Part shown: piece after piece, positions 1-64,000 of the stretch
Layout of the letters: each line of letters opens with the position of its first letter
How positions within the stretch are numbered: position 1 is the first letter of the stretch
Assembly (NCBI RefSeq): GCF_037076455.1
Contig: NZ_AP028679.1
Coordinates: 1,193,501-1,257,500, forward strand
DNA from: Desulfoferula mesophila
Lineage (GTDB): Bacteria; Desulfobacterota; Desulfarculia; Desulfarculales; Desulfarculaceae
Reading direction: 5' to 3'
Length of the DNA: 64,000 nt
Notes under the pieces: generated by a model
Database searches by the model: none
Told to the model about the DNA's origin: nothing
Seen by the model: only the letters and a program-made list of their open reading frames with translations
Program-made: the position numbers and the translations under genes

Positions 1-780
1 ATGGCCGCCTTGAGCCGCAAGGACCTGGACGACCTGACCAGCTACGTGGCCGATTTCGGGGCCAAGGGCCTGGCCTGGGTGAAGATCAAGCCCCAGGGCG
101 AATGGCAATCCCCCATCGCCAAGTTCTTCACCCCCGAACTGCAACAGGCCATCAACCAGCGCCTGGACGCGGTGGAGGGTGACATCCTGTTCTTCGGGGC
201 CGACGTGCCCGCCGTGGTGCACGAGTCCCTGGGCCGCCTGCGCCTGGAACTGGCCCGGCGGTTCGAGCTGAACAAGGACAAGGGCCTGACCTTCTGCTGG
301 GTCACCGAGTTCCCCATGGTGGAATACAACCAGGACGAGAAACGCTGGGAGGCCATGCACCATCCCTTTACCAGCCCGCGCCAGGAAGACCTGGAGCTTT
401 TGACCAGCGATCCGGGCAAGGTTAAGGCCCGGGCCTATGACCTGGTGCTCAACGGCAGCGAGGTGGGCGGCGGCTCCATCCGTATCCACCGGCCGGACGT
501 GCAGGCGCAGGTTTTCGCGGCCCTGGGCATTTCCGACGAGGAGGCCCAGGAGAAGTTCGGTTTCCTGTTGGAGGCGCTCACCTACGGAGCGCCGCCCCAT
601 GGCGGTTTGGCCCTGGGTTTCGACCGGTTGGTGGCTATTTTGGCCGGAGAGCCCTCCATCCGCGAGGTAATAGCCTTTCCTAAAACCCAAAAGGCTTCTT
701 GCCCCCTCACCGAGGCGCCCTCACGGGTCGCCGCGAGTCAACTTTTGGAGTTGGGGCTGCGCGTGGAAAAGGCGGATTGA
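1..780 (+). CDS. aspS: Aspartyl-tRNA synthetase, C-terminal part (5' end outside window)
   Basis: Class II aminoacyl-tRNA synthetase that charges tRNA-Asp (or tRNA-Asp and tRNA-Asn in non-discriminating forms). The 259 residues present begin around the bacterial GAD insertion domain and run to the C-terminus. The late catalytic core is visible: FCWVTEFPMVEY, the GSEVGGGSIRIH segment, and motif 3 GGLALGFDRLV near residue 205, whose arginine binds ATP. The family is about 590 residues, so roughly 330 N-terminal residues (anticodon-binding OB fold, motifs 1 and 2) lie upstream; the ATG at base 1 is internal, not a start. I cannot tell the discriminating from the non-discriminating type because the N-terminal determinants are missing. 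Confidence 0.95.
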   Translation: MAALSRKDLDDLTSYVADFGAKGLAWVKIKPQGEWQSPIAKFFTPELQQAINQRLDAVEGDILFFGADVPAVVHESLGRLRLELARRFELNKDKGLTFCWVTEFPMVEYNQDEKRWEAMHHPFTSPRQEDLELLTSDPGKVKARAYDLVLNGSEVGGGSIRIHRPDVQAQVFAALGISDEEAQEKFGFLLEALTYGAPPHGGLALGFDRLVAILAGEPSIREVIAFPKTQKASCPLTEAPSRVAASQLLELGLRVEKAD

Positions 781-825
781 TAAAAAATTGTAGGCTTATA
801 GTAACCTTTAAATTTGCACCATCTA

Positions 826-855
826 TTGACTTGAGGTTGCTATCAGGCCTAAAAT
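826..855 (+). promoter_or_regulatory. Sigma-70 type promoter for the LysM lipoprotein gene
   Basis: TTGACT (826-831), an 18-base spacer and TAAAAT (850-855) lie in the AT-rich gap after aspS. Transcription would start near 862, giving a leader of about 115 bases that contains a small hairpin (CCGCT 906-910 with AGCGG 917-921). Confidence 0.55.
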
Positions 856-979
856 TGCTTTTAGAGCTTAAAACGTGGCAACTTACGGCTGAGTAACTCT
901 ACACACCGCTAATGGAAGCGGATAGGCAGCCGGACTCTGAACCTCGCTACTTGGGAGGAACAATAAGGAGGATATGGGA

Positions 980-1438
980 ATGACCAGGTTAAAAAAAGTG
1001 TTGCCCTGGATGGCCGTCTTGGCCGCTTTGGGCCTGCTGGGTGGTTGCGCCAACTTGTGTGGAGTGGAAAAGGCTCCGCCCCAGGCGCCCCCTCCGCCTC
1101 CCGCCGTTAAGAAGTGGAGTCCTCCCAAGCCCGCGCCTGTGACGGAAAAGCCCGCCCCCGCGCCTGCGTTGCCTACCACTTACACGGTGGAAAAGTGCGA
1201 CGACCTGTGGAGCATCTCCGCCAAGCCGCAGATTTACAACGATCCTTGGCTGTGGTGCTTGATCTACAACGCCAACAAAGACAAGATCAAAGACCCCAAC
1301 AAGCTTAAGGTTGGGACCGTGTTGACCGTGCCTCGTTCGATCAGCGACGCCGACAAGGCCGACGCGCGCAAGTGCTCCATGAAGTTCCCCAAGTATATGC
1401 CTCCCAAGGGAGCCAAGCGCTACTGCCCGCCTAAGTAA
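980..1438 (+). CDS. LysM-domain lipoprotein
   Basis: Predicted cell-envelope lipoprotein of 152 residues. The N-terminus is basic (MTRLKKV), followed by a hydrophobic stretch and a lipobox ending GGC near residue 22. A Pro/Lys/Ala-rich linker of about 45 residues follows, then a LysM-like peptidoglycan-binding module starting TYTVEKCDDLWSISA and ending VGTVLTVP. I chose ATG 980 over the in-frame ATG 974 because the strong Shine-Dalgarno AAGGAGGA (965-972) sits about 8 bases before 980 but only 2 before 974. Several cysteines inside and after the LysM module (KCDD, WCLI, KCSM, YCPP) could form disulfides. The gene has its own promoter and terminator, so it is probably monocistronic. Its partner is unknown. 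Confidence 0.85.
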   Translation: MTRLKKVLPWMAVLAALGLLGGCANLCGVEKAPPQAPPPPPAVKKWSPPKPAPVTEKPAPAPALPTTYTVEKCDDLWSISAKPQIYNDPWLWCLIYNANKDKIKDPNKLKVGTVLTVPRSISDADKADARKCSMKFPKYMPPKGAKRYCPPK

Positions 1439-1456
1439 GCTCCGAACCGGATTCAG

Positions 1457-1478
1457 CGGGCCGCCTTCGGGCGGCCCG
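1457..1478 (+). terminator. UUCG tetraloop hairpin after the LysM gene
   Basis: CGGGCCGCC (1457-1465), loop TTCG, GGCGGCCCG (1470-1478): a perfect 9-bp stem with an ultrastable UUCG loop. Only two T follow, so it may stabilise the 3' end or act together with the stronger terminator just downstream. Confidence 0.6.
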
Positions 1479-1502
1479 TTACTGCAAAGTACGACCCATA
1501 CC

Positions 1503-1548
1503 GAAGGGAGCGCTCTTTGACGAGGGCGCTCCCTTCCGGTATTTTTTT
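1503..1548 (+). terminator. Rho-independent terminator of the LysM transcript
   Basis: GAAGGGAGCGC (1503-1513) pairs perfectly with GCGCTCCCTTC (1526-1536); after CGGTA a run of seven T follows (1542-1548). It ends only 39 bases before the start codon of the next gene and overlaps that gene's likely promoter. Confidence 0.85.
1517..1545 (+). promoter_or_regulatory. Candidate promoter of the Re-citrate-synthase-like gene, nested in the terminator
   Basis: TTGACG (1517-1522) lies in the loop of the preceding terminator hairpin. After a 17-base spacer TATTTT (1540-1545) falls in its T-run. Initiation near 1552 would give a leader of about 36 bases. There is no other room for a promoter between the terminator and the start codon. 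Confidence 0.4.
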
Positions 1549-1587
1549 GCGGTGGGGAAACTTTATAGCACGCAAAAGAGGTGCGAG

Positions 1588-3420
1588 ATGGCGAACTGGA
1601 ACAATAGCCGCAGAGTGTTGGATCACAAACATCAGCCCGATTATTTAAAATTAGTGGACGTTGCCCAACCGCAATTATTTCGAGATATTTTCCCCTACGA
1701 CGAAGTGTGCCGCACTGATTTCGACCATAAGCTGCTGCCTCTGACCCCGGCCGACGAGTGGTTTATAACCGATACCACCTTCCGTGACGGCCAACAGGCT
1801 CGCCCGCCTTACAAGGCCAAACAGATCGTGGCCATCTACGATATGCTGCACAAATTGTCCGGGCCCAAGGGAATAATTCGCCAAAGCGAGTTCTTCCTTT
1901 ACAGCCAACGGGACAAGGAGGCGGTGGAAAAATGCCTGGCCCTGGGGCACCGCTTCCCGGAAATTACCGGCTGGGTGCGGGCCAAAAAGGAAGAATTGGC
2001 CGAGGTCAAGAAGCTCGGTCTCAAGGAGACCGGCATCCTCACCTCGGTGAGCGACTATCACATCTATCACAAGATGAACACCACCCGGGCCAAGATCCTG
2101 GACAAATACCTGGGGGTGGTCAAGGACGCCCTTTCCCTGGGCCTGATCCCCCGCTGCCACTTCGAGGACATAACCCGGGCCGACATCTACGGTTTCGTGG
2201 TGCCTTTTGCCCTGGAGTTGGCCAAGCTGCGTCAGGAGTCGGGCATAGGCATCAAGATCCGCCTGTGCGACACCATGGGTTACGGGGTCACCTATCCCGG
2301 CGCGGCCCTGCCGCGCAGCGTGGACAAGCTGGTGCGCACCATGATCGACGACGCCGACTGCCCCGGCAAGCTCATGGAGTGGCACGGCCACAACGATTTC
2401 TACAAGGTGCTGATCAACGCCTCCACCGCCTGGCTCAACGGCTGCGCCGGGGCCAACGCCACGGTGCTGGGCTTTGGAGAGCGCACCGGCAACACGCCCC
2501 TGGAGGCCCTGGTCATCGAGTACATCTCCCTCCGGGGCAAGGCCGACGGCATGGACACCCGGCTCATCACCGAGTTGGCCGAGTATTTCGAGAAAGAGAT
2601 CGGTTTCCGCATCGCTCCCACCACCCCCTTCGTGGGCCGCGACTTCAACTCCACCAAGGCGGGCATTCACGCCGACGGAATGGTGAAGAACCCGGAAATC
2701 TACAACATTTTCGACACCGAAAAGATACTGGGCCGGCCCTACACCATCGCCATCACCGACAAGAGCGGGGCCGCGGCCATCGCCCACTGGGTGAACCAGC
2801 GCCTGAAGCTGGCCCCGGAGCGGGCGGTGGACAAGCGCCATCCGGGCATCATCAAGATCAACAACTGGGTGCAGGAACAATATGAGGAAGGCCGCCTCAC
2901 CTCCATCGGCAACTCCGAGCTGGAGGTGGTGGCCCGCAAGCACCTGCCCGAGCTGTTCCTCAGCGAATTCGATCGCTTGAAGGACCGGGCTAAGCAGCTG
3001 GCCCTGGATCTGGGCGCCCAGCTCATCGATCGTCCCGAGCTCAAGACCCTGGCCCCGGCGGTCATGGAGCCGGTGCTGCAGGAATTTTTGGACAAAAACC
3101 CCTTTATCCAGTTCCTGTACGTGGTAAACCCGCAAGGCTACAAAATCACCAGGAACATCACCAACATCGTGGATAGGGCCAAATACTCGGGCACCCAGTT
3201 GGAAACCGACTTCAGCGACCGCAACTGGTTCATAGGTCCCATGAAGGACGGCAAGCTGCACGTGAGCGAGTTCTACAGCAGCAAGATCACCGGGGCCTTG
3301 TGCATCACCATGAGCGGCCCGGTGCGCGACGACAACGACACCATAGTGGGGGTCTTGGGCGCGGATATCCGCTTCGAGGATCTAGCCAAACTAGAGGCCG
3401 AGGAAAAGGCCGAAGAGTAG
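1588..3420 (+). CDS. Re-citrate synthase-like enzyme with C-terminal PDC/Cache sensor domain
   Basis: Cytosolic enzyme of the DRE-TIM metallolyase (HMGL-like) superfamily, 610 residues. The barrel (about residues 50-330) shows ITDTTFRDGQQARPPY, GIIRQSEFFLYS, CHFEDITRADIYGFVVPFA, CDTMGYGVTYPGAALP, EWHGHNDFYKV and GERTGNTPLEA. From memory this combination matches the Re-citrate synthases of Clostridium kluyveri and Desulfovibrio (acetyl-CoA plus oxaloacetate to citrate) better than 2-isopropylmalate or homocitrate synthase. Those enzymes are about 450 residues. Here an extra domain (about 500-605) looks like a PDC/Cache ligand-binding fold: FIQFLYVVNPQGY, DRNWFIGPMKDGK, VSEFYSSKITG, IVGVLGADIRFEDL. 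No signal peptide or membrane segment is present. Start ATG 1588 follows AAAGAGGT; an upstream GTG (1552) abuts the terminator and lacks a ribosome site. Other 2-oxoacid condensing activities cannot be excluded. Confidence 0.75.
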   Translation: MANWNNSRRVLDHKHQPDYLKLVDVAQPQLFRDIFPYDEVCRTDFDHKLLPLTPADEWFITDTTFRDGQQARPPYKAKQIVAIYDMLHKLSGPKGIIRQSEFFLYSQRDKEAVEKCLALGHRFPEITGWVRAKKEELAEVKKLGLKETGILTSVSDYHIYHKMNTTRAKILDKYLGVVKDALSLGLIPRCHFEDITRADIYGFVVPFALELAKLRQESGIGIKIRLCDTMGYGVTYPGAALPRSVDKLVRTMIDDADCPGKLMEWHGHNDFYKVLINASTAWLNGCAGANATVLGFGERTGNTPLEALVIEYISLRGKADGMDTRLITELAEYFEKEIGFRIAPTTPFVGRDFNSTKAGIHADGMVKNPEIYNIFDTEKILGRPYTIAITDKSGAAAIAHWVNQRLKLAPERAVDKRHPGIIKINNWVQEQYEEGRLTSIGNSELEVVARKHLPELFLSEFDRLKDRAKQLALDLGAQLIDRPELKTLAPAVMEPVLQEFLDKNPFIQFLYVVNPQGYKITRNITNIVDRAKYSGTQLETDFSDRNWFIGPMKDGKLHVSEFYSSKITGALCITMSGPVRDDNDTIVGVLGADIRFEDLAKLEAEEKAEE

Positions 3421-3439
3421 GGTCCGCGGGGCATATTTC

Positions 3440-3469
3440 TTGACAAGTATGAGTATCTCGGTCTATTCT
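3440..3469 (+). promoter_or_regulatory. Sigma-70 type promoter for the biotin carrier gene
   Basis: TTGACA (3440-3445), an 18-base spacer and TATTCT (3464-3469). The leader of about 70 bases carries a small hairpin (GAGGC / GCCTC around 3510-3523) and a GGAGGA ribosome site. Confidence 0.6.
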
Positions 3470-3545
3470 TCGGTGGTCTTTAGCCTAGACGATTTGTTTT
3501 TACATTGAGGCCGCTAGCCTCGAGGTTTTCATAGGGAGGAATACC

Positions 3546-3758
3546 TTGGCAGAAATTAAAGCACCCATGGGTGGCAAAGTCATCAAGGTTTCGGTGAAAG
3601 TCGGCGACCAGATCGGCGAGGACGATGAGGTGGCCGTGCTCGAGGCCATGAAGATGGAAATGCCCATCCTCTCCGAGGACGATGGAACCGTGGCCGAAGT
3701 CAAAGTAGAGGCCGGTCAGACCGTGGAAGCTGAGCAGGTTCTGGTGGTTCTCAGTTAA
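3546..3758 (+). CDS. Stand-alone biotin carboxyl carrier protein
   Basis: A 70-residue biotinyl-domain protein. The biotinylation motif EAMKME places the acceptor lysine at residue 36, flanked by the usual symmetric beta-hammerhead (VKVGDQIGEDDEVAVL before, VEAGQTVEAEQVLVVLS after). It would carry carboxybiotin for the carboxyltransferase encoded next to it, as the 1.3S subunit does in transcarboxylase or the gamma/biotin subunit in decarboxylases. Such carriers normally have an extra N-terminal Pro/Ala linker; this one is reduced to the domain alone. Translation starts at TTG 3546, six bases after GGAGGA. The gene has its own promoter and terminator. No biotin carboxylase or biotin ligase lies in the window. 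Confidence 0.93.
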   Translation: MAEIKAPMGGKVIKVSVKVGDQIGEDDEVAVLEAMKMEMPILSEDDGTVAEVKVEAGQTVEAEQVLVVLS

Positions 3759-3784
3759 TCGGCGACTCAGCCAATGTCAGCCAC

Positions 3785-3836
3785 CGCGGGCTGTCCGGAC
3801 GGATTAAAACCCGACTGGACAGCCCGCGAACTTTTT
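3785..3836 (+). terminator. Rho-independent terminator after the biotin carrier gene
   Basis: CGCGGGCTGTCC (3785-3796) pairs perfectly over 12 bp with GGACAGCCCGCG (3817-3828), followed by AACTTTTT. Confidence 0.85.
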
Positions 3837-3863
3837 GAGTAACGCTTTTTCGCTTCCTGGAAT
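3835..3863 (+). promoter_or_regulatory. Weak candidate promoter for the carboxyltransferase-mutase operon
   Basis: TTGAGT (3835-3840), a 17-base spacer and TGGAAT (3858-3863), overlapping the T-run of the preceding terminator. The -10 match is modest. Confidence 0.3.
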
Positions 3864-3909
3864 CTTACACCACAACATTTTTTGGAATAAAACGTAGGAG
3901 AATTTCGCA

Positions 3910-5475
3910 ATGGACAACGTGCCGGTCACCACCAAGCAAAAGATCGAAGATCTTAAAAAGCGCGACGAGGCGGCTCGCCTGGGTGGTGGCCTCAAGCGCA
4001 TCGAGGCCCAGCACGCCAAGGGTAAGATGACTGCCCGTGAGCGCATAGAGGCTCTCTTGGATGCCAACACTTTCGAGGAGTTCGACCGTTTCGTGGTGCA
4101 TCGCTGCACCGACTTTGGCATGGACAAAAGCAAAATTCCCGGCGACGGGGTGGTCACCGGCTACGGCCGGGTCAACGGCCGCCCCGTTTTCGTTTTCAGC
4201 CAGGACTTCACCGTGTTCGGCGGCTCCCTCTCGGGCCCCTTTGGCGAGAAGGTCTGCAAGGTCATGGACCTGGCGGTAAAGGCCGGAGCCCCGGTGATCG
4301 GGCTCAACGACTCGGGCGGGGCCCGCATTCAAGAAGGCGTGGTCTCCCTGGGCTCCTACGGCGAGATATTTAGGCGCAACGTGCTCTCCAGCGGAGTGGT
4401 CCCTCAAATCAGCGCGATAATGGGCCCCTGCGCCGGGGGCGCGGTGTATTCGCCGGCCATCACCGACTTCATTTTCATGGTGGATCAGACCTCCTACATG
4501 CACATCACCGGTCCGGCGGTCATCAAATCGGTGACCGGCGAGACGGTCACCAGCGAGACGGTGGGCGGGGCCAAGGTGCACAATACCAAAAGCGGCGTGG
4601 CCCAATTCATGGCCGCCGACGACGCCGAATGCTTGAAAATGGTGCGCAAGCTCTTGTCCTATCTGCCCTCCAACTACGAGCAAAAGCCCCCGGAAAAGCA
4701 CTCCGGCGACCCCGCCAGCCGCACCGCGCCCGAGCTGGACGAGTTCATTCCCGACAATCCCAAGATGCCCTACAACATGAAAAAGCTCATCAAGACCGTG
4801 GTGGACGCGGACAGTTTCTTCGAGGTGAGCAAGGGCTGGGCCAAGAATATGATCACCGCTTTTGCCCGTTTGGCGGGCATGGTGGTGGGCATCGTGGCCA
4901 ACAATCCCATGCAACTGGCCGGCTGTTTGGACATCGACGCCAGCCGCAAGGGGGCGCGCTTCGTGCGCTTTTGCGACGCTTTCAACATCCCGGTGGTCAC
5001 CTTCGTGGACGTGCCGGGGTTCTTGCCCGGGGTGCAGCAGGAGTACGGGGGCATCATCTGCCACGGCTCCAAGCTGATCTACGCCTATTGCGAGGCCACG
5101 GTGCCCTTGCTCACGGTCATCACCCGCAAGGCCTATGGCGGAGCCTACGACGTGATGGGCTCAAAACACCACGGCGCGGACGTGAACTTCGCCTATCCCA
5201 CCGCCGAGATCGCGGTGATGGGCCCCGAGGGCGCGGTGAACATCGTCTTCCGCCACGAGCTGGAAAAGGCCGAAGACAAGGACGCCACCTACCAGGAGTT
5301 GGTGAGCGAGTACCGGGCCAAGTTTGCCAGCCCCTACCGCGCGGCCGAGCTGGGCTACGTCGACGAGATCATCCTACCCAGCCAGACCCGCAGCAAGCTG
5401 ATCCGGGCCCTGGAGGTGCTAAAGACCAAGCGCACCTTCCGCCCCGAGCGCCGTCACGGCAACGTGCCTCTGTAA
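3910..5475 (+). CDS. Acyl-CoA carboxylase carboxyltransferase subunit (propionyl-/methylmalonyl-CoA)
   Basis: A 521-residue biotin-dependent carboxyltransferase of the PccB/MmdA/transcarboxylase-12S family. It transfers CO2 between carboxybiotin and an acyl-CoA, most probably propionyl-CoA to and from methylmalonyl-CoA given the mutase genes that follow. The N-terminal crotonase-like half shows [19 protein letters not shown], the acyl-CoA site [14 protein letters not shown] and an oxyanion segment [12 protein letters not shown]. The C-terminal half shows [30 protein letters not shown] and [13 protein letters not shown]. Start ATG 3910 follows TAGGAG. The mutase large-subunit gene begins 12 bases downstream, so the two are cotranscribed. 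Whether it works as a carboxylase, Na+-pumping decarboxylase or pyruvate transcarboxylase depends on partners outside the window. Confidence 0.92.
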
Positions 5476-5487
5476 GGGGGAAGTATA

Positions 5488-7143
<1,656 letters not shown>

Positions 7144-7155
7144 GAGGAGCGAGCC

Positions 7156-7554
7156 ATGCGCAAGATAAGAGTACTGGCGGCCAAGCCCGGCCTGGACGGT
7201 CACGACCGGGGAGTCAAGGTCATCGCCGCGGCGCTGCGCGACGCGGGCATGGAGGTGATCTACACCGGTCTCAGGCAAACCCCCGAGCAGATAGTGGCCA
7301 CCGCCCTGCAGGAGGACGTGGACGTCATCGCCCTGTCCATCCTCTCCGGGGCCCACGACTACCTCTTCCCCGAGGTGATGAAGCTGATCAAGCAAAAGGG
7401 CATGGACAACGTGCTGGTGCTGGGCGGCGGGGTCATCCCCGAGGAGGACATACCGGCCCTCAAGGCGGCGGGCATCGCCGAGGTGTTTGGGCCGGGCACC
7501 AACACCCACAAGATCGTGGAGTTCATCAAGGCCAACGTGAAGTCCCGCGACTAG
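7156..7554 (+). CDS. Methylmalonyl-CoA mutase, small (cobalamin-binding) subunit
   Basis: A 132-residue B12-binding Rossmann-like protein. The base-off/His-on motif DxHxxG is DGHDRG at residues 14-19, making His16 the probable cobalt ligand. SxL (SILSGAH) and GG ([11 protein letters not shown]) motifs complete the nucleotide-tail site. It completes the split mutase with the upstream subunit; GGAGGAG of the ribosome site overlaps the intergenic 12 bases. It is the last gene of the operon before a terminator. Confidence 0.95.
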
Positions 7555-7576
7555 CGGGCTCGGCCAGCAAAAGCAG

Positions 7577-7612
7577 CGCCCGGGCTCCGCGAGGGGCCCG
7601 GGCGTTTTGTTT
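7577..7612. terminator. Bidirectional terminator between the mutase operon and the DJ-1 gene
   Basis: CGCCCGGGC (7577-7585) and GCCCGGGCG (7596-7604) form a 9-bp stem followed by TTTTGTTT. A short A-run on the other side (7569-7572) could serve the convergent minus-strand operon. Confidence 0.8.
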
Positions 7613-7624
7613 CAGACTAGCGGC

Positions 7625-8206
7625 CTACTTCCACGGCCCATCCAGCCGCACCGCCTCCCGCTTCCTGACCTCCTCGCCATAAAAACGCTCCAGCAGGTGC
7701 AGGCCCAAATCCACCCCCGAGGCCACGCCCCCGGCGGTGATGATGTTTCCCAAATCCACGATTTTCTCGTGCACTACCTTTATAGAAGGAAAAGCGGCGG
7801 CAAAGTTCCTCAAGCGCATAGGGTGGGTGGTGGCGCTTAGGCCATCCAGCAGCCCGGCCCGAGCCAGCCAGTACGACCCGGTGCACACCGAGGCCAAAAC
7901 CTTCACCCGCTCGGCCTGCATTTTAAGGAAGCTGAGCATTGGTTCCAAGTTCTCGGGCACCCGCGCGCCGGGGCCGCCGGGCACCACCAGGATGTCCATG
8001 TCCGGGGCCTCTTCCAGGGTGAAATGGGGCCGCACCACCAGGCGGTCCATGCACTCCACCTCCGGGGTGGGGCCCAACATGAAAGCCTGGAAACAGGGCC
8101 GCCCGGCCTCGTCGGTGGACCGCGTCAACACCTCAAAAGGCCCGGCAAAGTCCAAGACCTCCACCTCGTGGAACAGCAGCACTCCGGCGGTCATGGGCTG
8201 GGACAT
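7625..8206 (-). CDS. DJ-1/PfpI family protein
   Basis: A 193-residue class I glutamine-amidotransferase-like protein of the DJ-1/PfpI superfamily, close to the isonitrile hydratase/AraC-N-terminal type. The nucleophile elbow ASVCTGS puts the reactive cysteine at residue 108, with TTHP (His128) nearby and VVPGGPG for the oxyanion region. Members include deglycase/holdase-like proteins, isonitrile hydratases and ligand sensors; the substrate cannot be read from the sequence. It starts one base after the iorB stop codon and is the last gene of the FrhB-like/iorA/iorB operon, suggesting a link with 2-oxoacid metabolism. Confidence 0.85.
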   Translation of the reverse strand: MSQPMTAGVLLFHEVEVLDFAGPFEVLTRSTDEAGRPCFQAFMLGPTPEVECMDRLVVRPHFTLEEAPDMDILVVPGGPGARVPENLEPMLSFLKMQAERVKVLASVCTGSYWLARAGLLDGLSATTHPMRLRNFAAAFPSIKVVHEKIVDLGNIITAGGVASGVDLGLHLLERFYGEEVRKREAVRLDGPWK

Positions 8207-8207
8207 G

Positions 8208-8825
8208 CTAAACCTCTTTTACCAGGGCCAGACCCTTGGCCAGGGCCTGGCGGTTGGGAGGCATCTTGGAGGCGGGGAACATCTCGCCCAGGGCCTGTTC
8301 CACCTCGCGCGCGCCGATGGGCAAAAGCTCCAGGCCGCACAGGGCGCCCAAGAGCACCACGTTGGCCAGGATGTGGTTGCCCAGCTCCAGGGCGGCCGCC
8401 GTGGCGGGCAGCCAGTAGAGGCTGGCGCACAGGCCCTCCAGGGTGGCCCGCAGTTCCTCGGGCTCGGGGTAGCTCTGCTCTCCGGCCAGCACCCCCAGGG
8501 GGCGCAGGGGCCGGTCGTTGGTGAGCACCACCACGCCGGGGTGGCCGTAGACGCCCACCAGGCGCAGGACCTCCAAGGGCTCCAGGCTCACGATGGCCGT
8601 GGCCCGGTGGTCGGGCATCATGGGCCCCAGCACCGGCCCGGAACTTAGGCGCACCTGGCTCATCACCGAGCCGCCCCGCTGGCTCAGGCCGTAGGTCTCG
8701 CCCACGGTGACCTCGTAGCCGGCCGTGAGTAGGGCCCGGCCCAGCACCTGGCTGGCCAAGACGTTGCCCTGGCCGCCCACCCCGGTGACCACGATGTCCA
8801 GGGGATCATGGGTTAGCGCTTTCAT
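8208..8825 (-). CDS. iorB: Indolepyruvate:ferredoxin oxidoreductase beta subunit
   Basis: A 205-residue gamma-type domain of 2-oxoacid:ferredoxin oxidoreductases. It starts DIVVTGVGGQGNVLASQVLG and continues with VGETYGLSQRGGSV, the hallmark of IorB. With IorA it oxidatively decarboxylates aryl-2-oxoacids (indolepyruvate, phenylpyruvate) to acyl-CoA while reducing ferredoxin, or runs in reverse. I place the start at ATG 8825, which overlaps the iorA stop by 4 bases (ATGA); the longer open frame extending to 9008 reads iorA out of frame. Confidence 0.93.
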   Translation of the reverse strand: MKALTHDPLDIVVTGVGGQGNVLASQVLGRALLTAGYEVTVGETYGLSQRGGSVMSQVRLSSGPVLGPMMPDHRATAIVSLEPLEVLRLVGVYGHPGVVVLTNDRPLRPLGVLAGEQSYPEPEELRATLEGLCASLYWLPATAAALELGNHILANVVLLGALCGLELLPIGAREVEQALGEMFPASKMPPNRQALAKGLALVKEV

Positions 8826-10741
8826 GCCGCGGCCTCCTTGGGCCGGGCCTGGATGGCTCCGGCCGGGCAGATCTGGGCGCAGACTCCGCAGCCCACGCAC
8901 ACCACCTCGTCCACCACCGTCTTGCCCGTGGCCCGGTCGAACACCAGGCCGGGGCAGCGGAACACCCGGGTGCAGAAGCGGTTGCAGCCGCACTCCTCGC
9001 CCCGGCACAGCTCCGGGTCCACGCTGACTTGCCAGGGATGGCCGCCCCGCTTGTTTTGCACCAGGGCGCAGGCACGGCGGAAGATGAGCACCCTCAGGCC
9101 GCCGCCGCTGCGCAGGGCGTCGTAGAGCGCCTCCTGGGCGGCCTCCAGGTCATAGGGGTCCACCACGGAGTAAGGCAGGTCCAGCCCGGCGCAGACCTGC
9201 TCCACGTCCACCGCGGTGCCCGCCTGGCCCATGGCCGTGGCTCCGGTGCCGGGGTGAGGCTGGAAGCCGGTCATGGCCGTGGCCGAGTTGTCCAACACCA
9301 CCAGCACGTAGTCGCTGTTGTTCCAGCGGGCGTTGACCAGGGCGGGCAGGGCGGCGTGGAAAAAGGTGCTGTCGCCCACCACCGAGATCACCGGCTGGTC
9401 AAAGCCTTGGCCCCTGAGCTTGCCCAGGCCCGAGGCGATGCCCGGCCCCGAGCCCATGCAGTGCACCGCGTTGACCCGCTCGAAGCCGGTGGGCAACACC
9501 CCCATGGTGTAGCAGCCGATGTCCCCGGACACGATGCCCTGGCGGCCGTCGGCGGCCAGGACCTGCTTCATGGACCAGAAGCTGGCCCGGTGGGGGCAGC
9601 CGGGGCAGAAGCCCACCTGGCGCGGGGCCACCAGGGCCTGGGCCTCCCGGGCCCGGGCCAGGTAGTGTGGGTCCACCTCTTGCCAGGGCAGGCCCAGGAT
9701 GTCGGCCAGGGAAGCGGCCACCCGGCTGGGGTTCAGCTCGCCCAGGGGCGGCTTGTGCCCGGTGTCCTGGCCGTAGAAATCCTTGAACCCCAGGCGGCGC
9801 GCCTGCTGGGCGTAGAGGGCCTTGACGTTGCCCTCCAGGTGGGGGTCCACCTCCTCGGCGAAGAGGATCTTGTCGGCCCGCTCCAGGTGGGTGAGGATCA
9901 GCTCTTGGTCCAGGGGCCAGGTGGCTCCCAGGTGCAGGATGCCCACCCGCTCGGCCGCGCCCACCAGGCGGCGGGCCTCGTCGGCGTACAGGCGGCTGGA
10001 GCCGCTGGCGATCACCAAGAGCTGGGGGCGCGAGGGGCCGTCGTAATAATTGACCCCCGCGGCGCTCAATATCTCTCCGGCCCGGGCCAGCTTATCCAGC
10101 ATCACCTGGTGGCGGGGCACCACCGGGATGGTGAACCAGCGTTGGCTGGGGTCCCAGTAGGGCTTGGGCCGGGCCTCGGGCAGGGGGCCGGGAGTCACTC
10201 CGGCCCTGGTGTGACTCAGGCGGGCCAGGCCCCTGAGCACCACCAGGTTGCCGATCTGCTCGCTGAGCTCGAAGGCCAGCTTGGTCAGGCGCAGGCACTC
10301 GGCCGGGGTGGCCGGCTCCAAAAGGGGCAGGCAGGCCAGGCGGGCGATGAAGCGGGCGTCCTGCTCGTTGGTGGAGCTGACCCCCGAGGGGTCGTCGCAG
10401 GTGACCAGGACCAGACCGCCCCGGGAGCCGCTGATGGTCAGGTTGCAGATGAAGTCCTGGGCCACGTTGACCCCGTTCTGCTTCATGGAGGCCATGCCCC
10501 GGAGCCCGGCGTAGCTGGCCGCCGCGGCGCTCTCCAAGGCCACCTTTTCGTTGGTGGACCACTCCACGTAGATGCCCGCCGAGGCCGCCGAGTCGGCCAG
10601 GGTCTGCAAAATTTCGCTGCTGGGGTTACCCGGATAGGCGGCGGCCAGCGACACTCCGGCCTCCAAGGCCCCCCGGGCGATGGCCTCGTTGCCCTGCATG
10701 AGCACCTTTTGGCCGGGGGTCAGCTTGCTGATGTCAGCCAT
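8822..10741 (-). CDS. iorA: Indolepyruvate:ferredoxin oxidoreductase alpha subunit
   Basis: A 639-residue thiamine-diphosphate and iron-sulfur enzyme subunit. An N-terminal pyrimidine-binding domain (SLAAAYPGNPSSEIL, then EKVALESAAAASYAGLR) is followed by the TPP-binding domain (FCPGCPHRASF, GDIGCYTMG, GDSTFFHAALPALVNARWNN, LDNSATAMTGFQPHPG). A C-terminal ferredoxin-like domain follows: one cluster motif is irregular (C-x4-C-x-C-x3-C in CRGEECGCNRFC) and the second is canonical, CVGCGVCAQICP. It forms the catalytic unit with IorB, and its first 8 bases overlap the upstream FrhB-like gene. Role: amino-acid fermentation or assimilation through aryl-CoA. Confidence 0.95.
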   Translation of the reverse strand: MADISKLTPGQKVLMQGNEAIARGALEAGVSLAAAYPGNPSSEILQTLADSAASAGIYVEWSTNEKVALESAAAASYAGLRGMASMKQNGVNVAQDFICNLTISGSRGGLVLVTCDDPSGVSSTNEQDARFIARLACLPLLEPATPAECLRLTKLAFELSEQIGNLVVLRGLARLSHTRAGVTPGPLPEARPKPYWDPSQRWFTIPVVPRHQVMLDKLARAGEILSAAGVNYYDGPSRPQLLVIASGSSRLYADEARRLVGAAERVGILHLGATWPLDQELILTHLERADKILFAEEVDPHLEGNVKALYAQQARRLGFKDFYGQDTGHKPPLGELNPSRVAASLADILGLPWQEVDPHYLARAREAQALVAPRQVGFCPGCPHRASFWSMKQVLAADGRQGIVSGDIGCYTMGVLPTGFERVNAVHCMGSGPGIASGLGKLRGQGFDQPVISVVGDSTFFHAALPALVNARWNNSDYVLVVLDNSATAMTGFQPHPGTGATAMGQAGTAVDVEQVCAGLDLPYSVVDPYDLEAAQEALYDALRSGGGLRVLIFRRACALVQNKRGGHPWQVSVDPELCRGEECGCNRFCTRVFRCPGLVFDRATGKTVVDEVVCVGCGVCAQICPAGAIQARPKEAAA

Positions 10742-11783
10742 GGCGGCGCTCCTCGCTCCAGGCGGCGGCGCGCTTGCGCTTGGCCGCGGCCGCCTGGTTC
10801 AGATGCTCCAACGAGGCGGGGTCGGCCGGTTCCAGCTCCAATAGGCCCTTGCCGGCGGCCAACTCCAGGAGCCCGGTCCCGGCGTGGGTGCGGGACAGGA
10901 TGGTGTTCCAGCCCGGCTTGCCCTCGCAGGCCCCCACGCTCAGGTCCGCCCCCTCGCTGGTCAAGTCGCCGCACCCGGCGCAGCCGGGGTAGCTCAGGGC
11001 CCGCACCTCTTCCAGGGGGATTTCGTGATACCCCCCGTTGCCCCAGACCTGGAAGACGCCCGCCGGAGGGGGCGGGAAGTCGGCCCGGTCCAGGGGAGGG
11101 CGCACCCCGTGGCGGGCCAGCAGGTCGCGCAGGCCCCGCCAGGGCAGGTTCATGGTGCAGAAAAGGCCGATCACCAGATGGAGGCGTTCAGCGGCCGGGT
11201 TGGGCCGGGGCGCGGCCCGCATGGCCGAGATCGCCTGCACCTGGCAGGGCAGGCCCACCACGGCCAGGGGGTGGGAGGCGTCCTCTTCCAAGGCCTGGTT
11301 GAGGCGGCCCAAGGCCCCGCCACCCGCGTAGACCGAGCCCGCCGCGCCCAAAACCCCGACCCGTTCGCTGGCCCGGATGCCCTGGGGGGCGCCCCGGAGG
11401 CCGGCGGCGGTGACCACCGCCTCGCCTACCATGGACTGCTCCAGGGCCAGGGCCAGCAGTTCGCTGACCACCCCGCCGTATTGCGCCCGGCCCTCCAGGT
11501 CGGGGGCGGTGGCCCGGCCCTGCCAGGCCCCCAGCACCGGCCCCAGGGTCCCCTGGCTTTCGCCCAGGGCGTCCCGTTGGGCCACGGGGCAAAAACTGTA
11601 GCACCGGCCGCTGGTTAGCCCGCAGGCATCCGGAGCGGCCACCTGGCCGTCCATGAAAATGAGGTGGGGGCAAAGGCCCAGGCAGGCCCCGCAGGCCACG
11701 CACAGGCCGGGCTCGATGACCTCGGCCAGCAGGCGCCCGAGCGCGGCGGGCTGGGGGGCGGGTGAAGCGACGGGTCGGACCAT
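10734..11783 (-). CDS. FrhB/FdhB-like iron-sulfur flavoprotein (coenzyme F420 hydrogenase beta family)
   Basis: A 349-residue protein with an N-terminal ferredoxin cluster motif CVACGACLGLCPHLIF, a further GRCYSFCP, then the FrhB/FdhB flavin domain: AQYGGVVSELLALALE, GSVYAGGGALGRLNQAL, VVGLPCQVQAISAMR, GLFCTMNLPWRGLRDLL. A later Cys cluster reads YPGCAGCGDLTSEGADLSVG. The family passes electrons between FeS clusters, FAD and F420, ferredoxin or other carriers. Start ATG 11783 is preceded by GGGGAG at 7 bases; the longer frame to 11849 has no ribosome site. It is the first gene of the iorAB operon and overlaps iorA by 8 bases, so I infer it is a redox partner of IorAB. Confidence 0.85.
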   Translation of the reverse strand: MVRPVASPAPQPAALGRLLAEVIEPGLCVACGACLGLCPHLIFMDGQVAAPDACGLTSGRCYSFCPVAQRDALGESQGTLGPVLGAWQGRATAPDLEGRAQYGGVVSELLALALEQSMVGEAVVTAAGLRGAPQGIRASERVGVLGAAGSVYAGGGALGRLNQALEEDASHPLAVVGLPCQVQAISAMRAAPRPNPAAERLHLVIGLFCTMNLPWRGLRDLLARHGVRPPLDRADFPPPPAGVFQVWGNGGYHEIPLEEVRALSYPGCAGCGDLTSEGADLSVGACEGKPGWNTILSRTHAGTGLLELAAGKGLLELEPADPASLEHLNQAAAAKRKRAAAWSEERRHG

Positions 11784-11876
11784 GGTCAGCCTCCCCTGGA
11801 GGTGATAGAATCCGCTCTCACCAATAGCAGGGCCGTGACCAAAAAGCAACGCCCCGCATTTGACGGTTATTAGCTA

Positions 11877-11904
11877 TTGCGTAGCGAATTTTTTACCATA
11901 TAAT
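11877..11904 (+). promoter_or_regulatory. Sigma-70 promoter upstream of tRNA-Gly
   Basis: TTGCGT (11877-11882), a 16-base spacer and a perfect TATAAT (11899-11904), about 100 bases before the tRNA, in an AT-rich island between divergent genes. Confidence 0.55.
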
Positions 11905-12010
11905 ATGTCACAACCGGCTCTTAGGAGTCGGCGGCTTTCAGAGGAAGGCGGCCTGGGGCGCCGGGTCCTTTAGAGAGGACGTGGCGGCGGGGTGCCTTCT
12001 TCTGGGATGA

Positions 12011-12086
12011 GCGGGCATAACTCAGTTGGTAGAGTACGAGCTTCCCAAGCTTGAAGTCGCGGGTTCGAGCCCCGTTGCCCGCTCCA
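12011..12086 (+). tRNA. tRNA-Gly (anticodon CCC)
   Basis: The cloverleaf is complete. The acceptor stem pairs GCGGGCA (12011-12017) with TGCCCGC (12076-12082). The D-arm is ACTC...GAGT, the anticodon loop TTCCCAA has CCC at 12044-12046, and the T-arm loop is TTCGAGC. Discriminator T and an encoded CCA close it (12084-12086). It decodes GGG. Confidence 0.95.
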
Positions 12087-12353
12087 CTTTGACCTAGCCG
12101 AACCATTCCCGGCTTAAGGGCCGCGGCTGGGCCGCGCGACCCAGGGCTGGGTTGTCCCTTTTTGAGGGGGTTTCCCGGCGCCGTCCTCCGGCGCGGGGGA
12201 GCTTGCTTCGATTAGTGGACCTGATCCAATCTGGCCGGCTTTTCCGGGCCACCGCGATGCGCGGACAGATTTGACGTGGTCCACGGCCTCGGGCGCACCC
12301 CGGGGTCCGGGGTGGCGGCTATTGCGGTTCGTCACCCTGGGGGAGGAAAACGC
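12087..12353 (+). other. Leader of the rimP-nusA-infB operon
   Basis: No gene is evident between the tRNA and rimP. The stretch is GC-rich, with possible hairpins (CCCAGGGCTGGG near 12150, then CCCTTTTT; GCGCCG / CGGCGC near 12179-12194). I see no convincing promoter; the operon may be read from the tRNA promoter or from an unrecognised one. Confidence 0.4.
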
Positions 12354-12830
12354 TTGGAGCCCACGGCACCGGCCAGCGACATGGAAAAGCGCCTCGGCGA
12401 ATTGTTGGAGCCGGTGGTGCGTTCCGAGGGCCTGGTGCTGGTGGAGCTTTCCTGGCGGCGCGAGCGCGGCGGCCAGGTGCTGCGCCTTTGCGTGGATCGG
12501 CCCCAGGGAGGGGTGAGCCTGATCGAGTGCACCGAGCTTAGCCGCCAGGTGAGCGACCTGTTGGACGTGGAGGAACCCATCGAGGTTCCCTACAGCCTGG
12601 AGGTCAGTTCGCCGGGGCTCAACCGCAAGCTCAAGGACCCCCGCGAGTTCGACCTGTTCGCGGGAAGGCCCGCCCGCCTGGTGGTCAGCCCCCCGGAGGG
12701 CGGTACTCAGGTCGTCCAGGGGGTGCTCAAGGGCACCATGGGCCAGGACGTGTTGATCGAGGTGAAGGGCAAGGTAAAGGCCCTGCCCGTGGCCCAGGTG
12801 GCCAAGGCCAAGTTGGACCTTGATTTTTAG
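12354..12830 (+). CDS. rimP: Ribosome maturation factor RimP
   Basis: A 158-residue protein needed for maturation of the 30S subunit. The N-terminal alpha/beta domain (LVLVELSWRRERGGQVLRLCVDRP) and the signature YSLEVSSPGLNRKLKDPREFDLFAGRP are clear, followed by a C-terminal SH3-like domain. I favour a TTG start at 12354 because GGGAGGA lies seven bases upstream; ATG 12381 (MEKRLGELL) is the alternative and matches the usual N-terminus equally well. It heads the conserved nusA-infB operon. Confidence 0.9.
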   Translation: MEPTAPASDMEKRLGELLEPVVRSEGLVLVELSWRRERGGQVLRLCVDRPQGGVSLIECTELSRQVSDLLDVEEPIEVPYSLEVSSPGLNRKLKDPREFDLFAGRPARLVVSPPEGGTQVVQGVLKGTMGQDVLIEVKGKVKALPVAQVAKAKLDLDF

Positions 12831-12878
12831 GGGGGCGCCGAGCGGCGCCGCCCATGCTCTTAGGTTGGGGAGAACCCA

Positions 12879-14396
12879 ATGAGTGAACTTAAACGGATGA
12901 TCGACCAGGTTTCGCGGGAAAAAGGCCTGGACCGCGAAATTCTCATCAACACCTTGGAAGAAGCCATGCGTTCGGCCGCGCGCCGCAAGCTGGGCTCCAA
13001 GGTGGAGGTGGACGTCGCCTACAACGACGACACCGGCGAGGTGGAGGTGTTCGAGTTCAAGGAAGTGGTTAACGAGGTGGACGACCCCGAGACCCAGATT
13101 TCCTTGGAGCACGGCCATCGCCTGGACCCCGACTGCGAGGTGGGCGACGAGCTGGGTGTGAAGGTGGACACCGCCGACTTCGGGCGCATCGCCGCCCAGA
13201 GCGCCAAGCAGGTCATCATCCAGCGCATGAAGGACGCCGAGCGCGATATCATCTTCGAGGACTTCAAGGACCGCAAGAGCGAGATCATCAACGGCATCGT
13301 GCAGCGCTTCGACAAGGGATCGATCATCGTGAACCTGGGCCGCACCGAGGCGGTGGTGCCTCCCCGGGAGCAGGTGCCCCGCGAGGGCTACCGCCCCGGC
13401 GACCGGGTACGGGCCTACGTGCTGGACGTCAAGCGCATCTCCCGCGGTCCCCAGATCGTCTTGAGCCGCACCCATCCGGGCTTCATCGAGGCCCTGTTCG
13501 AGTTGGAGGTGCCCGAGATCGCCGAGGGCATCGTGACCATCGAGGGCGTGGCCCGCGAGGCGGGCAGCCGCACCAAGCTGGGCGTGGCCAGCAACGACCG
13601 CGACGTGGACCCGGTGGGAGCCTGCGTGGGCATGAAGGGCAGCCGGGTGCAAGCGGTGGTGCAAGAGCTTAGGGGCGAGAAGATCGACATCATCGCCTGG
13701 GACCAGGACCCGGCCCGCTACGTGGTCAACGCCCTGGCCCCGGCCGAGATCAGCCGGGTGGTGGTGGACGAGGCCAACCAGACCATGGAGGTCATCGTGG
13801 CCGACGAGATGCTCAGCCTGGCCATCGGCCGCCGCGGGCAAAACGTGCGCCTGGCCTCCAAGCTCACCGGCTGGAAGATCGACGTGAAGAGCGAGACCCG
13901 CTACGGCGAGTCCCTGCGCGACGGCTATCGTTCGCTGCTGGACGTGGTGGGCGTCTCCGACGTGGGGGCCGACACCCTCTACCAGGCGGGCTACGGCTCG
14001 GCCGAGGCCCTGGCCGAGGCCGACCCCGAGGAACTGGCCGCCCTGCCGGACATCACCCCCGAGCGGGCCGCCGAACTCATCGCCGACGCCCAGCGTTATC
14101 TGCAGGAAGCCCCTCTGCGGGCCGCCGCCTCCGCCGCGGCTCCCACGGAGGAGACCGGCGCCTTGGCCGCGGTGCGCGAGGCCTGGAACGAGCTGGCCGG
14201 GCAGGCCAGCGGCGAAGACCAGCCCCTGGTGGAGGCCGAGACGGCTCTCGAAGAGGAGGCCGAGACGGCTCTCGAAGAGGAGGCCGAGACGGCTCTCGAA
14301 GAGGAGGCCGAGGCGGCCCCCGAAGAGGAGCCCGTAGCGGCTCCCGAAGAGGAGCCCGAGCCCGACCAGGCCCCAGAGTTGGAACGCAAAGAATAG
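12879..14396 (+). CDS. nusA: Transcription termination/antitermination protein NusA
   Basis: A 505-residue RNA polymerase-associated factor. Order of domains: N-terminal RNAP-binding domain (about 1-125), S1 domain, KH1 and KH2 (DPVGACVGMKGSRVQAVVQEL; LSLAIGRRGQNVRLASKLTGWKIDV). A C-terminal helix-hairpin-helix-like segment follows (LYQAGYGSAEALAEADPEELAALP). The last about 60 residues are an acidic, low-complexity tail made of eight-residue repeats (EAETALEE) that the family does not require. It controls pausing, rho-dependent termination and antitermination. Confidence 0.96.
   Translation: MSELKRMIDQVSREKGLDREILINTLEEAMRSAARRKLGSKVEVDVAYNDDTGEVEVFEFKEVVNEVDDPETQISLEHGHRLDPDCEVGDELGVKVDTADFGRIAAQSAKQVIIQRMKDAERDIIFEDFKDRKSEIINGIVQRFDKGSIIVNLGRTEAVVPPREQVPREGYRPGDRVRAYVLDVKRISRGPQIVLSRTHPGFIEALFELEVPEIAEGIVTIEGVAREAGSRTKLGVASNDRDVDPVGACVGMKGSRVQAVVQELRGEKIDIIAWDQDPARYVVNALAPAEISRVVVDEANQTMEVIVADEMLSLAIGRRGQNVRLASKLTGWKIDVKSETRYGESLRDGYRSLLDVVGVSDVGADTLYQAGYGSAEALAEADPEELAALPDITPERAAELIADAQRYLQEAPLRAAASAAAPTEETGALAAVREAWNELAGQASGEDQPLVEAETALEEEAETALEEEAETALEEEAEAAPEEEPVAAPEEEPEPDQAPELERKE
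14232..14351 (+). repeat. 24-bp tandem repeat inside nusA
   Basis: Three identical 24-base units begin at 14232, 14256 and 14280 (GAGGCCGAGACGG then CTCTCGAAGAG). Two diverged units follow at 14304 and 14328. Each encodes one EAETALEE-type octapeptide. In-frame, so copy-number change would only lengthen or shorten the acidic tail. Confidence 0.9.
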
Positions 14397-14513
14397 GCCG
14401 CCCGAGAGGACAGGCCGACTCGCCCCCAATGGGGGGCTGCATAGGCCGCCAAGGGGCGGCCCCGGAAGCCGGAAATGAGCGGCTCCGCCCAGGAGAGACC
14501 GAGGAGATAATTG

Positions 14514-17387
14514 ATGGCCAAAATGCGGGTATACGAGCTGGCCAAAGAGCTCAAGATCGATAACCGCGATTTGATTCGACAGCTTATCGAAATGGGCCTG
14601 GACGTGCGCAACCACATGAGCGCCCTCTCGCCGGAGGACGCCCAGATGGTGCGCGACAAGTTGAAGGCCGAGCGCAACGAAGTGGTGGAGGAAAAACGGG
14701 TCACCACCCAGGTTATCCGCCGCCGCCGCAAAAAGGTGGATACCGCCGAGGAAGCCGCCGCCCCGGAGGCGGAGGAGCTTTCCCCGGAGGAGACGGCCGA
14801 GCTCGAAGAGCCCGAGACTCTCCCCACCGACGAAGCCCCGGCCCAGCCGGAGCCCGCCGCCGAAGTCCAGGTGTCCGCCGAGTCCGAACCCGCGCCCACG
14901 GCCGAGGCCGCCGCTCCCGCGGAGCCGGAGCCCGCTCCCGGGCCCAAGGCCGAGGCTCGGATAGAACCCGAACCGGAGCCCGAGCCGGAGCCTGAGCCTG
15001 AGCCAAAACCGGAGCCCGAGCCGGAACCAGAACCGGAGCCCGCGCCCGCGCCCAAGCCGGAACCTAAACCCACGCCGGAGCCGGAGCCTGCCCCCGCGCC
15101 CCAAAAGGAGCCCACGTCAGTGGCGGAAGCCAAACCCGTGCCCGAGCCGGAACCCGAGCCCGAGCCCAAGCCCCAGAAGGCGGCGGCGGAGCCCAAGGAG
15201 ACGCCGGAGCGTCCCAAGCCTCAAAAGGCCAAACCGGTCCGCCCCAAGCGCGCCGTGGAGGACGCCCCGGCCCGTATCATCAGCAAGCCCACCACGCCGG
15301 TGCCCCCCATGGGGGATCGTTGGCGCGAAGACAGCCGGCCCGCCCCTCCGGCGGCCCGCAGGGGGCCACGCCCCGTACCCCCCAGCGCGCCGCCCGTGGG
15401 CGAAGTGCCCCCGCCGGACAAGTCCGACGGGCGCCCCAGCCGCCGCCGCAAGAAGGGCAAGAAGGGCACCCAGGTTCCCAGCGACGACGTGCTGATGCGC
15501 AAGGCGGGCAGCAAGCGCAAGGAGATTCTGGACCGCGACGCCCTCTACGGCGGGCGCCCCTCCCGGGGACGCCGCCGGGGTGGCGGCACGGTCAAGAAAT
15601 CGCTCAAGACCGAGCTGACCACGCCCAAGGCCATCAAGCGCCGCGTCAAGGTCACCGAAGCCATCACCGTGGGCGATCTGGCCAAGCGCATGGGCGTCAA
15701 GGCCGCCGAGGTGGTGGGACGCATGATGAAGATGGGCATGATGGTGACCCTCAACCAGTCCCTGGACACCGACGACGCCGGTATCGTGGCCTCCGAGTTC
15801 GGTTTCGAGATCGAACGGGTGGGCTTCGAGGAAGAAGGGCTGCTGGCCGCTCATGAGGACAGCCCCGAAGAGATGGAGACCCGTCCCCCGGTGGTGACTA
15901 TCATGGGCCACGTGGACCACGGCAAGACCTCGCTACTCGACAGCATCCGTCACGCCGACGTGGTAAGCGGCGAGGCCGGCGGCATCACCCAGCACATCGG
16001 CGCCTACGACGTGCACCTGCCCAATGGCGGCCAGGTGGTGTTCCTGGACACCCCGGGCCACGAGGCCTTCACCCAGATGCGGGCCCGCGGCTCCCAGGTC
16101 ACCGACGTGGTGGTTCTGGTGGTGGCGGCCGACGACGGCATCATGGAGCAGACCAAGGAGGCCATCAGCCACAGCAAGGCGGCCGGGGTGCCCATCGTGG
16201 TGGCCATCAACAAGATCGACAAGCCCGGAGCCGACCCCGAGCGGGTGCGCCGGGAGCTTTCCGAGCGCGGCCTGGTTTCCGAGAGCTGGGGTGGCGACAC
16301 CATCACCGTGGAGGTCTCGGCCAAGACCGGCCAGGGCGTCGAAGAGCTGCTGGAGATGCTCCAGTTGCAGTCCGAGGTGTTGGAGCTGACCGCCAACCCC
16401 AACAAGCCGGCTCGCGGCCACGTGCTGGAGGCGCGCCTGGACAAGGGGCGCGGCCCGGTGGGCACCGTGCTGGTGCAGGAGGGCACTCTCAAGGCGGGCG
16501 ACAGCTTCGTCTGCGGCACCTTCGCGGGCAAGGTTCGCTCCATGCTCGACGACCGCGGCAAGCCGGTGGATTTGGCCGGCCCCTCCATCCCGGTGGAGGT
16601 GCAGGGCTTCGGCGGCGTGCCCGAGGCGGGAGACGAGTTCTCCGTGGTCGATAGCGAGAAGGTGGCGCGGCAAATCGCCGATCACCGGGCCATGAAGAAG
16701 CGCGAAGCCGAGCTGTCGGCCAAGACCAAGACCTCCCTCGAGGGCTTCTTCGAGAAGATGGCCGAGGGCGAGGTGCAGGAGCTCAAGCTGGTGGTCAAGG
16801 CCGACGTGCAAGGTTCGGTGGAGGCCCTGGTGGAGGCCCTGGGCAAGCTGGGCAACGACCAGGTCAAGGTCAACGTGATTCACGCGGCCACCGGTGCCAT
16901 CAACGAGTCGGACGTGATGCTGGCCAGCACCAGCGACGCCATCGTCATCGGCTTCAACGTGCGCCCCATGGGCAAGGTGAGCGAGACCGCCGAGGCCGAG
17001 CGGGTGGACATCCGCACCTACGAGGTGATCTACCAGGTCCTGGACGAGGTGACCGCCGCCCTCACCGGCATGCTGGCCCCCGAGTTCAAGGAGGAGGTTA
17101 TCGGCCGGGTGGAGGTGCGCGACACCTTCGGCGTGCCCAAGGTGGGCACCGTGGCCGGCAGCTACGTCACCGAGGGCCACGTGGAGCGCGGGGCGCATGT
17201 GCGCCTGCTGCGCGAAGGCGTGGTCATCGCCAACACCAAGGTGTCCTCGCTGAGACGCTTCAAGGACGACGTCAAGGAAGTGGCCCAGGGCTTCGAGTGC
17301 GGCGTGGGCCTGGAGAACTACAACGACATCAAGGTGGGCGACGAGATCGAGTTCTACGTGATCCACGAGGTGGCCGCGGAGCTGTAG
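14514..17387 (+). CDS. infB: Translation initiation factor IF-2
   Basis: A 957-residue GTPase that delivers fMet-tRNA to the 30S subunit. The N-terminal IF2N domain ([21 protein letters not shown]) is followed by a long linker of roughly 300 residues rich in Pro-Glu/Pro-Lys repeats (about 14950-15190), and a second IF2N-like helix ([20 protein letters not shown]). The G domain has GHVDHGKTS (G1), DTPGHEAF (G3) and NKID (G4). Domains II to IV run to the C-terminus. Start ATG 14514 follows GAGGAG at seven bases; TTG 14511 is a less likely alternative. Confidence 0.97.
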
Positions 17388-17720
17388 GTGGTCGTGGGCG
17401 CCATGACCATAACCCTGCACCTGGGCCAGGGCGGCAGCCTCAAGGCCAAGCGCAAGGTGGTGCGCAGCCTAACCGATAGGGTGCGCGCCCGCTTCAACGC
17501 GGCCGCCGCCGAGGTCGGGGCCCAGGATCTGTGGCAGCGCATCGAACTGGGTTTCACGGTGTGCGGCAACGAGAGCGCCCACGTGGACAACCAGCTCGAC
17601 TCCATACGCCGCTTCGTGGAACGCATGGCCTTGGCCGAAGTCACCGACGTGCGCCGGGAGCTTATCAACCTCAAGGAGATGACGTGGGCACCCGCCGCAC
17701 AAAACGACTGGGCAATCTGA
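17388..17720 (+). CDS. YlxP-like protein (DUF503)
   Basis: A 110-residue protein matching the DUF503/YlxP family: ITLHLGQGGSLKAKRKVVRSL then ARFNAAAAEVG, and a conserved second half with DNQLDSIRRFVER. YlxP is a small RNA- or ribosome-associated protein found beside infB and rbfA in many bacteria; its role is unsettled. It starts with GTG immediately after the infB stop codon and its 3' end overlaps rbfA by 37 bases, so translation is coupled. Confidence 0.85.
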   Translation: MVVGAMTITLHLGQGGSLKAKRKVVRSLTDRVRARFNAAAAEVGAQDLWQRIELGFTVCGNESAHVDNQLDSIRRFVERMALAEVTDVRRELINLKEMTWAPAAQNDWAI

Positions 17721-18076
17721 TCCTGGCCGAGCTGGGCGCCCTGATGGCCCGCCGGGTGAAGGACCCCCGGGTGGCGGCGGTGAACCTGACCGCGGTGGAC
17801 GTGGCCCCGGACCTGAGCCAGGCCAAGGTCTTTTTCAGCGTGTTGGACCCCGCCAAGAGCGGCGAGGCCCTGGCCGGGCTCAACGCGGCCGCCGGGTTTT
17901 TGCGCCGGGAGCTGGCCGCCACCCTGCGGCTCAAGACCATGCCCCGCCTGGTGCCGGTGTACGACGACTCGCTCATCAAGGGGGCCCATCTGGACCAGGT
18001 GATACGCCAAGCCCGGGCCCAGGACGAAGCCAACGCCCAGGCCCGGGACGAGGACGAGCCCGAGGAGGCGACCTAG
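17684..18076 (+). CDS. rbfA: 30S ribosome-binding factor RbfA
   Basis: A 130-residue KH-type protein of 16S rRNA maturation. Recognisable blocks are RRTKRLGNLILAELGALM, DPRVAAVNLTAVDVAPDLSQAKVFF and LRLKTMPRLVPVYDDSL. The GTG start at 17684 lies five bases after AAGGAG, within the end of the ylxP gene; the longer open frame to 17531 is out-of-frame ylxP. The last about 20 residues are an acidic extension. Confidence 0.9.
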   Translation: MGTRRTKRLGNLILAELGALMARRVKDPRVAAVNLTAVDVAPDLSQAKVFFSVLDPAKSGEALAGLNAAAGFLRRELAATLRLKTMPRLVPVYDDSLIKGAHLDQVIRQARAQDEANAQARDEDEPEEAT

Positions 18077-19038
18077 TGAAACAGGTGGCGACCATCATCG
18101 CCCAGGCCGAGCGGGTGTGGCTGGTTTCCCACGTTTTGCCCGACGGCGACGCCCTGGGCTCCTCGCTGGGGCTCATGCACCTGCTCAAGGCCCAAGGCAA
18201 GCAGGCGCGGGTGTTCAGCGCCGGGCCCATACCCGAGGAATACCTGTTTCTGCCGGGCATGGACCAGGTGAGCGACGTGTTGCCCCAGATAGGGGACCAG
18301 GACTTGGCGGTGATGCTCGACTGCCACCAGCCCCAGCGCACCGGGCCGGTGAGCGAGGCCTTTTTGGCCAAGCTGCCCCAGGTGGCCATCATCGACCACC
18401 ATCAGGGGGCGGTGGATTTCGGGCAGGCGGCCTGGGTGGACCCGGGCTTTGCCGCCACCAGCGAGATGGTTACCCTCTTGGCCCAGGCCGAGGGCTGGGA
18501 CATCACCCCCGAGGCGGCAACCTGCCTGTTCACGGGGGTGCAGACCGACACCGGCTCCTTCCGCTACGCCAACACCACCCCCCGGGTGTTTCGGGTGGCG
18601 GCGGATCTGGCCCAGGCCGGAGCCCAGGTGTGGCCCATCAGCCAGGAGGTTTATGCCACGCGTCCCAAGCGCCTGAGCTTGCTGGGGCGCATCATGGACA
18701 ACCTGGAGCTCAGCCAGGAGGGGCGTCTGGCCTTGAGCCAGATCACCCTGGACGACCTGGAAAAGGTGGGCGCGGGACCGGCCGATTTGGAACAGGCGGT
18801 GGAGACGCTTCGGCTGATCCCCGGCGTGGAGGTCTCGGCCCTGTTCCGCCAGACCCCCAAGGGCGCGGTCAAGGTTTCCATGCGCTCGCGGGGCAAGGTG
18901 GACGTGAGCCGGGTGGCCATCGAGCTGGGCGGCGGAGGGCACAAGAACGCCGCCGGAGTGACCCTGGAGGGCAATTTGGCCGGGGTGCGCCGGGACATCG
19001 CCACCCGCCTGCGCCTGGGGCTGGAGGAGCTGTCATGA
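18076..19038 (+). CDS. nrnA: DHH/DHHA1 phosphoesterase, NrnA-like (nanoRNase/pAp phosphatase)
   Basis: A 320-residue DHH-family phosphoesterase that degrades short oligoribonucleotides and 3'-phosphoadenosine 5'-phosphate in homologues. Metal-binding motifs are visible: SHVLPDGDALGSSLGL, VMLDCHQP and the DHH motif in IIDHHQGAVDFG. A C-terminal DHHA1 domain ends with ELGGGGHKNAAGVTLEG. The GTG start overlaps the rbfA stop (TAGTG). It commonly sits between rbfA and truB. Confidence 0.92.
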   Translation: MKQVATIIAQAERVWLVSHVLPDGDALGSSLGLMHLLKAQGKQARVFSAGPIPEEYLFLPGMDQVSDVLPQIGDQDLAVMLDCHQPQRTGPVSEAFLAKLPQVAIIDHHQGAVDFGQAAWVDPGFAATSEMVTLLAQAEGWDITPEAATCLFTGVQTDTGSFRYANTTPRVFRVAADLAQAGAQVWPISQEVYATRPKRLSLLGRIMDNLELSQEGRLALSQITLDDLEKVGAGPADLEQAVETLRLIPGVEVSALFRQTPKGAVKVSMRSRGKVDVSRVAIELGGGGHKNAAGVTLEGNLAGVRRDIATRLRLGLEELS

Positions 19039-20039
19039 GCCGCCGCCGGCCCAAGCCGAGCTTCCTGGAGGACGGCGTGCTGGTGGTGAACAAACCGGCC
19101 GGCCCCACCAGCCACGACGTGGTGGAGCGCCTGCGCCGCCGCTTCCGCCCGGCCAAGCTGGGCCATACCGGCACCCTGGACCCGTTTGCCACCGGGGTGT
19201 TGGTCCTGGCTTTCAACCGGGCCACCCGCATGTCCAACCTTTTGAGCGCGGGTGACAAAGTTTACGCCGGGACGGTGAGCCTGGGCACGGCCACCGACAC
19301 CGGAGACCCCACCGGCGAGGTGATCGAAACCGCGCCGGTGCCCGAGATCGGCCCCGAGCAAGCGGCGGCGGCCCTGGCCTCCCTGGAAGGGGAGCGCATG
19401 CAGGCGCCTCCCGCCTATTCGGCGGCCAAGCACCAGGGCAAACCCCTGTACGCCTATGCGCGCCAGGGGGTGGCCGTGGAAAAAGAGGCTCGCCCCATAC
19501 GGGTGGAGCAGGCCAGGCTGCGGGCCGTGGAGCCGGGCGAGATAGCCTTTGAGCTGACCTGCTCCAAGGGCACCTACGTGCGCTCGCTGGCCGAGGACTT
19601 GGCCAGGGAACTGGGCACGGTGGGCCACCTCAAGGAGCTGACCCGCCTGGCCTCAGCGCCCTTCGGCCTGGACGAGGCCCTGGAGCTGGAGGAGGCCCTG
19701 GAGCTGAGCGGCAAGCAAATGGCCGAGCGGCTCATCGACCTCAGCCAGGCCCTGGAGCGGGCCGGGTTGCCGGCGGTGGAGGTGGACGAAGACACCGCCT
19801 GGCAGGTGCGCCAGGGAATGATCTTGCCCCGCGAGGCCTTGCTGGAGCCCGGCTCCGGCCCGGCCACGGGAGCCTTCCGGGTGCTTACCCCGGAGGGCGA
19901 GTTGGTGGCGGTGTTGCGCTGGCTGGAGCCGGACGAGCGCCGCCCCGGACGCGACTATGAAAGTGTGCGAGTCTTTCCCGCCCAAGACCAGGGAGGGCTC
20001 GAGGATCAAACATCTGCGTCGGCCTTGGGTGCCGAATAG
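19035..20039 (+). CDS. truB: tRNA pseudouridine-55 synthase TruB
   Basis: A 334-residue enzyme forming pseudouridine 55 in the T-loop of tRNAs. Motif I is KLGHTGTLDPFATGVL, with catalytic Asp49; further family blocks are YAGTVSLGTATDTGDP, PPAYSAAKHQGKPLY and CSKGTYVRSLAEDLARELGT. A C-terminal PUA-like domain follows. ATG 19035 overlaps the nrnA stop by 4 bases; the open frame upstream is shadow of nrnA. Confidence 0.95.
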   Translation: MSRRRPKPSFLEDGVLVVNKPAGPTSHDVVERLRRRFRPAKLGHTGTLDPFATGVLVLAFNRATRMSNLLSAGDKVYAGTVSLGTATDTGDPTGEVIETAPVPEIGPEQAAAALASLEGERMQAPPAYSAAKHQGKPLYAYARQGVAVEKEARPIRVEQARLRAVEPGEIAFELTCSKGTYVRSLAEDLARELGTVGHLKELTRLASAPFGLDEALELEEALELSGKQMAERLIDLSQALERAGLPAVEVDEDTAWQVRQGMILPREALLEPGSGPATGAFRVLTPEGELVAVLRWLEPDERRPGRDYESVRVFPAQDQGGLEDQTSASALGAE

Positions 20040-20123
20040 CTCGGGGGAGCGGGACGGTCCCGCCCAACTGGGCCGCAGACGAGGGGCCGCAGACAGGCCC
20101 ATATCACAAGGAGGATAGGTAAA

Positions 20124-20393
20124 GTGGTTTTAACCCCGGATGACAAAGGCGCGATTGTAGAAAAGTTTCAGCGTAAACCGGGCGACACCGGCTCGCCGGA
20201 AGTGCAGATCGCCCTTCTGAGCGAGCGCATCAAGTACCTGACCGAGCATTTCAAGGTCCACAAGAAGGACCATCATAGCAGACGCGGCCTGCTGAAGCTG
20301 GTAGGCCAACGCCGCCGCATGCTCAATTACCTTAAGCGTAAGGACATCGAGCGTTACCGCGCGGTTATCAAGGAGCTGGGCATCCGTAAGTAA
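20124..20393 (+). CDS. rpsO: 30S ribosomal protein S15
   Basis: An 89-residue S15 with [45 protein letters not shown] and [17 protein letters not shown]. It binds the central domain of 16S rRNA early in assembly. The GTG start at 20124 follows AAGGAGGAT. The 84-base gap after truB is room for an S15 autoregulatory leader but I see no clear pseudoknot. The order rpsO-pnp is widely conserved. Confidence 0.96.
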
Positions 20394-20426
20394 GCCGGGC
20401 TCCGTGTAGGAAGTGGGAAGAGAGAG

Positions 20427-22595
20427 ATGATAAAAAAGGTATCGACGACGATCAACGGTCTGGACCTGTCCATTGAGACCGGCAAGATCGCCAAGCAGGC
20501 CGGCGGCGCGGTCATGGTGACCTACGGCGAGACCGTGGTCCTGGTGACCGCCACCGGAGACAGCAACATGCGCGAGGGCATCGACTTTTTACCCCTCACC
20601 GTGGACTACCAGGAGCTGTCCTATGCCGCGGGCCGCATCCCGGGCAACTTTTTCCGGCGCGAAATGGGCCGCCCCAGCGAGAAGGAGACCCTCACCAGCC
20701 GTCTTATCGACCGGCCGGTGCGTCCCCGCATGCATAAGGGCTGGAGCTACGAGACCCAGATAATCGCCAACGTCTACTCGGCCGACCGGGTGAACGAGCC
20801 GGACGTGTTGGCCCTCACCGGTGCCAGCGCCGCCCTGTGCATCAGCGACGTGCCCTTTGACGGGCCCATCGCCGGGGTGCGGGTGGGCCGCGTGAACGGC
20901 GAGTTCGTGGTCAACCCCACCGCCGCCCAGCGGGCCGAATCCGACCTGGACCTCATCGTGGCGGGTAGCCGCGACGCGGTGGTCATGGTGGAAGGCGGCG
21001 CCGAGCTGGTGCCCGAGGACGTGGTGCTGGAAGGCATCTGGTTCGGCCACGCCTCCCTGCAGCCCCTGTTGGACATCCAGGAGGAGCTGGCCGCCGCGGT
21101 GGGCAAGCCCAAGCGCGAGTACAACAAGCCGGTGGAAGACACCGAGCTCAAGGCCAAGGTCAGCAAGCTGGCCGCCGAGGGCGTCAAGAAGGTGCTGGCC
21201 ACCGCGCCCAAGCTGGAGCGCTACGGCATCAAGCGCGCCGTGAAAAAAGAGGTGGTCGCCGCCATGGGCGAAGAGGCCGCCGGCCGCGAAGGCAAGGTCA
21301 AGGACATCGTCGAGGACCTCGTCTCCGAGGGCATGCGCTCCATGATCCTGGAGCAGGGCCGCCGGGTGGACGGCCGCGACTTCGTCACCGTGCGCCCCAT
21401 CTCCTGCGAGGTGGGCATCCTGCCGCGCACCCACGGCTCGGCCCTGTTCACCAGGGGCGAGACCCAGGCCATCGTGACCACCACCCTGGGCACCAGCGGC
21501 GACGAGCAGCGCATCGAGTCGGTTACCAAGGAAGACAGCTTCCGCGACTTCCTGTTGCACTACAACTTCCCGCCCTTCTGCGTGGGCGAGGCCAAGATGT
21601 TGCGCGGCCCCGGCCGCCGCGAGATCGGCCACGGCGCCCTGGCGCGGCGCAGCTTGCAAAAGGTGCTGCCCGCCAAGGAGTCCTTCCCCTACACCATCCG
21701 CGTGGTCAGCGACATCACCGAGTCCAACGGCTCGTCGTCCATGGCCAGCGTGTGCGGCGGCTCCCTGTCCATGATGGACGCCGGGGTGCCCTTGTCCAGG
21801 GCGGTGGCCGGCGTGGCCATGGGCCTGATCAAGGAAGGCGACAAGACCGCGGTGCTCACCGACATCGTGGGCGACGAGGACCACCTGGGCGACATGGACT
21901 TCAAGGTCACCGGCTCCGCCGAGGGCATTGCCGCCGTGCAGATGGACATCAAGATATCGGGCATCAACAAGGAAGTCATGGCCCAGGCCCTGGCCCAGGC
22001 CAAGGACGGCCGCCTGCACATCCTGTCCAAGATGGCCGAGGCCATCACCCAGCCCCGCGGCGCCATCAGCAACTGGGCTCCGCGCATCACCACCATCAAG
22101 ATCCCGGTGGAGCGCATCAAGGACATCATCGGCCCCGGCGGCAAGATCATCCGCGGCATGCAGATGGAGACCGGCGCCAAGATCGACGTGGAAGACGACG
22201 GCACGGTGCACGTGGCCGCCGTTGACGGCGAGGCCGGCGACAAGGCCCTGGCCATGATCAAGGAGCTGACCCAGGACGTGGAGGAAGGCGCGGTCTACGA
22301 AGGCACCGTGGTCAAGATCATGGACTTCGGCGCTTTCGTGGAGATCCTGCCCGGCCGCGACGGCCTGGTGCACATCAGCGAGCTGGATCACCACCGGGTG
22401 CGCGCGGTCACCGACGTGCTCAAGGAAGGCGACAAGGTCAAGGTCAAGGTGCTGGGCGTGGACGACCGCGGCAAGGTGCGCCTGAGCCGCAAGGCCCTGC
22501 TGCCCGTGCCCGAGGGAGCCCCTCAGGACGACGATCGTCCGCCCCGCGACGACCGTCCCCCCCGGCGCGGCGGAGACCGTCCCCGGCGCGACTAA
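20427..22595 (+). CDS. pnp: Polyribonucleotide nucleotidyltransferase (PNPase)
   Basis: A 722-residue 3'-5' phosphorolytic exoribonuclease. Two RNase PH domains (first: [36 protein letters not shown]; second: [40 protein letters not shown]) flank an alpha-helical linker. KH ([22 protein letters not shown]) and S1 ([21 protein letters not shown]) domains follow. The C-terminus is a short Arg/Asp/Pro-rich tail. GGGAAGAGAG precedes the ATG. Confidence 0.97.
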
Positions 22596-22601
22596 TACGA
22601 C

Positions 22602-23855
22602 GTGATTAACAAAACCACCCTTGATAACGGAGTCCGTCTGGTCACCGAGGATTTGCCTCACGCATACTCGGTGACCGCGGGCTTATGGATGGAGGTCGGC
22701 TCCCGCGACGAGGAGCCGGCCCAAAGCGGCATCAGCCACTTCATCGAGCACATGGCCTTCAAGGGCACCGCCCGGCGCGATGCCCTGGCCATTGCCCGTG
22801 AACTCGACCGCCTGGGCGGTCTGGCCAATGCCTTCACCTCCAAGGAATCCACCTGCTTCCACGCCCGCACCCTGGCCGAGCACCTGGAGACCATCTCCGA
22901 TCTGCTCACCGACATCTTCCTGCACCCCGCCTATGACGCCATAGAGGTGGAGCGCGAGCGCCAGGTCATCCTGCAGGAAATCTGCGCGGTGGAAGACACC
23001 CCCGACGAGCTGGTGCATGTGCTGTTCGGCCAGAACTTCTGGCCCGGACATCCCATGGGCCGCCCGGTGCTGGGTAGCAGCGAAAGCGTGGGCGCGGTGG
23101 GCCGCCAGGATCTGGTGGACTACCTGGCCGGGAGCTACGCCCCGGACCGCCTGGTGGTGGCCGCGGTGGGGCGCCTGGAGCACCAGCGCATCGTGGACCT
23201 GTTGGGCGCGGCCCTGGCAGAGCTGCCCATGTTGCCCGCCCGCCACACCCGCCAAGTCCCGGCCGCCAAGCCGGGCCTGGTGGTGGTGCCGCGCCAGTGC
23301 GAGCAGGTGCACGTGGCCATGGGGGCTCCCGCGCCCGCGGCCACCGATCCCGACCGTTTCACCGCCGCCCTGCTCAACGTGATCCTGGGCGGCAACATGA
23401 GCTCGCGCCTGTTCCAGGAGGTGCGCGAAAAGCGCGGCCTGGCCTACGCGGTGTACAGCTACCTAAGCTCCTACAGCGACTCCGGCGTCCTGGGGGTCTA
23501 CATGGGCGTGGCCCCCGGCCGCTCCCCCGAGGCCCTCAAGGTGGCGCGCGGCGAGTTGGAGCGCCTGGCCGTGGAGCCGGTGAGCGAAGAGGAGTTGGAG
23601 CACGCCAAGGAGCACACCAAGGGCTCCATCCTGCTGGGGGCCGAAAACCCCGACAGCCGCATGTTCCGCCTGGCCCGCAACGAGTTCAACTTCGGCCGCG
23701 ACGTTCCCCTGGAAGAGGTGGTGGCCAAGATCGAGGCGGTCCAGGTGGCCGACATCCTGCGGGTGGCCGCCGAGTGCCTGGACCCGGCCAAGCTGGGCGT
23801 GACCGTGTTGGGCCCGGCCGACGCCGCCGGCCTGTCCCGGGAGGTGGGGGCATGA
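22602..23855 (+). CDS. M16 family zinc metallopeptidase (processing-peptidase-like)
   Basis: A 417-residue M16B peptidase. The inverted zinc motif HxxEH is HFIEH (His46, Glu49, His50), followed by FKGTARRDALAIARELDRLGG and the distal Glu region. The second, inactive-type domain includes NVILGGNMSSRLFQEVREKRGLAY. Members in this pnp-dut position are thought to degrade peptides in the cytosol. The start is a GTG six bases after the pnp stop, without a strong ribosome site, implying coupling to pnp translation. Confidence 0.93.
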   Translation: MINKTTLDNGVRLVTEDLPHAYSVTAGLWMEVGSRDEEPAQSGISHFIEHMAFKGTARRDALAIARELDRLGGLANAFTSKESTCFHARTLAEHLETISDLLTDIFLHPAYDAIEVERERQVILQEICAVEDTPDELVHVLFGQNFWPGHPMGRPVLGSSESVGAVGRQDLVDYLAGSYAPDRLVVAAVGRLEHQRIVDLLGAALAELPMLPARHTRQVPAAKPGLVVVPRQCEQVHVAMGAPAPAATDPDRFTAALLNVILGGNMSSRLFQEVREKRGLAYAVYSYLSSYSDSGVLGVYMGVAPGRSPEALKVARGELERLAVEPVSEEELEHAKEHTKGSILLGAENPDSRMFRLARNEFNFGRDVPLEEVVAKIEAVQVADILRVAAECLDPAKLGVTVLGPADAAGLSREVGA

Positions 23856-24301
23856 GCCGCCCCCGGGTCTTGGTCCAGCGCCTGGCCCACGGCCAGGGGC
23901 TCAAGCTTCCGTCCTACGAGAGCGCCCAAGCCGCCGGGATGGACCTGCCCGCCGCCCTCAGCGAAAGCATTACCGTTCAGCCGGGGGGCATCGTCTTGGT
24001 GCCCACCGGCCTGTCGATCGCCATCCCCGCCGGCTACGAGGGCCAGGTGCGCCCCCGCTCCGGCCTGGCCATCAAAAAAGGCCTCACCGTGGTCAACGCG
24101 CCGGGCACCATCGACGCCGACTACCGGGGCGAGGTCAAGGTGGGGCTGGTCAACCTGGGACCCGAACCGGTGGAGATCTGCCGGGGAGACCGGGTGGCTC
24201 AGCTCATCATCGCGCCGGTCGTCCAGGCCGAGCTGATGGAGGCCGCCGAGCTGCCCGCCAGCGACAGGGGCCAAGGCGGCTTCGGCTCCACCGGCAAATA
24301 A
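23852..24301 (+). CDS. dut: dUTP diphosphatase (trimeric dUTPase)
   Basis: A 149-residue homotrimeric dUTPase, hydrolysing dUTP to dUMP. All five motifs are present: AGMDLPAAL, RPRSGLAIKKGL, NAPGTIDADYRGEVKVGLVN, GDRVAQLIIAPV and the C-terminal RGQGGFGSTGK. ATG 23852 overlaps the stop codon of the peptidase gene by 4 bases. Confidence 0.96.
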   Translation: MSRPRVLVQRLAHGQGLKLPSYESAQAAGMDLPAALSESITVQPGGIVLVPTGLSIAIPAGYEGQVRPRSGLAIKKGLTVVNAPGTIDADYRGEVKVGLVNLGPEPVEICRGDRVAQLIIAPVVQAELMEAAELPASDRGQGGFGSTGK

Positions 24302-24305
24302 ACCG

Positions 24306-25076
24306 GTGTCCCTGAGCTTCTGCACCCTGGCCAGCGGCTCCAAGGGCAACTGCATCTACGTTGCCGCCGGAGAACAGGCGGTGCTCATCGATTGCGGCCT
24401 CTCGGCCCGCGAAACCATCCGCCGCATCGAGGCCCGGGGCCTTTCCCCCCACGCCGTCAAGGCCATCCTCATCACCCACGAACACACCGACCACACGCGC
24501 GGGGTGCGGGTGCTCGCTAAGCGCCTGCGCATCCCCGCCCTGGCCACCGAGGCCACCTGGGCCGCGGCCAAAGACACCGACGCGGTGCGTTACCAGCCCA
24601 TGTGCGCCGGCCGGGGCCTGGAGATGGCGGGCATTCAGGTGCATCCCTTTTCCGTGCCCCACGACGCCGCCGATCCGGTGGGCCTGGTGCTCACGGCGGG
24701 CGGGGTGAGCCTGGGGGTGGCCACCGACCTGGGCGCGCCCACCGGCCTGGTGCGCCGGCGCCTGGCCGGTTGCGCCGGTTTGGTCTTGGAGCACAACCAC
24801 GACGCGCGCCTGCTGGCCGAAGGCTCCTACCCGCCCTGGCTCAAGCAGAGGGTGCGTTCGGCCCAGGGCCACCTGTCCAACGACCAGGGGGCCGAGCTGT
24901 TGGCCGAGCTGATCCACCCGGGGCTCAAGCAGGTGGTGCTGGCCCATCTTTCCGAGCAGAACAACCGCCCCGAGCTGGCCCGCCGCGCCGCCCAGGATTG
25001 CCTGGATGGTCGCGGCTCCCGCGCCGGACTGTGGGTGGCGGCGCAGGAGCGGTATAGCGAGGTTTTTGAGGTATAA
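24306..25076 (+). CDS. MBL-fold metallohydrolase, YycJ/WalJ type
   Basis: A 256-residue metallo-beta-lactamase-fold protein beginning FCTLASGSKGNCIYV, the typical N-terminus of YycJ-like proteins. The metal motif HxHxDH is HEHTDH (His58, His60, Asp62, His63), and later ligands are in VPHDAADPVG, ATDLG and LEHNHD. Homologues are 5'-3' exonucleases implicated in DNA processing. The GTG start is four bases after dut. It closes the long plus-strand run, and its last codons contain the promoter for the next gene. Confidence 0.88.
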   Translation: MSLSFCTLASGSKGNCIYVAAGEQAVLIDCGLSARETIRRIEARGLSPHAVKAILITHEHTDHTRGVRVLAKRLRIPALATEATWAAAKDTDAVRYQPMCAGRGLEMAGIQVHPFSVPHDAADPVGLVLTAGGVSLGVATDLGAPTGLVRRRLAGCAGLVLEHNHDARLLAEGSYPPWLKQRVRSAQGHLSNDQGAELLAELIHPGLKQVVLAHLSEQNNRPELARRAAQDCLDGRGSRAGLWVAAQERYSEVFEV

Positions 25077-25095
25077 AATACTATAGCTGTATAAT
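25066..25095 (+). promoter_or_regulatory. Sigma-70 promoter for the HisKA membrane protein gene
   Basis: TTGAGG (25066-25071), an 18-base spacer and TATAAT (25090-25095), partly inside the end of the MBL-fold gene, about 60 bases before ATG 25156. Confidence 0.6.
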
Positions 25096-25155
25096 TGGTG
25101 AGATACCGCTCCCGCGGGATTTCCATCCCACAATCCCATACCGACAGGTGAATTG

Positions 25156-25716
25156 ATGACTGCCCCTCATCGCAAAGATTCTACCGTGGGTTCCAGCGCC
25201 ATGTTGGACCTGGTGGTGGTCGTATTGATAGCGGCCATTACCTTCCTGCTGCTATCGCACTTGGATGCCTTCGAGTGGTTGGTGAGCGTGGTGCACCACT
25301 ATGAGCGTTACGATCTGGATGAGGTGGTGGTGCTTTTCGCCATTTTGTCCATCGCCTTCGCCGCCTTTGCCGGGCGGCGCTGGATAGAGGTCTCTCGGGA
25401 GCAAGCCAGACGCTTGGAGATGGAACGGATAAAGGTAATTTTGGAGACCGCCGGGGCCGTGAGCCATGAATTCAATCAGCCCTTGCAGGTCATCGTGAGC
25501 GCCAGCGAGTTGGCGCTGGAGGATGCCTCCGAAAACAGCCCAATGCACAAATACCTGAGCGATATTCTCAACAGCGCCGTACGAATCTCCGAGCTGATCA
25601 TAAAGTTGACCCATATCACCGATTACCGGACAAAGGATTACTGCGAGGGGCAAAAGATCCTGGACCTGGACAGCGGGTCGGGCCAACCGGCCGCCGCAAC
25701 GCCGCCTAAGCAATAG
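25156..25716 (+). CDS. Membrane protein with a lone histidine kinase phosphoacceptor (HisKA) domain
   Basis: A 186-residue protein. Two hydrophobic segments (about residues 16-35 and 57-72) are joined by a short acidic/His loop. They are followed by a cytoplasmic coiled region and a HisKA dimerisation domain with the H-box AVSHEFNQPLQVI (His104 as phosphoacceptor). The second helix (LSDILNSAVRISELIIKLTHI) is present, but the protein stops about 40 residues later with no N, G1, F or G2 boxes, so it has no ATP-binding domain. It cannot be an autonomous kinase; it may be phosphorylated in trans or act as a scaffold. ATG 25156 is preceded by AGGTGA. It has its own promoter and terminator. No receiver gene is adjacent on the same strand. 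Confidence 0.8.
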   Translation: MTAPHRKDSTVGSSAMLDLVVVVLIAAITFLLLSHLDAFEWLVSVVHHYERYDLDEVVVLFAILSIAFAAFAGRRWIEVSREQARRLEMERIKVILETAGAVSHEFNQPLQVIVSASELALEDASENSPMHKYLSDILNSAVRISELIIKLTHITDYRTKDYCEGQKILDLDSGSGQPAAATPPKQ

Positions 25717-25750
25717 CAAAGGGGCCCTCCCGCGGGAGAGCCCCTTGCTT
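25716..25750. terminator. Hairpin between convergent genes
   Basis: AGCAAAGGGGC and GCCCC-TTGCT enclose a self-complementary CTCCCGCGGGAG, forming a long imperfect stem between the HisKA gene (+) and uspA (-). T-runs are short, so efficiency is uncertain. Confidence 0.6.
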
Positions 25751-25768
25751 GCCTTGAATGGATCGAAT

Positions 25769-26248
25769 CTAGCGCACGAACATCACCTTGCAGGTGGCGC
25801 GGCGGAAAATTTTTTCCGCCGTGGAGCCGAAGCGTAGGGCCTTGCTGAAGGAGGTACGCCCTCTGGCGCCCATGACGATCAGGTCCGCGCCGAATTCCTC
25901 GGCCACTTCCAAGATGCGCTCGTAGGGCAGGCCCACCGCGATGCGCGAGCTGTGCTCCACCCCGGCCAGGGGTTCGCCTTCTTTTTTGAGACCCGCCAGC
26001 AGGTCGCGCATCATGCCCGCCCGGTGCTCCTCTTCGGCCTCGATGGCCTTGGCGGCCACGCCGTCGAGCATGGCCAGGCGGCCGCTGACGCGCTCCAGTT
26101 CCTCATAGGCCTTCTCGTTGACCACGTTCACGACCAGCAACTCGGCCCCATACTTCTGGGCCAGAACCACGGCCTGGGCCAGGACCTCGGGGGAGAACTC
26201 GGAGAAGTCGATGGAGCAAAGCACCTTGTGGATGGGTTGAGGACTCAT
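25769..26248 (-). CDS. Universal stress protein (UspA family)
   Basis: A 159-residue UspA-domain protein with N-terminal KVLCSIDFSEFSPEVL and the ATP-binding signature GARGRTSFSKALRFGSTAEKI near the C-terminus. Its start overlaps the stop of the TRAP permease gene by 4 bases (ATGA), so it is translated from the transporter mRNA. Small Usp proteins coupled to TRAP operons bind nucleotide and are suspected to modulate transport; that role is inferred here. Confidence 0.92.
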   Translation of the reverse strand: MSPQPIHKVLCSIDFSEFSPEVLAQAVVLAQKYGAELLVVNVVNEKAYEELERVSGRLAMLDGVAAKAIEAEEEHRAGMMRDLLAGLKKEGEPLAGVEHSSRIAVGLPYERILEVAEEFGADLIVMGARGRTSFSKALRFGSTAEKIFRRATCKVMFVR

Positions 26249-28386
26249 GCCGCCGCCTCCTGCAGCTTATGCCGCTCGTGTATGGGCAAGGTGAGAGAGG
26301 GGTCCTTTTTAATGCGTATCTTCTGGGACACGTATACCAGGCCGGCCAGGGCGATGCCCAGGAAATCGGCCCCCAGCTTGGGCACCGGGGTCCAGGAGTG
26401 CAGCAGGCCGGGGAAGAAGAGTAGGGCGGTGGCAAAGGCGAAGATAACCCACTCGTACCAGGTGGTGGGGCACAGCCAGTAGCCCATGGTCAAGCTGCCG
26501 AAGGCTATGGTGCCCAAGATGATGGTGACATAAGCCAGCAAAATGTCATACCACGTGCCGGTGAGCAAAAACCCCGGCGCGAAGGCGAACAGGAAGGGCC
26601 CCATGTAGAGCATCTTGGCGAACTTGAAGGAGGTCCAGCCGGTCTTCCAGGGATCGGAGCCGGCGATGGCCGCTCCGGCGTAGGCCGCCACGCACACCGG
26701 TGGCGTGATGTTGGAGTCCTGGCTGAACCAATACACGATCATGTGCGAGGCCAACAGTGCCCAAGAGACGTAGCCCATTTGCACCAGCTCGGCGTTGACC
26801 TGCATGTCCTGGAAGCTCATGCCGAACTGGGTCTGGGCGATCATCTCGCTGAGCGCGCCCACGGCCAGCACCGCGGTGATGAGATAGGCCGCCGTTACCG
26901 GCACGCCCATGCCCAGGACCAGGGAGGCCAGGCCTATAAGCACGATGGCTATGGGCAGATAGCCGTTGGAGAGCTCGATGATGATCTGGCTGAACTTGAG
27001 CCCGATGCCGGTGAGGGCGATGGTGCCCACGATGATACCGATGACGCCCACCGTGGCCCCGATGATAAGCGTGTTGCGGGCCCCCTCGATCATGGCCCCC
27101 AGGATTTCCTTGACGCCCATCTTGTTGTTGGGGGTGGTCCAGGACACGGCCACGCAGGCGATGGTGGCCCAGAAGGCGGCCATGCCCGGAGAATAGCCCA
27201 GCAGCATGAGCACCACGATGATCACCAGGGGGGCCGAAAGCAGCCACTGGGTCTTGAGGATGTCCCAGGCCGTGGGGGCGTTGGGGTCCTTTTTGCCCAC
27301 CAGGCCGTAGCGCTTGGCCTCGAAGTGCACCATCACGAACACGCTGAGGAAGTAGATGGCTGCCGGGAAAACGGCCATCTTCATGATCGTCACGTAGGGA
27401 ATCTCGGTGAACTCGGCCATCAAAAAGCCGCCCGCACCCATGATGGGCGGCATGAACATGCCGCCGATGGAGGCGCTGGGCTCGATGGCCCCGGCCACAT
27501 GGGGCCTGAAGCCCGCCTTCTTCATCAAGGGGATGGTGAAGGCGCCGGTGGACACGGTGTTGGCGATGGCGCTGCCCGAGACCGAACCGAAAAAGCCCGA
27601 GGCCATCACCGCCACCTTGGCCGGGCCGCCCACGGTGCGCCCGGCCAGGGCCATGGGCAGATCCAGGAAGAAGCGGGAGCAGCCCGAGGCCTTGAGAAAA
27701 CTGCCGAAGAAAATAAACAGGATGACGTAGGTCACCAGGACCGAGGCCATGATGCCGAACACGCCTTCCTGCTTGAGGTAGATGTGGTTGATGGCCCGGT
27801 CCATGGCGAAGCCGGTGTGGGCGAAGGAGTCCAGCACCGGGATGTATTCCAGGAGGTTGCCCCAGAAGGCGTAGCATAAAAACAGCACCCCCACCAGGGT
27901 CATGGACCAGCCCAGCACCCGGCGGGCCACCTCCAGGGAAATGAGCACGCCCACCACGCTCACCGCGGTGTCCATGGCGGTCTCACTGCCCATGCGGTAG
28001 TTGAGGGCCTCGTACTCCATGATGTAATAGCCCACCACAAAGGTGGCCACCGCGGCCAACACTACGTCCAGCCAGGTGGGCCGGTCGGGGGGCGATTTGC
28101 GGCTCATGGGGTAGTTGATGAACACCAGCACGTAGGTGATGAGCACGTAGATGCCCAGGAAGTACTGGGTGTCCACCGGGAGGATGCCGGCGTTGTAAAA
28201 ATAGAACAGGACCATGAACACGCCCAGGCCCGAGGTGAACCAGGCCCAGAAGCCGCTCATGGCACGCCCGGTCTTGGCATCCTTGCGGACGATTTCGTCC
28301 AGCTTGGCCTTGTCCACCGCCGAGTCTTGCAGGGCGGCATCCTCGTCGTAGGGATCAACGGATTTGTTTTGGGTGTCGTCGCTCAT
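26245..28386 (-). CDS. TRAP transporter fused permease (DctQM-type, TAXI system)
   Basis: A 713-residue integral membrane protein combining the small (DctQ-like, four helices, about residues 50-220) and large (DctM-like, about 12 helices) TRAP permease subunits. The DctM part shows GGPAKVAVMASGFFGSVSGS, FTIPLMKKAGF, AIEPSASIGGMFMPPIMGAG and VLGMGVPVTAAY. It imports an organic acid (commonly a dicarboxylate or amino acid in TAXI systems) driven by an ion gradient. ATG 28386 follows AAGAGG at six bases. It lies downstream of the TAXI binding-protein gene and upstream of uspA, all in one direction. Confidence 0.93.
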   Translation of the reverse strand: MSDDTQNKSVDPYDEDAALQDSAVDKAKLDEIVRKDAKTGRAMSGFWAWFTSGLGVFMVLFYFYNAGILPVDTQYFLGIYVLITYVLVFINYPMSRKSPPDRPTWLDVVLAAVATFVVGYYIMEYEALNYRMGSETAMDTAVSVVGVLISLEVARRVLGWSMTLVGVLFLCYAFWGNLLEYIPVLDSFAHTGFAMDRAINHIYLKQEGVFGIMASVLVTYVILFIFFGSFLKASGCSRFFLDLPMALAGRTVGGPAKVAVMASGFFGSVSGSAIANTVSTGAFTIPLMKKAGFRPHVAGAIEPSASIGGMFMPPIMGAGGFLMAEFTEIPYVTIMKMAVFPAAIYFLSVFVMVHFEAKRYGLVGKKDPNAPTAWDILKTQWLLSAPLVIIVVLMLLGYSPGMAAFWATIACVAVSWTTPNNKMGVKEILGAMIEGARNTLIIGATVGVIGIIVGTIALTGIGLKFSQIIIELSNGYLPIAIVLIGLASLVLGMGVPVTAAYLITAVLAVGALSEMIAQTQFGMSFQDMQVNAELVQMGYVSWALLASHMIVYWFSQDSNITPPVCVAAYAGAAIAGSDPWKTGWTSFKFAKMLYMGPFLFAFAPGFLLTGTWYDILLAYVTIILGTIAFGSLTMGYWLCPTTWYEWVIFAFATALLFFPGLLHSWTPVPKLGADFLGIALAGLVYVSQKIRIKKDPSLTLPIHERHKLQEAAA

Positions 28387-28421
28387 GGCCAACCTCTTGA
28401 CGCTCTAGCCTTGTGGATAGA

Positions 28422-28450
28422 GGGGGGAGAGCCGGATCGGCCCTCCCCCC
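28422..28450 (-). other. Intergenic hairpin between the TAXI and TRAP permease genes
   Basis: GGGGGGAG (28422-28429) pairs with CTCCCCCC (28443-28450), and GCC with GGC inside. No T-run follows on the minus strand. Such stems usually protect the upstream binding-protein message and lower permease expression. Confidence 0.6.
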
Positions 28451-28472
28451 CGCTTAGCTCCCCGCGGGGCGG

Positions 28473-29462
28473 TTAGTCGATGGGTTTGAGGTTGTCGGGA
28501 ATCTTCACGCCCTGCTCGGCCCAGAACTTGGCGGCGCCCTTGTGCAGCGGCACCGAGGCGCCCTTGAAGTTGTTCTGCAAGGTCATGGCCTTGAAGGTCT
28601 TCTTGGCGGTGACCATGGCTTCCATGCCCTTGGCCGACCACAGGGTCTTCATGATCTTGTAGACCAGCTCCTCGGGCACGTCCTTGTTGGTGGTCAGGAT
28701 GGTGCTGTCCTGGAAGGTGTTGCAGGGGGGCATGCCCTTGTAATAGGTGTTCTCGGGGATGGTGGTGGGGCTGTAGGCGAAGGCCTTGTAGAAGCCGGTC
28801 TTAACCGCGTCGGCGTCCACGTTGATCAGGTTGATCTTGACCTGCACCGAAGCCTCGATGATGGAGCGGTTGGGATAGCCCACCAGCACCCAGAAGGCGT
28901 CCAGCTTGTTGTCCTTGAAGGCGCTGGCCGCGGCGGAATAGCCCAGGAAGGTGGGCTTGAAGTTGTCCCACACGCCGATGTGGCGGAAGAAGCGCTCGGC
29001 GCTGGCCGCCGCGCCGGAGCCGGCGTTACCCACGGCCACGCGCTTGCCCTTGAGGTCCATGGCGCTCTTGAAGCCGCTGTCGGCGCGCACCACCAGCTGG
29101 GCCGGGGCGCCGTAGAGATAGCCCATGGAGCGAATCTTGTTGTACTTCATGTTGTCCTTGGGCAGCTTGCCGGCATAGCCCAGGGCGCTGTCCACGGCGT
29201 AGCACAGGCCTATGGTGCTCTCGCCGCTGTTGACCCGCTTGACGTTCTCCACCGAGCCGCCGGAGCCCACCGCGCTGGCCTTGATGTCCGCGTTCACCTT
29301 GGGGATGTACACCGCCGCGCCGTTGGCGAAGGTGTTGAAGGTTCCCCCCGTGGGGCCGCCGCCGATTTTCAGCGTGTAGCCTTTGGCAAGGGCCGGAGCC
29401 GGCATCATGCCCAGGCCAACCACCAGGGCGGCCGCCAGGGTCAGAATCAGAAATTTTTTCAT
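28473..29462 (-). CDS. TAXI family TRAP transporter solute-binding protein
   Basis: A 329-residue periplasmic binding protein. A signal peptide (KKFLILTLAAALVVGLGMM, cleavage after ALA near residue 26) precedes the family start YTLKIGGGPTGGTFNTFA. Further TAXI blocks are AVGSGGSVENVKRVNSGES, KGKRVAVGNAGSGAAASAERFF and KDVPEELVYKIMKTLW. It captures the substrate and delivers it to the fused permease. GGAGGG lies five bases before the ATG. The ligand cannot be predicted from sequence. Confidence 0.93.
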   Translation of the reverse strand: MKKFLILTLAAALVVGLGMMPAPALAKGYTLKIGGGPTGGTFNTFANGAAVYIPKVNADIKASAVGSGGSVENVKRVNSGESTIGLCYAVDSALGYAGKLPKDNMKYNKIRSMGYLYGAPAQLVVRADSGFKSAMDLKGKRVAVGNAGSGAAASAERFFRHIGVWDNFKPTFLGYSAAASAFKDNKLDAFWVLVGYPNRSIIEASVQVKINLINVDADAVKTGFYKAFAYSPTTIPENTYYKGMPPCNTFQDSTILTTNKDVPEELVYKIMKTLWSAKGMEAMVTAKKTFKAMTLQNNFKGASVPLHKGAAKFWAEQGVKIPDNLKPID

Positions 29463-29772
29463 GCTATCCCTCCAGAATTGAATGGAACCAAACGACTCTT
29501 CTCCTATAGTGGGCCGACGGCCGATCGGCCGTCCGGCTTACTCCTGTGGACCGAAACCCCAATTAGGGCCCGCATTTGCATCGAGGCGGAGAGAACAGAT
29601 TCGCGAGGTGTCGTAGCTGAGCTGGGATGCCGCTTAAGGCCTCATTGCCATCTACGAGAATAGTGAAAACAGGGGAAGGGAGTAAATTCGAACTCCTCTG
29701 ATTGTATTGTACTACTTTTTCTTACAAGGCGGTAAGCGGCCCGCGCGGGCCGCCCACAGCCCCGGTTTCAGA
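29463..29772. other. Noncoding region upstream of the TAXI gene with two perfect palindromes
   Basis: No gene is evident. It holds the 5' region of the TAXI/TRAP operon and the 3' region of the dehydrogenase gene. Two 18-base perfect palindromes occur: GACGGCCGATCGGCCGTC at 29516-29533 (about 55 bases before the TAXI start) and GCGGCCCGCGCGGGCCGC at 29736-29753 (just after the dehydrogenase stop). Neither is followed by a T-run. The promoter is not obvious. Confidence 0.6.
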
Positions 29773-30672
29773 CTATTTCTTCAGAAAATCCGCTTTTTTA
29801 TATTCCGGATCGGGGTAGGTGTAGAAACCCTGGCCGGTCTTGGTGCCCAACTCGCCCCGGGCCACCTTTTCCCTGAGTGCCTCCGGGGGGCGGTCCTTGG
29901 GGTCGCCGGACTCGATAAAATACGACATCTCGATGTCGTACACCACGTCCAGGCCCACGCTGTCCATCAGGGCAAAGGGCCCTTCGTCCATGCCGCTCCA
30001 GATCATCCAGCCGCGGTCGATATCCTTGAAGTCCACGTAATCCCCGGCCCACATGTGCAGGCTCTCCTTCTTGATGGCCCGCCAGATGCGGTTGAAGCAA
30101 AAGCCGTGGATTTGCTTGCGCACGGTGAGCGGCACGCAGCCGATGGAGCGCACCCAATCGGCGCATTGCTCGATAAGCTCCGGCGAGGCCTGGCTGCTGC
30201 CCATCACGTCCACCAGGTTGCGCCCGATGTCCAGGGTGTAGAAGTGGATGTTCACGCACAATTCGGGACGCCCGGTGGCGTCGGCGATCAAGGACACCGG
30301 GATGGAGGAGCTGTTGGTGGCCAGGATCGCTCCAGCCGGGGCCAGCTGGTCCAAACGGGCGTACATCTCCCGCTTGAGCTCCAGGTTCTCGGGGATGGCC
30401 TCGATCACCATGTCCGCCCCCTCGAGAGCCTGCTCCAGGGTGGCGCAGCGGGCCACCTTCTGCGCCGCTTCGCCCAACTGGGCCCAGGTGAGGCAGGGGG
30501 TGCGCTCGGTCATCTTCACGCGCTGCTCGCTCATGCCCATGCTGTGGTCGAAAGAGGCGGGATTGGGGTCCCAGGCGCTCACCTGGTAACCGTAGTAGGC
30601 GGCTTGCAAGGCTATGCGGGCTCCCAGATTCCCGGTGCCCACCACGGCCAGCTTTTTGATCTCACGGCTCAT
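29773..30672 (-). CDS. 3-hydroxyacyl-CoA dehydrogenase family protein
   Basis: A 299-residue NAD-dependent dehydrogenase. The N-terminal Rossmann fold starts LAVVGTGNLGARIALQAA (GxGxxG variant GTGNLG) with an acidic residue (WDPN) at the end of beta-2, favouring NAD. EAIPENLELKREMY, ATNSSSIPVSLI and VNIHFY (catalytic His) match the 3HCDH family. The C-terminal domain ends with GTKTGQGFYTYP. It oxidises a 3-hydroxyacyl-CoA or similar 3-hydroxy acid. The gene follows the two-component regulator by 19 bases, so it may be cotranscribed with it and form part of the regulated function. Confidence 0.87.
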   Translation of the reverse strand: MSREIKKLAVVGTGNLGARIALQAAYYGYQVSAWDPNPASFDHSMGMSEQRVKMTERTPCLTWAQLGEAAQKVARCATLEQALEGADMVIEAIPENLELKREMYARLDQLAPAGAILATNSSSIPVSLIADATGRPELCVNIHFYTLDIGRNLVDVMGSSQASPELIEQCADWVRSIGCVPLTVRKQIHGFCFNRIWRAIKKESLHMWAGDYVDFKDIDRGWMIWSGMDEGPFALMDSVGLDVVYDIEMSYFIESGDPKDRPPEALREKVARGELGTKTGQGFYTYPDPEYKKADFLKK

Positions 30673-30691
30673 TAATGTTTCCTTCCCATGG

Positions 30692-31330
30692 TCATGGCTC
30701 CACCAGCCCGTGTTGGATGGCGAAGCGCGACAGATCGGCGTTGTTGCGCAGGTTCAGCTTTTTTAGCAAGCGGAAGCGGTAGGTGTCCACCGTCTTGACG
30801 CTGATATGAAACGACTCGGCTATTTCCCGGTTGGTCTGGCCCAGGGCCAGGGCCCGGAGCACCTGCACCTCCCGGTTGGACAGGCTGTCCAGGGGCGAAT
30901 CTCCCCGCTCGCCCCGGGCCACCCGCAGGGCCAGGAGCTCCGAGGCCTCCTGGCTAAGGTACATGCCTCCCTGGTGCACCTGGCGGATGGCCGTGACCAG
31001 CTGCTCCGGGGCGGAGCGTTTGGTGATGTAGCCCTTGGCCCCGGAACTGATGGAGCGCACCACGTACTGCTCTTCCTCGTGCATGGTGAGCATCAGGATG
31101 GGCAGCTCGGGGCGCTGGGCCTGCAGTTGGTTGATAACCTCCAGGCCGTCGGTGCCGGGCATGGAGATGTCGATCACCGCCACGTCCACCGGATGGGTGA
31201 GGGCCAGGTTTATGGCCTGGCGGCCGTCGGCGGCCTCGGCCACCACCTCCATGTCCCCGGTCTCCTCGATGAGGCTCCTGAGCCCCGCCCGCACCATGCC
31301 GTGGTCATCGGCCAGTAAAACCTTGATCAA
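30692..31330 (-). CDS. NarL/LuxR-type response regulator
   Basis: A 212-residue regulator. The receiver domain (phosphoacceptor Asp54 in VAVIDISMPG, acidic pocket ADD, Thr in MLTMHEEE, Lys in KGYITK) is followed by a LuxR-type helix-turn-helix (LSNREVQVLRALALGQTNREIAE, VDTYRFRLLKKL). Translation begins with TTG 31330, five bases after GGAGGT, and overlaps the kinase stop codon. It is the cognate regulator of the upstream kinase. Targets probably include the neighbouring dehydrogenase or TAXI/TRAP genes, by position only. Confidence 0.94.
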   Translation of the reverse strand: MIKVLLADDHGMVRAGLRSLIEETGDMEVVAEAADGRQAINLALTHPVDVAVIDISMPGTDGLEVINQLQAQRPELPILMLTMHEEEQYVVRSISSGAKGYITKRSAPEQLVTAIRQVHQGGMYLSQEASELLALRVARGERGDSPLDSLSNREVQVLRALALGQTNREIAESFHISVKTVDTYRFRLLKKLNLRNNADLSRFAIQHGLVEP

Positions 31331-33798
31331 TGGCGACCTCCGCTGGGATTGGTGATGGGCAGGGTCAAGCGAACCTCGGTGCCGCTGTCGGCCTGGGAGT
31401 GGATTTTCAGGCTGCCGGAGGCCAGGGCGGCCCGCTCGCGCATGCCCGCGATGCCCAGGCCCTCGCGCCCGGCGGTCCGGTGGTCGTCAAAGCCCCGGCC
31501 GTTGTCGCTGACCAGCAGGGTGAGGCGGCCGTCGTCGCCCCGCAGGGTGACGTCCACGCTGGTGGCCCCGGAGTGGCGGGCCACGTTGGTCAGGGCCTCC
31601 TGGGCCACCCGGTAGGCGGCGATGGCGGTCTGGTCGTCCACCTCGGGCACCTGGTCCCAGTTGAACACGCAGGCGATGCCGGTGTGTTTTTCAAAATCCG
31701 AGGTGTACCACTCCAGGGCGTCCACCAGGCCCAGGTCTTCCAGGGCCGGGGGGCGCAGGCGGGTGGCGATGTTGCGCACCTCGCTTATGGTGTGGTCGAT
31801 GATGGCGCACATGTTTTGCGCCCGCGCCCTGGCCTTGGGGTCGCCGTCGCCCAGACGCTCGCGCAGCCACACCGCGTCGATGCGCAGGGCGGTGAGCACC
31901 TGGCCCAATTCGTCGTGCAGCTCCCGGGCTATGGCCCGGCGCTCGGCCTCCTGGCTTTCCATGATGCCGGCCGAAAGGCGCCGAAGCTGCTCCTGGGCGT
32001 TTTTGAGATCGGTGATATCGACCATGATGCCGCAGACCCGGCTGACCTGGCCGTTTTCGTTGATGACCGGGAAACGCACCGAGAGGTAGGTGTTGAAGCC
32101 CTCCTCCTGGGGTATGCGCTCCTCCACCTGCATGGGGCGCTTGGCCCCCAGCACCACCTGGTCGCTGTAGACGAACTGCTCGGCCAGATCGGCGGGGAAC
32201 AGGTCTTGGGCCGTGCGCCCCCACACCTCTTCGGTGCTCAGGGCAAACAGCTCCTCGAAACGCGAGTTGACCATGATGTAGCGCCCCTCGGCGTCCTTCA
32301 TGTACACCACCGCCGGCGCGTATTTGAGGAAGCTGGTGATCTCCCGGGTGCGCTGGCGCACCTGGCGCTCCAGGTCGCGGGAATATTCGCTGAGCTTTTC
32401 CTGGGCCCTTCTCAGCTCCTCCTCGGTGCGCTTGAGGGTGGTCACGTCCACCAGCACCGCCAGGGACTTGAGGATGCGCCCCTGGTCGTCGCGCTCGGCG
32501 ATGGCCGAGAGCAGCACGTCGGCCACATCGCCGTTTTTTTTCACGAACTGATAGGAGACTTCCTTGGTCTGGCCGGAGCGGAAGAACTGGGGCAAGGTCT
32601 CGGACTCGGCCTGGCGGCGGGATTCGGGGGTGAGGAAATCGGTCATCTTGCGTCCGATGACCTCCTGTTCCATGTAGCCCAGGGCGTCGGACCAGTAGTC
32701 GCTCACGTCCACCAGGCGCCCGCTGGTGTCCACCGAATGCAATAGGGCCGGGGTCTTGTGATACAGGTGGCGGTAGCGTTCCTCGCTGCGCCGCAGATCC
32801 TTTTCGGCCGTCCGGCGGCGGCCAATCTCCTGGGAGGCCTTGCGGTAGAGGAAATAGACCCCCAGCCCGGCGAAGAGATACAGCCCCAGCACCACCACGC
32901 CGGTGGTTTGCAAAAAAGGCTTGACCGCCCATTGGGCTACCCCGGCCATGCTGGTGAGGTAGACCAGGCGCCAGCCGGGAAAGTTGGCCACCGGCCGGGT
33001 GTAGAAGAGGTATTCCCGCTCCCGCTGATCTCTGACCAGGTGCTCGCCCTCCCTGGTGAGCCCGCTCCAGGGCCAGGGACCGTCGCCGAACTGGCGGGTG
33101 CGGGCGATGGCCTCCCAGTCCTCCAGGCTGCTGGGCCACAGGGTCTTGTTGAGCCACTCCGCCCGGTTGGTGGAAAAGATCACCTCGTGAGGCCCCACCA
33201 ACAGCGCCGCCTGGTCGTCATCCCCCAGGTAGAGGCTGCTTTCCAACAGCAGGATGGGGGACTTGATGACCACCACCCCCAGCACGGCCCCGCCTTCCGG
33301 GGCATAGACCGCGTGGGCGTAGTAGGCGCCGCGCTTTTGGCTGGTGGAGCCCAGGGCCAGGTATTTGGCAGCCTTGCCGGCCAGGGCTTCCTTGAAATAA
33401 GGGCGGAAGGAGAAATTGTGCCCCACGAAGCTGTCGGCGGAGCGCCGGTTGGAGGAGGCCAGGGTCAGGCCCCGGCTATCGAGCAGATAGCAGACGTCCA
33501 CCTCCAGGGCGTGCTGAAACTTGTCCAGCACCTGGTTGGCCGGCTCCAGGGTGGCCTCATCCGGCTGGGCCAGCGCCGCCCGCAGCTCACTCAGGCTGGC
33601 CAGGGCCCGTACCGGTTTTTGGTTTTCCGCTAAGAAGGAGGACACCTGGTTGGCCAGCACCTCGGCCTTGCCGGCGGCCCGGCGGTGGGCCATGGATATG
33701 GCCGAGTCCCTGAGGGAATAATAATAGTGCATGCCGCCCCCGGCGGTGGAGACCAGGGCCAGCAGGGACAGAATTAGAATTATGGTTCTGAGGCGCAT
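31327..33798 (-). CDS. Membrane sensor histidine kinase (Cache, PAS-PAS, HisKA_3)
   Basis: An 823-residue NarX/DegS-class kinase. An N-terminal membrane helix (TIILILSLLALVSTAG) precedes a periplasmic double-Cache-like region (about 35-290, with FSFRPYFKEALAGKAAKYLALGSTS). A second helix (about 300-320, GVVVLGLYLFAGLGVYFLY) leads to two PAS/PAC modules. The HisKA_3 domain carries the phosphoacceptor in AIARELHDELGQVLTALRID, and the HATPase has DNGRGFDD and GIAGMRERAAL. It senses a small extracytoplasmic ligand, possibly the TAXI substrate. I favour ATG 33798; an in-frame GTG at 33840 is possible. The gene overlaps the regulator by 4 bases. Confidence 0.92.
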   Translation of the reverse strand: MRLRTIILILSLLALVSTAGGGMHYYYSLRDSAISMAHRRAAGKAEVLANQVSSFLAENQKPVRALASLSELRAALAQPDEATLEPANQVLDKFQHALEVDVCYLLDSRGLTLASSNRRSADSFVGHNFSFRPYFKEALAGKAAKYLALGSTSQKRGAYYAHAVYAPEGGAVLGVVVIKSPILLLESSLYLGDDDQAALLVGPHEVIFSTNRAEWLNKTLWPSSLEDWEAIARTRQFGDGPWPWSGLTREGEHLVRDQREREYLFYTRPVANFPGWRLVYLTSMAGVAQWAVKPFLQTTGVVVLGLYLFAGLGVYFLYRKASQEIGRRRTAEKDLRRSEERYRHLYHKTPALLHSVDTSGRLVDVSDYWSDALGYMEQEVIGRKMTDFLTPESRRQAESETLPQFFRSGQTKEVSYQFVKKNGDVADVLLSAIAERDDQGRILKSLAVLVDVTTLKRTEEELRRAQEKLSEYSRDLERQVRQRTREITSFLKYAPAVVYMKDAEGRYIMVNSRFEELFALSTEEVWGRTAQDLFPADLAEQFVYSDQVVLGAKRPMQVEERIPQEEGFNTYLSVRFPVINENGQVSRVCGIMVDITDLKNAQEQLRRLSAGIMESQEAERRAIARELHDELGQVLTALRIDAVWLRERLGDGDPKARARAQNMCAIIDHTISEVRNIATRLRPPALEDLGLVDALEWYTSDFEKHTGIACVFNWDQVPEVDDQTAIAAYRVAQEALTNVARHSGATSVDVTLRGDDGRLTLLVSDNGRGFDDHRTAGREGLGIAGMRERAALASGSLKIHSQADSGTEVRLTLPITNPSGGRH

Positions 33799-33921
33799 GG
33801 GCCGGTTTTCCCCGCGGCGGTTGCGGCCAGGATCGCACAACCCCTAACTTGGCAGAAAGCGCTCATAATGTAAACATGTTGCGACGAAGGCCCCCGGCGC
33901 CGCGTTCGGGTCCGGAGCCGG

Positions 33922-33949
33922 TTGACAGGTCAAGGGGTGATGTTAGGAT
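33922..33949 (+). promoter_or_regulatory. Sigma-70 promoter for lon
   Basis: TTGACA (33922-33927), a 16-base spacer and TAGGAT (33944-33949), about 75 bases before the GTG start of lon in the divergent gap. I see no heat-shock (CIRCE or sigma-32-like) element. Confidence 0.5.
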
Positions 33950-34023
33950 GATACATTTCCGGACGCTGCGCGGTTGAGGACCGACCAACTAATTGAGGGC
34001 CCTGGGCCCTGGGAAAGCTTATC

Positions 34024-36498
34024 GTGAGCCAAAAGAACGACGAACAGGACCAGCCCCTGGTCTTGGAGCCCGAGGAGGAACTGCCCACCGACCTGCCGCT
34101 GTTGCCGGTGCGCGACGTGGTGGTGTTCCCCTACATGATCCTGCCTCTGTTCGTGGCCCGGGAAAACTCGGTGGCCGCGGTGGAGGCGGCCATGGCCGAG
34201 GACCAGCACGTTTTCCTGGCCACCCAGAAGGACCAGAACGTGGAGCATCCCGACGTGGATGATCTGCACGAGGTGGGCACCGTCGGGGTCATCATGCGTC
34301 AGCTCAAGATGTCCGACGGCCGCCTCAAGGTTCTGGTGCAGGGCCTGGCCCGGGCCAGAATAAGCGAATGGAGCCGGGAGACCCCCTACTTCGCGGTGTC
34401 GGTGGAGCTGTTGAGCGACGAGCAGGCCGAGGGCAAGGCCGAGCCCGCCTCCGAGGCCCTGATGCGCTCGGTGCGCGAGGCGGCCGAGAAGATTTTGGCC
34501 CTCCGGGGCCTGCTGACCTCCGACGTGCAGGCCATCCTCAGCTCGGTGGAAGAGGTGGGGCGCCTGGCCGATCTGGTGGCCAGCAACATGCGCCTGGACA
34601 TAACCACCGCCCAGGCCATCCTGGAGGAGGCCGACCCGCTCAAGCGGCTGGAAATGGTGCACGAGCATCTGGGCACCGAGCTGGAGGTGAGCACCCTCCA
34701 GGCCAAGATTCAGTCCGAGGCCCAGGAGGAGATGAGCCGGGGCCAGCGGGAGTATTACCTGCGCGAGCAGCTCAGGGCCATCCGCCGGGAACTGGGCGAC
34801 GCCGACGAGCGCCAGCGGGAAATGGCCCAGCTCCGGGAGGCGTTGGAGAAAAAGCGCCTGCCCGCCGAGGCCCGCGACGAGTCCCTGAAGCAGCTGGGCC
34901 GCCTGGAGCAGATGCAGCCCGAGAGCGCCGAGGCCTCCATCATCCGCTCCTACCTGGATTGGATCATCGACCTGCCTTGGCAAAAGGGCAGCCGCGACCG
35001 CCTGGATTTGGTCGAGGCCCAGCGCATCCTGGACGAGGACCACTTCGATCTCAAGAAGGTCAAGGAGCGCATCCTAGAGCACCTGGCGGTGCGCAAGCTC
35101 AACCCCAAGATGAAGGGCCCCATCCTGTGCTTCATCGGTCCTCCGGGGGTGGGCAAGACCTCCCTGGGCCGCTCCATCTCCCGGGCCCTGGGGCGTAAGT
35201 TCGTGCGCCTGAGCCTGGGCGGGGTGCGCGACGAGGCCGAGATTCGCGGCCATCGGCGCACCTACATCGGGGCCATGCCCGGCCGCATCATCCAGGGCCT
35301 CAAGACGGCGGGCACCAACAACCCGGTGTTCATGCTCGACGAGGTGGACAAGGTGGGGTCCGACTACCGCGGCGATCCCACCAGCGCCCTTTTGGAGGTG
35401 TTGGACCCGGAGCAGAACCACGCCTTCAGCGACCATTACCTGAATCTGCCCTACGACCTGTCCAAGGTGATGTTCATCACCACGGCCAACGTGGAGGACA
35501 CCATTCCCGAGCCCCTGTGGGACCGCATGGAGGTCATCGAGCTCAGCGGCTACACCGAGGAGGACAAGCTGTCCATCGCCAAGGGCTTTTTGGTGCCCCG
35601 CCAGCTCAAGGAGTCCGGCCTGGGCGAGGGCCGGTTGAGCTTCACCCAGGGCGGTCTCCTGGAGATCATCCGCTCCCACACCCGCGAGGCGGGGCTCAGG
35701 AACCTGGAGCGGGAGATCGGCGCGGTGTGCCGCAAGGTGGCCCGCAAGGTGGCCGAGGGCAAAAACGGCGAGGTCAAGATCAGCGCCTCCAACCTGGAGC
35801 GCTACCTGGGGGTGCCCAAGTATCTGCCCGAGGACGAGCGCGGCGAGGGCGAGGTGGGGGTGGCCACCGGTCTGGCCTGGACCGCGGTGGGCGGCGAGGT
35901 GCTCCGGGTGGAGGTGAGCGCCCTGGAGGGCAAGGGCAACCTGACCATCACCGGCTCGTTGGGCGAGGTGATGCGCGAGTCGGCCCAGGCCGCCCTGAGC
36001 TACGCCCGCAGCCGGGCGGGGGAGCTGGGGCTCAAAAAGGGCTTTTACGAGGACTTGGACCTGCACGTGCACGTGCCCTCGGGAGCCATCCCCAAGGACG
36101 GCCCCAGCGCGGGCATCACCCTGGCCACGGCCATCATCAGCGCCCTTACCGGGGTGCCGGTCAAAGAGGACGTGGCCATGACCGGCGAGGTGACCCTAAC
36201 CGGCAAGGTGCTGCCCATCGGGGGGCTAAAGGAAAAGTCCCTGGCCGCCCTGCGCTCCGAGATGGCCCTGATGCTGGTGCCCCAGAAAAACCACAAGGAC
36301 ATCAAGGAACTGCCCCAAAAAGTCAAACGCAAGATCAAAATCGTGCCGGTTGGCCACATGGACCAGGTGTTGCCCCTGGTGCTGGCCACCTGGCCCCTGG
36401 CCAAGCCGAGCCGCAAGAAAGCCAAGCCCGCCCCCTCCAAGAGCAAAAAGGCGGCCCCCAAGAAGGCTGCCCCCAAGAAAGGCGGAAAAACCAAGTGA
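34024..36498 (+). CDS. lon: ATP-dependent Lon protease
   Basis: An 824-residue AAA+ protease of the cytosol. The N-terminal LON substrate domain ([21 protein letters not shown]) and coiled region precede the AAA+ module (Walker [10 protein letters not shown] near residue 373; [10 protein letters not shown] Walker B). The proteolytic domain has the catalytic serine in KDGPSAGIT (about Ser694) and lysine in [17 protein letters not shown]. The last about 32 residues are an unusual Lys/Ala/Pro-rich tail resembling histone H1 C-termini. The start is GTG 34024, with a weak GGGAAAG ribosome site. It overlaps larC by 4 bases. Confidence 0.96.
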
Positions 36499-37658
36499 GC
36501 AAGATTTTGTACGTGGAAGCCTGTGGGGGGGCTTCGGGGGACATGCTGGCCGGGGGGCTGTTGGATCTAGGCTGGCCTTTGGAGGAGCTACAGGGGTATT
36601 TACAGGCCATGGGACTGGAGCACGTGGGCGTGAGCGTGGCCGCCCAGGAGCACCAGGGCATCCTGACCCGCCGCCTGGAGGTGCACGCTCATCACGAGCA
36701 CGTTCATCGTCATCTCAGCCACATTCTGGAGCTGCTGGATCGCCTGCCGACCCAGGTGGCCGAGCCCGCCTCCCGGGTGTTCAAGCGCCTGGCCCAGGCC
36801 GAGGCCAAGGTGCACGGCAGCACGCCCGAGGAGGTGCACTTTCACGAGGTGGGCGCGGCCGACGCCATCGCCGACGTGGTGGCCTTCTGCGCCGGGCTGG
36901 CCTGGCTGGGCTCGCCCCGCCTGGTGGCCTCGCCCCTGCCCATGGGCGAGGGCTTTGTGAACTGCGCCCACGGCAAGCTGCCCCTGCCCGCCCCGGCGGT
37001 GCTCAACCTGCTGGAGGGGGTGCCGGTGTACGCCTGCGGGGTCAAGGGCGAGACGGTGACCCCCACCGGGGCGGCCATCCTCACCGCCCTGGCCGAGAGC
37101 TTCGGGCCGCCTCCGGCCATGCGCCTGGAGAAATCCGGCCTGGGCGGCGGCAGCCGGGCCAGCCAGGCCATACCCAACCTGCTGCGCCTGTGGCTGGGCC
37201 AGGAAGAGACGCGGCCGGGCACCGACCAGGTGGTGGAGATCGTGTGCCACCTGGACGACCTGAACCCCGAGGAGATGCCCTTGATCATCGAGCGGCTCAT
37301 GGCCGCCGGAGCCCTGGATGCCGCCGCCGCGCCCTTGGTGATGAAAAAGGGCCGCCTGGGTCAGAGCCTGACGGTGCTCAGCGCCCCGGAAAACAGCGAA
37401 GCCCTGGCCGCCTTGGTGCTGGAGCAGACCCCCAGCCTGGGGGTGCGCCTGCGTCCGGTACAGCGGCGGCTGCTGGAGCGCGAGGTGATCACCGTGCAGA
37501 GCCCCTGGGGGGAGGCCAAGGTAAAACTCGCCCGCACCGCCCAGGGAGCGCGCCTGCACGCCGAGGCCGAGGAGGTGGCCCGCATCTGCCGCCAAAGCGG
37601 CCTGCCGCCCTGGTGGGTGCGCCGCGAGTTGGAAGACCTGGCGGGCCAAAAGGTCTAG
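36495..37658 (+). CDS. larC: Nickel pincer cofactor biosynthesis protein LarC (DUF111)
   Basis: A 387-residue protein of the LarC family, which inserts nickel into the pyridinium dithiocarboxylate precursor by CTP-dependent cyclometallation. Recognisable parts are [20 protein letters not shown], the His-rich stretch [13 protein letters not shown] (likely nickel binding), [29 protein letters not shown], and the C-terminal half with [11 protein letters not shown]. In some lactobacilli larC is split by a programmed frameshift; here it is one frame. GTG 36495 overlaps the lon stop. larB, larE and larA are not in the window, so the client racemase lies elsewhere. Confidence 0.92.
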
Positions 37659-37779
37659 GCGGCCCTGTCCCGGGCCACCACGGGTGACATCCGACGATTG
37701 GGAGAGAAGGGGCTGCGGCCCCGGACGGAGGCGGGCCTGGCGGCTTGCCCCCGGGGGCCATGGCGCCTACTATAGTCTC

Positions 37780-38424
37780 GTGAGCGTATCGCACCCCAAA
37801 ACCCTGGCCATGCTGTTGGCCGCCCTGCTGCTGGGTCTGGCCCTGAGCGCCTGCGACTCCGGGCCGGGCGGGGGTTCGGCCAAAGGCGACTGCACCATCG
37901 CCGATCAACTGAAAAAAGACGGATTGGTGCTGGTGCCCCTGAGCGCCTGGACCAAGAAACGCCTGGGGGACGGCCTTCGCCCCATGGACCTGCTCGGGCG
38001 TCCCTGCCTGCCCCAGCCCCTGGCTCCCAAGGTGGAGATCGACGACCGCACCGAGTTCTATGTCTTCTACAGCCCCGCGGGGGCCAAGACCGGCGAGCAG
38101 GTGGTCTTCACCTGGTACTACGGCCACCCCAGCCGGGTGCTTACCCGCCCCCTGGTCAAGGTGCTGATCCAGCGCCAGGGCTTCGAACGCCCCCTGGCCG
38201 TCAGCCAAATTTGGTCCGCTCCCCACGGCTCCAGCCAGATATTGTCCCTGGGGGGGCTCAACTCGGTGCAGAGCAAGGCCGAGTGGGAGGTCTCGCGCAT
38301 CTACGGGCCGCGCAGCCTGATCATCAGCCGCTTCGCGGGCTTTGAGGACAACCGGCCCCGGGCCGGCGAGACCCTGGCCGAGGTGCATTTCGAGATCCAC
38401 GAAAAAGGCGTGCAGGTTTATTGA
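37780..38424 (+). CDS. Lipoprotein of unknown function
   Basis: A 214-residue predicted lipoprotein. A hydrophobic signal (TLAMLLAALLLGLALSAC) ends in a lipobox with the acylated cysteine at about residue 25. The mature part has two further cysteines and a beta-rich region (TEFYVFYSPAG, VVFTWYYG, KVLIQRQGF, WEVSRIY). I do not recognise the family. GTG 37780 is assumed because it gives a short charged n-region. No Shine-Dalgarno is visible, but TATAGT sits at 37771-37776, so this could be a nearly leaderless transcript or the start may be ATG 37810. The 121-base gap after larC shows nothing else. Confidence 0.7.
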   Translation: MSVSHPKTLAMLLAALLLGLALSACDSGPGGGSAKGDCTIADQLKKDGLVLVPLSAWTKKRLGDGLRPMDLLGRPCLPQPLAPKVEIDDRTEFYVFYSPAGAKTGEQVVFTWYYGHPSRVLTRPLVKVLIQRQGFERPLAVSQIWSAPHGSSQILSLGGLNSVQSKAEWEVSRIYGPRSLIISRFAGFEDNRPRAGETLAEVHFEIHEKGVQVY

Positions 38425-38474
38425 ATCAACAGACGGTTGGCGCACAACTTTGCGCCGCCATCATGAAATGCGGC

Positions 38475-38894
38475 TTAGGGCTTGGGGGTTACCTTGTCCA
38501 GGATTTCGCGCTGCATCTTGGTGGTGTCGGTCACCTGGTTCCAGCCGCCCTGCGCCCGTTTCTGGGCCCACACCTTGACCGAAATCTGGCTGCTCTTCTC
38601 GCCGGTGCAACGCACCCTTACCGTGGCCTTCCAGCTCAGGTTGCCGTTCCAGTGCTCGGGCGTGGCATAGGAGGCCAGATCACTTTCGATGGTCTCCTGG
38701 TTCAGGCCCAGCCCGGGGTCTTGCTTCATTTTTTCGCGCACCTGTTGGCGCACCTCGGAGCAGGGAATGTCGTACACCCCCTCGAACAGGCTGGGCGGGG
38801 GGGCGCCCACGCTGAAGGCCACGCCGCCGGGATCGCGGCAGGCACTCAGGCTCAAGGCTAAAAACAGGGCCAGGGCCGGGATCAAAAAACGCAT
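38475..38894 (-). CDS. Small lipoprotein of unknown function
   Basis: A 139-residue predicted lipoprotein. The signal MRFLIPALALFLALSLSAC puts the lipid-modified cysteine at residue 19. The mature part carries two cysteines (IPCSEV, VRCTGE) that could pair, and aromatic segments such as ATPEHWNGNLSWKATVRV. I do not recognise a family. Its ATG overlaps the stop codon of the upstream matrixin-like gene by one base, so the pair is probably cotranslated and may act together at the envelope. Confidence 0.8.
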   Translation of the reverse strand: MRFLIPALALFLALSLSACRDPGGVAFSVGAPPPSLFEGVYDIPCSEVRQQVREKMKQDPGLGLNQETIESDLASYATPEHWNGNLSWKATVRVRCTGEKSSQISVKVWAQKRAQGGWNQVTDTTKMQREILDKVTPKP

Positions 38895-39559
38895 TACTTG
38901 CTCCGGTTGATGGTCATGGAATGCACCCGGGTGCCGCTCTTGTCATAGGAGGCCCCCGAGGTGCGGGACTTGGCCAGTTTATCGCTGATGTCGGTGCCCG
39001 GGGCCAGGGAGTACAACAGCCGCATGAAGCGGGACTCCTGGTCGCTGATGGGCTGGCCGCCCTGGGGATTCATCAGGCCGCTGGCGTCGTGCCCCAAAAA
39101 CCCGAGGGCGTGCCCCGCCTCGTGGGTCAGGGTGTCCGACAAGCCGCCTAGGCAGCCGCTTTGGTCGCGGGCCACCGAGACCTTGGCCGAAAGGATGCGT
39201 CCCGCGCTGCTCCATCTGATGGTGGTCACGCCGCAATAGGAGGTGGTGTCGGAGTAGGCCACGGTGATGCTGTTGCCGGCGTAGTTGAAACCCACCGCGC
39301 CGCCCGTGGCGCTGTTCCAGCGGTCGAAAGCCACGGGCACTCCGGGCACGCCGCCGCTGGACACCCCGATGGGCAGCGAGGGCCAGCGGATGGTGTGGCC
39401 GTCCAGGTTGACGGCGTTGTAGGTGTAGAGGAACTGATAGTCGGCCTTGGTGAAGCCCCCGCCGTCACCGCCTCCGCCGCCTCCGCCACAGGAGACCAGC
39501 AGCGACAGTAGAATCACCAGCAGGGGCAGCGTCACGCGGCGCGGTATCATGGGTGGCAT
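38894..39559 (-). CDS. Matrixin-like zinc metalloprotease lipoprotein
   Basis: A 221-residue predicted secreted lipoprotein. A hydrophobic signal (LPLLVILLSLLVSC) ends at Cys24, followed by a glycine run (CGGGGGGG). The catalytic signature is HEAGHALGFLGH, which fits the metzincin HExxHxxGxxH pattern. DASGLMNP just after supplies the Met-turn, as in matrixins (family M10). The substrate-binding upstream part (ITVAYSDTTSYCGVTTIRW) is consistent. ATG 39559 follows AGGAG at 10 bases; the longer frame to 39631 lacks a ribosome site. No propeptide cysteine switch is obvious. Confidence 0.8.
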   Translation of the reverse strand: MPPMIPRRVTLPLLVILLSLLVSCGGGGGGGDGGGFTKADYQFLYTYNAVNLDGHTIRWPSLPIGVSSGGVPGVPVAFDRWNSATGGAVGFNYAGNSITVAYSDTTSYCGVTTIRWSSAGRILSAKVSVARDQSGCLGGLSDTLTHEAGHALGFLGHDASGLMNPQGGQPISDQESRFMRLLYSLAPGTDISDKLAKSRTSGASYDKSGTRVHSMTINRSK

Positions 39560-39661
39560 AAAAGATCGGCTCCTTGTGTTGTTGCGGTCGCGCCTATTGC
39601 CGGGGCCTGCTCTGGCAGCGCACGTGGCCATGATAACCCGTGCGGCTCTACGAGGCCAGGA

Positions 39662-41002
39662 CTACCAAAGCAGGCCCAGGGCCTGATCCAGGCGCCCGGC
39701 CTGGAGCAGCTCCATGCCCGGCGGAGCGGAGGCCTTGCCCGGGGCGGTAAGCACCTGGTTGAATCCCTGGCGCAGGGCCTCGGCCATGCGCGCCGCCGAA
39801 CGGCCCACCGCCCTGAGCTCGCCGGTAAGCCCCACCTCGCCGAAGCACACCGTCTTGGGGGGCAGGGGGCGGTTGGCCAATGAACTGGCGATGGCCGCGG
39901 TGACCGCCAGGTCGGCCGCCGGTTCGCTAAGGCGCACCCCTCCGGCCACGTTGACGAACACGTCGTGGCCCCCCAGGTCCAACCCGGCGTGAATGGCCAG
40001 CACCGCGGTCAGCATCTGCAGGCGGCCCTGATCCACCCCCAGGGCCTGGCGACGGGGCATGGCTAGGCCGGACGGGCTCACCAGGGCCTGCACCTCCACC
40101 AGCAGGGGCCGGGTGCCGCTCATGGCCGCGCACACCGCGCTGCCCGGGGCCGAGGCCGGGCGCTGGGCCAGAAACAGGGCCGAGGGGTTGGCCACCCCCA
40201 TGAGCCCGGCCTCGCCCATCTCGAACACCCCCACCTCGTCGGTGGCCCCGAAACGGTTCTTTACCGCCCGCAGCAGGCGCAGGCGCAGGCTGGGCTCGGA
40301 TTCGAAGTAGAGCACCGTGTCCACCAGGTGCTCCAGGACGCGCGGCCCGGCCAGGGCCCCCTCCTTGGTGACGTGGCCCACCAAAAACAGGGCGCAGCCC
40401 GCCGCCTTGGCCGCGCCGGCCAGCTCGGCGGCGCATTGGCGCACCTGGCCCACCGAGCCCGGCGCGCTGGCCAACTCCTCGCTTCTAAGGGCCTGGATGC
40501 TGTCCACCACCACCGCGGTGTGGGAGCCCTCGGCCATGGCCTGGAGAATGGACTCCAGGCCGGTATCGGCCAAAAGCTCCACCCCCTCGCCCCGCAGGCC
40601 TAGGCGGTGGGCCCGAAGCCCCACCTGGCGCACCGACTCCTCGGCGGCCACGTAGAGCACCCGGCCGCCCTCTGCCCCCAGGGTCTGGGCCGTCTGCAGC
40701 ATGAGCGTGGATTTGCCGATGCCCGGCTCGCCCCCCACCAGGACCACCATGCCCGCCACCAGACCCCCACCCAGGATGCGGTCCAACTCGGCCACTCCGG
40801 TGGGCCGCCTGGTTTCGGGCCGGTCCAGGGCCTGGGCCAAGGGGGTCTTGGGCGCTCCGGCGGCGGCGCGCCGCTGGGTCGTGGGGGCCAGGGGCTCTTC
40901 CACCAGGGAGTCCCAGCTCTGGCAGGCGGGGCAGCGCCCCAACCACTTGGGCTGGGCCGCGCCGCAGCTTTGACAGACGAACACGGTGCTGTTTTTGGCC
41001 AT
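39662..41002 (-). CDS. radA: DNA repair protein RadA (Sms)
   Basis: A 446-residue hexameric helicase-like protein promoting branch migration in recombination. The N-terminal zinc finger uses Cys10, Cys13, Cys24 and Cys27. The RecA-like core has GGEPGIGKSTLMLQ (Walker A) and the RadA-specific KNRFGATDEVGVFEM. A C-terminal Lon-like (non-proteolytic) domain follows (VNVAGGVRLSEPAADLAV). AAGGAG precedes the ATG. Confidence 0.96.
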   Translation of the reverse strand: MAKNSTVFVCQSCGAAQPKWLGRCPACQSWDSLVEEPLAPTTQRRAAAGAPKTPLAQALDRPETRRPTGVAELDRILGGGLVAGMVVLVGGEPGIGKSTLMLQTAQTLGAEGGRVLYVAAEESVRQVGLRAHRLGLRGEGVELLADTGLESILQAMAEGSHTAVVVDSIQALRSEELASAPGSVGQVRQCAAELAGAAKAAGCALFLVGHVTKEGALAGPRVLEHLVDTVLYFESEPSLRLRLLRAVKNRFGATDEVGVFEMGEAGLMGVANPSALFLAQRPASAPGSAVCAAMSGTRPLLVEVQALVSPSGLAMPRRQALGVDQGRLQMLTAVLAIHAGLDLGGHDVFVNVAGGVRLSEPAADLAVTAAIASSLANRPLPPKTVCFGEVGLTGELRAVGRSAARMAEALRQGFNQVLTAPGKASAPPGMELLQAGRLDQALGLLW

Positions 41003-41104
41003 GGGCTCTCCTTGCTACCCGGCTAGTGTAGCGCGTAGCGGGCTCCAGGGTAAGCCCCCGCCGCTTGAATCATGGTTCAATCTGCAAAGAGCCGTGGGCT
41101 TTCA

Positions 41105-41133
41105 TTGACAAAATCCGCTTGGCAGCATATACA
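41105..41133 (+). promoter_or_regulatory. Strong sigma-70 promoter of the trxA-trxB-bamD operon
   Basis: TTGACA (41105-41110), a 17-base spacer and TATACA (41128-41133). This near-consensus promoter predicts initiation near 41140. Confidence 0.8.
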
Positions 41134-41141
41134 GTTAAAAG

Positions 41142-41194
41142 ACCCTAGTGGGTTTTTTGGTTGAGGGGGCGTAGGGTGGATACGCCTTTTTTTT
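41142..41194 (+). promoter_or_regulatory. Candidate transcription attenuator in the trxA leader
   Basis: Between the promoter and the trxA ribosome site (AAGGAG 41204-41209) lies a hairpin GGCGTA (41168-41173) / TACGCC (41181-41186) followed by eight T (41187-41194). Upstream, ACCCTA (41142-41147) is perfectly complementary to TAGGGT (41172-41177), which overlaps the left arm and loop of the terminator stem. Pairing there would prevent the terminator. ACCC/GGGT (41142-41153) followed by six T is a second, weaker terminator-like element. Confidence 0.55.
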
Positions 41195-41219
41195 GAGCAG
41201 GCAAAGGAGCGGATTGAGC

Positions 41220-41549
41220 ATGTCAGACAACGTCTTACAAGTCAGCGACGACAATTTCGAGGCGGAAATCCTGAAGAACGAAGGACCCGCCTTGGTGGAT
41301 TTCTGGGCATCCTGGTGCGGACCCTGTCGCGCCATCGCTCCCGTGGTAGAGGAACTGGCCGAGCAGTACGCCGGCAAGGTGAAGGTGGCCAAGATGAACG
41401 TGGACGAGAGCCCCAAGACTCCCGGCCAGTACGGCATCCGCGCCATCCCAACCCTGATCCTGTTCAAGGACGGCAAAGTGGCCGATCAGATCACCGGCGC
41501 GGTGAGCAAGTCGCATCTAGAAGCGGCTATCAACAAGCAGCTGGACTGA
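41220..41549 (+). CDS. trxA: Thioredoxin
   Basis: A 109-residue classical thioredoxin with active site WCGPC (Cys33, Cys36), VDFWASWCGPCRAIAPVVEEL, and the cis-proline segment IRAIPTLILFKDGK. It reduces protein disulfides and ribonucleotide reductase. The reductase gene follows at 13 bases. I chose ATG 41220 (SDNVLQVSDDNFE) rather than the earlier in-frame start at 41193, which sits in the attenuator T-run. Confidence 0.96.
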   Translation: MSDNVLQVSDDNFEAEILKNEGPALVDFWASWCGPCRAIAPVVEELAEQYAGKVKVAKMNVDESPKTPGQYGIRAIPTLILFKDGKVADQITGAVSKSHLEAAINKQLD

Positions 41550-41562
41550 GGCCGAACTACCG

Positions 41563-42486
41563 GTGCCTTTACACGATATGGTCATAATCGGCGGAGGGCC
41601 GGCGGGCCTCACCGCCGGCCTGTACGCCGCCCGAGCCCGCTTGGACGTGGTTCTGCTGGAGCGCCTGAGTCCCGGTGGCCAGGTGTTGACCACCGATATG
41701 GTGGAAAACTGGCCCGGCGACGTGGACGGAGTGTCCGGATTCGAACTGGCCGATCGCATGCGCGACCACGCCTTGAAGTTCGGACTGAAGATCCAGAGCG
41801 CGGAGATCACCAAGCTGTCGGCCGACGGCAAGTTCAAGGTTCTGAGCGGCCCCGACGGGGAGCTGAGAGCCAAGGCGGTGGTCTTGGCGGTGGGCGCCCA
41901 GCCCAAAAAGCTGGATGTCCCAGGCGAGGAGTTGCTCATCGGCAAGGGGGTGTCCTATTGCGGCACCTGCGACGGGCCCTTTTACCGCGACCAGACGGTC
42001 ATCTGCTTCGGCGGGGGCGATACCGCCGCCGAGGAGTGCGTGTTCCTCACCCGCTTCGCCAAGAAGGTGTACCTGGCCCACCGGCGCGACGAGCTCCGCG
42101 CGGCCGGCATCCTGGCCGAAAGGGTGATGAACAACCCCAAGATCGAGGTGCTTTGGTCCCAGGCTCCCTTGGAGATCAAGGGCGAGGCCAAGGTGGAGGC
42201 GGTGCGGCTCAAGAAACTCAAGACCGATGAGGAATACGATCTGCCCTGCGACGGCGCCTTCGTGTTCGTGGGCACCTCGCCCAACACCGAGTTCCTGCGG
42301 GGCGTGGTGGACATGGACCGTCAAGGCTTTATCATTTGCGATCGGGATCAACACACCAGCATGAACGGAGTGTTCGCCGCCGGCGATTGTTGCAGCAAGC
42401 TGCTGCGCCAGATCGTGGTGGCGGCGGGCGAAGGGGCACTGGCCACCTATGCCGCCCAACGTTACCTGGAAGAGGTGCATGAGTAG
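41563..42486 (+). CDS. trxB: Thioredoxin reductase
   Basis: A 307-residue flavoprotein that reduces TrxA with NADPH. The FAD motif is VIIGGGPAGLTAGLYAA, and the redox-active disulfide is CGTC (Cys133, Cys136; the usual form is CATC). The NADPH domain has FGGGDTAAEECVFL and HRRDELRA, where the arginines indicate NADPH use. The second FAD motif is GVFAAGDCCSKLLRQIVVAAGEGA. The start is GTG 41563. The 3' end overlaps bamD by 8 bases. Confidence 0.95.
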   Translation: MPLHDMVIIGGGPAGLTAGLYAARARLDVVLLERLSPGGQVLTTDMVENWPGDVDGVSGFELADRMRDHALKFGLKIQSAEITKLSADGKFKVLSGPDGELRAKAVVLAVGAQPKKLDVPGEELLIGKGVSYCGTCDGPFYRDQTVICFGGGDTAAEECVFLTRFAKKVYLAHRRDELRAAGILAERVMNNPKIEVLWSQAPLEIKGEAKVEAVRLKKLKTDEEYDLPCDGAFVFVGTSPNTEFLRGVVDMDRQGFIICDRDQHTSMNGVFAAGDCCSKLLRQIVVAAGEGALATYAAQRYLEEVHE

Positions 42487-43270
42487 AGTTTTTAAATCGG
42501 CGCTTATCGTCGCGCTGCTCTTGGCCCTGGCCTTGGCGGCGGGGTGCGATTGGTTTAGCAGCGGTTCGGGGGTGCAGGACGAGGCCTTCGACACCCCGGC
42601 CCAGGTTTTGGCCAACGAGGCCGAGACCATGTACCGCGAAGGTGAATACGAGCAATCCGCCGAACTGTTCCAGGCGCTCAAGGACCGCTTCCCCTACAGC
42701 CGCTACGCCTTGCTGGCCGACCTGAGGGTGGGCGACGCCTATGCCAAGGCCGAGCGCTACGAAGAGGCGATCCTGGCCTACGAGGACTTCATCCGGCTGC
42801 ACCCCAAGAACGACGCGGTTCCCTACGCCATCTATCAGATGGGCATGGTCTACTTCGATCAGATGTTGACCCCGGACCGGGACCCGGCCAACGCCGACAA
42901 GGCCATGGAGACCTTCCAACGCCTGATGAAGCAGTATCCCAGCAGCGAGTGGGCGGTGAAGGCCCAACCCCGTCTGCAGGAGGCCACCCGCCGCGCCGCG
43001 TCCCACGACATGGTGGTGGGCCAGTACTACTACAACACCGCCAAATATCGCGCGGCCATGAGCCGTTTCAAAAGAGTGCTCACCCATTACCCCGACGTGG
43101 GCCTTTACGACGAGGCCATGCACAAGCTGCGTTTGGCCCAGGATAAATGGAACGCGTTACCCAAGCGCGAGCGCGAGGGCGAGGCCATAGACCGCCGCGA
43201 CCTGACTGCTCCCCTGCCGGGCGTGGAAACCCCGGACGTGCTCCTGGGTGGCCACGAAAGCCCGCTGTAG
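42479..43270 (+). CDS. bamD: Outer membrane assembly lipoprotein BamD
   Basis: A 263-residue lipoprotein (signal ending LALAAGC, Cys23) composed of TPR repeats: YREGEYEQSAELFQALKDRFP, AERYEEAILAYEDFIRLHP, KAMETFQRLMKQYPSSEW, TAKYRAAMSRFKRVLTHYP. It is the essential partner of BamA in beta-barrel insertion. Its start lies inside trxB. Linkage of bamD to thioredoxin genes is unusual to my knowledge, and may reflect disulfide or envelope stress coupling, or chance. Confidence 0.93.
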   Translation: MSRVFKSALIVALLLALALAAGCDWFSSGSGVQDEAFDTPAQVLANEAETMYREGEYEQSAELFQALKDRFPYSRYALLADLRVGDAYAKAERYEEAILAYEDFIRLHPKNDAVPYAIYQMGMVYFDQMLTPDRDPANADKAMETFQRLMKQYPSSEWAVKAQPRLQEATRRAASHDMVVGQYYYNTAKYRAAMSRFKRVLTHYPDVGLYDEAMHKLRLAQDKWNALPKREREGEAIDRRDLTAPLPGVETPDVLLGGHESPL

Positions 43271-43284
43271 CCAGCGGCCCCATG

Positions 43285-43322
43285 AAAAAACGAGGGACGC
43301 CCCGAGGGGGCGTCCCTTTTTT
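43285..43322. terminator. Bidirectional terminator between bamD and alaS
   Basis: AAAAAA, then GGGACGCCCC (43294-43303), loop GAG, GGGGCGTCCC (43307-43316) and TTTTTT. The perfect 10-bp stem flanked by A- and T-runs can terminate both converging operons. Confidence 0.95.
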
Positions 43323-43343
43323 GTTGCCTAGGAGGGCGCCGGT

Positions 43344-45995
43344 CTAACCGGCCGCCTGCTCCTCCACCAGCCGGGGCACCTGGGCCAGGGCCTCGTCCAG
43401 GGCGTCGGGGTTTTGCCCGCCCGCCTGGGCCATGTCCGGACGGCCGCCTCCGCCGCCGCCCACCATGGGGGCCAGGGCCTTGACCAGGTTGCCCGCGTGG
43501 AAGCGCCCGGCCAGATCCTTGGTGACCAGGGCCAAAAGCAGGGCCTTGCCGCCGCTGGCCGCGCCCAGCACGGCCACTCCGCTGCCCAGGCGGTCGCGCA
43601 GGTTGTCGGCCATTTCGCGCAGGGCCTTGGGGTTGTCGATCTCCACCTTGGCGGACAGCACCTTGACTCCGGCCACCTCCACCGCCTCGGAGAGCAGGTC
43701 GCGGCTGGAGGCTCCGGCCAGGCGCACCTTGAGGGCCTCCACCTCGCGCTCGCTCTCCTTGAGGGAGGTGAGCAGTTTCTTGACGCGCTCCGCCAGCTCC
43801 AGGCGGCCCACCTTGAGGGCGGCCGCGGCCCGGCCCACCTCGTCTTCCAGGGCCTGCACCGCCTCCACCGCCGCGCCGCCGGTGAGTGCCTCCAGGCGGC
43901 GCACCCCGGCGGCCACCGAGGATTCGCCGATGATCTTGAAGTAGCCGATGTCGCCGGTGGCCTTGGCGTGGGTGCCGCCGCACAGCTCCTTGGAGATGCC
44001 CGGCACCTGCACCAGGCGCACCTTGTCGCCGTAGCGCTCCTCAAACAGGGCCATGGCCCCGCTGGTCATGGCCTCTTCCAGGTCCATGACCTTGGTGTCC
44101 AGGGCCACGTTGGCCCGGATGCCTTCGTTGACCGTCACCTCCACCGCCTTGATCTCCTGGGGAGTCATGGCCTGGAAGTGGCTGAAGTCGAAGCGCAGGC
44201 GCTCGGCGCTGACCATGGAGCCCGCCTGCTTGACGTGATCGCCCAGGTGCTTACGCAGGGCGGCGTGCAACAGGTGGGTGGCGGTGTGGTTGGCCGCGGT
44301 GGCCGCCCGGGCGGCCGGGTCCACCGTCAGCGTGAGCTCGTCGCCCTGGGCGATGCTGCCACCGGTCACCTCGATGTGGTGCACGATCAGCTCGCCGCCG
44401 GGCTTTTGGGTGTCGATCACCTTGGCCTGGCCCTCGGGCCCGCTCAGGGCGCCCACGTCGCCGGTCTGGCCGCCGGCCGCGCCGTAAAACGGCGTGCGCG
44501 CGGTGATCAGCTCGGCCTTCTGACCCTGGCCCACCCGCTCCACCGGCTCGCCGTCCACCAGGATCAGGGCGGCGGTGTCGCGGCCGGTGAGGCCCTCGTA
44601 GCCGGTGAAGGTGGTGCCGAAGCCCTCGGAGCGCAGCCCCGCCAGGGCGGGGGGAAGCTGATGCTCGCCGCTGCCCGACCAGGCGGCCCGGGAGCGGCTG
44701 CGCTGTTGGCCCATGGCCTCGTCGAAGCCCTCCTCGTCCACTCCCAGGCCTTCCTCGGCCACGATGGTCATGGTCAGGTCCAGGGGGAAGCCGAAGGTGT
44801 CGTAGAGCTTGAAGGCGGTCTGGCCGTCCAACACGTCCTGGCCCTTGGCCTTTGCCTCCGCCAGGGCCTCGCTCAAAAGCTTGAGCCCGGTGTCCAGGGT
44901 CTCGCCGAAGCGCTCTTCCTCGCTGATGATGACCTTGTCCACAAAGGCCCGCGAGTCGTACAGGCCCGGATAGGCCCCGCGCATCTCGTCCATGACCACC
45001 CCGGCCACCTTGTGCAGGAAGGGCCCGGACAGGCCCAGCTTGCGGCCGTGGCGGGCGGCGCGCCTGAGGATGCGCCGGAGCACGTAGCCCCGGCCCTCGT
45101 TGGAAGGCAGCACCCCGTCGCCCACCAGCACCGCGCAGGCCCGGGCGTGGTCGGCGATGACCCGAAGGCTCACGTCGCTTTCCTCGTCGGCGCCCCGCGC
45201 TACCCCGGCCAGCTGGCTGGTGAAATCCATGATGGGGGTGAACAGGTCGCTGTCGTAGTTGGAGGTGAAGCCCTGCACCGTGGCCGCGATGCGCTCCAGG
45301 CCCATGCCCGTGTCGATGGAGGGGCGGGGCAGGGGGGTCATCTTGCCCGTGGCGTCGCGCTCGTACTGCATGAACACCAGGTTCCACAGCTCCAGGAAGC
45401 GGTCGCAGTCGCAGCCCACGGCGCAGTCCTCGCGGCCGCAGCCCATGTGGGCGCCCTGGTCGATGTGGATCTCCGAGCAGGGACCGCAGGGGCCGGTGTC
45501 GCCCATGGCCCAGAAGTTCTCCTCCTCGCCCAGGCGCACGATGCGCTCGGGGCGCACCCCCACCTCGCTCTCCCACAGGCGGGCCGCCTCGTCGTCCTCG
45601 GTGTACACGCTGACCCACAGCTTTTCAGGGTCCAGGCCCATTTCCCGGGTCAGGAATTCCCAGGCGAACACCACCGCCTTTTCCTTGAAATAGTCGCCGA
45701 AGCTGAAGTTGCCCAGCATCTCGAAAAAGGTGTGGTGGCGCGGGGTGCGGCCCACGTTTTCCAGGTCGTTATGCTTGCCGCTGACCCGGAAGCACTTTTG
45801 GCAGGTGGTGGCCCGGTTGTAGGGCCGCTTCTCCTGGCCGGTGAAGACGTTCTTGAACTGGACCATGCCCGCGTTGGTGAACAACAGGCTGGGGTCGTCG
45901 GCGGGCACCACGCTGGAGCTTTTCACCAGCTGGTGCTGCTGCTTGACGAAGTAGTCCAGAAATTGCTGACGAATCTCGTTGCCGGTCTTGGCCAT
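43344..45995 (-). CDS. alaS: Alanyl-tRNA synthetase
   Basis: An 883-residue class II synthetase. The catalytic domain starts EIRQQFLDYFVKQQHQLVKSSSVVP and has motif 2 around RATTCQKCFRV and a CSEIHIDQG block. The editing domain contains HTATHLLHAAL and CGGTHAKATGDIG, and the C-terminal C-Ala domain carries a glycine-rich MVGGGGGGRPDMAQAGG. Four cysteines near CGREDCAVGCDCDRF may bind zinc. It is the last gene after recA. GGGAGCG precedes the ATG. Confidence 0.97.
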   Translation of the reverse strand: MAKTGNEIRQQFLDYFVKQQHQLVKSSSVVPADDPSLLFTNAGMVQFKNVFTGQEKRPYNRATTCQKCFRVSGKHNDLENVGRTPRHHTFFEMLGNFSFGDYFKEKAVVFAWEFLTREMGLDPEKLWVSVYTEDDEAARLWESEVGVRPERIVRLGEEENFWAMGDTGPCGPCSEIHIDQGAHMGCGREDCAVGCDCDRFLELWNLVFMQYERDATGKMTPLPRPSIDTGMGLERIAATVQGFTSNYDSDLFTPIMDFTSQLAGVARGADEESDVSLRVIADHARACAVLVGDGVLPSNEGRGYVLRRILRRAARHGRKLGLSGPFLHKVAGVVMDEMRGAYPGLYDSRAFVDKVIISEEERFGETLDTGLKLLSEALAEAKAKGQDVLDGQTAFKLYDTFGFPLDLTMTIVAEEGLGVDEEGFDEAMGQQRSRSRAAWSGSGEHQLPPALAGLRSEGFGTTFTGYEGLTGRDTAALILVDGEPVERVGQGQKAELITARTPFYGAAGGQTGDVGALSGPEGQAKVIDTQKPGGELIVHHIEVTGGSIAQGDELTLTVDPAARAATAANHTATHLLHAALRKHLGDHVKQAGSMVSAERLRFDFSHFQAMTPQEIKAVEVTVNEGIRANVALDTKVMDLEEAMTSGAMALFEERYGDKVRLVQVPGISKELCGGTHAKATGDIGYFKIIGESSVAAGVRRLEALTGGAAVEAVQALEDEVGRAAAALKVGRLELAERVKKLLTSLKESEREVEALKVRLAGASSRDLLSEAVEVAGVKVLSAKVEIDNPKALREMADNLRDRLGSGVAVLGAASGGKALLLALVTKDLAGRFHAGNLVKALAPMVGGGGGGRPDMAQAGGQNPDALDEALAQVPRLVEEQAAG

Positions 45996-46025
45996 GAGCT
46001 TACGCGCTCCCTATTCGCGGGGGGG

Positions 46026-47069
<1,044 letters not shown>

Positions 47070-47097
47070 TGATACCTCCCGTGGCCCCGGCCCCAAC

Positions 47098-47673
47098 TCA
47101 GGCCAGGGTTACGTGGTGCAAGGATTCATAGATCGGTCCGGAGCCGGTCAGGGTGCTTTTCATCAGCGCCACCCCCGCCGCCTGAAAAACCGGGCCCGCG
47201 ACGGTCGCCATGCCGGCCAGGGCCCGGCTGAGCGGCGCGGTGGAGGGGGCTTTGCTTCCCCGCCGGGGGCGGCGCACCCGCCCCAGGGTCAGGTGGGGCT
47301 TGAAGGCGCGTTGTTCCGGCTCGAAGCCCAGGGGCATTAGGGCCGCCTCGATGGCCCGGGCCAGCCCGGCCAGGGGTTCGATGTCGCCCGCCAGGCCCAG
47401 CCACACCACCTTGGGGGCGCGCGGCCCCGGAAACGCGCCGCAGCCTTGGGCGGCAAGCTCCAGGGGAGGCCGCCCGGCGCAGGCTCTTTCCACTGCGGTG
47501 ATTATATCCGCCGTGGCGCCGGGGTCCACCTCGCCCAGGAATTTGAGGGTCAGGTGAAGATTCACCGGCTCCACCCATTTTACATCAGCCCCGGTGGGCT
47601 TCAGCTCCCGTATGAGACCGGCGGCGAAGTCTTTCACCTGGTTGGGCATCTCAAGGGCGATGAAGGAACGCAT
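47098..47673 (-). CDS. thpR: RNA 2',3'-cyclic phosphodiesterase (2H family, ThpR/LigT)
   Basis: A 191-residue 2H phosphoesterase starting [18 protein letters not shown]. The two HxTx motifs are HLTLKFLG and HLTLGRVRR. Homologues hydrolyse 2',3'-cyclic phosphates and can ligate tRNA halves in vitro. Its ATG lies inside the 3' end of cinA (23-base overlap) with GGAGG three bases before it. The position next to cinA and recA is conserved in several deltaproteobacteria as far as I recall. Confidence 0.92.
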
Positions 47674-48904
47674 GGTCCTCCAGGTAGCGACGCAGCATAT
47701 CCAGGGCGGTCCAGGCGCTCATCAGCTTGATCTGGGCCCGGTCGCCCATGAAGCGCCGGTGCAGGGTCTTGACCCCGTCCTCGGCGGCCAGCCCGAAGTA
47801 CACCGTGCCCACCGGCTTTTCCTCGCTGCCGCCCGTGGGCCCGGCGATGCCCGTCACCGCCAGCCCCAGGTCCACCCCGGATTCCAGGCGGGCCCCGGCG
47901 GCCATCTGGGCGGCGGTCTCGGCGCTCACCGCGCCGTGCTCGTTGAGAACCCTGGCCTCCACCCCCAACAGCTCCATCTTGGCCCGGTTGGAATAGGTGA
48001 TCAGGCCCCGGTCCAGAAAATCGCTGGCCCCGGACACCCCGGTGATGAGATGGCCGACGAGCCCGCCGGTGCAGGACTCGGCCAGGGCCAGGGTGAGGCC
48101 CTCGGCGCTCAGGCGCTGGGCCACGCTGTCGGCCAGGCTCTGTTCGCCCTGGGCCACCACCTTGCCGCCCAGGCGATGGGACGCCTCGGCGAACAGCTCG
48201 TTCAACAGCACCTCGGCCCGGTGGGGCTCCGAGGTGCGGGTGGCGAGCAGCACCTCCTCGGCCGGGAACACCGGGTAGTAGCCCACCGACACCTCGGGAT
48301 AGCCGGCGACCAGGCCGTCCAGGCGCTGGGCGATCTCGCTCTCCCCCAGGCCGAAGACGGTGAATTTTTGGCTGACCATGACTTTCTGGGGCGCGAAACG
48401 GCGCATCAGGTCGGGCAGCACGTGGGTTTCCAACAGGCGGTGGTTTTCCTGGGGGATGCCCGGCAGGAAATACACCGGCTGCTGGGCCGGGGTGGTGAGC
48501 ATGAAGCCGGCGCAGCTCTTGTCCAGCACCTCGGCCCCTTGGGGAAGCTGGGCCATGCGCTCCACTCCGGGGGGCACCTCCCGGCCCACCGCCAGGAAGC
48601 ACGCCTTGAGGTTTTGGATCATGCGGCGGCTCTCGGCGATCTCCAGACCGAAGTGGCGGGCCGCGGCCTGGGCGGTGATGTCGTCCTCGGTGGAACCCAG
48701 GCCCCCGCTTACCACCACGAAGCTGGCCTGGGCCAGGGCCTGGTCCAGGGCCCCGGCGATGGCCTTCATGTCGTCGCCCACCCAGATGGACGAGGCTATC
48801 TCAAAGCCCAGAGGGCTCAGGCGGGACATGGCGAAACGCGAATTGCGCTCCGCCACCCGGCCGCTGATCAACTCGTCGCCGATGCAGATTATAGCCCCGC
48901 GCAT
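47651..48904 (-). CDS. cinA: CinA (NMN amidohydrolase-like / competence-damage protein)
   Basis: A 417-residue protein with an N-terminal MoaB/MogA-like (COG1058) domain (GAIICIGDELISGRV, VVVSGGLGSTEDDITAQAAA, YFLPGIPQEN). The C-terminal PncC nicotinamide-nucleotide amidase domain has LALAESCTGGLVGHLITGVSGAS, and GVDLGLAVTGIAGPTGGSEEKPVGTV. It recycles NMN to NaMN and hydrolyses ADP-ribose in homologues. I start at ATG 48904; an ATG at 48913 is only one base from GGGAGG, so the second start has better spacing. It leads the recA operon. Confidence 0.93.
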   Translation of the reverse strand: MRGAIICIGDELISGRVAERNSRFAMSRLSPLGFEIASSIWVGDDMKAIAGALDQALAQASFVVVSGGLGSTEDDITAQAAARHFGLEIAESRRMIQNLKACFLAVGREVPPGVERMAQLPQGAEVLDKSCAGFMLTTPAQQPVYFLPGIPQENHRLLETHVLPDLMRRFAPQKVMVSQKFTVFGLGESEIAQRLDGLVAGYPEVSVGYYPVFPAEEVLLATRTSEPHRAEVLLNELFAEASHRLGGKVVAQGEQSLADSVAQRLSAEGLTLALAESCTGGLVGHLITGVSGASDFLDRGLITYSNRAKMELLGVEARVLNEHGAVSAETAAQMAAGARLESGVDLGLAVTGIAGPTGGSEEKPVGTVYFGLAAEDGVKTLHRRFMGDRAQIKLMSAWTALDMLRRYLEDHAFLHRP

Positions 48905-48950
48905 GGGTCTCATGCCTCCCGGCCGGGCTTGGCCACCCGCCCGTAGATTG

Positions 48951-48997
48951 TTGAAAATCCAGTTTTTCAAGCTATCAAGGGCGATGTTTTTTGTCAA
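48951..48997 (-). promoter_or_regulatory. Promoter of the cinA-thpR-recA operon with an overlapping dyad
   Basis: On the minus strand TTGACA (48997-48992), a 17-base spacer and TAGCTT (48974-48969) predict a start near 48962. A dyad TTGAAAA-N6-TTTTCAA occupies 48951-48970, exactly over the predicted start. No CTGT-N8-ACAG or GAAC-N4-GTTC LexA box is visible nearby. Confidence 0.45.
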
Positions 48998-49068
48998 CCG
49001 CCGCGAGGGGTTGACCGCCGCCGCGCGGGTGGCTAAATTCAAGCTGCCCCACCTAGCGAGGAGGATGC

Positions 49069-49272
49069 ATGCGCTGGTGTGATCTTAGTTGCCCCGAGGC
49101 GGGCTTCCCCAAGGAAAACGCGGTGGACGGAGCGGGAAGTTGCCGCACCTTCGCGGCCCTGTATTGCGCCAAGCTGGGGCGCCTGGTGGCCAAGAACGCG
49201 CCTTGCGCGGTGGAGGCCATGGCCCGGGGCGCCAAAGGAAAAGATAGCGGCGACAAGGGCCGGACCGCCTGA
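49069..49272 (+). CDS. Small cysteine-containing protein of unknown function
   Basis: A 67-residue protein with a strong ribosome site (GAGGAGG, four bases before ATG). Five cysteines occur at residues 4, 8, 25, 33 and 46 in the first two thirds (RWCDLSCPEAGFP, GAGSCRTFAALYCAK, NAPCAVEA), followed by a short charged glycine-rich tail. The spacing could hold a metal or FeS cluster. I do not recognise a family. It is divergent from cinA and is followed by an 11-bp perfect stem. Confidence 0.7.
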   Translation: MRWCDLSCPEAGFPKENAVDGAGSCRTFAALYCAKLGRLVAKNAPCAVEAMARGAKGKDSGDKGRTA

Positions 49273-49344
49273 AAAACGCGGCCTACTCGTGGCTGCTCAA
49301 CAAGCCCTTCACGCCGTTTTCGTTGGGGAGGCCAGCGGGCGAAA

Positions 49345-49370
49345 GGCCCAAGCGGCCCGCCGCTTGGGCC
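49345..49370. terminator. Hairpin between convergent small genes
   Basis: GGCCCAAGCGG (49345-49355) and CCGCTTGGGCC (49360-49370) form a perfect 11-bp stem with a four-base loop. No clear T-run on either side. Confidence 0.5.
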
Positions 49371-49413
49371 ACCAAACCCCGACCCGCCGTTGGCCCGGCT
49401 AAGGCAGGCAATA

Positions 49414-49722
49414 TTATTTGTTGTTTTGCCAATGAAAATTCGGTGGAAACTCTACCCAGGCGATGGCGTCGCGCGCGATCTGCACAAATTCCACCTGGCG
49501 CTCTTGGCCCTCCTGATCGCGCACGGTGACATTGCACAAACTGATGAAGTTGCCTGTCCCCCTTAGCCCGTCGTTGACCCCCTTGAGGGCATCGGAAGGG
49601 CGAATGGAGGAACTGGTGTCCTCCGGCACGTGGAACTCGCCGCTGATTGCGTGTCCCGATTTCAAAAAAAAGGTCAGGATGGTGTACTTGGTTGAGATTT
49701 TTAAACTGTAGGACGGGGCCAT
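49414..49722 (-). CDS. Conserved-looking hypothetical protein
   Basis: A 102-residue soluble protein. ATG 49722 is preceded by GGAG at seven bases. It alternates beta-like segments (SLKISTKYTILTFFLKSG, GEFHVPED, FISLCNVTVRDQ, RQVEFVQIARDAIAWVEF), suggesting a small beta-barrel or Sm-like fold. I do not recognise it with confidence. A 208-residue open frame on the same strand (49283-49909) is out of frame with it and rich in Arg/Gly/Gln, so I treat that as shadow. Confidence 0.6.
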   Translation of the reverse strand: MAPSYSLKISTKYTILTFFLKSGHAISGEFHVPEDTSSSIRPSDALKGVNDGLRGTGNFISLCNVTVRDQEGQERQVEFVQIARDAIAWVEFPPNFHWQNNK

Positions 49723-49997
49723 GATGCCACTCCAAGGCGCTAGCCTGTTTTTGTAGGCCAAGTTGCAGCCCTGACAGCGTTTTATCTGATTGGGCGGCGC
49801 TCAAAACAATATGATAAATACCCCTAGCCCAGACAGGTTGATGGGGAGCTCGGGGAACCATTGGTGAAAATGCGTTGCGGCGTTTGACGCTACAAAACAG
49901 GCAGGACATTGGCGTTGGGAATGTTATCTTATTGGGCAGAGGCCGTCAACTGAGTATTTTGCTTGGGCGTTTTGGCGCCGCGCCGGGGAGGGCAGGC
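49723..49997. other. Noncoding gap
   Basis: No gene or convincing promoter seen. It is moderately AT-rich on the side next to the hypothetical gene (around 49800-49940) and GC-rich towards the DUF1178 gene. Confidence 0.4.
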
Positions 49998-50423
49998 CTA
50001 GTCTTCGTCTTCGTCCCTTTCGGACGGGGCGGGCTGGGGGGCGCCCAACTTGAAAAAATCCACCCCTTCTTCCTGGAGCATCTTTTCTTCCTCGTCGGTG
50101 GACACTCCTCGGATGTTGCGCGCTTCGCTGGCCCCGTAGTGGATTTTGAGGGCCTCCTTGGCAAACTGGGGGCCCACGTCCTCGAAGTTTTCCTGGATAT
50201 AGCGCTTTAGGGAGCGGCCCAGCAATTGGGCCGCCTTTTCCTGGTCAGTGACGCCGCGCGACTTGGCAATGCCAAAGGAAGAGGGCACCCGCCGAACCTG
50301 GCTGCCACCGCAGACCGGGCAGGATACCAGGCCTTTTTTTATCTGCTGCTGGAGATCCTTGAGGTCGTCGAACCATCCCTCAAAGGAGTGCCCCTGGTCG
50401 CATTGCAGGTCGAAGACTATCAT
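49998..50423 (-). CDS. DUF1178 family protein
   Basis: A 141-residue protein matching DUF1178: MIVFDLQCDQGHSFEGWF, then a CPVCGG knuckle and GRSLKRYIQENFEDVGPQFAKEALKIHYG followed by RNIRGVSTDEE. Together Cys8 and the CPVC pair could bind zinc (rubredoxin/zinc-ribbon-like). Function unknown. The C-terminus is acidic (SERDEDED). Confidence 0.85.
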   Translation of the reverse strand: MIVFDLQCDQGHSFEGWFDDLKDLQQQIKKGLVSCPVCGGSQVRRVPSSFGIAKSRGVTDQEKAAQLLGRSLKRYIQENFEDVGPQFAKEALKIHYGASEARNIRGVSTDEEEKMLQEEGVDFFKLGAPQPAPSERDEDED

Positions 50424-50455
50424 AAGTCCTTTGTATCACAGGCCAGGTGGCCATG

Positions 50456-51280
50456 CTAGTCGGGCTGGGCCGGAGGCAGCCAGCGGCGGCGTCCGGTGAC
50501 GATGAAGCCGGTGTGGCCGCGCATGGTGTGCTTGGGGCGCACCGAGGGATGGCGCGCGTGCCAGTAGCGCTGCAAGGTCTCAAAGGAGGTGGGCAGGCAA
50601 AAGCAGCGCTCGGCGCTCAGGGCCTCCATCTGCTGCATGAGCTGCAGCACCGTGGGGATGTAGGCCGCCCAGATGCCGCCGGGGGCGATGGCCTCGGCCG
50701 CCGGGGTGATGAGCTGCCAGGGTTCGGGAATGTCGGTGAACAGGCGGTCGCAGGTGTGCCCGCCAAAGCCCTCGGCGATGGGGTCGGCCAGGACCGGCTC
50801 CCAGCGCTCCAGGTATTCCGGCCCCAGGTACAGGCCGATGTTTTTGCGGGTGCGGTTCAGGTGGTCCAGGCGCAAATCGTAGCTTAACAGACGGCCGTCC
50901 GGGCCCAGGGCCCGCAACAGGGCCATGCTGAAGGCGCCGTGGCCCACCCCCACCTCGATGACCTCCATGCCCGGAGCCACGTCGCCGTAGAACAGCAAGA
51001 GGGCCTGGTCCTTGGGGTAGATAACCTGGGCCTCCCGGGGCATGTTCATCACCAACTGCTCCATGGTGGGCAAAAACACCAGGTAGCGGCGGTGGTGGGG
51101 AGTGACCAGCAACTGGCCGTCGTGCAGGCCGGCCACGGTCTCCTGGTCCAGGTTCTCGCCCTTGAGGCGCAGCACGCGCCCCGGCTCGGGCACCTGGATC
51201 AGGTATTGCCGGTCCTTTTCGTCCACCAGGACCAGATGGGTGCCCGGCGGATGGGGAGGGGTTGATTTTTGCCGCGGCAA
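50456..51280 (-). CDS. tRNA (adenine-N1)-methyltransferase, TrmI-like
   Basis: A 274-residue class I methyltransferase of the TrmI/Trm61 family, which makes m1A58 in the tRNA T-loop. The N-terminal beta domain is followed by the SAM site VIEVGVGHGAFSMALL, acidic loop YDLRLDHLNRTRKNIGLY, and LFTDIPEPWQLI in place of the usual DLPxPW catalytic motif. I start at TTG 51280, four bases after AGGAGG; the longer frame to 51310 places the ribosome site inside the coding region. Confidence 0.85.
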   Translation of the reverse strand: MPRQKSTPPHPPGTHLVLVDEKDRQYLIQVPEPGRVLRLKGENLDQETVAGLHDGQLLVTPHHRRYLVFLPTMEQLVMNMPREAQVIYPKDQALLLFYGDVAPGMEVIEVGVGHGAFSMALLRALGPDGRLLSYDLRLDHLNRTRKNIGLYLGPEYLERWEPVLADPIAEGFGGHTCDRLFTDIPEPWQLITPAAEAIAPGGIWAAYIPTVLQLMQQMEALSAERCFCLPTSFETLQRYWHARHPSVRPKHTMRGHTGFIVTGRRRWLPPAQPD

Positions 51281-51351
51281 GGTGCCTCCTATAGTGCGAA
51301 TGACTGGCAAGCTTTATAGCCCATGCGCGCGTGCTTGGGAAGGCCCGGGGC

Positions 51352-51380
51352 AAAAAAAGCGGGGGGCCCGAAGGCCCCCC
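51352..51380 (-). terminator. Rho-independent terminator of glnA
   Basis: On the minus strand GGGGGGCC, loop TTCG, GGCCCCCC (51380-51361), then GC and seven T (51358-51352). An 8-bp G/C stem with a stable UUCG loop. Confidence 0.93.
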
Positions 51381-51403
51381 GGCGGGTGCGATGCTAAGCG
51401 GTC

Positions 51404-52735
51404 CTACAGGATGGACAGGTAGCGGTTCAGCTCGAAGTCGGTCACGTGGGTGCGGAAGGCGTCCCACTCGGCGGTCTTGTTTTCGATGAACTTGCCGAAC
51501 ATGTGGTCGCCCAGGGTCTCCTTGACCAGCTGGCTCTTGGCGGTCAGCTGGATGGCGTCGCCCAGGGTGCCGGGCAGGGAGTTGATCTTGTGCTTCTTGA
51601 GCTCCTTGGGGGTCATCTCGAAGATGTCCTCTTCCACCGGAGCGGCCAGCTCGTACTTCTCTTCGATGCCCTTGAGGCCGGCAGCCAGCATCACCGCGAA
51701 GGCCAGGTAGGGGTTGCAGGAGGGGTCGGGGCAGCGCAGCTCGCAGCGGGTGGCGGCTTCCTTGCCGGGCTTGTACATGGGCACGCGCACCAGGGCGGAG
51801 CGGTTGCGGCGGGCCCAGGCCACGTACACCGGGGCCTCATAGCCGGGCACCAGGCGCTTGTAGCTGTTGACCCACTGGGCGATGATGGAGCAGAACTCGG
51901 GGGCGTGCTTGAGCAGGCCGGCGATGTAGCTCTTGCCCTCGGGGCTCAGGCCGAACTCGTCCTTCTTGTCGAAGAACAGGTTCTTTTTGCCCTTGAACAG
52001 CGACTGGTGCACGTGCATGCCGCTGCCGTTCTCGCCGAAGATGGGCTTGGGCATGAAGGTGGCGTACACGCCGTGCTTCATGGCGATCTCTTTGACGGTC
52101 AGGCGGTAGGTCATGGCGTTGTCGGCCATGGTCAGGGCGTCGGTGTAGCGCAGGTCGATCTCATGCTGGCTGGGGGCCACCTCGTGGTGGCTGTACTCCA
52201 CGGTGATACCCAGTTTTTCCAGAGACAGAATGGTGTCGCGCCGAAGGTCGCTGGCCACGTCCAGGGGGGTCAGGTCGAAGTAGCCGCCACGGTCCAGAAC
52301 CTCGGTGCCGTTGCTGTCCTTGAAGTAGAAGAACTCCAGCTCCGGTCCCACGTTCATGGTCAGGCCCATGTCGGCGGCCCTTTTGAGCTGACGCTTGAGG
52401 ATGTAGCGGGGGTCGCCCACGTAGGGGGTCAGGTCGGGGTTGAGCACGTCGGTGAACATGCGGGCCACCGCGCCGTCCTCTTTGCTGCGCCAGGGCAGAA
52501 TGGCGAAGGTCTCGGGGTCGGGCATGGCCACCATGTCCGACTCGTCGATGCGGGCGAAGCCCTGAATGGAAGAGCCGTCGAAGCCCATACCTTCCGACAG
52601 GGCCAGCTCTATTTCACCAGGGGTGACCGCGAAGCTTTTCAGAAAGCCCAGGATGTCGGTGAACCACAGGCGAATGAACTTGACGTTGTTGTCCTTGATC
52701 GCCTTCAGGACGCCTTCCTTGGTCATTTTTGCCAT
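51404..52735 (-). CDS. glnA: Glutamine synthetase, GSI-alpha type
   Basis: A 443-residue type I glutamine synthetase (glutamate, ammonia and ATP to glutamine). Catalytic blocks include GFDGSSIQGFARIDESDM, NVGPELEFFYF, SHHEVAPSQHEIDLRY, FMPKPIFGENGSGMHVHQSL and RCPDPSCNPYLAFAVML. Arg62, needed for glutamine feedback in the Bacillus-type GSI-alpha, is present. The segment that in GSI-beta carries the adenylylated tyrosine (NLYDLP) reads DIFEMT, so the position is Phe372 and cannot be adenylylated. AAGGAGGAA lies seven bases before the ATG. It is transcribed from its own sigma-54 promoter downstream of glnK. Confidence 0.96.
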   Translation of the reverse strand: MAKMTKEGVLKAIKDNNVKFIRLWFTDILGFLKSFAVTPGEIELALSEGMGFDGSSIQGFARIDESDMVAMPDPETFAILPWRSKEDGAVARMFTDVLNPDLTPYVGDPRYILKRQLKRAADMGLTMNVGPELEFFYFKDSNGTEVLDRGGYFDLTPLDVASDLRRDTILSLEKLGITVEYSHHEVAPSQHEIDLRYTDALTMADNAMTYRLTVKEIAMKHGVYATFMPKPIFGENGSGMHVHQSLFKGKKNLFFDKKDEFGLSPEGKSYIAGLLKHAPEFCSIIAQWVNSYKRLVPGYEAPVYVAWARRNRSALVRVPMYKPGKEAATRCELRCPDPSCNPYLAFAVMLAAGLKGIEEKYELAAPVEEDIFEMTPKELKKHKINSLPGTLGDAIQLTAKSQLVKETLGDHMFGKFIENKTAEWDAFRTHVTDFELNRYLSIL

Positions 52736-52857
52736 GCTCGTTTTCCTCCTTGCGAACTAAATTGGCTTGACCTTGGCCGCAATAAACATCGTGGAAGCCG
52801 TCCGGTCCCACGTTCTCGGGCGCGGCACTTTACAAATTGGTAGCTTGTATCTGGCGA

Positions 52858-52873
52858 AGCAATTTCTGCGCCA
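52858..52873 (-). promoter_or_regulatory. Sigma-54 promoter of glnA
   Basis: Minus strand TGGCGC-AGAAA-TTGCT, matching TGGCAC-N5-TTGCW with the GG and GC exactly 10 bases apart. Predicted start near 52847, 112 bases before the glnA ATG. Confidence 0.75.
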
Positions 52874-52948
52874 AATTTGTCAAAAAATTCAACCGGCTGA
52901 TTTAGCTAGGTTTAGACGTTTAGCCTTTTGCCGAGCTGTTGTTGGTGG

Positions 52949-52994
52949 CTACCATTTGGTAGGAACGGCCTTAAATAAACCTACCATTTGGTGG
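52949..52994. promoter_or_regulatory. Pair of activator dyads upstream of glnA
   Basis: CTACCATTTGGTAG (52949-52962, perfect 14-base dyad) and CTACCATTTGGTGG (52981-52994) share TACC-N4-GGT and lie 32 bp apart centre to centre, about three helical turns. They sit near -108 and -140 relative to the sigma-54 start, typical for enhancer sites. Confidence 0.65.
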
Positions 52995-53104
52995 GCCCGC
53001 CGGCTCTCTTGGCTTGATCCGGACTCACTAATGTACATCATAAAGGCCCGGAAGGCTTGGTAGCAAGCCTTCCGGGCCGGGGTTAGCCGAGGTTTACCGG
53101 GCTG

Positions 53105-53446
53105 CTAGCCCATGGCCGGGGGGCCGTCCTCGCCGGTGCGGATGCGCATGGCCTCTTCCATGGGCAACACGAAGATTACCCCGTCGCCGATCTCGCCGGT
53201 GCGGGCGCCCTTGACGATGGCCTGCTTGGCGGTCTCCACGAAGTCGTCGTTGAGTCCGATCTCCACGCGGACCTTCTTGAGCAGGTTCACTTCCTGCGCC
53301 ACCCCGCGGTAGGTTTCGGAAAATCCCCGCTGGCGGCCGGATCCCACGACGTTGGTGACCGACATGTTGAAGATCTCGGCCTCGTACAGGGCCTGCTTTA
53401 CGTCGTTTAGTCTTTCGGGCTTGATATATGCCACTATCATTTTCAT
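53105..53446 (-). CDS. glnK: Nitrogen regulatory protein PII (GlnK)
   Basis: A 113-residue PII protein that senses 2-oxoglutarate and ATP/ADP and plugs AmtB. It matches the family over its whole length: MIVAYIKPERLNDVKQAL, VVGSGRQRGFSETYRG, KGARTGEIGDGVIFVL and RIRTGEDG at the B/C loops. The T-loop differs at the modification site: counting from Met1, residue 51 is Gln (RGVAQEVN) where enteric proteins have Tyr51, so canonical uridylylation is impossible. The gene follows amtB by 17 bases. Confidence 0.96.
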   Translation of the reverse strand: MKMIVAYIKPERLNDVKQALYEAEIFNMSVTNVVGSGRQRGFSETYRGVAQEVNLLKKVRVEIGLNDDFVETAKQAIVKGARTGEIGDGVIFVLPMEEAMRIRTGEDGPPAMG

Positions 53447-53463
53447 GTGATCTTCCCCGCTTT

Positions 53464-54807
53464 CTACTTGGTGGTGAAGATCTGGAAGTCAGAGTAGGCT
53501 TCCATACCGTGTTCTTCGATATCCAGGCCGCGGATTTCCTCTTCCTTGCTCACCCGCAAGCCCATGACTGCCTTCACCGCCAGGAATACCACGAACATGC
53601 AGGCCATGGCAAAGGCCGCGCACACCACGGTGCCCATGATCTGGATGCCCAGCTGGGTGAAGCCGCCGCCGTGCAGCAGGCCGTCGTTGCCCAGGCCCAG
53701 GGCCTTCTGGCCCCAGATACCCACGGCGATGGTGCCCCACATGCCGTTGAAGGCGTGCACGGGAACCGCGCCGACCGGGTCGTCGATGTGCAGCTTGTCC
53801 AGCAGGCTGACGCCCAGGACCACGATGCCTCCACCGATGAGGCCGATGACCATGGAGGCCCAGGGGCTGACCACGGCGCAGGGGGCGGTGATGGCCACCA
53901 GACCGGCCAGGGCGCCGTTCATCATCATGGTAAGGTCGGGCTTGCCGAAGGTGACCCAGGTCAGGGCCATGGCGCCGATGGCACCGGCCGCGGCGGCCAG
54001 GTTGGTGTTGACCGTGATCAGGGCGATGGCGATGGCGTTGTCGGTACCCGAGGCGGCCAGCTGGCTGCCGGGGTTGAACCCGAACCAACCGAACCACAGG
54101 ATGAACACGCCCAGGGCGGCCAAGGGGATGTTGTGGCCGGCCAGCACCCGGCTCTTGCCGTCGGGGCCGTAGCGGCCGATGCGGGGGCCCAGGATGAGGG
54201 CGCCGACCAGGCCGATCCAGCCACCGGTGCTGTGCACGATGGTGGAGCCGGCGAAGTCGAAAAAGCCCATGGAGGACAGCCAGCCGCCGCCCCAGGTCCA
54301 GTGACCGATGATGGGGTAGATGATGCCCGTGACGAACACCGTGGCCACCAGGTAGCTGGGGAACTTGGTCCGCTCGGCCATGACACCGGAAACGATGGTG
54401 GCCGCGGTACCGCAGAAGACCGCCTGGAACATCCAGGAGGCCCATATCGGCAGGGTGCCGTTGCTCAGGCCCGAAAGCCCGAATCCGGTCATCCCGATAA
54501 AGGAGTTGCCCTCGCCGAACATGAAGGCATATCCTACGATAAAGTAGAGAATGCTGGCCAGGGCGAAGTCCATGAAGTTTTTGGCCAGGATGTTGGCGGC
54601 GTTCTTGGCGCGAGTCAGGCCCGCCTCCACCATGGCGAAGCCCGGCTGCATGAAGAACACCAAATAGGCAGCCAAGAGCACCCACATCGTATCAATGTCG
54701 CTGATTTTAGGGGCTTCCTTGGCCGCCTCTTCCGCCCAGGCGGGCAAGGCGCATAGCATTCCCAAGCCCACTAGGGTGGTTAGAGAGGCCGTCACGCGCT
54801 TAATCAT
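53464..54807 (-). CDS. amtB: Ammonium transporter AmtB
   Basis: A 447-residue ammonium channel with a signal peptide (LTTLVGLGMLCALPAWA) and 11 membrane helices: first helix TMWVLLAAYLVFFMQPGFAMVEAGL, signature DFAGSTIVHSTGGWIGLVGA and VPVHAFNGMWGTIAVG. Both pore histidines (VHSTG and VHAFN) are conserved. The C-terminal tail that GlnK contacts ends GLDIEEHGMEAYSDF. AAGGAG precedes the ATG by 9 bases. It lies between an outer-membrane protein gene and glnK in one operon. Confidence 0.96.
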   Translation of the reverse strand: MIKRVTASLTTLVGLGMLCALPAWAEEAAKEAPKISDIDTMWVLLAAYLVFFMQPGFAMVEAGLTRAKNAANILAKNFMDFALASILYFIVGYAFMFGEGNSFIGMTGFGLSGLSNGTLPIWASWMFQAVFCGTAATIVSGVMAERTKFPSYLVATVFVTGIIYPIIGHWTWGGGWLSSMGFFDFAGSTIVHSTGGWIGLVGALILGPRIGRYGPDGKSRVLAGHNIPLAALGVFILWFGWFGFNPGSQLAASGTDNAIAIALITVNTNLAAAAGAIGAMALTWVTFGKPDLTMMMNGALAGLVAITAPCAVVSPWASMVIGLIGGGIVVLGVSLLDKLHIDDPVGAVPVHAFNGMWGTIAVGIWGQKALGLGNDGLLHGGGFTQLGIQIMGTVVCAAFAMACMFVVFLAVKAVMGLRVSKEEEIRGLDIEEHGMEAYSDFQIFTTK

Positions 54808-54830
54808 CTCTAACTGCTCCTTTTGGAATC

Positions 54831-54863
54831 GGCCCGGCCGGAGCCACTACCTCTGGCCGGGCC
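54831..54863 (-). other. Hairpin between the outer-membrane protein gene and amtB
   Basis: GGCCCGGCC (54831-54839) and GGCCGGGCC (54855-54863) make a 9-bp stem. No T-run on the minus strand, so it is more likely a processing or stability element than a terminator. Confidence 0.5.
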
Positions 54864-54879
54864 TTAGTTTTGAAAAGAT

Positions 54880-55650
54880 CTAGAAGGACGCGGAAAATAC
54901 CAAGCCCCAGTACATGTTGTTGTCGTCCTGGACACCTTCCATGGCGTCCTGGATGGTGCTGTCAATCAAGCCGGTAAGGACCACCTGAGGAGTCAAGGTC
55001 ACGTACTCGCCGATCTTGAAGGGCACAGTCAGGTAGACCGAGTAGTCGGTCAGGCCGTCCTGGTCGGCGCCGTAGTAAAAGAGGTTGTTGTCGGTGCCGC
55101 CGTAGGCGATCGTGCCGCCCAGGCCCACGGCCCAGCCGACCATGTCGCTAAGCTTGGGCAGGTCGTGGGACCAGTCCAGAGCGCCCTGGATGTAGAAGCT
55201 GTTGGTCTCTTTTATGTCCCGGTAGATAGTGATGCTGGGGGTGACGATCCAGTCGTAGCTGACCCCGGCGTAGAGCTCGGTGGTGTCGGAAGCGTCGCTA
55301 CCGGGGAAGGTGTAGACGATGACACCCACCGGGATGCTGAACTTGCCCAGCTCAAAGGTGTAGTCGGCGGTCAGGTCGATCTCGTCGAACTCGGTCTGCC
55401 GGCCGTTCTGATCGGTGAGCATGTAGTCGCCCCACACGTTGAAAGAAAAGCCGCCCACGCCCGCGGTGACCGAAGGCTGGGCTACCCAGTCGTCCACCAC
55501 CACGATACCGCGCCATACGTACTTGCTGTTAAAGGCGACCTCGAAGTCCGCGGTGGGGGTCAGCTTGGCCTGGGCGGGGGTTGCGCCGGCCAAACCCAGG
55601 GGCAGGACCATGCAGATGGCCAGGATTAAAGTGATTGCCAGTTTCCTCAT
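54880..55650 (-). CDS. Outer-membrane beta-barrel protein linked to amtB (TorF/gcw_chp-like)
   Basis: A 256-residue secreted protein. The signal peptide (RKLAITLILAICMVLPLGLAGATPAQA) is followed by alternating amphipathic strands: DFEVAFNSKYVWRGIVVVDD, FSFNVWGDYML, IDLTADYTFELGKFSIPVGVIVYTFPG, LYAGVSYDWIVTPSITIYRD. The last residue is Phe, as in outer-membrane proteins. It resembles a family of proteobacterial barrels often beside amtB; a role in ammonium or small-molecule passage is inferred. I start at ATG 55650, preceded by AAGGAG. A sigma-54 promoter lies about 100 bases upstream. Confidence 0.8.
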   Translation of the reverse strand: MRKLAITLILAICMVLPLGLAGATPAQAKLTPTADFEVAFNSKYVWRGIVVVDDWVAQPSVTAGVGGFSFNVWGDYMLTDQNGRQTEFDEIDLTADYTFELGKFSIPVGVIVYTFPGSDASDTTELYAGVSYDWIVTPSITIYRDIKETNSFYIQGALDWSHDLPKLSDMVGWAVGLGGTIAYGGTDNNLFYYGADQDGLTDYSVYLTVPFKIGEYVTLTPQVVLTGLIDSTIQDAMEGVQDDNNMYWGLVFSASF

Positions 55651-55750
55651 GATTTCTCCTTCCTGATGCGTTTCAGATATCTCTCGATTCATCCTCCAGC
55701 GACCAGCCTAGTCTCTGGAGCCATACCGATTTCCTATGGTCCTGTGCATT

Positions 55751-55766
55751 GGCAAAGTGTGTGCCA
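55751..55766 (-). promoter_or_regulatory. Sigma-54 promoter of the porin-amtB-glnK operon
   Basis: Minus strand TGGCAC-ACACT-TTGCC: a perfect -24 box and a near-perfect -12 box with correct 10-base spacing. Predicted start near 55740, 90 bases before the barrel-protein ATG. Confidence 0.8.
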
Positions 55767-55810
55767 TATAGTGGACCGGTGGAGATAATTAATGTAATAG
55801 GTTGATTTAT

Positions 55811-55849
55811 AAAATAAAAAAAAGCAGAGGCTTCAAAAGGGCCTCTGCT
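55811..55849 (-). terminator. Rho-independent terminator of the enhancer-binding-protein gene
   Basis: Minus strand AGCAGAGGC (55849-55841), a 9-base loop, GCCTCTGCT (55831-55823), then a T-rich run (55822-55811). Confidence 0.9.
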
Positions 55850-55852
55850 GGA

Positions 55853-55868
55853 TACCTATTAAAAGGTA
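55853..55868. promoter_or_regulatory. Candidate activator site upstream of the amtB operon
   Basis: TACC (55853-55856) and GGTA (55865-55868) form a dyad with an 8-base spacer, near -120 from the sigma-54 start. It shares the half-sites of the glnA dyads but not their 4-base spacing. Confidence 0.35.
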
Positions 55869-55895
55869 CCGATTTGTATGAATATGAGGGGTAAG

Positions 55896-57452
55896 TTACT
55901 TTTTCGTACGGAACCTGCGCGGGTCGATCCTATACCGCTTGACCCTCAGCCCCATGAGCCGCTCGCTGATTCCCAGGTTGCGCGCGGCCAGGGCCTTGTT
56001 GCCCCGGGAATTTTTGAGCGCGTCCGCGATCAGCTCCTTTTCCACGTTTTCCAGGGTGGATTTCAAGGTGCCTTGGTGCTGGGTGCCCGAGGCTTCGGCG
56101 GTCTGCAGGGTGGGCGGCAGGTTGTGGCCGTGGATGACCTCGTCGGAAGACAGGATCACCGCACGCTCTATATAGTTCTCCAATTCGCGCACGTTGCCCG
56201 GCCAGTGGTAGGTCATGAGCATGTCGATGGCCGGGGTGGAGATGCGCCGGATGGTCTTGCCGTTGGCTTCGCTGAATCTTTCGGCGAAGTGGTTGGCCAG
56301 GAGCAACACGTCGGTGCCCCGCTCCCTTAGAGGCGGCACGTGGATGGGGAACACGTTGAGCCGGTAGTAGAGGTCTTGGCGAAACGTGCCGGTTTCCAAG
56401 AGCTTTTCCAGCTCTCGGTTGGTGGCGGCGATGACCCGCACGTCGCTTTTGATGGTTTCGGTGCCGCCCACCCGCTCGAACTCGCGTTCCTGCAAAACCC
56501 GCAGCAGCTTCACCTGGGTGGCCGGGGACAAGTCGCCCACCTCGTCCAGGAAAATGGTGCCCCCGTCGGCCAGCTCGAAGCGACCCTTGCGTTGGTTGTG
56601 CGCCCCCGTGAAGGAGCCTTTCTCGTGGCCGAACAGCTCGCTTTCGATGACGCTCTCGGGCAGGGCCGCGCAGTTGACCTTGATGAAGGGTTTGGCGGAG
56701 CGCAAGCTGTTGTAGTGGATGGCGTGGGCCACCAACTCCTTGCCGGTGCCGCTTTCTCCCCGGATCAATACGGTGGTGTTGCTTTGGCAAACCTGGGCGA
56801 TGAGGTCGTACACCATCTGCATGGCCTTGGATTTGCCAATTATATTAGTAGGATGAAAGCGGTCGCGCAGGGATTCCTGCAGTCGGTCGTTTTCCTCGCG
56901 CAGGCGCTGCTGCTCCTCCATCACCTCCTGGCGCAGGCGCACCCCCTGGGCGATCATGGAGCCGATGACGCTCATCAGCCGCACGTCTTCTTCCAGGGAC
57001 ACCGTGTTCTGGAACAGGCGGTCGGCGCTCAGCGCCCCGATCACCTCGTTGCCCAGCTTGATGGGCACACAGATAAAGGAGATGTCGCTTTTGTCCAGCT
57101 TGCTGCGCGCCCCGGTGCGGTCCAGGAAGTGGGGTTCGTCACCGATGTGCTCCACCACCATGGCGCGGCCGGACTGCACCACCTGGCCGGTAACGCCCTC
57201 GCCCAGCTTGTAGCGGCCCCGTTCACGCTGTTTGGCGCTAAGCCCGTGGGCCGCCTCGATCAATATCTCCCCGGTCTCCCGGTTCAGCAGGGTGATGGTG
57301 CCGCGCATCATGCCCATATGATTGGAGATCAGCTCCAATACCGGGGCCACGACGTCCCTGAGGTCCATGCTGCGCTCCAGGGTCCGGCTGATCTCGAAGA
57401 GCAGCGACAGCTCCTTGACCTCGCGCTGATAAGGTGCGGTATTGGGGCTCAT
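55896..57452 (-). CDS. Sigma-54-dependent transcriptional activator, NifA-like (GAF-AAA+-Fis)
   Basis: A 518-residue enhancer-binding protein. A GAF domain (about 20-165: [38 protein letters not shown]) and linker precede the AAA+ domain (Walker A GESGTGKE, sigma-54 loop GSFTGA instead of [39 protein letters not shown]). The C-terminal Fis-type helix-turn-helix is [21 protein letters not shown]. The GAF domain resembles NifA proteins, which answer to PII/2-oxoglutarate. I start at ATG 57452; a longer frame to 57536 runs through an operator-like dyad. It is the obvious activator for the adjacent sigma-54 promoters. Confidence 0.93.
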
Positions 57453-57499
57453 GATCTTTATGTCACCTTTTTGTATAACCGGAGAGTAACTTGCCGGGG

Positions 57500-57525
57500 C
57501 CAAACATACCACGGGGTATGTTTGG
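57500..57525. promoter_or_regulatory. Long dyad upstream of the activator gene
   Basis: CCAAACATACC (57500-57510), ACGG, GGTATGTTTGG (57515-57525): perfect 11-bp arms centred on TACC-N4-GGTA, the same core as the glnA dyads. It lies 48-73 bases before the activator start codon, where autoregulation would act. Confidence 0.65.
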
Positions 57526-57562
57526 GCGCAATGCATAACATATTGGTAGCTGAATTTAGATT

Positions 57563-59287
57563 TTAAAGCTTGGCGCCAAAGCCCGGCCGGTAATGGTTGG
57601 TGATGGGCAGGCGCCGGTCCCGGCCAAAGGCCTTGGGGGTGATTTTCACCCCCGGCGGGGCCTGGCGGCGCTTGTACTCGTTGATGTCCACCAAGCGGAT
57701 CACGTCGCGCACCGTGGTCGGATCATAGCCCTGGGCCACGATCTCGTCCAGCACCAGGTCGTTTTCCACGTAGGCTTCCAGGATGGGGTCGAGCACCTCG
57801 TAGGGCGGCAGCGAGTCGCTGTCCTTTTGGTCGGGCCTTAGCTCGGCCGAGGGCGGCCGCGCGATGGTGGTCACGGGGATCAATTCCCGCCGGGCCTTCT
57901 GGTTGACATAATCCGAAAGCTTGTAGACCAGGGTCTTGGGCACGTCCTTGATCACCGCGAAGCCGCCGGCCATGTCGCCGTAGAGGGTGCAATAGCCCAC
58001 CGCGGTCTCGCTTTTGTTGCCTGTGGTTAGCACCAGCCAGCCGAAGCGGTTGGACAGGGCCATGAGGATGTTGCCCCGGATGCGGGCCTGCAGGTTCTCG
58101 TGCTCCACCCCCGCCGGGCCGGGGCCAAAGGCCTCCCTGAGCTCGTCCAGGTAGATGTGGTAGATGTGGGCCACGGGCACGGTGAGCAGCCTGATGCCCA
58201 GGTTGGCGGCCAAGAGTTCAGCGTCCCCGCGGGTTTCGCCGGAGGTGAACTGGCTGGGCATGGTCACCCCGGTCACGTTTTCCCGGCCCAGGGCCTCCAC
58301 CGCCACGCAGGCGGTCAGGGCCGAATCGATGCCGCCCGAAAGCCCCAGCACCACCCGCTTGAAGCCGTTTTTGCCCATGTAGTCGCGGGTGCCCAAGACC
58401 AGGGCCGCGTAGGTCTCGGCCAAATAGCCCATCTCCGTGGCGCAGTAAGGCGCCTTGGGGCGCGGGGGTTCGGGAAAGGGCAGGGGCAGGCGCAGGGAGG
58501 TCACCCCGGGCGCGTCCTCCAGGTCGGGCAACTCCACCGCCGGCGGCAGCTCCAGGTCCACCACCTGCAAGTCCGGCTTGAAGCGCGGGGAGCAGGCCAC
58601 GGTCTCCCCCTGGGGAGAGATGACCAGGCTACCGCCGTCGAACACCAGCTCGTCCTGGCCGCCCACCATGTTGTTGTAGCAGACGTAGGAACCGGTGTTC
58701 TGGGCGAAGCGGGCTATGATCTGTTTGCGGATGTCCAGCTTGCCCGCGTGGAAGGGCGAGGCGGACAGGTTGAGCACCACCTGGGCCTTTTGCCGCAGGG
58801 CGCAGATTTCGCAATCATCGCCCTCCACCCAGACGTCTTCACAGATGGTCACCATCAGGCGCACCTGGCCCAGATCCAACAGCAGGCACTGGTTTCCCGG
58901 CGCGAAATAGCGCATTTCGTCGAAGACCCCGTAGTTGGGCAGCTCTTTTTTGCGATACACCGCCATCACCTCTCCCTGGCTGAGCACCGCCGCCGCGTTG
59001 TAGCAGCGGCCCAGCTCCGGGTCGGCGTCGGCAAAGCCCACCACCATGTTGGTCTGGGAGCAGTTCCTAGCCAACTCGCGCATCGCCGCCCGGCTGTCGG
59101 CCAAAAAGCGGGGCTTCAACAGCAGGTCTTCGGGAGGGTAGCCGGTGAGGGCCAGCTCGGGAAAGGTGACCAGATGGGCCCCGGCGGCCCGGGCGGCGTG
59201 TGCCTGCTCGCAGATCAGGGCCAGGTTGGCGCTGATGTCTCCCACGGTGGGGTTGATCTGGGCCTGGGCGATTCGCAGGATGGGCAT
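57563..59287 (-). CDS. nadE: Glutamine-dependent NAD+ synthetase
   Basis: A 574-residue two-domain enzyme. The N-terminal nitrilase-type glutaminase (about 1-270) has the Glu ([16 protein letters not shown]), Lys ([14 protein letters not shown]) and Cys (MVTICEDVW) triad. The C-terminal synthetase has the ATP-pyrophosphatase P-loop [41 protein letters not shown] and a C-terminal [11 protein letters not shown]. It amidates nicotinic acid adenine dinucleotide to NAD using glutamine, which fits its place beside nitrogen genes. The activator gene dyad region separates them. Confidence 0.96.
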
Positions 59288-59328
59288 GATCGTATTCCGT
59301 TAAGGTTAGCCGGCTGGGGCCTTAAGGG

Positions 59329-59357
59329 ATTATACATACATGCGCGTCCGGGTAAAA
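59329..59357 (-). promoter_or_regulatory. Promoter of nadE
   Basis: Minus strand TTTTAC (59357-59352), a 17-base spacer and a perfect TATAAT (59334-59329), about 42 bases before the nadE ATG. Confidence 0.55.
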
Positions 59358-59469
59358 ATACCTACGTTACTAGGGTTTCGGCGGGGCCGCCGGCGCGGGG
59401 GCGGGGCGATGCTTCAGGGAAAAAAGGCGAGGGGCAAGAGCGCATGGCGCTCGCCAGGGGCCGTGGGCT

Positions 59470-59664
59470 TCAGGAGCGCCGCACGAACCAAAAGCAGGGC
59501 TTTTCGCCGGGCGCTGGCAGGGGCAGCTCCAAATAGCCTTGGCTGAAATAGAGCTCTTCCCAGCCGGACTCGGCCGCCACGTCGGCGTTGGTGCAGCGAA
59601 TCAGCTCCCGCTCCAGCTCTACTTCCTCGCAAAACAGGCAATCTCTACAGGGCAGATTATCCAT
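59470..59664 (-). CDS. Small cysteine-rich protein
   Basis: A 64-residue protein beginning MDNLPCRDCLFCEEVELE, with C-x2-C-x2-C (residues 6, 9, 12), then IRCTNAD and KPCFWFVRRS near the end. The five cysteines suggest a zinc or FeS site. Codon use resembles the neighbours. It begins nine bases after the stop of the DUF2333 gene and is probably its operon partner, though no strong ribosome site is seen. Confidence 0.6.
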   Translation of the reverse strand: MDNLPCRDCLFCEEVELERELIRCTNADVAAESGWEELYFSQGYLELPLPAPGEKPCFWFVRRS

Positions 59665-59673
59665 GGTTCCGGC

Positions 59674-60708
59674 TCAACGCTCCAGCATCTGTTGCAGGTT
59701 GATCATCTTTTGGCGCACGTTCTCCAGGGTGGCCATGAGCTTGAGGCTGTGATTGGCGAAGACGGAATCCCGCGAGCCGTTGAGCACCATCAGCGGCTCG
59801 AAGTCGGCCAGGCGAAGATCGCTCACGATGCTGTCCATCAACTCGCCGGAGCGCTTGATCTGCAAAACCTCGCGGAACTCCCAGCGGACGGCCAGCATCA
59901 TTTCGTACATGGCGTAGGCCACGCCCCGGGCGAAATAGAAGTTGTCGTCGATCTGGGTCCAGGGCACCTTGACCTTGACCACCTGTTCGCCCTGCTGGGT
60001 GCTGTCGCCGGCGGTCTCCTCGCTCAGGCGGCGGCTCACGTCGCGGGGGGCGTTGGCCAGCCGGGTGTCCACCCCGCCCAAAAGGCTGGTGTACTGCTCC
60101 AACAGCTCGATGAGATTGTCGGCTCGGGGATAGAAGTGGCTTTCGTTCTTGGGCAGACCCTGGGCATAGGCCCTGAGCGCCTTGACCCCGTCGGCGAACT
60201 TGGCTTCGGCCGCCGGGAAGATCCAAAGATGGGGGTTGTTGGAAAAATCGGTGAAGGCCCGGTCGGCCTGGGGATCGATCTTGTCGGTGGTGCGCTGGCG
60301 CGAGAGCTTGTCCCGGAGCACCCGGGTGGAGTAGCGGATGATCTCCAACTGGCCCAACTGGAAGTTCTGGGGGTTGTCCAGGAGCACGGAGGGATAGATC
60401 GCGTCGTTGGGCAGCCAGGATTCCAGCATGTTCTGGCTGAGGGTGACCAGGGTGGCGGTGAACACCTCGCCGGGTACGGCGGCCTTTTGATTCTCCTGGC
60501 CTTGCCCCTGGGCGGGGACCGGATTGAAAAAGGGCGGGAAGGCGCGGTCGTATTCGTACCACATGATAAAGGGCGCCGAGATCACGTAGAGCAAGAAGGC
60601 CCAGAGGAACACGCGCCAGGCGCGGCCCAACGGGCTCAAGCCTTGGGCCAGGGGATTGAACCAGGAGGTTCCTCCCGATTGGGAATCGCCGGTCTGCTCT
60701 GCTTTCAT
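59674..60708 (-). CDS. DUF2333 family inner-membrane protein
   Basis: A 344-residue protein with one N-terminal membrane helix (AWRVFLWAFLLYVISAPFIMW) and a large soluble part. Blocks such as SQNMLESWLPNDAIYPSVLLDNPQNFQLGQLEIIRY, TDFSNNPHLWIFPAAE and DDNFYFARGVAYAMYEMMLAV agree with the proteobacterial DUF2333 family. Function unknown; the topology suggests a periplasmic domain anchored at the N-terminus. Confidence 0.8.
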   Translation of the reverse strand: MKAEQTGDSQSGGTSWFNPLAQGLSPLGRAWRVFLWAFLLYVISAPFIMWYEYDRAFPPFFNPVPAQGQGQENQKAAVPGEVFTATLVTLSQNMLESWLPNDAIYPSVLLDNPQNFQLGQLEIIRYSTRVLRDKLSRQRTTDKIDPQADRAFTDFSNNPHLWIFPAAEAKFADGVKALRAYAQGLPKNESHFYPRADNLIELLEQYTSLLGGVDTRLANAPRDVSRRLSEETAGDSTQQGEQVVKVKVPWTQIDDNFYFARGVAYAMYEMMLAVRWEFREVLQIKRSGELMDSIVSDLRLADFEPLMVLNGSRDSVFANHSLKLMATLENVRQKMINLQQMLER

Positions 60709-60773
60709 CTTGCCACCTCCCCCGGGAAAGCTGCGGTACGCTCCTTTCTATTGTCCCGGCAAAAAGGGGTATG

Positions 60774-61265
60774 TCAAGGGCGGGAAGACTTGAGCTTGTT
60801 CACCAGGGCGGTGGTGGACAGACCCGGCACCAGGGGCAGGGAGTAAACCTGGCCCCCCCGGGCGCGCACCAAGGAGGCTCCCACGATCTTTTCCTCGGGC
60901 CAGTCGCCGCCCTTGACCAAGACGTCCGGGGCGATGGCCTCGATCAATTCCAAGGGGGTGGGCTGGCTGAAAAACACCACCGCGTCCACCGCCTGCAGGC
61001 CGGCCACCACGCGGGCCCGCTGGGCCTCGGGCACTATGGGCCGTTCGGGGCCCTTGTTCTGGGCCCGCACCCCCTCGTCGCTGTTGAGCCCCAGGATCAA
61101 GAGATCGCCCAGGGCGCGGGCGCGCTCGATGAGGTCCACGTGCCCGGCGTGCAACAGGTCGAAGCAGCCGTTGGTGAACACCACCTTCTTGCCCGCCGCC
61201 TGGGCGGCGCGGGCCAGCTCCACGGCCCGCTCTTGGATCATGATTTTTTGGCTGGTGTCCGGCAT
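60774..61265 (-). CDS. rfaE2: D-glycero-beta-D-manno-heptose 1-phosphate adenylyltransferase
   Basis: A 163-residue cytidylyltransferase-like enzyme, the C-terminal half of HldE, making ADP-heptose for the lipopolysaccharide core. The nucleotide motif is VVFTNGCFDLLHAGHVDLIERAR (HxGH in HAGH); KGGDWPEEKIVGA and the C-terminal ISTT-like GLSTTALV complete it. ATG 61265 follows GGAG at six bases. The kinase half is encoded elsewhere. It lies 14 bases after lepB. Confidence 0.92.
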   Translation of the reverse strand: MPDTSQKIMIQERAVELARAAQAAGKKVVFTNGCFDLLHAGHVDLIERARALGDLLILGLNSDEGVRAQNKGPERPIVPEAQRARVVAGLQAVDAVVFFSQPTPLELIEAIAPDVLVKGGDWPEEKIVGASLVRARGGQVYSLPLVPGLSTTALVNKLKSSRP

Positions 61266-61279
61266 GGTCGGCTCCGGCC

Positions 61280-61912
61280 TCAATCTATAACGTGGACCAG
61301 GCGGCCCAGGCGCAGGCTGATGGGGAACTGTTTCCAAGACCACAGCACCACCTCGGCTCGGCCCACGATCTCTTGCCGGGGCACGAAGCCGCCGCGGCCC
61401 TGGTTCCAGAAGCGCGAATCATAGGAGTTGTCGCGGTTGTCGCCCATCATGAAGTAGCTGCCTTGGGGCACGGTGAAGGGCCCGAAACGCTCGCCCGCGT
61501 GGGAGCGGGGCGCGTAGCGGCCCCAGTCATGGGCCAGGGGCCGTCCGTTGATGTAGACCACCTCGCCGCGGATCTCCACCGTCTCGCCCGGCAGGCCCAC
61601 GATGCGCTTCACGAAGTCGGAGCCGTGCCCCTGGGGGTTCTTGAAAACCACCACGTCGCCGCGCCGGGGATCGACCAGCGGGGCCAGCACCAGGTCGGTG
61701 AAGGGAAGCTTTAGGTCGTAGCACAGCCTGTTGACCAGCATGTGGTCGCCGGGCAGCAGGGTGGGCTCCATGGAGCCCGAGGGCACCCAGGAGGCCTGCA
61801 CCGCCCCGGCCCTGAGCACCGCGCTGATGACCAGGGCCCACAGCAGGGCTCCGCCCCAGCCGCGCAGGAAACGCTTGAGCGCTCCCTGGCTTGGTGGCTG
61901 TTCTTCTTTCAT
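61280..61912 (-). CDS. lepB: Signal peptidase I
   Basis: A 210-residue type I signal peptidase anchored by one membrane helix (GALLWALVISAVLRAGAV). The catalytic dyad is Ser47 in SGSMEPTLLPGD and Lys102 in VKRIVGLPGE; box E reads MMGDNRDNSYDSRFWN. It removes signal peptides from exported proteins. The gene is between comF and rfaE2. Confidence 0.95.
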   Translation of the reverse strand: MKEEQPPSQGALKRFLRGWGGALLWALVISAVLRAGAVQASWVPSGSMEPTLLPGDHMLVNRLCYDLKLPFTDLVLAPLVDPRRGDVVVFKNPQGHGSDFVKRIVGLPGETVEIRGEVVYINGRPLAHDWGRYAPRSHAGERFGPFTVPQGSYFMMGDNRDNSYDSRFWNQGRGGFVPRQEIVGRAEVVLWSWKQFPISLRLGRLVHVID

Positions 61913-61940
61913 GCCTTCCTCCAGTTGTCGGGGCCGCGCA

Positions 61941-62678
61941 TCAACCGCCGCAGCCCGTGGCCCGCACCAGGGTGAGCACCTCCACCCGCGCGGCGCCCGC
62001 CTGTTTGAGCACCTTGGCGCATTCGTTCACCGTGGCCCCGGTGGTGTACACGTCGTCCACCAGCAGCACCCAGGCTCCCGGCACCTTTTCCCGCCAGGCC
62101 GGGGACAGAGCGAAAGCTCCCTCCACGTTGCGCTGCCGGGCCTTGGGGTCCAGGCCCACCTGGGGTCTAGTATAACGCTTTCGCCGCAACAGGCGGGGGG
62201 CCAACTCCAGCCCCTGGCCGCCGGGCAGGCCTTGGGCCAAGACCAGGGCCTGGTTGAAGCCGCGGCTAATCAGGCGGCGGGGATGCAGGGGCACCGGGGC
62301 GATGAGGTCGGCGGTGGCCCACCAGGAACGGGGGGCGGCCCCCAGCAGGCGGGCCAGGCCCTGGCCCAGCCAAAAGCGGCGCTGATACTTGAAACCGCGC
62401 ACCGCCTCGGCCAGGGGCCCCTGGTGCAGGGCCAGGGCGCGGGCGGCGTCAAAGGCCGGGGGCGCGGCGGCGCAGGCCGGGCAGTGCCAGGCGTGGCCGG
62501 GCCGCCCGCAGATGCGGCAGGCGGGGGCGGGGGGGGCCTGCACCTGCTCGGCGCAGGCGGGGCAGAGAAAGGCCTCGGGCTCCACCGGGCCGCCGCAGGC
62601 GGGGCAGGCGGGCGGGAAGATCAGGTCGCGCAGGCCTTGGGCCAGGTTGGCCAGCGACCACGCCCCCGCTTCGGCCAT
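61941..62678 (-). CDS. comF: ComF family phosphoribosyltransferase-like protein
   Basis: A 245-residue double zinc ribbon plus phosphoribosyltransferase protein. The N-terminal CPACGGPVEPEAFLCPAC and a second CRICGRPGHAWHCPAC form zinc sites. The PRPP-binding loop is VLLVDDVYTTGATVNECAKVLKQAGA. Homologues take part in DNA uptake or repair of single strands; the enzymatic role is unsettled. Confidence 0.92.
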   Translation of the reverse strand: MAEAGAWSLANLAQGLRDLIFPPACPACGGPVEPEAFLCPACAEQVQAPPAPACRICGRPGHAWHCPACAAAPPAFDAARALALHQGPLAEAVRGFKYQRRFWLGQGLARLLGAAPRSWWATADLIAPVPLHPRRLISRGFNQALVLAQGLPGGQGLELAPRLLRRKRYTRPQVGLDPKARQRNVEGAFALSPAWREKVPGAWVLLVDDVYTTGATVNECAKVLKQAGAARVEVLTLVRATGCGG

Positions 62679-62693
62679 AGTCTCTCCTAAAGC

Positions 62694-63920
<1,227 letters not shown>

Positions 63921-64000
63921 CTAGGATTTTTCCTCGCTGTAGCCCTGCGTGCGGGCATAGGCCACGAACTCTTCGTGGGAGATATCGGGGTCTATGCCGG
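63921..64000 (-). CDS. C-terminal end of an unidentified protein (truncated by window edge)
   Basis: On the minus strand an open frame enters from the window edge and reads GIDPDISHEEFVAYARTQGY then SEEKS and TAG (63923-63921), immediately before the icd ATG. Codon use is coding-like. The 25 residues do not identify the protein; it appears to be translated with icd. Confidence 0.6.
   Translation of the reverse strand, partial: GIDPDISHEEFVAYARTQGYSEEKS

Follow-up and report, generated by a model that had tools for sequence, protein, structure and literature searches.

A conserved FrhB-like flavoprotein gene beside iorAB in Desulfobacterota: probable third subunit of a 2-oxoacid oxidoreductase

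The frhB-like-iorAB operon of Desulfoferula mesophila

The window analysed here, 64,000 nucleotides of the Desulfoferula mesophila contig NZ_AP028679.1, carries an frhB-like gene, iorA, iorB and a DJ-1 gene in a single minus-strand run (Table 1). The open reading frames agree exactly with the gene order, the two overlaps (8 and 4 bases) and the 1-base gap between iorB and the DJ-1 gene that the preliminary description had reported. Upstream of the frhB-like ATG at 11783 lies a ribosome-site-like sequence, GGGGAGG.

Table 1. Features of the operon in the window
Feature	Coordinates	Strand	Basis
FrhB-like iron-sulfur flavoprotein, 349 aa	10734..11783	-	ORF, Pfam, predicted fold
IorA-like alpha subunit, 639 aa; TPP domains and C-terminal ferredoxin domain	8822..10741	-	
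IorB-like beta subunit, 205 aa	8208..8825	-	
DJ-1/PfpI protein, 193 aa	7625..8206	-	
frhB-like stop / iorA start overlap, 8 bases, ATGGCTGA	10734..10741	-	
iorA stop / iorB start overlap, 4 bases, ATGA	8822..8825	-	
IorA five-cysteine first-cluster motif, residues C579 to P597	8951..9007	-	coordinates confirmed by translation

Pfam assigned POR_N, TPP_enzyme_C and the ferredoxin domain Fer4 to IorA, POR to IorB and DJ-1_PfpI to the last gene, the first two proteins together having the domain set of an IorAB pair. Their best NCBIfam matches were IOR_alpha (TIGR03336; 546.4 bits, cut-off 650.9) and IOR_beta (TIGR03334; 153.2 bits, cut-off 205.8), and both subunits therefore score under the curated equivalog cut-offs. 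A fold search with the IorA model returned general thiamine-enzyme matches only (TM on the query length at most 0.58 among the 50 matches listed) and was not used.

The FrhB-like protein matched FrhB_FdhB_N (PF04422, 2.7e-10) and FrhB_FdhB_C (PF04432, 1.3e-29), with family scores of 40.7 and 103.5 bits against gathering scores of 22 and 23.3. On the TIGR03289 frhB equivalog it reached 106.9 of the 331.5 bits required. A ferredoxin-like domain occupies the N-terminus (C28, C31, C34, C38, C54, C61, C65), and the FrhB domain has one predicted [4Fe-4S] site (C180, C209, C268, C271) and the FAD loop Q-x-G-G at residues 101-104. We took the cluster and loop positions from the literature and compared them across 70 sequences: the four cysteines and Q101 were invariant and G103/G104 were kept in at least 90%. 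The cluster cysteines and the FAD loop, like the Pfam scores, place the protein in the FrhB/FdhB family. Its AlphaFold2 model (mean pLDDT 95.0) best matched 8riu_B (TM 0.86, Z 42.3, rmsd 2.2, 331 aligned residues, model residues 13-349); the zeta/FwdI fold was matched over the full length of the model, and the 7-hydroxymethyl chlorophyll a reductase HCAR (PDB 5DQR) over both domains (Z 29.9).

The FrhB-like gene is linked to iorAB across the phylum

Loci were picked by FrhB score (listed matches of at least 200 bits, loci from further searches and the window), which placed this FrhB clade in 75 of 395 phylum genomes, at 91 loci and in 25 family codes. Eighty-eight of the 91 loci left room to judge the neighbours, and at 85 of these 88 evaluable loci iorAB adjoins the FrhB gene, in 83 with the gene order of the window. 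None of 16 ordinary FrhB loci lies beside iorAB; three of them (L152, L159, L161) have 57-65-residue IorA matches that cover the ferredoxin part only and were not counted as IorA. A 183.5-bit FrhB match, L149, was kept separate, and no IorA is found there. Note that the FrhB and cofD surveys scored no more than five candidates in each genome and may have missed additional copies of either gene. Being kept at 85 of 88 loci across the phylum, the adjacency of FrhB and IorAB is not due to chance. The preliminary description had made its reading depend on conservation of this linkage in relatives, and the linkage extends far beyond the species.

The same picture came from an IorA-first draw of 59 genomes, in which 29 IorA matches to P0002 reached at least 650 bits, 24 of them with a linked FrhB. 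Lower-scoring IorA genes were FrhB-linked in none of the 50 examined among the 73 matches listed, four of the 50 having less than 1.2 kb of upstream sequence. FrhB and IorA have been inherited together: their distances are correlated (r 0.78, with none of 2000 permutations as high) and, in the 13 genomes with at least two modules, the two proteins of a module point to the same foreign locus as the nearest one for 21 of the 27 modules.

At three loci (L094, L110, L118) FrhB stands without IorAB, two of them having the same clade beside GlcD, and the HCAR match illustrates that an FrhB fold can reduce other substrates. These observations would suit an independent enzyme acting in the pathway, for example a hydroxyacid-dehydrogenase partner or a small-molecule reductase like HCAR, that is merely co-transcribed with iorAB. 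We regard this as unlikely, given how often the gene adjoins iorAB when compared with GlcD, whose open frames occur at only 8 loci (a ninth is cut by a contig end), and given that the IorA cluster motif described below tracks FrhB linkage.

Unbiased clustering of the neighbours, with antisense and overlapping frames ignored, revealed no other gene common to most loci. The DJ-1 gene was considered as a fourth conserved component and rejected because it lies directly behind iorB only in six genomes, all of the window's genus; in L026, from another genus of the family, a DJ-1 relative is about 1.4 kb away. Thus the DJ-1 gene does follow iorB by one base in the window, as had been described, but it falls outside the conserved unit and is probably accessory or incidental.

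Looking beyond the phylum, a contig search with a single window protein found three close relatives only, a plasmid search with the second-copy FrhB gave 17 records, all under 60% identity (30.6% for the top-ranked), and a phage search gave no match. In the open-licence literature we found no paper pairing FrhB with IorAB or with indolepyruvate ferredoxin oxidoreductase.

A five-cysteine motif marks the FrhB-linked IorA

The irregular first-cluster motif that had been noticed in IorA is real. In the window it reads C579-x4-C584-x-C586-x3-C590-x5-C596-P, C596 being a fifth cysteine. All 84 FrhB-linked IorA proteins carry the five-cysteine motif, while among the unlinked ones 47 are without it and 8 have it. 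This tracking of FrhB linkage is in line with the earlier suggestion that the odd motif is part of the adaptation. Since eight five-cysteine IorA proteins have no adjoining FrhB, the FrhB subunit may not always be needed, or may work in trans from another locus; one of the genomes concerned, 67% complete, yielded no FrhB of the clade anywhere. An IorA fragment at a contig end, L198, has the motif and an unreadable upstream region, and was tallied separately as the 51st. If a dedicated flavin subunit is indeed present, the five-cysteine IorA would be a sequence signature for recognising such enzymes.

A second copy and the GlcD-GlcF loci

The same genome has a second FrhB-IorAB copy, flanked on one side by a 2-hydroxyacid-dehydrogenase-like pair and on the other by a lactate-racemase-like gene. 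The parts of this locus (TRAP transporter, AMP-binding CoA ligase, GlcD, GlcF, IorA, IorB) make it look like a hydroxyacid catabolic operon. The window's own locus is without transporter, CoA ligase and GlcDF, and by eye no aromatic-catabolism neighbours were seen around it.

This last observation, together with the reversibility of 2-oxoacid oxidoreductases, would allow the trio to run reductively, the flavoprotein supplying IorAB with electrons to carboxylate arylacetyl-CoA, and the resulting arylpyruvate going into amino-acid synthesis. We consider this quite improbable. From the redox potentials, a flavin linked to NAD(P)H would be ill suited to drive the carboxylation, and the paralogous locus sits in an apparent hydroxyacid catabolic operon. 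Moreover, the comparable IorA3B3 of Desulfococcus multivorans is formed specifically on phenylpyruvate (PMC5109826).

GlcD-GlcF lies directly before frhB-iorAB in six loci (L015, L068, L069, L075, L077, L078), giving the order GlcD-GlcF-FrhB-IorA-IorB, and in L015, L068 and L069 a LarA-like gene adjoins iorB. The six loci are consistent with electrons passing to the quinone pool, via GlcF/CCG-type proteins or a flavoprotein, instead of NAD(P)+, with FrhB as an adaptor. We allow this route a limited chance, as no GlcD-GlcF pair was found directly before frhB in the other surveyed loci, including the window's; many of the loci are on short contigs.

The GlcD-GlcF-FrhB-IorA-IorB order with the LarA-like gene, and the FrhB-GlcD loci without IorAB, also fit a more speculative and distinctly unlikely arrangement, in which FrhB would be a shared flavin hub where electrons from GlcDF and IorAB are confurcated onto a carrier of intermediate potential, for instance NAD+. 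Here GlcDF would give two weakly reducing electrons (hydroxyacid/oxoacid) and IorAB two strongly reducing ones, a larger complex taking the 2-hydroxyacid fully to acyl-CoA. We know of no electron confurcation in the FrhB protein family, so that, if true, this would be a new confurcating site there.

F420 is very unlikely to be the acceptor

The preliminary description had listed F420 among the possible electron exits, to be checked through its biosynthesis genes. In favour of this acceptor, the two nearest solved structures are of subunits that reduce F420 and serve as the electron exit of enzymes which are otherwise ferredoxin-coupled. The check on the biosynthesis genes went against it. With methanogens as positive controls, neither cofD (0/20) nor cofE (0/20) was found in the 20 genomes of the family, 12 of which are at least 90% complete. 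Furthermore, the 16 genomes in which cofD exceeds the cut-off include none of the 75 FrhB carriers, although taken by itself this exclusion has little statistical weight (Fisher p 0.05). Six carriers gave partial cofD-like matches of 19-34 bits against a cut-off of 257; Escherichia coli, also under the cut-off, gives signal in this search too. As the cofD and cofE genes were not found, we rejected F420 as the acceptor of the trio and consider it very unlikely, with a minimal chance of being right; uptake of F420 from outside is conceivable in principle.

A turn contacting F420 was proposed in 2013, and the underlying F420 density was withdrawn in 2014. At this turn the window protein has PPPP, as do 54 of 93 sequences, but a lysine is retained in 18 of 93; for this reason, and with the density withdrawn, the turn was discarded as a clean discriminator.

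A probable three-subunit enzyme

Because FrhB-iorAB recurs across many sulfate-reducer relatives, the trio probably makes up an enzyme of three parts, not described before, that has an electron outlet of its own. As first proposed, three subunits with a flavin as the electron exit remain the best reading, and other enzymes provide a structural precedent for it. Specifically, FrhB, IorA and IorB are likely to form a 2-oxoacid (probably arylpyruvate) oxidoreductase whose exit is not F420. That the three proteins form a complex is inferred from linkage and co-inheritance, and the route of the electrons, the direction and the acceptor are inferred as well.

In the proposed heterotrimer, IorAB would turn the 2-oxoacid into acyl-CoA by decarboxylation at thiamine diphosphate. 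Electrons would pass to the clusters of the IorA C-terminal ferredoxin domain, with its first site remodelled by five cysteines, and the FrhB-like protein would act as the third, electron-exit subunit, its FAD collecting single electrons and passing them on as a hydride to a soluble acceptor of two electrons. Our first guess for this acceptor, tentative as it is, is NAD(P)+, which we hold to be the most likely one and rank before the hydroxyacid-dehydrogenase/quinone route.

Schemes of arylpyruvate oxidation by IorAB usually show free ferredoxin as the acceptor. If true, the three-subunit reading would alter the energy balance of oxidising aromatic amino acids and aryl-lactates, perhaps in one fifth of the phylum, and FrhB-type subunits, known as F420 modules, would have been recruited in bacteria without F420.

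Comparison with known systems

The window pair are recognisable relatives of IorAB (indolepyruvate/arylpyruvate:ferredoxin oxidoreductase), with the same domains in the same order; the pair differs in scoring below the NCBIfam cut-offs, in its five-cysteine first-cluster site and in the third, frhB-like gene. HCAR is likewise an FrhB-fold flavoprotein and is not known to use F420. Its substrate is a tetrapyrrole and, unlike what is proposed for the window FrhB, it is not known to have a 2-oxoacid oxidoreductase partner.

The second locus resembles the phenyllactate/phenylpyruvate module of Desulfococcus multivorans (IorA3B3, Dmul_C24850-70, DctMQP and FadD4, a phenylacetate/phenylpyruvate module; PMC5109826) in its kinds of parts. 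In the section and passages on that module FrhB is unmentioned, and the main text never uses the term "F420".

The closest structural counterparts are two F420-reductase subunits of Candidatus Ethanoperedens thermophilum, zeta, which couples CO dehydrogenase to F420 (PDB 8RIU), and FwdI of formylmethanofuran dehydrogenase (PDB 8RJA) (PMC11493965). In our case the probable partner is a thiamine-dependent 2-oxoacid oxidoreductase and the host is bacterial; the acceptor would differ as well, since no F420 genes were found. What the systems share is a two-domain subunit, with a ferredoxin-like N-terminus (C-x6-C-x3-CP in both zeta and the window protein) and an FrhB domain with one [4Fe-4S] cluster and FAD, added to an enzyme that is otherwise coupled to ferredoxin.

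The FrhB-IorAB gene run

The FrhB-like gene opens a run of four genes. As the preliminary description had stated, it overlaps iorA by 8 bases (ATGGCTGA), iorA overlaps iorB by 4 bases (ATGA), and a 1-base gap separates iorB from a DJ-1/PfpI gene. The top models for IorA and IorB were indolepyruvate ferredoxin oxidoreductase, both with scores under the curated NCBIfam cut-offs. The nearest NCBIfam models of the DJ-1/PfpI protein were the regulators FtrA and GbdR, with scores far under their cut-offs; its gene occupies the place 1 base after iorB only in six genomes of the window's genus. Upstream of the run, on the other strand, there are a tRNA-Gly gene and a set of genes that by eye look like rimP-nusA-infB. 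Note that the end of NusA (about 14240-14330) carries a repeated acidic stretch and InfB long E-P-rich runs, and that a nusA-type ORF is found on the opposite strand upstream in ten other loci of the FrhB-IorAB module.

Features of the FrhB-IorAB region of the window
Feature	Position	Strand	Remark
FrhB-like	11783-10734	-	first of four-gene run
IorA	10741-8822	-	second of run
IorB	8825-8208	-	third of run
DJ-1/PfpI protein	8206-7625	-	fourth of run
rimP-nusA-infB and further genes	12276-19038	+	read by eye

The linkage is conserved across the phylum

The linkage noticed in the window is kept in its relatives. A close FrhB-like gene was present in 17/20 genomes of the window's family, Desulfarculaceae, the window's own included (58-83% identity in the others), and IorA was adjacent by coordinates in 16 of these 17; in the 17th, G010, the contig stops about 125 bases past the FrhB-like gene. 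Moreover, 7/8 genomes of the window's genus carry a second FrhB-like gene (37-44% identical), with its own IorA adjacent in 7/7.

We then ran profile A1, built from eight FrhB-like sequences, on 395 genomes of the phylum, with up to five candidates scored in each genome. The scores were bimodal (≥200 bits vs ≤152 bits), with a single match between, at 183.5 bits. The 91 loci of the upper group came from 75 genomes and 25 family codes; the tandem pair of G211 was counted once, as was a gene in G378 that is split into two pieces. IorA lies directly downstream in 83/91 of these loci; in two (L132, L143) the FrhB gene follows IorB, three are cut by a contig end, and three (L094, L110, L118) have no IorA. 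Thus, iorAB stands beside FrhB in 85/88 evaluable loci. None of 16 loci from the lower group (L150-L165) contained an IorA gene; three short matches were confined to the ferredoxin part of IorA.

In L094 (4301-8067) and L110 (6962-9458), from two genera of one family code, a same-clade FrhB stands directly 5' of GlcD, followed in L094 by GlcF as well, without IorAB. In L118 (310-1979) an unrelated ORF follows the clade FrhB, and a five-cysteine iorA of the same genome lies on another contig (L169). L082 (6454-9181) has a tandem pair of clade FrhB-like genes ahead of a single iorAB. The window's own genome encodes, at 1.665 Mb, a third FrhB-family protein (L003, 1357-2571), 35% identical to the window's and adjoining an ORF that by eye resembles a TRAP-type binding protein; the 13-kb locus L020 showed no match to IorAB.

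An independent search starting from IorA, which covered 59 genomes, separated matches of ≥650 bits (n = 29) from those of ≤554 bits (73 among the matches listed). An FrhB-like gene adjoins 24/29 of the former and 0/50 of the lower-group IorA examined, four of which had less than 1.2 kb of upstream sequence.

A five-cysteine IorA marks the linked type

The irregular first-cluster motif pointed out in the preliminary description is real and marks the FrhB-linked type; in the window's IorA it reads in full C579-x4-C584-x-C586-x3-C590-x5-C596-P. We compared 148 distinct IorA frames, a non-random set mostly fetched on account of FrhB, and called linked those with an FrhB match within 4.5 kb on the same strand. 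Setting aside 4/148 frames cut at the C-terminus, 84 were linked with the motif and 0 linked without it; 8 had the motif unlinked and 1 had it with too short a flank, while 47 unlinked and 4 short-flanked frames lacked it. The spacing before the last cysteine is x4, not x5, in 2/93 motif-bearing IorA. The remaining frames mostly have three or four cysteines (C-x2-C-x2-C-x3..5-C or C-x5-C-x5-C), and 8/55 of them fitted no pattern tried. Seven of the eight unlinked motif carriers (L021-L023, L169, L170, L172, L195, L196) have a clade FrhB elsewhere in the genome; none was found in the eighth genome, G060, which is 67% complete.

FrhB and IorA show co-inheritance: their distance matrices from 81 linked pairs correlated with r 0.78, a value to which shared genome descent contributes and which 0/2000 permutations reached. 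In the 13 genomes with at least two modules, both proteins had the same nearest foreign locus in 21/27 modules.

F420 is rejected as the acceptor

F420, one of the electron exits offered by the preliminary description, was rejected: cofD and cofE were each found in 0/20 family genomes (12 of them ≥90% complete and ≤5% contaminated), and cofD exceeded the cut-off in 0/75 FrhB carriers (Fisher p 0.05). The same searches pass the cut-off in three archaeal controls, and cofD does so in 16/395 genomes of the phylum, including 8/53 holding only lower-group FrhB matches. Partial cofD matches (19-34 bits vs a cut-off of 257) in six carriers (G020, G038, G059, G075, G110, G324) were taken as remote relatives. 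At the FrhB turn IGKGK, placed near F420 by a 2013 model according to PMC3591093, the window's protein reads FPPPPAG. PPPP occurs there in 54/93 sequences; since 18/93 keep a lysine, this difference is a supporting detail only.

The paralogous locus and the substrate

The window's own locus gave no hint of the substrate. The second module of this genome, L015, is transcribed from a thiolase-like fragment through an AMP-binding CoA ligase, three genes of a TRAP transporter, GlcD, GlcF, FrhB, IorA and IorB to a LarA-like gene. Pfam was applied to the ligase, to GlcD and GlcF, and to the LarA-like relative in L132, to which the L015 gene is 43% identical and owes its name; the TRAP and thiolase names were given by eye. 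L068 and L069 match the stretch from ligase to LarA-like; GlcD and GlcF were undetected in L070. As described in PMC5109826, Desulfococcus multivorans grows on phenyllactate, forms IorA3B3 specifically with phenylpyruvate, and has a phenylacetate/phenylpyruvate cluster with a TRAP transporter, a CoA ligase and three genes for conversion of phenyllactate to phenylpyruvate. Because of this cluster and the gene context of L015, aryl-lactate and arylpyruvate would be its likeliest substrates.

A putative three-subunit oxidoreductase

Our best reading is that the FrhB-like protein, IorA and IorB form a three-subunit arylpyruvate oxidoreductase; that they associate physically, which way the reaction runs and what accepts the electrons are inferences. 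The FrhB-like subunit would take the place of free ferredoxin as electron outlet, and its FAD would hand electrons on to a soluble carrier that accepts two of them. This carrier would be one other than F420, with NAD(P)+ the likeliest candidate. In the boldest reading, FrhB may merge the electrons of GlcDF with those of IorAB.

The AlphaFold2 model of the FrhB-like protein (70 sequences; mean pLDDT 95.0, pTM 0.92) best matched 8riu_B (TM 0.86, Z 42.3, rmsd 2.2 over 331 residues, model 13-349), also the first match by sequence (5.9e-35), followed among solved folds by 8rja_E (TM 0.80, Z 37.2, rmsd 2.6, 323 residues). The leading rows spanning both domains were these two and the Fsr and HCAR chains. 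Seven N-terminal cysteines and the four FrhB cluster cysteines are invariant across the 70 sequences (FrhB residue roles from PMC3591093 and PMC3930138), and no eighth N-terminal cluster ligand was identified beside the seven.

We found no description in the open-licence papers searched of an FrhB-type subunit paired with IorAB, in many families of a phylum, without F420. As an exit subunit, the FrhB type is already known on other enzymes. According to PMC11493965, 8riu_B and 8rja_E are F420-reductase subunits whose ferredoxin domain carries two clusters, and such subunits dock on CO dehydrogenase or formylmethanofuran dehydrogenase, enabling these enzymes to reduce F420. The window's protein shares with 8riu_B the N-terminal spacing C-x6-C-x3-CP.
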